Under the pieces are notes generated by a model. The model did no database searches. It was given only the letters and a program-made list of their open reading frames with translations, and was not told the DNA's origin. A stretch of 26,656 nucleotides of DNA from a virus: positions 1 through 26,656 of IMG/VR virus record IMGVR_UViG_3300032334_001620; one strand, 5' to 3'. The position numbers and the translations under genes were made by a program. Below, piece after piece: positions 1-26,656 of the stretch (positions within the stretch are counted from its first letter, which is position 1; every line of letters begins with the position of its first letter).

Positions 1-257
1 GGTACAGGCGGTGGTGGTGTTGCGGGAGATGGTGCAGGAGTAGTTGGTTTTGCTATCGGCTTTGCAACTGCAGTTTCACCCATAATTTTTGCCCATGTGT
101 TAGGACCAACTATACCATCGGCCGTTAAACCATTTTTTGTTTGCCATGCTTTTACCGCATCTTCCGTTTTAGGACCAAAATTTCCAATTGGTTCTAATCC
201 CAATTTGGATTGTAATTTTTTTACATCTTCGTTGTTATCTCCTCTTTTTAATAGCAT
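1..257 (-). CDS. Peptidoglycan-binding domain protein, C-terminus cut by window edge
   Basis: The 85 visible residues start at ATG 257 and run off the left edge. Residues 3-58 form a PG_binding_1 repeat, with the pattern LKRGDNNEDVKKLQ near the start, NFGPKTEDAVKAWQ in the middle and GIVGPNTWAKI at the end. A proline, alanine and threonine rich linker (about 63-85) follows, so at least one more domain is probably beyond the edge. In phages this domain usually anchors an endolysin or a tail lysozyme to the cell wall, but the catalytic part is not visible. No signal peptide is seen. The gene follows the 270-1040 gene after 12 bases, so it is probably co-transcribed with it. The domain call is firm; the lysin role is inferred. 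Confidence 0.85.
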   Translation of the reverse strand, partial: MLLKRGDNNEDVKKLQSKLGLEPIGNFGPKTEDAVKAWQTKNGLTADGIVGPNTWAKIMGETAVAKPIAKPTTPAPSPATPPPPV

Positions 258-269
258 AATTGGTTAAGT

Positions 270-1040
270 TTAGTATTTCTGTACTTTTTTATAATCTAAT
301 ATAGATATTGGTTTTACAACAATTTCGTTCCAAAGATATGTTTTATCTTCTTTACATTTTTCCCAATTCCTACAAAGATTGTTTTCATTATCTGGGTAGG
401 AAAACCGAAATAAATTTGCGGCTCTATTGCCACGGTCTGTAACCAAAGTCTTTGCATCAGATTGAAAAGCTGCTACTAACTTACCTTTTATTTTTATTAA
501 TATATTACTTTCAGGTCTAAAAAATTCCTTTGCCTGTGTTGTAAATGTTGATATTGAATATTGAAATCCTTGATTAATACCATCTTCAATATTTTTTAAT
601 CCTTGTTCAGATGCCCAATGTAGAGTAGTTACTTCTATGTCAGTACTACCATATGTTTCTTGTGTAAATTTTCCATCCAACAATATGTACGGTTCTAATG
701 CTCCTCTTGAATAAAAGAAAGCAATTCTATCATCATTGATGTTTACAATATATTTACTAAATTCATTTTTTAATCCCCATGCTCTATGGTTCACAAAATC
801 TTCAATAAAATCTAATACATTCTTTTTTGTTAAATCATCGTATTGTTCTGTTTCAACGAATAATTGATAACCAAAGTATTTTTTGATTAAACCTACCAAA
901 ATTGGATTATTATCTATAACACCACCTCTTGTATCATATCCTTGTTTTTCAAGATTTAAAAACTCATTAGCTATTGCTTCCCATTCTGAAATTGTATGGA
1001 ATAATGCTTCTGGTTTGTAATATCCTCTAACTGGGTACAT
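270..1040 (-). CDS. Orphan 256-residue protein, weakly ADP-ribosyltransferase-like
   Basis: I do not recognise this family with certainty. The protein is soluble, with no signal peptide or membrane segment. The C-terminal half has an order that loosely recalls ADP-ribosyltransferase folds: a segment ISTFTTQAKEFF (about 162-173) resembling the S-T-S strand, then strands ending IKIKGKLVAAF, then LWNEIVVKPISIL close to the C-terminus, where such enzymes carry the catalytic glutamate. A clear E-x-E pair is missing (W-N-E instead), so activity is doubtful. The start lies one base after the stop of the possible packaged protein at 1042-2043, and the peptidoglycan-binding gene follows. This places it among virion or lysis genes. 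It could equally be an unrelated structural protein. Confidence 0.75.
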   Translation of the reverse strand: MYPVRGYYKPEALFHTISEWEAIANEFLNLEKQGYDTRGGVIDNNPILVGLIKKYFGYQLFVETEQYDDLTKKNVLDFIEDFVNHRAWGLKNEFSKYIVNINDDRIAFFYSRGALEPYILLDGKFTQETYGSTDIEVTTLHWASEQGLKNIEDGINQGFQYSISTFTTQAKEFFRPESNILIKIKGKLVAAFQSDAKTLVTDRGNRAANLFRFSYPDNENNLCRNWEKCKEDKTYLWNEIVVKPISILDYKKVQKY

Positions 1041-1041
1041 A

Positions 1042-2043
1042 TTATGCTATTGGCGATGGTCCTCCTTTTGTTCCAGTATCTGCTGCTTTTGGTTTAATAC
1101 CCATTGCTTCTGCAAATGCATTTGAACGTTTTACTAATGGTCTAATAGGTTCATCAATAACTCTAACTTGCATTGGTATTTGTTTATCAGGATGTGCTGC
1201 ATTAAATGCTACAATTGCTGCCCATCTATGGTGTCCATCTAATACATATCCATCATTAGATACATAAATTGGTGCAGTAATTTTTTTGTATGCAGGATGA
1301 TTGGGGTCTTCTAATACACCTTCCATACCTGCTACTTTAACACCAACCAATTCAGATTGAGTTGCTTTTAATCTATCGGCAGGAACATTTGTAGGTTTTG
1401 ATACTTTGATACCTTTCTTATTCAACATCTCTTTAAAAAATTCTTCAGTATCCACTTCACCACTACTATCTCTCGGTAGTTTATCAGCGGGTGAACCTTT
1501 TTCAGGTGTTCCTTTAAATTGTGGCATTTCCTCTCTTGGAATACCAATGTTTCCATCACAATAAAGGTTAGTACCTGGTATGGATACTTGGCATAGATTA
1601 AAGTTAGGTGCTTGCTCTCCTTTTTCTTTTGCTTGCTTACCCAATTCTGCCAACTTATCTATAATAGTAGATATTTGCTGTCTTTCAATCGGAGTTACTG
1701 CGGATAGTGGCTTTCTATCAAAATTAGCATTAGGCATTAAATCCTTTAGCATTGGTATCTCCGATTTTTTTGTATAAGATTTTGGAGTTTCAGCAGATGA
1801 TGCAAAATCACTACCACCTAATTTTTGACCCGTTTTAGTAGGTGCAGTATTTTGTGGTTTTTGAGGAGATGATGGTTCTGATTTTGGTAATTGTCCACCA
1901 TTCTTTGCCTTTGCCTGTTGGATTTCAGCAGGTGATGGTTTAACATGTTTACTTGGGTCCATCTTCTGAACCACATAAACATTACCCGTTTGTTTGTTTT
2001 TTACAACCTCTCCCTCTCTAAGTAGTGATTTTAATCGTATCAT
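1042..2043 (-). CDS. ParB-like domain protein with T4-style capsid-targeting N-terminus
   Basis: This is a 333-residue protein. The first ten residues, MIRLKSLLRE, followed by G, have the size and ending of T4 capsid-targeting peptides, which the prohead protease gp21 cuts after an (I/L)-x-E site; L8-R9-E10 fits. A lysine, proline and serine rich, probably disordered linker covers about 30-95. A middle segment has two cysteines (C151, C162) in a conserved-looking block ending GIPREEMPQ. Residues about 215-300 resemble the ParB/sulfiredoxin fold, with the hallmark DGHHR at 269-273 after a short strand, as in ParB-type nucleases and NTPases. The start overlaps the stop of the upstream 42-residue gene (TAATG). 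Inference: an internal virion protein carried into the host. The targeting function is untested and the protease is outside the window. Confidence 0.75.
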   Translation of the reverse strand: MIRLKSLLREGEVVKNKQTGNVYVVQKMDPSKHVKPSPAEIQQAKAKNGGQLPKSEPSSPQKPQNTAPTKTGQKLGGSDFASSAETPKSYTKKSEIPMLKDLMPNANFDRKPLSAVTPIERQQISTIIDKLAELGKQAKEKGEQAPNFNLCQVSIPGTNLYCDGNIGIPREEMPQFKGTPEKGSPADKLPRDSSGEVDTEEFFKEMLNKKGIKVSKPTNVPADRLKATQSELVGVKVAGMEGVLEDPNHPAYKKITAPIYVSNDGYVLDGHHRWAAIVAFNAAHPDKQIPMQVRVIDEPIRPLVKRSNAFAEAMGIKPKAADTGTKGGPSPIA

Positions 2044-2171
2044 TATCTCCCTTGCCCTTTGTATTTTTTTGGTTTTTCTTCGTATTTAGAAAACGATTTT
2101 TTTGCTTTACCTTTACTTTTTTTTCCAAAAGTAATTTTTCTACTTTCACCCGTTCCTTTTGCTTTTGCCAT
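2043..2171 (-). CDS. Small lysine-rich basic protein, 42 residues
   Basis: This short frame runs from ATG 2171 to TAA 2043. The product begins MAKAKGTGESRKITFGKK and ends KKYKGQGR, with about 40% lysine plus arginine and almost no hydrophobic residues. Its stop overlaps the ATG of the ParB-like gene by one base, typical of translational coupling. It fills what would otherwise be a gap of about 180 bases. Small basic proteins of this kind occur beside virion genes in many phages and may bind DNA or act in the capsid interior. I cannot name a family. The leader is rich in A and T without a Shine-Dalgarno sequence, like its neighbours. Confidence 0.65.
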   Translation of the reverse strand: MAKAKGTGESRKITFGKKSKGKAKKSFSKYEEKPKKYKGQGR

Positions 2172-2226
2172 TTTGTTACAATTTATAAGTAAAAATTATA
2201 ACATAACTGATTGATACTCTTAAATA

Positions 2227-2583
2227 CTATTTTTTCTTAAAAGATTTTGCTTTAGCTTTAACAACTTCAACTTCTTTTTTTACATCTTCTACCAATGATG
2301 CTCCATCAGTTGCAATATCTTTTGCTGATTCAAATGCAATTGTTGCTGAAACAATATCTTTGTTTTTAATAGCAGTTTCAATTTTTTCTTCTACCACTTC
2401 AGCTTTATCAACTACTTTTTTAGCTTTATCTTCAAATTCATCCACTTTTTTAAGTGCTGATTTTACATCTTTTTTAACTGCATCTGATATAAAATCACTA
2501 GTCTCTACAAATTCTCCTACCTTTTTTTCAATTTGGTCTGCTTTAGCAAACAGGTTTTTGATAAAATCAAATATTTTTTTCAT
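2227..2583 (-). CDS. Charged coiled-coil protein, 118 residues, unknown function
   Basis: Nearly the whole protein is made of lysine, glutamate, aspartate, alanine and valine with heptad-like spacing, so it should be almost entirely helical, probably a coiled coil from about residue 12 to 105. The N-terminus MKKIFDFIKNLFAKA is amphipathic rather than a clear signal peptide or membrane span, and it may associate with a membrane. There are no cysteines and no catalytic motifs. A leader of 48 bases rich in A and T separates it from the upstream gene, one of the larger gaps here. Function is unknown; a scaffold or assembly role would be a guess. Confidence 0.7.
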   Translation of the reverse strand: MKKIFDFIKNLFAKADQIEKKVGEFVETSDFISDAVKKDVKSALKKVDEFEDKAKKVVDKAEVVEEKIETAIKNKDIVSATIAFESAKDIATDGASLVEDVKKEVEVVKAKAKSFKKK

Positions 2584-2631
2584 TGGTTTTAATTGGTTTT
2601 AAGTTGTTTGTTATAAATATATAAAAAAATT

Positions 2632-2880
2632 CTAATCTTCTCCATATAAAGAAAATCTTTTAACAGGTATTTCAACTTCCTCTTCTCTTATGATTTCTAC
2701 AGTACCTTTTCTTGCTTCAATATAAAAATTAGTGTCTCCATTTTGTTGATACCAAGCTTCTAAAGAATCAGTAAGAGATGGATAAATGCTTTTGGTTGAA
2801 CCATCGGCAAATACCCATCTATCTCCTGGTGGAACTCTTTTAAGAACTAATACTTTTTCTTCTTTAAGTTCTTTTTCCAT
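2632..2880 (-). CDS. Small orphan protein, 82 residues
   Basis: The protein is acidic and soluble, starting MEKELKEEKVLVLKRVPPG. It has a likely strand-rich centre (DRWVFADG, then NFYIEARKGTVEIIREE) and no cysteines, membrane segment or known motif. It follows the DUF4494-like gene with one base between stop and start, so the two are probably co-translated downstream of groEL. I do not recognise a family. Confidence 0.65.
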   Translation of the reverse strand: MEKELKEEKVLVLKRVPPGDRWVFADGSTKSIYPSLTDSLEAWYQQNGDTNFYIEARKGTVEIIREEEVEIPVKRFSLYGED

Positions 2881-2881
2881 A

Positions 2882-3088
2882 TTAAAATACTTCTAAAATC
2901 TTTGTATCCGAAACTTTAACTACTTCGTACTCTAATTGTACCGCTTCATCTACAAACTTTTGAACTAATTTAGCTTCTGCTTCCGTAACAGATAATGCAT
3001 CTACTAAATATTGCTCTCTTTGTTTTTTGATTTTGCCTTTTGCATCTTCAACTTCTACTGCTACTGTAACTGCGTAATACTTTGCCAT
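2882..3088 (-). CDS. DUF4494-like small protein, 68 residues
   Basis: The segment QYLVDALSVTEAEAKLVQKF (about residues 26-45) matches the signature of DUF4494, a family known to me mainly from Bacteroidota and their phages, where YLVDA-S-TEAEA is typical. The N-terminal MAKYYAVTVAVEV strand and the C-terminal KVSDTKILEVF strand suggest a small alpha/beta domain. This is shorter than chromosomal members of about 150 residues, so it appears to be a minimal phage form. Function is unknown. It lies 31 bases after groEL on the same strand with no visible promoter of its own, and probably shares the groEL transcript. Confidence 0.7.
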   Translation of the reverse strand: MAKYYAVTVAVEVEDAKGKIKKQREQYLVDALSVTEAEAKLVQKFVDEAVQLEYEVVKVSDTKILEVF

Positions 3089-3119
3089 AACTGTTTGTTT
3101 TTTATTGTTTGTTTAAATT

Positions 3120-4748
<1,629 letters not shown>

Positions 4749-4763
4749 TTAATTTTGTTTCCA

Positions 4764-4795
4764 CAAAGATAATACTTTTTTTTTAATTTTCCAAG
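4764..4795 (-). promoter_or_regulatory. Bacteroidota-type promoter for groEL
   Basis: On the minus strand, TATCTTTG (4771-4764) matches the Bacteroidota -7 element TAnnTTTG. TTG (4794-4792) stands 20 bases upstream, at the expected place of the -33 element. The spacer is rich in A. Transcription would begin near 4757, giving a leader of about 18 bases before ATG 4739 with no Shine-Dalgarno sequence. I searched the other non-coding gaps for CAAAnnTA on the plus strand and found no second good match. The -33 half is short, so the call is good but not certain. Confidence 0.65.
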
Positions 4796-4960
4796 CTATC
4801 TTCCTCTTTTTTGTTTTATTTCTATTTGTTTTAAATACTCCTGATTCCATTTATGTTCTACTGATATAGGACCATTTGTAAATTTACTCAAATCGTATTT
4901 CCATATAGAAGTACATTCTGCAGTTTTATAAACTTTTTCAAATTTTATTTTGTTTTCCAT
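4796..4960 (-). CDS. Small orphan protein, 54 residues
   Basis: The frame runs from ATG 4960 to TAG 4796. The product starts MENKIKFEKVYKTAECTSIW and ends QIEIKQKRGR. The ATG directly follows the TAA stop of the HTH protein gene (4961-5560), and the stop lies at the edge of the groEL promoter, so the frame fits the gene order exactly. It is hydrophilic, with one cysteine, two tryptophans in the first 40 residues and a basic C-terminus. I know no family for it. Confidence 0.55.
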   Translation of the reverse strand: MENKIKFEKVYKTAECTSIWKYDLSKFTNGPISVEHKWNQEYLKQIEIKQKRGR

Positions 4961-5560
4961 TTATTCTTCTGTATTTAAATTGTTTAATATATCATCATTT
5001 TCAGGTATTCCACCATTATCTGCATACCAATTTTTAACATTTCTATCTCCTACCAATAAAAAGAAACAATTATAACAAAGAGGTCTGATATTATCCAATA
5101 CTCTGTTATTTAAATTACCATCTAAAAAATCAATTAAAAGAGGCATTCTACCATCTGTTAATCTTTCTTCACCAAAACCACAACTACTACATATTTTTGG
5201 TACATATCCACTTGCAAATAGTTTATTTTTAAATTTGTGTAATGGGTATTTTAAATGTTTTCCATTAATCAAATCTTCTATATTATATTTAATGTTTCTG
5301 ATTCCAACATTTCTTTGAATACCTACACCAAATGGATTTTTAAGGTCTTCAAAAATACCATACAATTTGGCATATTTCTTATATGTGTTATAAGATACAC
5401 CCAATGTTCTTGCTGCTTCAAATGCTGATTTTGATTTTTCTTGTGCTGCTTTGATTTGCGATTCTAATAGGGGTTTAGCACCCAACCCTCTTTTTGTGGT
5501 ATTTGCCTTAACTTCAATGTTAGGAAAAAAACCATCTTCTTTTTCTTTTTCGTTTTCCAT
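4961..5560 (-). CDS. HTH protein with a zinc-binding, degenerate HNH domain
   Basis: This is a 199-residue protein. Residues about 45-64 (FEAARTLGVSYNTYKKYAK) form a helix-turn-helix. The C-terminal part keeps the treble-clef zinc frame of HNH nucleases: C124-x2-C127 and C162-x2-C165, with LLIDFLDGNLNNR between them and NIRPLCYNC before the second pair. In active HNH enzymes the first strand has a DH pair and the last cysteine is followed by H; here these are F145 and F166. The catalytic histidines are therefore lost while zinc binding and the fold are kept. Inference: a DNA-binding protein or regulator derived from an HNH endonuclease. Its position upstream of the groEL promoter would suit a regulator, but no target site is visible. 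Confidence 0.75.
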   Translation of the reverse strand: MENEKEKEDGFFPNIEVKANTTKRGLGAKPLLESQIKAAQEKSKSAFEAARTLGVSYNTYKKYAKLYGIFEDLKNPFGVGIQRNVGIRNIKYNIEDLINGKHLKYPLHKFKNKLFASGYVPKICSSCGFGEERLTDGRMPLLIDFLDGNLNNRVLDNIRPLCYNCFFLLVGDRNVKNWYADNGGIPENDDILNNLNTEE

Positions 5561-5593
5561 ACTAATAACTAATTGTTTTTATTAATAAGTATA

Positions 5594-6040
5594 TCAAACT
5601 AAAATTTTTATTAATTTTGCAAAAGTATTATCTAATACATCCGATGTATCTAAATCTACATAAAATTCTAAAGGTGGTTGATAATCTAATGCAAATAACT
5701 TTTCTTTACCTCTCATCTTTTTAGTATGACAATATATTTCTTGTACTTTGCATTCGGATTTAAATTGTTCTCTTAATTCTATGTATGGTGATACCATTGA
5801 TATTACAACATCACTACCACAATTATCTAAATATTTCGCAATATCAAATGCTTTTTGGATATTTTTTTCTTTACCAATTGTGGTATAATCCGTATTTGGA
5901 AATAATTCTATTAATCGTTCTTCATCAATGTGAAAAACATCTTTTCTCCAATTTTTTTTATCAGTTTGTAACCAAAATTGTAACTTTTTTGCCAAAGTAG
6001 TTTTACCACTACCCGGTTGACCTGTGAACAAAAATATCAT
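5594..6040 (-). CDS. Adenylylsulfate kinase-like P-loop kinase
   Basis: This is a 148-residue P-loop protein. Walker A is GQPGSGKT at 7-14, close to the N-terminus. FHIDEERL follows at the place of the APS-kinase acceptor loop, then VVISMVSPYIELREQF, the typical CysC-type SPY-R segment, and a C-terminal ALDYQPPLEFYVDLDTSD, again as in CysC-like kinases. It is shorter than cellular APS kinases of about 200 residues. APS kinase phosphorylates adenylylsulfate to PAPS, but phage proteins with this fold may phosphorylate other substrates. The start overlaps the 3' end of the HAD phosphatase gene by four bases, so the two are translationally coupled. A kinase-phosphatase pair acting on nucleic-acid ends or sugars is possible; the substrate cannot be told from sequence. 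Confidence 0.75.
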   Translation of the reverse strand: MIFLFTGQPGSGKTTLAKKLQFWLQTDKKNWRKDVFHIDEERLIELFPNTDYTTIGKEKNIQKAFDIAKYLDNCGSDVVISMVSPYIELREQFKSECKVQEIYCHTKKMRGKEKLFALDYQPPLEFYVDLDTSDVLDNTFAKLIKILV

Positions 6041-6705
6041 AATTTATTGGGTAATAACGATTTTAATTTATTTATATTTTCTTGATTTGGTGCATTGGGT
6101 ATATTATGCTGAACTTGTCTTACTTGCATCTTAACATTTGGGTATTTTTTTTCCAATGCTTTAACTGCTTGTACGTTTTTTTGAGAATCATCTATAAAGA
6201 ATACATCGTTGTAACCTTCTTTTATTTTTTGTTCTATCCAATCTGCTTTATCCTGTGGGTCAACACTATTGAGAGCAACAACATATATATCTCTTAAACC
6301 AATATCTGATAAATAATCTTTAATTGGTTTATACGAACCTCTTGCGGTTAATATTACTATTGCTCTTTCACCTTCTGCTTTTACAAGCTTTCTTAGTAAA
6401 TCGGTAACACCTTTAATTTCTTGTGGTTGCTTTACTTGTTCAAAATCTGAAAAATCAAACTTATCACCTTTCTTTGGTTCATATACTGCATATTCACCAG
6501 GAGTTAATGTTGATTTTTTGCCATCTTTGTGTGTGATATATATATTTGATTTTGTCTGAACTAATGTATCATCAAAATCAAATACTCGTAACTTTTTTCC
6601 CATAACCTCTTTAACTTGCCCAAATGCGGTTACCATAGGATTTCCATAAACCTTACCAAACTCTACTTTTCTACCGTTCCAAATACCAGATGTTGGTTTA
6701 GCCAT
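6037..6705 (-). CDS. HAD-family phosphatase
   Basis: This is a 222-residue protein. After about 38 residues of N-terminal extension, the HAD motifs appear in order: motif I DFDDT (D43 nucleophile, D45 acid/base), motif II ILTARG with T120, a likely motif III lysine K153, and motif IV FIDDS with D172 and D173. Residues 50-90 form a cap-like insertion. All catalytic residues are present, so it should be an active phosphatase. The architecture recalls the small HAD and polynucleotide 3'-phosphatase domains carried by T4-like phages. It overlaps the downstream kinase gene by four bases and the upstream coiled-coil gene by eight. A joint 3'-phosphatase and 5'-kinase role, as in T4 PseT but split into two genes, is an inference. 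Confidence 0.85.
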   Translation of the reverse strand: MAKPTSGIWNGRKVEFGKVYGNPMVTAFGQVKEVMGKKLRVFDFDDTLVQTKSNIYITHKDGKKSTLTPGEYAVYEPKKGDKFDFSDFEQVKQPQEIKGVTDLLRKLVKAEGERAIVILTARGSYKPIKDYLSDIGLRDIYVVALNSVDPQDKADWIEQKIKEGYNDVFFIDDSQKNVQAVKALEKKYPNVKMQVRQVQHNIPNAPNQENINKLKSLLPNKL

Positions 6706-7009
6706 TTAATATTTTTTTATTCCCTTCTTTTGAAAGTTTTTCATTTTCTTTTGTAAGAAATTCAACTTTAACAGTTAGTGCAGCAACTTGCTTTGTTAAG
6801 TCTAATATCATAGACCTTAAATCATCTTTTTCTTTTCCAGCCTGTGTCAATAGTGCTTCTAATTTAGAAATTCTGTCTTTACAATCGTGTCTAATAAAAT
6901 CTTCATCCCTATCCTTATGCTCTGCTCTTTTTTCGTAGAATCTCCAAGCAGATGTTCCACCAAATACAGTTACTGCAGTAATCAATACCGAATATATGTT
7001 ATTATCCAT
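6698..7009 (-). CDS. Single-TM coiled-coil protein, possible spanin or holin-like
   Basis: This is a 103-residue protein. Residues about 5-20 (IYSVLITAVTVFGGTSAW) form one membrane segment right at the N-terminus without a cleavage site, followed by a charged stretch and a long coiled coil (about 45-97) rich in K, E and L. This N-in anchor with an extended helical domain is the shape of inner-membrane spanins, though other phage membrane proteins look alike. No overlapping or embedded lipoprotein partner is evident to me. A peptidoglycan-binding gene lies about 6.5 kb downstream, so it is not in a compact lysis cassette. The topology is clear; the function is only a suggestion. Confidence 0.7.
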   Translation of the reverse strand: MDNNIYSVLITAVTVFGGTSAWRFYEKRAEHKDRDEDFIRHDCKDRISKLEALLTQAGKEKDDLRSMILDLTKQVAALTVKVEFLTKENEKLSKEGNKKILNG

Positions 7010-7011
7010 AG

Positions 7012-7650
7012 TTAGTCCATTATACCGACTGCAATATCACCGACTACAAAATCAGGGCTAGTTGCATATCTTTTGTTAATAATTGCTACTTTATTGTTTG
7101 GGGTTGGTTGTACAATGTAAATTGCTAACGGTTCTGTTGCAAATGTATATCTTAAACCTGCACTCTTTAATTGAGCACCTACATTCATAAATGATGATGC
7201 TGCTTCAACTGCCGATTTAATAGTATCCATTTCTTTTGAAGATACACCCTCTTTCAATGGTTCTTTTACACCATCTTTGCCATCCATTGAATCATGAACT
7301 GAATTTAATTGGTCTACTGCTAATGTAATTTGAGAATACATCCAAGATGATAATTCTTGTCCTTCTTCCATTCTTTGCAAAATCATATTAGCATAATCCC
7401 CTATTCGTTCCAAATCACCCATTGCCATATTTTTTAAACCCATAAGAGTTTCTTCTGGAGATGATTCATCATTTTCATTCATTTTGTGTTTCAACAATTC
7501 TGTCATTTTGTTGAACACTTGCTCTCCACCATCTTCTCCTAAACGATATGCTCCACCTAATTTCTCATATACTTTGATTTTATGAGACATTGGGATGTTT
7601 TTTTCATTTACTGCTTTCCATGCTTTGGGATTAGTTACTTCAAATTTCAT
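7012..7650 (-). CDS. Orphan 212-residue protein, possibly virion-associated
   Basis: The protein is soluble and mainly helical in the first 120 residues. It contains the stretch DLERIGDYANMIL followed by ELSSWMYSQITLAVDQLNSVHDSM, a pattern I associate with structural or scaffold-like orphans of marine T4-type phages but cannot name. The C-terminal 50 residues look strand-rich (LAIYIVQPTPNNKVAIINKRYA, then FVVGDIAVGIMD). There are no cysteines, membrane segment or catalytic motif. A 38-base gap rich in A and T separates it from the glycosyltransferase block, and transcription continues into the TM coiled-coil gene two bases after its stop. Confidence 0.7.
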   Translation of the reverse strand: MKFEVTNPKAWKAVNEKNIPMSHKIKVYEKLGGAYRLGEDGGEQVFNKMTELLKHKMNENDESSPEETLMGLKNMAMGDLERIGDYANMILQRMEEGQELSSWMYSQITLAVDQLNSVHDSMDGKDGVKEPLKEGVSSKEMDTIKSAVEAASSFMNVGAQLKSAGLRYTFATEPLAIYIVQPTPNNKVAIINKRYATSPDFVVGDIAVGIMD

Positions 7651-7688
7651 GTTATTTTTTGTTGGTATATATGGATATAAATATAAAA

Positions 7689-8582
7689 TTATTTATTCTT
7701 CATTAAATTTTCAAGTCCAATCTGAAACATTTGTTCATTATATCTCTTAAACTCTTCTCTTTTATCTATAAATTGTATCCTTCCTTTATAAGTAGTTGTT
7801 CTATCAAAGTAGTTTTCACAAACAACAACATTCTTTATTTTGAATTGTTTCATCATCGGGTCTTGCAATATTTCAGCACCCCACATTAAATATGTATCAT
7901 CCAATCCATAGTGACCATAATTTTCTGGAAATGGTACAACTTTCATTAATTCTTTTGATATTAATGCAAACCATCCCCCACCAAATTTCATATATGGTTG
8001 ACCTGAAACATTATTACGAACCTCTTCTAATGTTGGTTCATCGTAAATAGTAGCATCAATGTGTGGATTGTTGGTTGCTTGGTATCCAATTGGTTTATTT
8101 ATAAATCTTTCATTTACTAAACAATCCCAAGTTGAATCCCATTGTCTTACTATTTCAGGAATAGATACAAACTTATCAATTCCAGCACCTTCTATTATTT
8201 CTATTGAATTAATTGAATGTGCTAATGTTTGTGGTTCAAATATAATATCAGTATCTAACCACAAATAATATTTTGAATCAGAATAACTAGATAATCTTCT
8301 CATAGAAGTACAACCATTTATAGTAGTTGTTGTTTCAAATACTACTTCTCCTGCCCAATTTGTTAATGGTTTTAATTTTAAAAATTCCTCTGTGCATTCT
8401 TCAACTGTAACATCACTTTTATTCCAATCAATTATTTCATCTGAAACACACATAACAATATTAAATTTAATATTATTACATTGCTTTTTTGTTAAATAAT
8501 CTTTTCCAATATCTAATCTCTTTAAAGATTTTTCTAAATCCTCAATATCCGTTGGAGATATCCAAATTACAATTTCTATCAT
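7689..8582 (-). CDS. GT-A glycosyltransferase, GT2-like
   Basis: This 297-residue protein is the last gene of the glycan block. The N-terminal strand IEIVIWISP starts the nucleotide-sugar fold, and YYLWLDTDIIF carries the metal-binding DxD (D110-T-D112). Near the C-terminus GHYGLDDTYLMWGAE has the (G/W)-x-DD-x-x-W arrangement of acceptor-side acidic residues seen in GT7 and GT2-like enzymes, so the catalytic site looks complete. FGGGWFALISKEL is the usual acceptor loop. There is no membrane segment, so it acts in the cytoplasm. It overlaps the upstream SDR-like gene by four bases. The sugar donor and acceptor are unknown. Confidence 0.85.
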   Translation of the reverse strand: MIEIVIWISPTDIEDLEKSLKRLDIGKDYLTKKQCNNIKFNIVMCVSDEIIDWNKSDVTVEECTEEFLKLKPLTNWAGEVVFETTTTINGCTSMRRLSSYSDSKYYLWLDTDIIFEPQTLAHSINSIEIIEGAGIDKFVSIPEIVRQWDSTWDCLVNERFINKPIGYQATNNPHIDATIYDEPTLEEVRNNVSGQPYMKFGGGWFALISKELMKVVPFPENYGHYGLDDTYLMWGAEILQDPMMKQFKIKNVVVCENYFDRTTTYKGRIQFIDKREEFKRYNEQMFQIGLENLMKNK

Positions 8583-9067
8583 ATTAATTCATTTACTTTA
8601 GCCATTCTACCAAATACGCTTATTGTGTTTTGACCTACCAATGGTAAGTTATCAGTTAATAAAAGTAATTGTTCTTTATCAATTAAATATTTAAATTCAT
8701 CTTTAATTTCAACAGGTTCTCCGTTTTTAATTTTATTTTGGATGTAATTAATAAAAGTATTTGGATTACTTCCCCAACTAATATTACCTATTCTTATAAT
8801 ATTGTAATTTTTAAAATTGGATTTTACAATTAGTTCCATTTTTCTTTTATGTGCAAGATATTGATTACCAATTTTACTCATATCATCCAATGTAATAGAA
8901 CTGAAATAAAATAAACATTTTGTTTTATCTTGCTTATCTAACAATTCAATTTCACGCCAAAATTCTGATTCACTTGTTTCGGTACTTTTAGAAACACCGG
9001 ATGAGAAAAAGATTGCTCCTTCTCTATCATTTAAAATAGATGCTATATCTCCTTTGCCTACAATCAT
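8579..9067 (-). CDS. Reduced SDR / NAD-epimerase-like protein
   Basis: At 162 residues this is about half the length of extended SDR enzymes. It has strand-like AIFFSSGVS, then CLFYFSSITL, Y70-LAH-K74 as the YxxxK catalytic pair, and YNIIRIGNISWG as the strand after it, all in the order of WcaG/GalE-type proteins. The N-terminal glycine-rich NAD loop is represented only by MIVGKGDIAS, so a normal Rossmann GxxGxxG is missing. Cofactor binding may be altered or lost, or a partner chain may provide it. It is coupled to glycosyltransferase genes on both sides (TAATG-type junction and a 4-base overlap), which supports a role in sugar-nucleotide metabolism. Confidence 0.65.
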   Translation of the reverse strand: MIVGKGDIASILNDREGAIFFSSGVSKSTETSESEFWREIELLDKQDKTKCLFYFSSITLDDMSKIGNQYLAHKRKMELIVKSNFKNYNIIRIGNISWGSNPNTFINYIQNKIKNGEPVEIKDEFKYLIDKEQLLLLTDNLPLVGQNTISVFGRMAKVNELI

Positions 9068-9861
9068 TATTTGTATAAGTTTTTAATTTCCATTTTAACC
9101 AATGGGTCTCTATCGTATTGGTGTACTATTGTAAACTCCTCTCTTTTTTGATTATAAAACTTACCATCGTTATATGTTGGAGTTGGTTCTAATAATGGAA
9201 TTTCATTTTGTTTAATCCAAACAGTTCCTAATTGAGTTGCAAATCCTTCTTCTTGTGTTACAAACTGTACGGATTTTTTAAAATGTTCTAAATGAATTAA
9301 AACATTATATGCAGCTTGGTCTGAAAGTTGTTCTGGATTTGCAGTTGTTTTACTCCATCTATAAATTTCAATAAATAAATCTCTAATTGAGTTTTTCTTA
9401 CCAACAATAGTTCCTGCACAATAACTGATATTATCTTTTGTAAACAACTCCCACTCCATAGGAAATGTAGTTCCACTATTGATACAAGTCCAGGGTTCAT
9501 TTTTCATTATCATAGATTCTGAAAATGATAATATATCACCCTTCATATATTTACTTAACCATTCGGTTGGGTCTTTTTGAAATACAACATCTTTTACATC
9601 GGTCCAAATGATTACATCGGTTTCATATTGATGTAAAAGTGCGTACATATCTCTAAATCTTTGTAAGATAATATGTTCATTTAATTCACCTTGTACGAGT
9701 AGCCATCCTTCGTTTGTAAGGTACTCAATTACATCATTTGATACATCGTATACCAACATCAATTTTTCACCCTTAAAACCACTTTGTTTGATTGATTGAA
9801 CATATGGTTTAATATCTTCTACTCCGTATTTGGTTATACAACCTGCTATTGTGTATTTCAT
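9067..9861 (-). CDS. GT-A glycosyltransferase with TDxxD motif
   Basis: This is a 264-residue soluble protein. It begins with a GT-A-like strand (KYTIAGCITKYG), then KLMLVYDVSND, and has IIWTDVKDVVFQ at 85-96, where D88 and D91 take the place of the metal-binding DxD. An acceptor-like segment, ISYCAGTIVGKK, follows. VHQYDRDP near the C-terminus resembles the closing histidine motif of GT8- and DUF-type transferases that contact the diphosphate. Donor and acceptor are unknown. It is linked to both neighbours by one-base overlaps (TAATG), which suggests a fixed ratio of these enzymes. Confidence 0.8.
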   Translation of the reverse strand: MKYTIAGCITKYGVEDIKPYVQSIKQSGFKGEKLMLVYDVSNDVIEYLTNEGWLLVQGELNEHIILQRFRDMYALLHQYETDVIIWTDVKDVVFQKDPTEWLSKYMKGDILSFSESMIMKNEPWTCINSGTTFPMEWELFTKDNISYCAGTIVGKKNSIRDLFIEIYRWSKTTANPEQLSDQAAYNVLIHLEHFKKSVQFVTQEEGFATQLGTVWIKQNEIPLLEPTPTYNDGKFYNQKREEFTIVHQYDRDPLVKMEIKNLYK

Positions 9862-10649
9862 TATAACTTTTTAATTTCTTCTATATCTTTTAAATAATCA
9901 ACTATCTCATAATCTTTCCAATGAGTATATGTTGGATATAAATCAGTTCTTTCGTGATACCAAGTTTGAACCATTTGTTCGTTCATTGCTACTTCGTATC
10001 CACCCGCCATTATAACCAATTGTGCTAAACAATCCGACCATCCTATTAGTTTATTTTGAGATGCAATCATATCATAATTTAACTCTAATATTGGTCTGAA
10101 CTTTTCCCAACTATTAATCCACTTTTGACAATCTATGATAAATCCACCTCCTGCACCATAACCTTTACCCCACTTACCAAACGGTATATTTGTGTTACCA
10201 CCAACCTGTTCAATAACATTTAATAAAACATCAGGTATAGTGTTTGTGTTATATTCAAATACCGAAATACCAAATTCATTATTTTGTATGATACTAATTG
10301 GTTTTAAAATGAAACTATCTTCTTCTAATATAATCATAAATTTAGAATCGGATTTTTTACACGTCCAATATATGTTATCACACCATAGTAATGAGTTTTC
10401 CATTGGCCAACATTCTCTTCCAACATTGTGTTGTTGATGATTTCCTGGATATCCTATTTGGAATGGGTTTTTAGAACATTCTGCATTATACTTTTCTGCA
10501 ACTTTTTTGTAGTTCTCAAAATCACCATTATCATCTACTTTAATGAATATATCACCTTCTGAATAAAACTCTCTAAACTTACGGAATACGTGGTCAGCTG
10601 CTTCCCAATTCTTATAACCCCAAAGATATGCGTTTAATAACTTTGTCAT
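9861..10649 (-). CDS. Glycosyltransferase-like protein with EED motif
   Basis: This is a 262-residue soluble protein. The first strand (LLNAYLWGYKNW) is followed by FMIILEEDSFILKP, in which E109-E110-D111 stands where GT-A enzymes bind the metal and donor. A glycine-rich acceptor loop, GKGYGAGGGFIIDC, comes later (about 161-174), then a tryptophan-rich C-terminal region with SDCLAQLVIM. The order fits a GT-A fold in an unusual family that I cannot number. One-base overlaps link it to the genes on both sides. Confidence 0.7.
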   Translation of the reverse strand: MTKLLNAYLWGYKNWEAADHVFRKFREFYSEGDIFIKVDDNGDFENYKKVAEKYNAECSKNPFQIGYPGNHQQHNVGRECWPMENSLLWCDNIYWTCKKSDSKFMIILEEDSFILKPISIIQNNEFGISVFEYNTNTIPDVLLNVIEQVGGNTNIPFGKWGKGYGAGGGFIIDCQKWINSWEKFRPILELNYDMIASQNKLIGWSDCLAQLVIMAGGYEVAMNEQMVQTWYHERTDLYPTYTHWKDYEIVDYLKDIEEIKKL

Positions 10650-11875
10650 TATATTATTTTAATTTCTGGTAAAAATGTTATAAACTTTCCTTCATAATCG
10701 TTTTTAAAACTATCAATTATGTAATCAGCAAAGTTATGTGCCAATACTACAATATAATCAATTTCTTTGAAATTAACAAATTCTCTACCAACTATTTTTA
10801 TACCTGTACCTGGCATATATTTACCTTGCTTAATATCGGTATCATCAATTATAAAATCAATTTCCGAATCAGTAATACCACAAGCATTTAAAAATATACA
10901 TCCTTTTGCTGCTGCACCAAATGCTACAATATTTTTACCTTCCAATTTAAGTTGTGTAATAATATCCTTACACTTATCCAAATGAGTATAAACTTGATTA
11001 CCCCAATTTTTGTAGTATTCTAAATCATAATTTTTTTCATTTTCTATAATTGAATCCAATGAATCATCTGCTTCAATATTAGAAGTTTGTTTTGCCATTA
11101 CCAATCTCAAAGTTCCACCATGTATGTTTTGTTTTTCGGCTCTGATAATTTTAAAACCATGCTTTTCCATCATCAGTTGCAATGCAGTAACTGAGTAGTA
11201 ATAAACGTGTTCGTGATATATTTGGTCAAATTGATTTGTTTCTAAATCATGTATCCAATATGGAAACTCCAATAACCATAATCCATCATCTTCTAATAAA
11301 TGATAAACACCATCTGCAAATGAATTAGTATCTCTTAGGTGTTGAAATACGTTTGTAGATGTTACTATCTTTACTTTATAATCTATATTTTTAGCAGTTT
11401 CTAATGAAAAATAATCATTCAATACTGGTATCCCCTTTTCTTCGGATAATTTTACTAAATTTTTTGATGGGTCAATATTCAAATAATTTAATTCAATGTT
11501 TGTCATTCTTTTGAATGCATCTAACAAAGTTCCATCATTACCACCAATATCAACTATAGAATCATTTTTGTTTAATTTTGTTAAACCTGATATATAATCA
11601 AACATTCGTTCACAATGTTTTATATATGGTACGTTAACTTCTGATTTAAAAAGATAATTACTAAACATTAATTCACTATTTACCGAATGGCTTAATGTTG
11701 ATAAATTTGATTTAGTAAATAGGTTAACTCTTAACGGGAATCTTTTACAATTAATTGATTCTTCTTTTGTATCACATAAATTATTAACCAATGGAAAATC
11801 TCCCAAGTCAAAATAAGTTATATGTTCACTATCATCCGTAATTGGACATTTTACAATCTCTGTAACTTCTTTCAT
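10649..11875 (-). CDS. Sugar C-methyltransferase, NovU/TylC3-like
   Basis: This is a 408-residue protein with the three-part architecture of SAM-dependent sugar C-methyltransferases. The N-terminal zinc-binding domain is present as CPITDDSEHITYFDLGDFPL but only C10 of the usual cysteine set is clear. The SAM fold has motif I SIVDIGGNDGTLL (106-118), then NVFQHLRD, and the family hallmark NQFDQIYHEHVYYYS, which holds the catalytic Y-x-E-H. The C-terminal nucleotide-sugar domain begins GKNIVAFGAAAKGC near 314. These enzymes methylate C3 of a 4-keto-deoxysugar nucleotide. The neighbours are an RmlD-like reductase (4-base overlap) and the E1-type 3-dehydrase, which together suggest a branched deoxysugar. 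The substrate is inferred. Confidence 0.88.
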   Translation of the reverse strand: MKEVTEIVKCPITDDSEHITYFDLGDFPLVNNLCDTKEESINCKRFPLRVNLFTKSNLSTLSHSVNSELMFSNYLFKSEVNVPYIKHCERMFDYISGLTKLNKNDSIVDIGGNDGTLLDAFKRMTNIELNYLNIDPSKNLVKLSEEKGIPVLNDYFSLETAKNIDYKVKIVTSTNVFQHLRDTNSFADGVYHLLEDDGLWLLEFPYWIHDLETNQFDQIYHEHVYYYSVTALQLMMEKHGFKIIRAEKQNIHGGTLRLVMAKQTSNIEADDSLDSIIENEKNYDLEYYKNWGNQVYTHLDKCKDIITQLKLEGKNIVAFGAAAKGCIFLNACGITDSEIDFIIDDTDIKQGKYMPGTGIKIVGREFVNFKEIDYIVVLAHNFADYIIDSFKNDYEGKFITFLPEIKII

Positions 11876-12573
11876 TTATTTAAAAATTTGTTTAATTTAT
11901 CAATTGAAAATGATGTATCTTTTGGATAACCATCTGGCACTTTAGTAGGTATTACATTTGGAAAATCAGTTTTAACTAAATCATATATAGATTTAGATTC
12001 AGTACCAACATTATATACCCCCGATTCATCTGCATTTACTAATTCAATTATCAATTCTGCTATTTTATGTGTATAATCAAAATTACCAATTCTATCTACA
12101 AATGCATTTTCAAATGGAAATGGATATGGTTTATGAGTACATCTACATATTAAATAATTATCTGATAATAATTGAACAATCCCATCTCCCAATAGTTTAG
12201 TATAAGAATACCAATGTTCTGAATGTACCGGTACATCCTCTTCTGTTGCTTGTTTGTTTATGTTATTTGCAAACATATAATCAGTTCCGATATGTACCAA
12301 TTTTATATTATTCAAATTACAAAAGTTTATTAACTTATAAATTGATTTATAATTAGTATTCCAATGTGCATCTCTATCAGTAGAATATGTATTTGTATTT
12401 GCTATACAATTTACTATAACATCATATTCCAATAATTTTGAAAAATTAGATTCATCGTTTATATCAAATCCATTTTTTTTACGAGATATTAAACTCCAAT
12501 CGGTTTGTTTTACGATTTCAGAACCCAATAACCCATCACCTAATACTACAATTGTGGGAACACTTCTATACAT
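11872..12573 (-). CDS. RmlD-like sugar-nucleotide reductase (SDR)
   Basis: This 233-residue extended SDR is shorter than RmlD at about 290 residues. The NAD(P) loop is VVLGDGLLGSE (G12-x-G14-x-x-G17). IVNCIANTNTYSTD matches the RmlD-type VNCAAYTxVD segment, IKLVHIGTDYMF corresponds to the STDYVF strand with the catalytic threonine, and Y122-SYT-K126 is the YxxxK pair. NVGTESKSIYDLV follows the usual C-terminal pattern. It probably reduces a 4-keto sugar nucleotide at the end of a deoxysugar pathway. The start overlaps the preceding 69-residue gene by 28 bases, and there is no later methionine that keeps the glycine loop. It precedes the C-methyltransferase with a 4-base overlap. Confidence 0.85.
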   Translation of the reverse strand: MYRSVPTIVVLGDGLLGSEIVKQTDWSLISRKKNGFDINDESNFSKLLEYDVIVNCIANTNTYSTDRDAHWNTNYKSIYKLINFCNLNNIKLVHIGTDYMFANNINKQATEEDVPVHSEHWYSYTKLLGDGIVQLLSDNYLICRCTHKPYPFPFENAFVDRIGNFDYTHKIAELIIELVNADESGVYNVGTESKSIYDLVKTDFPNVIPTKVPDGYPKDTSFSIDKLNKFLNK

Positions 12574-12755
12574 AATACATTTTTATCGTTTATCAAAATC
12601 ATTCTACCATCCTTTGTCATAAGTTTGGTAAATTGACCTTGCTTAATATATTCTGATTCTATATTTTCAAAAGTTCTTTTTTCACCACCCACAAAGTGTA
12701 TTATTTGGGTGGTGAATTTTCCTTGTGATTTAACGCTTGATTGTAAATCTACCAT
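12546..12755 (-). CDS. Small orphan beta protein, 69 residues
   Basis: The product appears strand-rich, with TQIIHFVGGEKRTFENI, then GQFTKLMTKDGRMILINDKNVLCIEVF, suggesting a small barrel, and without known catalytic motifs. The start overlaps the stop of the 3-dehydrase gene by one base (TAATG) and the 3' end overlaps the reductase gene by 28 bases, so it is tied into the deoxysugar operon. An 11-bp inverted repeat lies inside it (12681-12716). It may be a partner or regulator of the pathway, but I have no direct evidence. Confidence 0.6.
   Translation of the reverse strand: MVDLQSSVKSQGKFTTQIIHFVGGEKRTFENIESEYIKQGQFTKLMTKDGRMILINDKNVLCIEVFPQL
12681..12716. repeat. Perfect 11-bp inverted repeat with 14-base loop, inside a gene
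   Basis: TTCACCACCCA (12681-12691) and TGGGTGGTGAA (12706-12716) are exact reverse complements separated by 14 bases. The stem has six G-C pairs, which stands out in this AT-rich window. It lies within the small 69-residue gene, about 108-143 bases upstream of the reductase start. On the transcript it would form a hairpin; it may also be a protein-binding site. On the minus strand it is followed by a run of A, not T, so it is not a standard terminator for these genes. Confidence 0.6.
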
Positions 12756-14041
12756 TATTTAAATTTTTTAATAACTTCTTCAATATAATCAAAAACTGTA
12801 TCAGTATAGTGAGGTGCTGCTCCAATGAAGAATACTTTATCTAATACTTTATTTGCCTCTGGATAATTTTTAAAATCATCTAAGAATTCATATCCTGGAT
12901 GTAATAAGATGTTTCCTGCAAAGTAATTTCTTGTCTGAATTTTATTTGCCTCCAAGTATTCAACTAAACGATGTTTCAATCCAGGTTCATCGCATATGAA
13001 TGGAGTTCCAAACCAACAAGGGTCTGCTTTATCTAATATGGATGGTGCTCTCAAACCTGGAATGTTATCAACAAATATTTGAGTAATTCTTTCTTTACTT
13101 CTTTTTCTATTTACTTCAATTTCATCCAATTTTTCCAATTGTTCCAATCCGATTGCTCCTTGTAAATCCAATGGTTTTAGGTTATATCCCATATGACTGA
13201 AAACATACTTATGGTCAATTACACCATCGTAATTTTCTAACCATTTATCAAATCTGTTTCCACAAGTTCCACACGATAATAAGTTTGAAGAACCAATACA
13301 ATAACAATCTCTACCCCACCATGAGTAACTTACAAATAATGCTTTTAACTCGGCATCATTAGTACAAACCATCCCACCTTCTCCTGTTGAGATATGGTGT
13401 GCAGGATAGAATGAATTTGAAAATGCAACGTAGTAATCGGTTAATGGTTTTCCGTTCCATTTTGTTCCTAAAGAATCGCAATTATCACCAATTATCTTTA
13501 AATCATACTTATCAGCAATTTTTTGCAATTTATCCATATCTGGTGGATTACCCAAAACAGGTGATACAAATATACCTTTTGTTTTTTCGGTAATTTTTGA
13601 TTCAATTTGGTCTAAATCAAAGTTTAAAGTATCCCACTCAATATCAACAAATACAGGTTTCAATCTATGTTGATACAATACTGAAATTGTAGTTGCAAAT
13701 CCAACGGGTGATACAATGATTTCATCATCATCTGCCCAATTAAATCTCTTCTTTAATGCTGCAATTAATACTAAATTGGCTGAACTACCAGAGTTAACCA
13801 TATGTGAATATGTAACACCAATTTTTTTACTAAATTTGTTTTCAAACTTATAAACTTTTTCACCTGCAGTAATCCACTTACCATTTAAGAAAGTATCAAT
13901 TGCTGCTTCTATTTCTTTGTTATCCCAATAAGGACCAGAATAGTAGATTGGTGTTTTTCCTGCTTCAAAACTCTTAGCATTGTAAATGTAGGGTGCTACG
14001 TGGTTTCCTACTAAACCTTTGATATTATTTAAATCAATCAT
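12755..14041 (-). CDS. rfbH: RfbH/E1-type sugar 3-dehydrase with Fe-S cysteines
   Basis: This 428-residue protein is of the DegT/DnrJ/EryC1 aminotransferase family. The block SFYPAHHISTGEGG has H215 where transaminases have the PLP-binding lysine, the hallmark of the 3-dehydrases RfbH/E1 and ColD. The iron-sulfur set of E1 (C-x57-C-x-C-x7-C) appears as C188-x57-C246-x-C248-x8-C257, one residue longer in the last spacing, with C260 as an alternative ligand; GRDCYC and NRFDKW surround it as in RfbH. ColD lacks these cysteines, so E1 type is preferred. Such enzymes remove the C3 hydroxyl of CDP-4-keto-6-deoxyglucose on the way to 3,6-dideoxyhexoses, using PMP and a reductase partner (E3). No E3 gene is seen here, so the host or distant phage genes would supply it. 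Confidence 0.88.
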   Translation of the reverse strand: MIDLNNIKGLVGNHVAPYIYNAKSFEAGKTPIYYSGPYWDNKEIEAAIDTFLNGKWITAGEKVYKFENKFSKKIGVTYSHMVNSGSSANLVLIAALKKRFNWADDDEIIVSPVGFATTISVLYQHRLKPVFVDIEWDTLNFDLDQIESKITEKTKGIFVSPVLGNPPDMDKLQKIADKYDLKIIGDNCDSLGTKWNGKPLTDYYVAFSNSFYPAHHISTGEGGMVCTNDAELKALFVSYSWWGRDCYCIGSSNLLSCGTCGNRFDKWLENYDGVIDHKYVFSHMGYNLKPLDLQGAIGLEQLEKLDEIEVNRKRSKERITQIFVDNIPGLRAPSILDKADPCWFGTPFICDEPGLKHRLVEYLEANKIQTRNYFAGNILLHPGYEFLDDFKNYPEANKVLDKVFFIGAAPHYTDTVFDYIEEVIKKFK

Positions 14042-14044
14042 AAC

Positions 14045-14749
14045 TTATTTTATATATTCTTTAAACGTTGTTTCTTTTCTATATGGTGCTACTTCTCCAC
14101 ATTCAAATATTGGTGCTAATTTTGCATTAGGATTTGAACCAATCCAAAACTCTGCTAATAGTGAATTTTGTGGTCCTAATAATTGTTTATCATATAGATA
14201 ATTATGGTCTAATGTATTAATTAGTTCGGATTTTGCCCACCAAAAGTTCCCACTAAAATGAATGTGATTTCCAACGTGTGAATTTGGTCTAAGATTACAT
14301 CCTACTGCATCGTATCCTTCATCCATTAATTGAATGCAATCTCTCCATCTATCTATTGTATTATATTCCATACTAACTCTCCACAATTCGTTTTTAACAA
14401 TTTGTTCTTGAGTTATATCTGATTTCATTCCTGTATTTGTTGCTACATTTTTAGTCATATAGTAATAGAAATAATAATCACCTTTAGTTGCCATATCCAT
14501 TAAAAATCTCAATGTTGACATTTCAGCATCATTTTCTTCAAATACCAATGGAACTATTTTATCATAATCTTTTATCAAATCCAAAACCCATTGAGTATTG
14601 TTATCATCATGTGATGAAATACCAATGTATATGTTTTGACATTCATTGTATAATCCTGATGTGAATAATTTTAACAATTGTTCATGCATCAATAACTTAT
14701 AATTACCAACTAAATATGTGTGATAATAAACTAATAATGGTCTATTCAT
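14045..14749 (-). CDS. Putative glycosyltransferase, no clear DxD
   Basis: This is a 234-residue soluble protein. The N-terminal strand LLVYYHTYLVG, then NIYIGISSHDDN and later GYDAVGCNL resemble a GT-A-like alternation of strands. The segment HIHFSGNFWWAKSELI (about 163-178) is a conserved acceptor-loop pattern that I have seen in polysaccharide- and virus-encoded transferases. A standard DxD is not visible, so the metal-binding residues are uncertain. It overlaps the upstream gene by eight bases and is followed after three bases by the 3-dehydrase gene. The glycosyltransferase role rests on the acceptor pattern and the company it keeps. Confidence 0.65.
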   Translation of the reverse strand: MNRPLLVYYHTYLVGNYKLLMHEQLLKLFTSGLYNECQNIYIGISSHDDNNTQWVLDLIKDYDKIVPLVFEENDAEMSTLRFLMDMATKGDYYFYYYMTKNVATNTGMKSDITQEQIVKNELWRVSMEYNTIDRWRDCIQLMDEGYDAVGCNLRPNSHVGNHIHFSGNFWWAKSELINTLDHNYLYDKQLLGPQNSLLAEFWIGSNPNAKLAPIFECGEVAPYRKETTFKEYIK

Positions 14750-15443
14750 TTTGATTTAAAATTAATTGTTCAACTGGTATGTATAATAAGTTAAAATCCA
14801 ATCCGTTTGTTTTAACTATGTTTTTTAATAAGTTTTTATGTTGAACATATCTAAAAATATTTTGTTCTCCACCTGGAATTATTTTAGTATTGTTTATAAC
14901 TTCAAGCGTATAATAATAATATTGTAAAAACATATTCTTAATTGTAGAACGTCTGCCTACCATAATATTATCATCAAACATATCACTATCTGCCCAATGA
15001 TTACTACACACATATAACTGATTTTCATCAATAGATGTTTTAATAAGTTCAACAAATAATTCTGGATAGTGTAATTCTATATCCATTCTACATCTAACAA
15101 TAACATCATATTTAAATCCACCAATATTTCTTTCATATTCATCTAATATTTTAAATGATTTTGAAATACTATATGCTTGTTGCATACCATGATATGATTG
15201 ACTTTCAAATTTACAATCTTCTGGAATTAAATCTAAAAACCTATGTGGTTGAGATATGTTAATTTCTTTTGGATTTAAATCTGAAATTAATTCATCTATG
15301 TTGGTAACCGAACTTGCTCTATCCTGCCCATACCAAGTGTGAATGAAAACATCTGCTTCCAATTCTTTTATTACTTTTTGCCAAATTGGTAAAACCTGTT
15401 TGTAAAATCTAGGTTGACCGTAAAAACATATTGCTATTCTCAT
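14742..15443 (-). CDS. Putative glycosyltransferase, FYGQPRF type
   Basis: This is a 233-residue soluble protein. IAICFYGQPRFY at the N-terminus is a recurring opening of a viral and bacterial transferase family, followed by ADVFIHTWYGQD. YDVIVRCRMDIEL (112-124) is the likely donor and metal segment, with R119 and D121. EQNIFRYVQHKNLL at about 198-211 resembles the C-terminal acceptor helix. The family has no clear CAZy number that I can give. Coupled to the GDPD-like gene (ATGA) and to the next gene by eight bases. Confidence 0.7.
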   Translation of the reverse strand: MRIAICFYGQPRFYKQVLPIWQKVIKELEADVFIHTWYGQDRASSVTNIDELISDLNPKEINISQPHRFLDLIPEDCKFESQSYHGMQQAYSISKSFKILDEYERNIGGFKYDVIVRCRMDIELHYPELFVELIKTSIDENQLYVCSNHWADSDMFDDNIMVGRRSTIKNMFLQYYYYTLEVINNTKIIPGGEQNIFRYVQHKNLLKNIVKTNGLDFNLLYIPVEQLILNQNE

Positions 15444-15874
15444 TTATAATTGTTTATATAATCCGAACAAATTCCTACACAAGCACTCAAATCATCATTA
15501 TGGATTTCAGGTAAAACTGCTACACTCCCCTTAATTGTTTGTTTGCCAGGGTATGCCCAAATTATATTCATTGATGTAAGTGTTACAGTATCTTCTTCAT
15601 GCCAAAAGTAATTAAAACCAGGAAATGAATTAAACCACTCCATTGCTTCTACATTTTTACAATGTATCCACAATTTTTCATATCTAGTACTTAACCAATT
15701 ATATATTACTTTATATTGGGGTTTGTCATGACCTAAAAATAATTCATTATCTACCATCCACACATCTATTTCTACATCATATCCAGCATGGATTGCTTCA
15801 TCAATGTAATCAGGATGATTTTCGTTTTCTGGCATTTTGCCATTTAAATTTCCTCTATGTGATATTAATATCAT
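15440..15874 (-). CDS. Short glycerophosphodiesterase-like (PLC-like TIM barrel) protein
   Basis: This 144-residue protein has the first part of a GDPD active site in order: ISHRGN with H6 and R7, then YDVEIDVWM with E35 and D37, and GHDKPQY with H49. These are the HR, ExD and H residues that bind calcium and catalyse phosphodiester cleavage in the family. Full GDPD proteins have about 240 residues or more, so the second half of the barrel is shortened. WIHCKN (68-73) follows as in the family. It sits between transferase genes and is coupled to both by four-base overlaps. It may act on a glycerophosphate or phosphodiester-linked glycan, or on lipid. No signal peptide is present, so it acts in the cytoplasm. 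Confidence 0.8.
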   Translation of the reverse strand: MILISHRGNLNGKMPENENHPDYIDEAIHAGYDVEIDVWMVDNELFLGHDKPQYKVIYNWLSTRYEKLWIHCKNVEAMEWFNSFPGFNYFWHEEDTVTLTSMNIIWAYPGKQTIKGSVAVLPEIHNDDLSACVGICSDYINNYK

Positions 15875-17235
15875 TTTTTATTTTCTAAGTAGTATTTTAA
15901 ATCTTCAGGTGTACCCAACCCCCACATCTTTTCAATATTGAATGTTTTAATTCTTTTACAATCTGCAATTGCTTCATTAAAAGTTGGACAAGTATAGAAT
16001 TCACCATTAGTTCTGATATTTTTACTAATCATTTGTTCTGCGTACTTTACATAATCAGAACCTTTTGCCCAATAATAAACACCAACAGTTGCTATATCTG
16101 AAATTGGATTCTTCTCTGCAACTTCGGTTACATATCCATACTCATCTATCTTTGCAAAACTCCATTTAGGGTGTGTTGCTTGGAATGTTAAAATTCCACC
16201 ATCTAATTTTTGTTCAATCATTTTGTACATAAACTCATTACTATCCCATTCTACGAACTGGTCAGAGTTTGCCATAACTAATGGAGAATCATTGTCAATA
16301 AATTCTTTTGCTAATAAAGTAGTACAAGCTGCACCTTCTGTAATTCCATCAACTTCTACAATTTTACAATTGGGTGTAATTAGATTTAGAAGAGTATCTA
16401 AATTGTATTTTTCTCTATGTTCTTTTTGAACTACATAGATGTATGTTGCTTCTATATTTAGATTATCAACAACAACTTGAATCATTGGTTTACCCTCCAC
16501 ATCAATTAGTGGTTTTGGAAATGTATAACCAGCTTGTTGGAATCTACTTCCTGCTCCTGCCATCGGAATGAGTACATTCAATTTACCCCCTTGCCATTTT
16601 GGTATACGCATAATATGTTTTGTTTCGTCTAATTTACGAAGAATTTTTGATAAATCCAAATCTTTTGGAGAATTAACTCTCAAAACATTTGCTCTACTTC
16701 TACTTGCCGCTAACAATCCATGTGGTGAGTCTTCTACTATAAGGGTTTCTTCTGGTAATACACCCATCATACTCATTGTCTTCCAATACATTTCAGGATG
16801 TGGTTTAGAGTTCTTTACATCCTCATTAGAAAGGATTAAATCCATATACTCTATAATTCCTATCTTTGCCAACATTACCAATACAGACCTTCTAATTGAA
16901 TTAGATGCACACGCTAATTTATAACCCCTACTACGAAGTTCTTTAAATAATTCAATTAATCTAATATCTGGTTTTAATTCAGATATTGCTTCAATTGTTA
17001 ATTCTTGTTTTCTATTCCAAATTTCAGTATGATGGTCATGATGTAATCCTTTATCATATGTCAACATTTCTAACTTTTGATTGGTTTTTAATCCATCATA
17101 AGTTGAAAGATGTTCTGTTTCTGATATTACATATTGCTCCCCAACTTCTTTTAAAGCTTGATTTAATGTATCATAGTGTATATGTTTGGCTGAAACTAAA
17201 ACACCATCAAGGTCAAATATAATTAATTTTGTCAT
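15871..17235 (-). CDS. HAD phosphatase-sugar nucleotidyltransferase fusion
   Basis: I choose ATG 17235, which gives 454 residues and an ATGA overlap with the upstream gene; an in-frame ATG at 17253 would add six residues. The N-terminal half is a beta-phosphoglucomutase-like HAD domain: FDLDG with D8 and D10, CASNS at 109-113, KPHP with K144, and VEDS at 167-170. The C-terminal half, from about 218, is an RmlA/GlmU-type nucleotidyltransferase: IPMAGAGSRF (223-232), FPKP with K241, and ANSDQFVEW with D325. One chain could thus dephosphorylate or isomerise a sugar phosphate and activate a sugar-1-phosphate with NTP. The order would place it at the start of a sugar-nucleotide pathway. Substrates are unknown. 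Confidence 0.88.
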   Translation of the reverse strand: MTKLIIFDLDGVLVSAKHIHYDTLNQALKEVGEQYVISETEHLSTYDGLKTNQKLEMLTYDKGLHHDHHTEIWNRKQELTIEAISELKPDIRLIELFKELRSRGYKLACASNSIRRSVLVMLAKIGIIEYMDLILSNEDVKNSKPHPEMYWKTMSMMGVLPEETLIVEDSPHGLLAASRSRANVLRVNSPKDLDLSKILRKLDETKHIMRIPKWQGGKLNVLIPMAGAGSRFQQAGYTFPKPLIDVEGKPMIQVVVDNLNIEATYIYVVQKEHREKYNLDTLLNLITPNCKIVEVDGITEGAACTTLLAKEFIDNDSPLVMANSDQFVEWDSNEFMYKMIEQKLDGGILTFQATHPKWSFAKIDEYGYVTEVAEKNPISDIATVGVYYWAKGSDYVKYAEQMISKNIRTNGEFYTCPTFNEAIADCKRIKTFNIEKMWGLGTPEDLKYYLENKK

Positions 17236-17972
17236 TTTCCGTATTTTTGCCAATCGTTATGTTTAAATAAACCCTCCCCATGCGCAACACCATATAATTG
17301 TTGTGCCCACCATTTACTAATATTACCTTCTAATGCAATACCATCTCCTGCAAATTGTTTAACTATATCTAAATAAAATTGTTTTTTATACAAACACGGA
17401 TTATTTGTCCAATTACCATAACGAGAAGTTGATGTAAAATATTCACCAAATTGTCCAATGTGTTCTGGAAATAATTCTTTTGGATTACACCAATGTACCG
17501 AATCTAACAAATGTGGTGATGTACATTCAATTTCACTATCATAGTACTCCAATTCTCTTCCTTGATATTGGAATGAAAAATGTGGATTACCAGGTTGATG
17601 TCTATGTCTATATCTAACTACATCTATATTCCCATCTAACAATTCTAATCCAGATTTTAATCTATCATATGTTGTTTCTACATTTTCTATTAAATTCCAA
17701 TCATGCTCTAATACCAATATATTATTTGTTTGAGCATTTTCGGTTAATTTAATAAATGCCTTACCTATTCCTATATTATTAGTTAATCCAATACAATCTA
17801 ATCCAAAATGTTTTGTTATTTGATAATCTTGCTCATTGAATTCTTGAAATAATATAGTAGTATCATTTACCATATCAAATAATCCATTTTCGTAATATGT
17901 AGTCAATGTATCTACTAATACTTGCCCACTATGCCAGGAAAGTATTCCTATACTGATTGGTAATTTCTCCAT
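17232..17972 (-). CDS. GT2-like glycosyltransferase with EHD motif
   Basis: This is a 246-residue soluble protein. ISIGILSWHSGQVLVDTL at the N-terminus matches GT2 starts with a tryptophan in place of the usual N. NNIGIGKAFIKL (65-76) is the helix after the fourth strand and ILVLEHDWNLIEN (85-97) holds E89-H90-D91 at the DxD position. HWCNPKELFP and the later tryptophans may form the acceptor site. The start overlaps the upstream GT2 gene by 25 bases; no later methionine would keep the first strand. The donor is unknown. Confidence 0.75.
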   Translation of the reverse strand: MEKLPISIGILSWHSGQVLVDTLTTYYENGLFDMVNDTTILFQEFNEQDYQITKHFGLDCIGLTNNIGIGKAFIKLTENAQTNNILVLEHDWNLIENVETTYDRLKSGLELLDGNIDVVRYRHRHQPGNPHFSFQYQGRELEYYDSEIECTSPHLLDSVHWCNPKELFPEHIGQFGEYFTSTSRYGNWTNNPCLYKKQFYLDIVKQFAGDGIALEGNISKWWAQQLYGVAHGEGLFKHNDWQKYGK

Positions 17973-18622
17973 TCTCCTAATATTTTATGCCACTCAATTA
18001 AATCATTATCAGTAACTACTTTTACCCAATCTACTGATGTATCTGCCGATGAACTCATTTTGGTTTCTACGGGAAATCCTTTTATTTGTAATATTGGTTT
18101 AACTGCCATTTGTAAAAAATTATCACCATAATAAATTTTTATACCGTCTGGTACTGGCACCCAATTACTTTTGTGATAAATTAAACAACATGCCCATCCA
18201 CCACCTTTACTATTATCAAAGTTTATCAATTCCAATTCAGGTTGAGTATCGGATTCCATATAAAAATTATCTAAATGCATTCCTATAATACCTAAGTTTT
18301 TTAAACTATGTCCTGCCGAATCTGCATAATTAATAAATTGTGTTAAATTATCAACATCAAACACTAAATCATCCTGTGTGTTTATTATATAATCATATTT
18401 TGCAAGTCTAACTCCCATATTCCATGCAGGGTTTACAAAAATGTTTTGATTTGGTTCAACATACACCAATTTCTCATGTCTTTCAAAATCAGGTGTTTTA
18501 TCTTTTGCATTATTAATTAAAATAACCTCACCAACTTGCTCACATTCATATAAATTTTTTAATAATTGTGGTAACTTTGTACCATTCCATATCGTTGGTA
18601 TGATTACTGAGAATTTTTCCAT
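17948..18622 (-). CDS. GT2 family glycosyltransferase
   Basis: This is a 224-residue GT-A protein. FSVIIPTIWNG is the classical GT2 first strand, GEVILINNAKD the second, and NPAWNMGVRLAKYDYIINTQDDLVF contains the N-x-G helix and the QDD motif (83-85) at the DxD position. GGGWACCLIYHKSNW at about 140-154 is the acceptor loop. There is no membrane segment and no C-terminal anchor, so it is cytoplasmic. It overlaps the CgeB-like gene by 19 bases. Confidence 0.88.
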   Translation of the reverse strand: MEKFSVIIPTIWNGTKLPQLLKNLYECEQVGEVILINNAKDKTPDFERHEKLVYVEPNQNIFVNPAWNMGVRLAKYDYIINTQDDLVFDVDNLTQFINYADSAGHSLKNLGIIGMHLDNFYMESDTQPELELINFDNSKGGGWACCLIYHKSNWVPVPDGIKIYYGDNFLQMAVKPILQIKGFPVETKMSSSADTSVDWVKVVTDNDLIEWHKILGEWRNYQSV

Positions 18623-19485
18623 TTTTCTATTAATTTGTCTACTACTTGAACTTGTGTATAATTGTGTAATACTTTCATCATTCCATTGTGTGCAATTTGT
18701 TCTCTTTCCTCTTCGTTTTCATTGTAGTAGTTCATCTTTTCTATACAATCAAACATCTCATCGTAATACACAATATCTTCACCTTCTATAAACATTTCGG
18801 ATAGACCTGTTTCTTCTGGCAATCTATCAGTTAGAACCATTTTACCACATGCCATTCCTTCAAAAATTCTACGAGTAACTTCTTTCCATCTACTATTCTG
18901 AACTACCATCAATCCACTATTTAAAAATTCAGTATGTTCTTTAGCATCCATTCCGTTTTTATTTCCAACACTACCTTCTGCCCATCTTGTAAGATAATCT
19001 AAAAATTCAGAATTACCATATCCTCTACTTGTAACTGCCACATATTGTGGTTCTATGTTTAATGGAAATTGAACTGCCGTATCTGCAAAATGTGGAATCC
19101 AAAGAGAATCAATTCCCTTCTTACTATATTCCTCTGCACATTGTTTATCTGGTGTGATTGTTAAATGGAATCTATCTGCTTTTGGTGAATTTCTTTCAAA
19201 GTTTTGTGGGTCATCTCCACTTTCTTGTATCCAAAATGCGTTTGGTAATAACTTTTTATCCAAATAAGGTGAATCAAATCTACCCCAATCTAAAAACATT
19301 ACTATATCAGTTTTTGGATTTAATTCTAACCATCTTTGTAATTTTAAATCATGATAACTGCCGGTTTTATTAGAACCAATTGAAACAATTTCAGTTTGCC
19401 AACCTCTTAATTGAAACTCTTTAACAATTGCCATTGGTGTAGACCATTCTTCACCATCATATGCGTATATGAATGTTATTTTCAT
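18604..19485 (-). CDS. GT-B glycosyltransferase, CgeB/GT4-like
   Basis: This is a 293-residue protein. The first strand ITFIYAYDGEEW and AFWIQESGDDPQNF, then TITPDKQCAEEY, belong to the N-terminal Rossmann-like half. The C-terminal half has VTRRIFEGMACGKMVLTDR (203-221), the donor-binding segment of CgeB and GT4 enzymes, with E209 followed by the G-x-x-x-L turn. IAHNGMMKVLHNYTQVQVVDKL closes the domain as in that family. The protein is somewhat short for GT-B enzymes, which usually have about 350 residues. Starts and stops overlap neighbouring transferases by 4 and 19 bases. Confidence 0.85.
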   Translation of the reverse strand: MKITFIYAYDGEEWSTPMAIVKEFQLRGWQTEIVSIGSNKTGSYHDLKLQRWLELNPKTDIVMFLDWGRFDSPYLDKKLLPNAFWIQESGDDPQNFERNSPKADRFHLTITPDKQCAEEYSKKGIDSLWIPHFADTAVQFPLNIEPQYVAVTSRGYGNSEFLDYLTRWAEGSVGNKNGMDAKEHTEFLNSGLMVVQNSRWKEVTRRIFEGMACGKMVLTDRLPEETGLSEMFIEGEDIVYYDEMFDCIEKMNYYNENEEEREQIAHNGMMKVLHNYTQVQVVDKLIEKWKNSQ

Positions 19486-20111
19486 AAAGTATCGTAGTAA
19501 CTATTTTGTTTTTCTTGTCTTTTAATATCTTTAATATGTTTAATACAATACACCTCATCACCTGGCAGGTTTGTATATGATTCAAATCCACCAATTCTTT
19601 CGTGAACTTTACCACTCCAACCGATAGTTGGTTTGTTTCTGTAAATACGAGTTTGTGCATCGGGATAGTTGACCCAACCTTTTTCATTTACATTCCAACC
19701 CCATTGTTTAATGTGCTCGTCTGTTAACCCATTTACTATGTTTATACGAGGAACTAATATTAAATCTTTATCCGTATTTGCATCTAAGATTTCTTCTAAA
19801 TTAACAATAAGATTTTCATCTAAAAATTCATCTGCATCCAATTGAAATATCCACTCACCTTTACATTGTGAGTTCAACAGATTCTTCCATTGTGCAAAAT
19901 CATTATTAAATTCAGATTCAATCAACGTGATTTTATCAGCATTTGCCTGCAATTCCAAATATTCAATTAATTCAGTTGGTGCTTTGGGTGTATCTAAAAG
20001 AAGTACTATTTCTGAATTTTCTTCTTTATAGTTTAATAACTGAGTTACCAATTTAATGGTCTCTTCTACCTCATTACAGGCAGTAATAGCATAGGACAAT
20101 TTATTTTTCAT
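19482..20111 (-). CDS. GT2 family glycosyltransferase
   Basis: This is a 209-residue GT-A protein. LSYAITACNEVEETI is the usual first strand and helix, SEIVLLLDTPKAP the second strand. WIFQLDADEFLDENLI carries D92-A-D94 as the metal-binding DxD, and GKVHERIGGF has H170-E-R172, typical of the WaaE/KdtX-like GT2 branch that adds sugars to lipopolysaccharide cores. No membrane segment is seen. It overlaps the upstream HNH gene by 11 bases and the CgeB-like gene by four. Confidence 0.9.
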   Translation of the reverse strand: MKNKLSYAITACNEVEETIKLVTQLLNYKEENSEIVLLLDTPKAPTELIEYLELQANADKITLIESEFNNDFAQWKNLLNSQCKGEWIFQLDADEFLDENLIVNLEEILDANTDKDLILVPRINIVNGLTDEHIKQWGWNVNEKGWVNYPDAQTRIYRNKPTIGWSGKVHERIGGFESYTNLPGDEVYCIKHIKDIKRQEKQNSYYDTL

Positions 20112-20682
20112 AACGTTTTTTTAAGTTTTCTTCCCAAGTTATAAATTGTAAATTATTTATATTTCCAATTATATTTGGTTCAATTTGTTTATACCAACCT
20201 TCATCAATTGATAGTATGTGGTCTAACTGATACCCCCCATTATAACCACATCTTTTTCTAGGTTTATCATAATTTTCTAATTTATGTATTTCTTGTTGAT
20301 TAGTTATTCTCCAAACTTCTTTTTTGTATCTATTTTTACTATCTTTCCAATTATTATATCCTTGCCAATTTAATCCCATTCTTTTCATTTTGGATTTTAT
20401 AACCGGATGATTTTCACCTAACATTTTCGGCTGAACACCTTTCAATCCCTTATTCCAGGGTTCTTTTCCTTTTAATATAATACTTAATTTATCATTCTTC
20501 TTTCCTCGCCACTTACCCATATCTACATGTGCCATAGCTTTATACCACTTTTCCCCATTTAATCCATTTTTTTCTCTACCACTATCTGAACAAATTCTAG
20601 AACAAAATTTTCTGTTATTAGATATGTAATCTTCAAATTTTTTATTACACAATTTACAAATTCTTTCTATCTTTTTGCTCAT
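20101..20682 (-). CDS. Free-standing HNH homing endonuclease
   Basis: This is a 193-residue protein. The N-terminal zinc finger has C9-x2-C12-x14-C27-x3-C31. A linker with EPWNKGLKG (about 74-82) matches the NUMOD3 type of DNA-binding repeats found in phage homing enzymes. The C-terminal HNH domain has LDHILSIDEGW (D154, H155), then IIGNINNLQFITWEEN with N177 and N186, the family pattern. All catalytic residues are present. It stands alone within the glycan block, so it is probably a mobile endonuclease gene that inserted between a GT2 gene and an orphan. No intron is visible. Its 5' end overlaps the 49-residue gene by 29 bases. Confidence 0.88.
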   Translation of the reverse strand: MSKKIERICKLCNKKFEDYISNNRKFCSRICSDSGREKNGLNGEKWYKAMAHVDMGKWRGKKNDKLSIILKGKEPWNKGLKGVQPKMLGENHPVIKSKMKRMGLNWQGYNNWKDSKNRYKKEVWRITNQQEIHKLENYDKPRKRCGYNGGYQLDHILSIDEGWYKQIEPNIIGNINNLQFITWEENLKKRYEK

Positions 20683-20803
20683 AATATTTTTTCATACGAT
20701 AGGCATTTAATGTTTCTTTATTTTTTTCATACCATAGTTTCCAACGAAGATTTTTTGCTTCCAATTGTTCTTGTTTGGTATGGTATTTTTTTTGTCTTCC
20801 CAT
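20654..20803 (-). CDS. Small basic protein next to HNH gene, 49 residues
   Basis: The frame runs from ATG 20803 to TAA 20654. The product begins MGRQKKYHTKQEQLEAKNLR and ends YYEQKDRKNL; it is strongly basic and aromatic (W, Y) with repeats of the type WYEKNKE and MKKYYEQ that occur in N-terminal arms of phage HNH proteins. It overlaps the HNH gene by 29 bases. It might be a detached accessory arm of the endonuclease or a small independent gene. The region would otherwise be a gap of 170 bases. No named family. Confidence 0.5.
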   Translation of the reverse strand: MGRQKKYHTKQEQLEAKNLRWKLWYEKNKETLNAYRMKKYYEQKDRKNL

Positions 20804-20818
20804 CACATTTATAAATAT

Positions 20819-20845
20819 AAAAGTTTGATAAAAAAAGTTTGATAA
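20819..20845. repeat. Two copies of a 13-bp repeat, 14-bp period
   Basis: AAAAGTTTGATAA occurs at 20819-20831 and again, identical, at 20833-20845, in the gap between the 20853-21326 gene and the 49-residue gene. On the transcribed strand it reads TTATCAAACTTTT twice. It may be a binding site or slippage duplication. I can assign no function. Confidence 0.6.
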
Positions 20846-20852
20846 TTATAAA

Positions 20853-21326
20853 TTATTCTTCTTTTTTTATAACTTCGTCTGTATCACCTGATGTAATTGG
20901 TGATTGGTATGGTTTATAATTTGTCATTGTTGCCCGGTATTCGTTCCATTTGTTATTACCCCCCATATCAGTATAACTCCAATTAGAACCACTTGGATTC
21001 CACAATGTTGTTGTAGATGGGTTATATGTAACAGTTCCACCACTATTAGGTGTGGTTGTAAGTATTACACCACTTTCACCAGTTGTACCAGAAGTTATCT
21101 TATATGGGTTATGTGGGTTGTATGGTTGGATAAATGGTAATGTTTGTATTGGTACATTATTAGGTGTACCCCATCCCCCTTCACCAATCGGAAATCCTAT
21201 TGGAGCATCATCTTTAACTTCTGCCAATTTTTCTTTTACAATATCCCATTGTTTAGGAGTAATGTTGTATTCATGCACTCCTTCTGAAAATCCTTTTAAC
21301 CAAAGGATAAATTCTTTTGATGTCAT
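20853..21326 (-). CDS. Orphan with a low-complexity G/S/T/N/P tail, 157 residues
   Basis: The N-terminal 35 residues, including EFILWLKGFSEGVHEYNITPKQWDIVKEKL, resemble a short helical module that is frequent in phage proteins of unknown role (a pattern of FWL-GF, then T-x-x-Q-x-x-x-I). From about residue 45 on, the sequence is rich in glycine, serine, threonine, asparagine and proline, with repeated NP, SGTT and WNPSGSNW-like units, and is probably extended or disordered. There is no signal peptide. It may be a virion surface or decoration protein and hence an acceptor for the sugars made nearby, but that is speculation. Confidence 0.7.
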   Translation of the reverse strand: MTSKEFILWLKGFSEGVHEYNITPKQWDIVKEKLAEVKDDAPIGFPIGEGGWGTPNNVPIQTLPFIQPYNPHNPYKITSGTTGESGVILTTTPNSGGTVTYNPSTTTLWNPSGSNWSYTDMGGNNKWNEYRATMTNYKPYQSPITSGDTDEVIKKEE

Positions 21327-21328
21327 AA

Positions 21329-21802
21329 TTATTGTTCTTTTAGTAACGATTTATTAGTTGCTACTGGCTTTGGTAATTTGTTTTTAGGAACTAACTTAGT
21401 GTTATCCATATTAATATGAGTAATACTACCCAAACCACTTAATTTATAAGTTCTATATGAATCATTTGATATTATAGGTACTGAACTTACTACTTTTTCA
21501 TAAAAGTTTTTAGCACCACCTTTTATTTTTAATTCAGTATCTTCATTTACAAATTTACCAAAAAACTTTTTTATCAATTGTGGATTTACATTTGATACTT
21601 TAATTGCATGAACTATATCTTTTGCTTTTGATACAAATAAAGTATAAATTATTGGTGCAGATGCTGCTGAGTAATTACCTTTATGCCCATCTACATATTC
21701 GTATTCTTTGATTATATAGAAATTACCCCTAACCATTTGACTAGGGGTAACTCTATTAGATTCATCAATAAAACGTCTATATAATGGATTGAAATTACTC
21801 AT
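21329..21802 (-). CDS. Orphan 157-residue protein, possibly virion-associated
   Basis: The N-terminus MSNFNPLYRRFIDESNRVTP leads into GNFYIIKEYEYVDGHKGNYS, then APIIYTLFVSKAKDIVHAIKVSNVNP, which suggests a small SH3-like or beta-barrel domain followed by helices ending in LIKKFFGKFV. The C-terminal tail is rich in K and P (KLVPKNKLPKPVATNK). I do not recognise a family. A 9-bp inverted repeat lies 52 bases after its start. Its first bases overlap the 3' end of the upstream GT-B gene by eight bases. Confidence 0.65.
   Translation of the reverse strand: MSNFNPLYRRFIDESNRVTPSQMVRGNFYIIKEYEYVDGHKGNYSAASAPIIYTLFVSKAKDIVHAIKVSNVNPQLIKKFFGKFVNEDTELKIKGGAKNFYEKVVSSVPIISNDSYRTYKLSGLGSITHINMDNTKLVPKNKLPKPVATNKSLLKEQ
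21723..21750. repeat. Perfect 9-bp inverted repeat with 10-base loop, near a gene start
   Basis: TTACCCCTA (21723-21731) and TAGGGGTAA (21742-21750) are exact reverse complements with ten bases between. Four G-C pairs form the middle of the stem. On the mRNA the hairpin would lie about 52-80 bases after the start codon of the 21329-21802 gene, within codons 18-27. A role in translation or RNA processing is possible. Confidence 0.5.
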
Positions 21803-23066
21803 CTTTTTTTAACATCTTCAATTTAGGTAATTGCAATTGTTGAAACTTAGGTTGTATTTTAGTATAAATACCATATTGATTCAAAATTGTATCAAACAAT
21901 TTGGTCATTTTTTCTAAACTAAAGTTTTGTTTATTTTGTTTACCCAATTGAAATGCATCAACTTTGTATTTATCATAATTCTTATAAACATCTTTAATTT
22001 TACTCAATGCGTTTGAAATATTTACATTAAACCATCTTGCTTCTTTCAATAAAAATTGGTCTGCCGCCGATTCATGTACTTCTTTCAATTCACCATCTAA
22101 CAATACTGCACCACTTTTTAAGAAATCCAAATGCCCACTCCATCCACTTACAATAATTGGCTTTCCTGTCAAACTGAATTCTAATAAAGGTCTACCAAAT
22201 CCTTCACCTTTTGTAAAGTTTAACATTGCTTTTACTTTTGGATGTTCATATAACCCATTCATTTCAGTTTCAGTTAAATCACCATGTAATAAATAAACTG
22301 GAACTTGTCCGTAATCTTTACCTAATACATCTCTAATCTTTTTAACAGTTGTTTCTCTATCCAATATACTAAATCCTGCTGAACTTGTTTTAAGAATCAA
22401 TGCTGGCTTTTTCTTTTCATTTTTGAATGCCATTGCGAATGTTTTAATCATCATTCCCACATTCTTTCTATCCTCACCCAAAACACCTCTCAACCAATGC
22501 CCTACAAATAAGAATGCGAAATCTTCTTTGATTTCATCTAATTCTGAAACATATTGAAAATCATTAGTACCAAAGTTTTCATTAAATCCTTCAAAAAGAA
22601 CTTCAACTGGTTTTTCAATTTTATGTTGTTTGATTATTTGTTTAGTTTGGTTATCGGCTTCATTATAAACCGAATCTACTAAACTCTTTTTAGAATGCTC
22701 CGATGGAACTATAATCAAATCCATTCTATTACATCCATGTACCCAATCAATTGGTGAATGCGTTGTTTCAATTGCTGCAGTAATTCCAATGTTGTAAAAT
22801 CCAACGGGTTGAAATTCATTTGGAACTGTAACCTGAATATAAATATCAGGTTTTTCTTGTACATTTTGAACTATATTATCAACTACCCATTTATGAAATT
22901 CATTATCATAATTAAGAGCATCCATTGGGGTCTGTCCCCAACGAGTGCTAATAACTTTAATATCAAATTTATCTAACTTATATAGAGAATGTAATAAATC
23001 TCTTGCGTGGTCACCATAACCACTTCTTGTTGCTACTGGTGCCTGAAATACTAATGTTGGTTTCAT
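21795..23066 (-). CDS. GT4 family GT-B glycosyltransferase
   Basis: This is a 423-residue protein. The N-terminal half begins LVFQAPVATRSGYGDHARDLL, with the GYGxHA turn typical of GT4, and has IETTHSPIDWVHGC and LIIVPSEHSKKSL. The C-terminal half has FLFVGHWLRG, RKNVGMMIKTFAMAF, then LNFTKGEGFGRPLLEFSLTGKPII with the EX7E motif (E288 to E296) that binds the donor nucleotide, and SGWSGHLDFL. All landmarks of a retaining GT-B enzyme are present. There is no membrane segment. It overlaps the next gene by eight bases. Two GT4 genes at the head of the glycan block suggest that they act early. Confidence 0.92.
   Translation of the reverse strand: MKPTLVFQAPVATRSGYGDHARDLLHSLYKLDKFDIKVISTRWGQTPMDALNYDNEFHKWVVDNIVQNVQEKPDIYIQVTVPNEFQPVGFYNIGITAAIETTHSPIDWVHGCNRMDLIIVPSEHSKKSLVDSVYNEADNQTKQIIKQHKIEKPVEVLFEGFNENFGTNDFQYVSELDEIKEDFAFLFVGHWLRGVLGEDRKNVGMMIKTFAMAFKNEKKKPALILKTSSAGFSILDRETTVKKIRDVLGKDYGQVPVYLLHGDLTETEMNGLYEHPKVKAMLNFTKGEGFGRPLLEFSLTGKPIIVSGWSGHLDFLKSGAVLLDGELKEVHESAADQFLLKEARWFNVNISNALSKIKDVYKNYDKYKVDAFQLGKQNKQNFSLEKMTKLFDTILNQYGIYTKIQPKFQQLQLPKLKMLKKDE
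22925..22941. repeat. Short GC-rich hairpin, 6-bp stem, 5-base loop
   Basis: TTGGGG (22925-22930), loop TCTGT and CCCCAA (22936-22941) form a compact hairpin near the 5' end of the GT4 gene, about 125 bases after its start. Four adjacent G-C pairs are rare in this window. It may be a coincidence of the codons for WGQTP. It is listed since two similar hairpins lie nearby. Confidence 0.35.
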
Positions 23067-23067
23067 A

Positions 23068-24450
23068 TTATAACTCTATTAACTTAAATTTTTTCTTTGG
23101 TGTCCAATTTTCAAATGCCCCATCCATACCTTCTACTAATGCATTACACATTGCTTCTCTACTTAACAAACCATCACCCAACATCCACTTTCTACCTTTT
23201 TCTGCTGCTGCTTTTCTTTCCTCTCTACCCATTTTATAAAAATCCATAATTAGAGGAGCAATATCAATAAAATCAACTCTATCATCAAAGATATATGGAG
23301 TAGGAACTGAACCTGTTGTTGAACGAACTGGCCAAATTGGTTTAACCCAATCTCCCCAAACTACGGTATTCTTTTTGTATCTATCATGCAAAGAACCAAT
23401 TTCTACATAATCTTCAGCAGTTAATAACTTACCTGTACCTTTATCTCTAAATCCACATTGGTCTTGCATGCCACCTGTTACATTTACAATGATAGGAGTT
23501 CCTGCCATTACCGATTCCGCAGTTGCCAACCCAAATCCTTCATTGGATGCTACGTTGATTGTTACATCTCCTAAATTGTAAAGATAGTTTAATTCAATCT
23601 CTGTATAACGATTTGGTGCAAATATAACATTTGTTTCAGGTGAACAACATTCATCTACTGTTCTTGGTAAGTCTGTACCATTTTCATCTACAGGTTGAGT
23701 ATGCATTAATAAACATACTTTATCTCTATGTTCTGGTGCCAATGCTTTTACAAACTCATTAAATGCAAGAATTACATCAACTGGTTGTTTTCTACGAATG
23801 TTTCTGTTATTCCAATAAAGAACAAAATCATATTCTTTTTCACCAAAGATTTCTTTTTTAAATTCAGCCGGTACTTCAACGGGTTTATATAAGTCGGAAT
23901 TGATACCATGTGGTACATAACTTACTTGCCAATCGGCAGGTTTAGTCCAATGTTTTTCTCTATCCCAACTCCAAACTCTTTTAGTAATACCATACGTTTG
24001 TTTTGAAATACATCCAATCCAATCACAACTTTCGTAATAATCTCTGTTGTATTTTGGGTCGGGTAAGTCATCCCAAATGTGATAGAAGAAAAGAGGTACT
24101 GATTGACGAATTTCGTGTTCAATCTCATATAACCAAATCCAATATCTTGGGTCTGTAAAGTGTAAGATTGCATCAGGTTGTTCCATCATTAGTAATTGAC
24201 GAATAACATCTGGATTACCATATCCATCAAAAGGGATAATTTTTACATTTGCATCCGCTACACCAGTTTGTTTACGAATATCATCATTTAAATCTAAAAT
24301 TTTACCTGCTTCTGGATGTTTGATTGCTGCTCCTAATTGTACCCAATCGTACTTATCAACCGTTCCCATAACTAACTGTTTGGAAACATTGGCTATTCCA
24401 CTAGCCATTCGGAGGTCATCCGATAATAATAGTATTTTCTTTTTTGCCAT
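23068..24450 (-). CDS. GT4 family GT-B glycosyltransferase
   Basis: This 460-residue protein is the first gene of the glycan block. The first strand KILLLSDDLRMASGIANVSKQL has the SG-A-x-x-x-x-x-L GT4 turn; DAILHFTDPRYW and PLFFYHIWDDLP follow. VLYWNNRNIRRKQP is the linker to the second half. INVASNEGFGLATAESVMAGTPIIV has EX7E with E304 and E312, followed by NVTGGMQDQ, giving a complete donor site. A 32-base leader separates it from the upstream nuclease gene, containing a TATAAATA stretch close to the ATG but no good promoter pair. No membrane segment. Confidence 0.93.
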   Translation of the reverse strand: MAKKKILLLSDDLRMASGIANVSKQLVMGTVDKYDWVQLGAAIKHPEAGKILDLNDDIRKQTGVADANVKIIPFDGYGNPDVIRQLLMMEQPDAILHFTDPRYWIWLYEIEHEIRQSVPLFFYHIWDDLPDPKYNRDYYESCDWIGCISKQTYGITKRVWSWDREKHWTKPADWQVSYVPHGINSDLYKPVEVPAEFKKEIFGEKEYDFVLYWNNRNIRRKQPVDVILAFNEFVKALAPEHRDKVCLLMHTQPVDENGTDLPRTVDECCSPETNVIFAPNRYTEIELNYLYNLGDVTINVASNEGFGLATAESVMAGTPIIVNVTGGMQDQCGFRDKGTGKLLTAEDYVEIGSLHDRYKKNTVVWGDWVKPIWPVRSTTGSVPTPYIFDDRVDFIDIAPLIMDFYKMGREERKAAAEKGRKWMLGDGLLSREAMCNALVEGMDGAFENWTPKKKFKLIEL

Positions 24451-24482
24451 AACTTTTATTTATAATTATATGTATTGGAAAT

Positions 24483-25355
24483 TTAGATTTTTCCATCACA
24501 TATTCCCCTTTGGGAGAACTCACACCATTTACAATTCTTTTTATTTTTACCAGGATTCTTTACAAATTCTACCTGTCTGTAATCACCATTCTCATCAAAT
24601 ACACTATCTACAAATTCCTTAAATGAATTCCATGCTTTAGTAACAGATGGTTTACCATTTGCAGGTATGTGCTTTGAAATACGAGGTATTGTATAATCGG
24701 TTGATTCCGATACTTTTCGTTTTAGTATGATGAATTCAACATCAATCATATCTTGAGATATATTTAATAATTCTGCATAAAACTTTTTATAAAGAAGTAT
24801 TTGTGCATTTTTAATCTCATCTGCTTTTTGGTATTTGTTCCAACCCATTGTAGATGTTTTAAAATCTATAATACGATAGCGACCTGAAACTTTGTTTCTA
24901 ACCACCATATCTAAAAATCCTAAAAAACTTACATTTTCTGCAATTTTAGTATTAATAGGTTGTTCAATTGCTACCAACTCATCATTTGTTAATGAAAAGA
25001 AACTGTTGAAGTTTTTAGGTTTTTGAAAATAATCTAATATAAGATTTCCATCTTCTAAAAACTCAACTAATTCTTCTTTTGTACAAATAGGATTAGTACC
25101 ATCTAATGATTCTTTTAAATACAACTCACGCATCTTCTCTTTCAAAAATGCCTTTGTATCCATTAGTTTATCTGCTTGTGATTTTGAAATACGCAAACAC
25201 TTATCCAAATAAGTTTGGAGTGTTTCGTGCATTGCAGTTCCAAATACTAAATGGATATTTGATGTAGAGATAGATAATCCATCAATATAATTTAACTTAT
25301 ACTGGTATGGACATCCGCTCCACATTGAGTATTGACTAAAAGAAACTCTTCCCAT
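24483..25355 (-). CDS. Cas4/RecB-type PD-(D/E)XK nuclease with Fe-S cysteines
   Basis: This is a 290-residue protein. SFSQYSMWSGCPYQYKLNYI at the N-terminus is the RecB/AddB-type start with C15. LVFGTAMHETLQ carries the conserved histidine H43; FLGFLDMVV gives D149, and YRIIDFKTST gives D164-x-K166, completing the nuclease site. The tail has C275-x2-C278-x7-C286, which with C15 would ligate a 4Fe-4S cluster, as in Cas4, AddB and Dna2. Likely a single-stranded or 5'-3' DNA exonuclease for phage recombination or replication. It starts with a one-base overlap after the gp62-like gene. No cas1/cas2 or CRISPR is near, so a CRISPR role is unlikely. Confidence 0.9.
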   Translation of the reverse strand: MGRVSFSQYSMWSGCPYQYKLNYIDGLSISTSNIHLVFGTAMHETLQTYLDKCLRISKSQADKLMDTKAFLKEKMRELYLKESLDGTNPICTKEELVEFLEDGNLILDYFQKPKNFNSFFSLTNDELVAIEQPINTKIAENVSFLGFLDMVVRNKVSGRYRIIDFKTSTMGWNKYQKADEIKNAQILLYKKFYAELLNISQDMIDVEFIILKRKVSESTDYTIPRISKHIPANGKPSVTKAWNSFKEFVDSVFDENGDYRQVEFVKNPGKNKKNCKWCEFSQRGICDGKI

Positions 25356-25807
25356 TATATTTTAAGTTTAAGTTTGGTAATTTGTTTTGAGTCAATACCA
25401 TATTTTTGACAAATAAATTTAATGTTTTCTCTACCTTCTCTCGAAGAATATAGAATTTCTATGTAATCAATAGCTTGGTGCTCAGAACAAATATACTCAG
25501 TTTTTATGAGATTTACAAGCCATTCCTCATATTTTTCTCCCGCTTTTCCTTTAATATATTTTAAGTAATACTTACCTTTGGGTATGATATTAATATACAA
25601 CTTATACATTTCCTCTGGTGATAACGTTTGAGTTAAAGGTAGTATAGTTGCAATGAGTTCTACCCATTCCGGTTTCATAGAAAGGAATCTATTAATCATA
25701 AAATTACTCCAACTCTTAATATCTTCCTCTGATAATTTATCAAAGTAGTTTGGGTCTTGCTCCGATGTAATTGCAGCAATGTGGTCAAATAACTTTTTTC
25801 CTGCCAT
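25355..25807 (-). CDS. 62: T4 gp62-like clamp-loader small subunit
   Basis: This is a 150-residue protein, compared with 187 in T4 gp62. The segment FMINRFLSMKPEWVELI, then LSPEEMYKLYINIIPKGKYYLKYIK, aligns in order with T4 gp62 (NALSQFPECM, then [23 protein letters not shown]). The later part keeps AIDYIEIL and GRENIKFICQKYG, as T4 has AINYKSIL. It would form the 4:1 clamp loader with the gp44-like ATPase, opening the sliding clamp at primer ends. Position supports this: it lies downstream of the gene 44-like gene, as in T4, here with a zinc-ribbon gene between. The sequence match is moderate, the context strong. Confidence 0.8.
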   Translation of the reverse strand: MAGKKLFDHIAAITSEQDPNYFDKLSEEDIKSWSNFMINRFLSMKPEWVELIATILPLTQTLSPEEMYKLYINIIPKGKYYLKYIKGKAGEKYEEWLVNLIKTEYICSEHQAIDYIEILYSSREGRENIKFICQKYGIDSKQITKLKLKI

Positions 25808-26046
25808 TATTCTACTATTGATGATGGTTTATCTCTTAATTCCAAAGGTAGTAACTCTTGCAATGCTTTACCACATTGAGTACAAAGATACATTTCAACT
25901 GGAATAATTGAATCTTGTGCTTGACCTGTTACTAATCTTGATAATTTTTTGAATCTAAATCCTGGCATAAACACTTTGTTGCCACATTCGCAATCCATAT
26001 CTCTTGCATCATTTATATTGATGCCCATTGGTAATCCTTGTTGCAT
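25807..26046 (-). CDS. Zinc-ribbon protein between clamp-loader genes
   Basis: This is a 79-residue protein with C19-x-C21 and C55-x2-C58, a four-cysteine zinc ribbon. Between them lies FRFKKLSRLVTGQAQDSIIPVEMYLC, which recurs in zinc-ribbon orphans of marine T4-like phages as I remember them. It has one-base overlaps (TAATG) with both the gp44-like and the gp62-like genes, so it is produced with the clamp loader. A role in replication or late transcription, where the clamp also acts, is possible. No DNA-binding region beyond the ribbon is visible. Confidence 0.8.
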   Translation of the reverse strand: MQQGLPMGININDARDMDCECGNKVFMPGFRFKKLSRLVTGQAQDSIIPVEMYLCTQCGKALQELLPLELRDKPSSIVE

Positions 26047-26656
26047 TACTTTATAATGTTTAAAATTTGAATAATTGTACTCATAAATATTATTTCTTTA
26101 TCTACGACTAATGCATCTTTAGATATACCTTCTGCTATAGTTAGGATTACATTTGCCGTATTACCTGATGCGTATTCATCTACTTTATCATATAACATAG
26201 AATACATTTCAGAATAATCATTTAATCTATTATCAGCAATTGCTTGTCTGATATTCATAAACATATTACGTTTGTCATCATTTGCTTTTAACAAATCTAC
26301 CAATTTAGTTTGGAAGTTAGATTCCACCATAATTTGATGGTCTACTTTTAATTCTCCTTTTGCAGATTGTAATTGGCAAGTATTTAAGATTCTACGAATA
26401 TCTGGATAATATGAACTGATAATATCAGCTACATTTTTTAAATCGTATTTAATTTTTTCTGTATCCAAAATCTTAGCAACCTGAATTGCTACATCTTTTT
26501 TAGTTGGAGGTGTAATTGCAAATGATTGACATCTACTTTGAATTGGGTCAATAATTTTTTCAATATAATTACAAGTCAAAATAAAACGACAATGTTTACT
26601 AAATGTTTCCATCAAATTTCTCAAAATTGCTTGAGCGTTTGGAGTCATATAATCAA
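26046..26656 (-). CDS. 44: T4 gp44-like clamp-loader ATPase, N-terminus cut by window edge
   Basis: The reading frame continues to the right edge (codons for D and Y precede the first internal methionine), so the start is outside the window. Visible parts are DYMTPNAQAILRNLMETF after Walker B, sensor 1 with FILTCNY, the arginine-finger SRC motif in IQSRCQSF, and a sensor 2 region in YYPDIRRILNTCQ. The C-terminal collar domain follows. This is the AAA+ subunit that loads the sliding clamp in T4-type phages. The downstream zinc ribbon and gp62-like gene agree with the family order. The Walker A part is missing only since the window ends. Confidence 0.93.
   Translation of the reverse strand, partial: DYMTPNAQAILRNLMETFSKHCRFILTCNYIEKIIDPIQSRCQSFAITPPTKKDVAIQVAKILDTEKIKYDLKNVADIISSYYPDIRRILNTCQLQSAKGELKVDHQIMVESNFQTKLVDLLKANDDKRNMFMNIRQAIADNRLNDYSEMYSMLYDKVDEYASGNTANVILTIAEGISKDALVVDKEIIFMSTIIQILNIIK

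What the first reader, a model, noticed from the sequence alone, without database searches (positions are those of the whole stretch)
1042..2043. Possible injected ParB-like effector with a T4-style capsid-targeting peptide
MIRLKSLLRE followed by G has the length and the L-x-E end of T4 targeting peptides cut by gp21, followed by a disordered linker and a ParB/sulfiredoxin-like domain with DGHHR (269-273). T4 uses such peptides to pack internal proteins that enter the host with the DNA. A packaged ParB-like nuclease or NTPase would be a new kind of ejected effector.
Basis: partly seen in the sequence, partly recalled or inferred. Interest (0 to 1): 0.7.

Follow-up and report, generated by a model that had tools for sequence, protein, structure and literature searches.

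The report
Phage protein tagged for head packaging
This gene of a T4-related aquatic phage makes an enzyme-like protein whose first ten residues match the address label T4 uses to load proteins into its head, and its relatives use the same label on many unrelated proteins, so the phage probably injects a set of enzymes along with its DNA.

Summary
The packaging idea holds up well. In T4, positions 4 and 7 of the 10-residue capsid targeting sequence (CTS) direct targeting; 8 and 10 direct cleavage. Applied to 1521 ORFs of this window and seven large relatives, that rule finds 22 N-termini against about 2 expected, in about 14 families, including a head-module gene beside the protease. All seven relatives encode a gp21-type protease and a T4-like capsid protein with an LLDE|A site aligned to T4's FLTE|A. 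All complete ParB homologues of the compact clade keep a 10-16-residue tag ending [LI]xE; in two relatives the gene lies between protease and scaffold. A distant homologue in Dickeya phage LIMEstone1 is virion-confirmed by mass spectrometry. The domain has the ParB/sulfiredoxin fold, but its active-site motif is that of the free-serine kinase SerK (DGHHRWA), favouring nucleotide-dependent phosphotransfer over DNase. It is not a new kind of ejected protein (P1 DdrB; LIMEstone1), but a new variant: T4-type CTS plus SerK-like ParB fold, within a larger tagged cargo set. Packaging, cleavage and activity remain untested in this phage.

The parts
1042..2043 (-). whole gene: predicted internal head protein with N-terminal CTS and ParB/Srx-fold domain, 333 aa
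   Evidence: ORF; 22 homologous loci in the first scan, over 500 in the alignment-based scan
2014..2043 (-). capsid-targeting peptide MIRLKSLLRE (residues 1-10), predicted prohead-protease site after E10
   Evidence: T4 rule test; conservation; T4 rule from PMC9026906
2047..2053 (-). purine-rich AAGGGAG, possible ribosome-binding site
   Evidence: sequence; consensus resemblance only
1903..2013 (-). residues 11-47: beta-hairpin/helix module (GEVVKNKQTGNVYVV...), predicted new N-terminus of the mature protein
   Evidence: AlphaFold model; conserved in the compact clade
1759..1902 (-). residues 48-95: linker, mostly disordered, variable
   Evidence: pLDDT under 50 at 58-95; gaps in alignment A1
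1084..1758 (-). residues 96-320: conserved domain; the ParB/Srx fold is its C-terminal half (about 209-320)
   Evidence: model pLDDT 92.7, pTM 0.88; structural matches
1225..1239 (-). DGHHR motif, residues 269-273 (invariant; the extended motif DGHHRWA is shared with SerK)
   Evidence: invariant in 42 homologues; match to SerK chains 5x0b/5x0e/5x0j and 1vk1

Best explanation
The gene encodes an internal head protein of a T4-related ('far-T4') phage. The first ten residues are a T4-type capsid targeting sequence: hydrophobic residues 4 and 7 dock the protein on the prohead core, and the gp21-type protease cuts after L-R-E (residues 8-10) during head maturation. The mature protein starts at G11, stays in the head with the DNA and enters the host with it. 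In the host the ParB/Srx-fold domain binds a nucleotide through its DGHHRW loop and most likely acts as a nucleotide-dependent phosphotransferase or NTPase, SerK-like, and not as a DNase. Shown here by sequence: the tag, its conservation and recurrence, the protease, the capsid-protein cleavage site, the fold and the motif. Inferred: packaging, cleavage, ejection and catalytic activity.
For: T4 IPIII needs only its first 10 residues for packaging; residues 4 and 7 target, 8 and 10 direct processing, and gp21 cuts after L/I-X-E (PMC9026906). The same positions are fixed by class here (4 I/L, 7 F/I/L, 8 I/L, 10 E) while position 9 varies freely. 22 such N-termini against 2.05 expected. S77/gp21 protease in 7 of 7 large relatives, with the T4 gp21 segments around ALGELNHP and SSRGLGS conserved. 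Capsid-protein site LLDE|A aligns with T4 FLTE|A. The window is collinear with relatives G004 and G005. In G009 and G011 the ParB gene lies between protease and scaffold/MCP; other relatives have it near terminase or portal genes. The HAD protein of the same phages carries the tag in some relatives and lacks it in the window. A homologue is an MS-confirmed virion protein in LIMEstone1. Fold: every entry with Z of 4 or more is ParB/Srx superfamily. Motif identical to SerK; weak SerK and DUF1015 profile hits.
Against: No virion proteome was found for this lineage, so neither presence in the head nor cleavage is shown. The window is a 26.7-kb fragment without head genes. In the compact clade the gene is not in the head module but near a peptidoglycan-binding ORF and, in some relatives, a 256-aa ORF. 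The LIMEstone1 homologue is in virions without this tag, so the domain can reach virions another way. Structural Z scores are modest (6.0 or less), and profile hits to SerK and DUF1015 are below the curated cut-offs.
Confidence: 0.72

Rival explanations
1. The protein is packaged by the tag but works in head assembly: like P1 DdrB it helps load or organise other cargo in the head and has no role in the host cell.
For: The P1 virion table lists DdrB as 'aids DarB addition to capsid', and Iyer et al. place a ParB/Srx domain in DdrB. In G009 and G011 the gene is embedded in the head module.
Against: Invariant nucleotide-binding-type motif DGHHRW in 42 homologues. Small stand-alone versions exist in other phages (LIMEstone1, 149 aa). 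In the window's own clade the gene lies outside the head module.
Confidence: 0.3
2. The domain is an NTP-regulated DNase that attacks host or rival DNA early in infection, as proposed for DdrB-like ParB domains.
For: Iyer et al. 2017 propose this for polyvalent ParB domains. PF0380, a homologue of SerK, was reported to have nuclease activity (cited in PMC5120207).
Against: Zhang et al. 2012 criticise the evidence that labelled ParB a nuclease. TK0378, annotated ParB and bearing the same DGHHRWA motif, is a free-serine kinase.
Confidence: 0.2
3. The conserved MIKLKxLLxE start is not a packaging signal but an ordinary amphipathic N-terminal helix, with another role (binding, stability, translation) and no processing.
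For: No direct proof of processing. Some tagged ORFs are small and of unknown function.
Against: Restricted to N-termini: 22 against 2. The conserved positions are those that matter in T4 IPIII. The tag is on the head-module protein beside the protease in the five closest large relatives plus G011. It is gained and lost on the same protein body. Capsid and protease specificity agree.
Confidence: 0.15
4. An ordinary ParB-type partition or DNA-binding regulator made in the infected cell.
For: Weak match to a PHROG called ParB-like partition protein (E 0.024).
Against: No Pfam ParB domain hit for the window protein; no further folded domain after residue 320 in the model; no ParA-like gene noticed in the window.
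Confidence: 0.04

Closest known systems
T4 internal proteins IPI, IPII, IPIII and Alt (capsid targeting sequence)
   Same: Ten-residue N-terminal peptide, hydrophobic at 4 and 7, L/I at 8, E at 10; gp21-type protease; one tag shared by unrelated cargo proteins
   Different: Different peptide (MI[KR]LKxLLxE against MKTYQEFIAE); cargo is a ParB/Srx-fold protein, unrelated to the IPs or Alt; processing not shown
Phage P1 DdrB and the DdrB-like ParB domains of polyvalent proteins (Iyer et al. 2017)
   Same: ParB/Srx-superfamily domain with conserved Arg in a virion-head protein
   Different: No detectable profile match; window protein has a single enzymatic domain, no metallopeptidase domain, and a T4-type CTS
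LIMEstone1 YP_007237423.1 (Ackermannviridae) and its relatives
   Same: Homologous domain (hhalign probability 98.5%) with the MPQ and DGxHR motifs; MS-confirmed in the virion
   Different: 149 aa, no CTS-like start, DGSHRY in place of DGHHRW
Archaeal free-serine kinase SerK (TK0378; PDB 5x0b, 5x0e, 5x0j)
   Same: ParB/Srx fold (Z 5.7) and the identical DGHHRWA motif
   Different: Otherwise very distant; score 13.9 against a curated cut-off of 380; substrate unknown here
F116-type and BcepMigl-type giant phage proteins (PLxRFG, DarB-like)
   Same: Same domain at 28-35% identity inside virion-type polyvalent proteins
   Different: Giant multidomain proteins; here a stand-alone 333-aa protein in the window's clade

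Membership tests
T4-type CTS-bearing internal head protein | N-terminal peptide of about 10 aa with hydrophobic 4 and 7, L/I at 8, E at 10 | tested here: met
   MIRLKSLLRE; rule
T4-type CTS-bearing internal head protein | Same tag on unrelated proteins of the same phages | tested here: met
   22 N-termini in about 14 families against 2.05 expected
T4-type CTS-bearing internal head protein | gp21-type protease with L/I-x-E specificity in the genome | tested here: met
   PF03420 in 7 of 7 large relatives, MCP site LLDE|A; the window itself is a fragment without head genes, so this rests on its relatives
T4-type CTS-bearing internal head protein | Presence in the virion, cleaved after E10, ejected into the host | not testable with these tools
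   needs mass spectrometry and infection assays
ParB/sulfiredoxin superfamily | ParB/Srx fold | tested here: met
   model pLDDT 92.7; all 19 entries with Z of 4 or more are ParB/Srx superfamily, Z 4.8-6.0; Z is modest
ParB/sulfiredoxin superfamily | Conserved nucleotide-loop residues including Arg | tested here: met
   DGHHR invariant in 42 sequences
Sulfiredoxin (as a reductase) | Catalytic Cys before His-Arg (GGCHR; recalled from the literature, not fetched) | tested here: not met
   the position holds His (DGHHR) in all 42 sequences
Canonical ParB | ParB N-domain plus HTH and dimerisation domains | tested here: not met
   no Pfam ParB or HTH hit for the window protein; no further folded domain after residue 320
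SerK free-serine kinase | DGHHRWA active-site motif | tested here: met
SerK free-serine kinase | NCBIfam equivalog score at least 380 | tested here: not met
   13.9 bits
SerK free-serine kinase | Phosphorylates free serine with ADP | not testable with these tools
   needs enzyme assay
DdrB-like ParB domain (Iyer 2017) | Match to the DdrB ParB family and its lineage-specific residues | tested here: inconclusive
   no Pfam or PHROG hit to it; the Arg is present; no direct profile comparison was made
Polyvalent protein | Two or more effector domains in one virion protein | tested here: not met
   the window protein has one enzymatic domain; relatives of 900-2100 aa place the domain in longer proteins

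The most novel reading that the evidence does not exclude
These far-T4 phages use one portable CTS to load a mixed enzyme cocktail into their heads: a SerK-like ParB-fold phosphotransferase, a zeta-toxin-type kinase, a HAD phosphatase, a nucleotidyltransferase giant and DUF5872-type proteins. The ParB-fold member phosphorylates a host metabolite or protein in the first minutes of infection.
Probability: 0.3. Interest if true: 0.8.

Novelty: new variant of a known kind. Interest (0 to 1): 0.6.

Why it matters
Injected proteins are hard to predict from sequence. A short, testable N-terminal rule taken from T4 works in a widespread uncultured phage group and flags the ParB-fold protein, a zeta-type kinase, a HAD hydrolase and other unknowns as likely head cargo. 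It also points to phosphotransfer, not DNA cutting, as the activity to test in a phage ParB family with hundreds of members, a distant member of which is already known to be in virions.

Tried and rejected
The window's own record holds only this 26.7-kb fragment, so head genes had to be sought in relatives. Sequence search of the PDB with alignment A1 found nothing; alignment A2 found only the SerK motif at E 0.33. A single-sequence search gave an unrelated chance match, CsmA. PDB Foldseek gave no match at E 0.001 or better; the fold assignment rests on all top structural rows being one superfamily. SerK's catalytic glutamate was suspected to match E231, but no alignment here proves it. Literature search for a virion proteome of the related Flavobacterium phage immuto found none. 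Canonical ParB and true sulfiredoxin were rejected (see the membership test). Whether the 256-aa neighbour (270-1040) is an ADP-ribosyltransferase was considered from motifs only and not tested.

Full report
What is there. The ORF is exactly as described: 1042-2043, minus strand, 333 aa, starting MIRLKSLLRE-G, with DGHHR at 269-273. The start codon is the only plausible one: no earlier in-frame start, a stop 15 codons upstream and a purine-rich AAGGGAG before the ATG. The record is a 26,656-base virus fragment that is collinear with two large relatives, G004 (198 kb) and G005 (180 kb), over almost its whole length. Judged by the relatives' capsid protein, the nearest cultured phages are Flavobacterium phage immuto, Microcystis phage Mel-JY01 and, further off, Rhodothermus phage RM378, that is, distant T4 relatives.

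The tag against an independent rule. In T4, the first ten residues of IPIII suffice for packaging; residues 4 and 7 matter for targeting, 8 and 10 for processing; gp21 cuts after L/I-X-E (PMC9026906). MIRLKSLLRE has L4, L7, L8 and E10. I applied this rule, taken from T4 and not from this family, to 1521 ORFs of the window and seven large relatives. It matched 22 N-termini; internal windows predict 2.05, shuffled N-termini 2.4 (maximum 8 in 300 shuffles), and frames shifted by 1-6 residues gave 3-10. A second pattern gave 29 against 1.15. The hits fall into about 14 families. They include a 138-145-aa protein encoded beside the prohead protease; small unknown proteins; a DUF5872-like protein (weak hit, below Pfam's cut-off); and giant nucleotidyltransferase/HD-domain proteins. 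The caveats are simple ORF calling and the counting of orthologues from several genomes.

Portability. A HAD-family protein is encoded in the window (6037-6705) without a tag. Its orthologue starts MIKLKGLLNE|IFTKP in L013 and MNLRSLLKE|SFSKP in G007, and others have intermediate starts. A zeta-toxin/AAA_33-type kinase carries MIKLKDLLNSNILNE|G in G004, MIKLKDLLNPPVLNE|G in G005 and MAILLKPLLNE|G in G007. The same protein body with and without the tag is what a modular targeting signal predicts.

Conservation in the family. Of the ParB-family N-termini that are complete, every member of the window's compact clade has a 10-residue tag of T4 geometry or a 14-16-residue version ending [LI]xE (for example MNKLERKLYNIIQE, MIKLKSLINKSFLLKE). 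Among the tags of T4 geometry, position 9 takes eight different residues while 4, 7, 8 and 10 stay in class; because those tags were selected by the rule this is only illustrative, but the unselected alignment A1 shows the same. The codons vary at many synonymous sites. A few longer relatives (L017, L136) have other N-termini.

The machinery. PF03420 (Peptidase_S77, the T4 gp21 family) is found in all seven large relatives (also phrog_207, E 2.5e-52). The segments around T4's ALGELNHP and VSSRGLGS are conserved. The major capsid protein (phrog_138, E 6.6e-73) has LLDE|A, or [VI]SE|A in immuto and Mel-JY01, at the position of T4's FLTE|A cleavage site. In G009 and G011 the ParB gene lies inside the head module, between protease and scaffold/capsid genes. 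In 11 of 67 distinct loci, head or packaging genes lie within the fetched flank. In the window's own clade it does not; the neighbours there are a peptidoglycan-binding ORF and, in some relatives, a 256-aa ORF.

Independent virion evidence. A distant homologue (hhalign probability 98.5%, E 2.7e-15) in Dickeya phage LIMEstone1 is annotated 'confirmed structural protein'. Table 2 of the paper lists an 'unknown structural protein' of 17.31 kDa with 35.57% coverage and 5 peptides under ORF 102. The 149-aa homologue has mass 17,302 Da, and 53/149 = 35.57%. So I identify the row with this protein, despite the numbering offset by one from GenBank's ORF101. It has no MIKLK-type start, so the domain reaches virions there by other means. 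Other matches are PLxRFG, DarB-like and 'structural' proteins of F116-type, BcepMigl and Ackermannviridae phages.

What the domain does. A model of residues 96-320 from 42 homologues has pLDDT 92.7 and pTM 0.88. All entries with Z of 4 or more are ParB/Srx superfamily: Noc, ParB, sulfiredoxin, PadC and SerK (Z 4.8-6.0). These scores are tied and modest. The motif is more telling: the profile's best PDB sequence matches are SerK chains and 1vk1, through an identical DGHHRWA. NCBIfam's only hit is SerK (E 0.022 here, 0.0037 for G011, far below cut-off). Pfam's most frequent weak hit is DUF1015. SerK (TK0378) had been annotated ParB and proved to be an ADP-dependent free-serine kinase (PMC5120207). 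A 2025 survey shows that the fold binds CTP, ATP or GTP and notes many phage members (PMC12704722). I therefore favour nucleotide-dependent phosphotransfer or an NTPase (about 0.45) over DNase (0.2). A loading or assembly role as reported for P1 DdrB is a serious rival (0.3).

Novelty. Packaged ParB-domain proteins were already proposed (Iyer et al. 2017) and P1 DdrB is in the virion. T4 CTSs are classical, and P1 DarB also has an N-terminal packaging signal. What appears new is the combination: a T4-type CTS on a SerK-like ParB-fold protein, in a phage group that uses the same tag on a wider cargo set. No paper in the searched library describes it, but that library is incomplete.

Noticed in passing
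window 6037-6705 (minus); L013, G007:77076-77789: HAD-family protein without a tag here, but with MIKLKGLLNE / MNLRSLLKE CTS-like starts in two relatives: tag gain or loss on the same protein.
   Followed up: partly
G004:7887-8639, G005:6996-7706, G007:58133-58873: Zeta-toxin/AAA_33-type P-loop kinases with CTS-like starts (MIKLKDLLNSNILNE|G, MAILLKPLLNE|G): candidate injected kinases.
   Followed up: partly
G011:75370-80859 (1829 aa), G009:81553-86493 (1646 aa): Giant proteins starting MNELSRYLVE / MNSLSNFLVE followed by a cytidylyltransferase-like domain (PF01467; also HD domain in G009). In other relatives (L131, L141, L150, L156) the ParB domain follows this type of start in one long ORF.
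   Followed up: partly
L019 and L020 (ORFs of 933 and 954 aa), about residues 570-600; G011:63236-63487: An internal STRLTSILKE|A tag-like stretch sits before a repeated DDKYTHIGYGRYKEKGK module, and a separate small gene starts MKSTRLTSILKE: looks like tagged proteins fused into a polyprotein with internal protease sites.
   Followed up: no
G011:305-565: 86-aa ORF starting MKTWKEFLHE, strikingly like T4's own MKTYQEFIAE.
   Followed up: no
L179 (Mel-JY01 50001-100000):10276-10926 and 12056-12718: Two related proteins starting MIKLKSLLQE and MIKLMSLVTE followed by ISDRVWHLT...: tagged cargo of unknown family in an isolated phage.
   Followed up: no
window 270-1040 (minus): 256-aa protein of unknown function directly downstream of the ParB gene, kept in only some relatives; no tag; motifs LHWAS...ISTFT faintly recall ADP-ribosyltransferases (untested).
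   Followed up: no
window 3120-4739 (minus): Phage-encoded GroEL, 93% identical to the G004 copy; the related phage immuto also carries GroES/GroEL.
   Followed up: no
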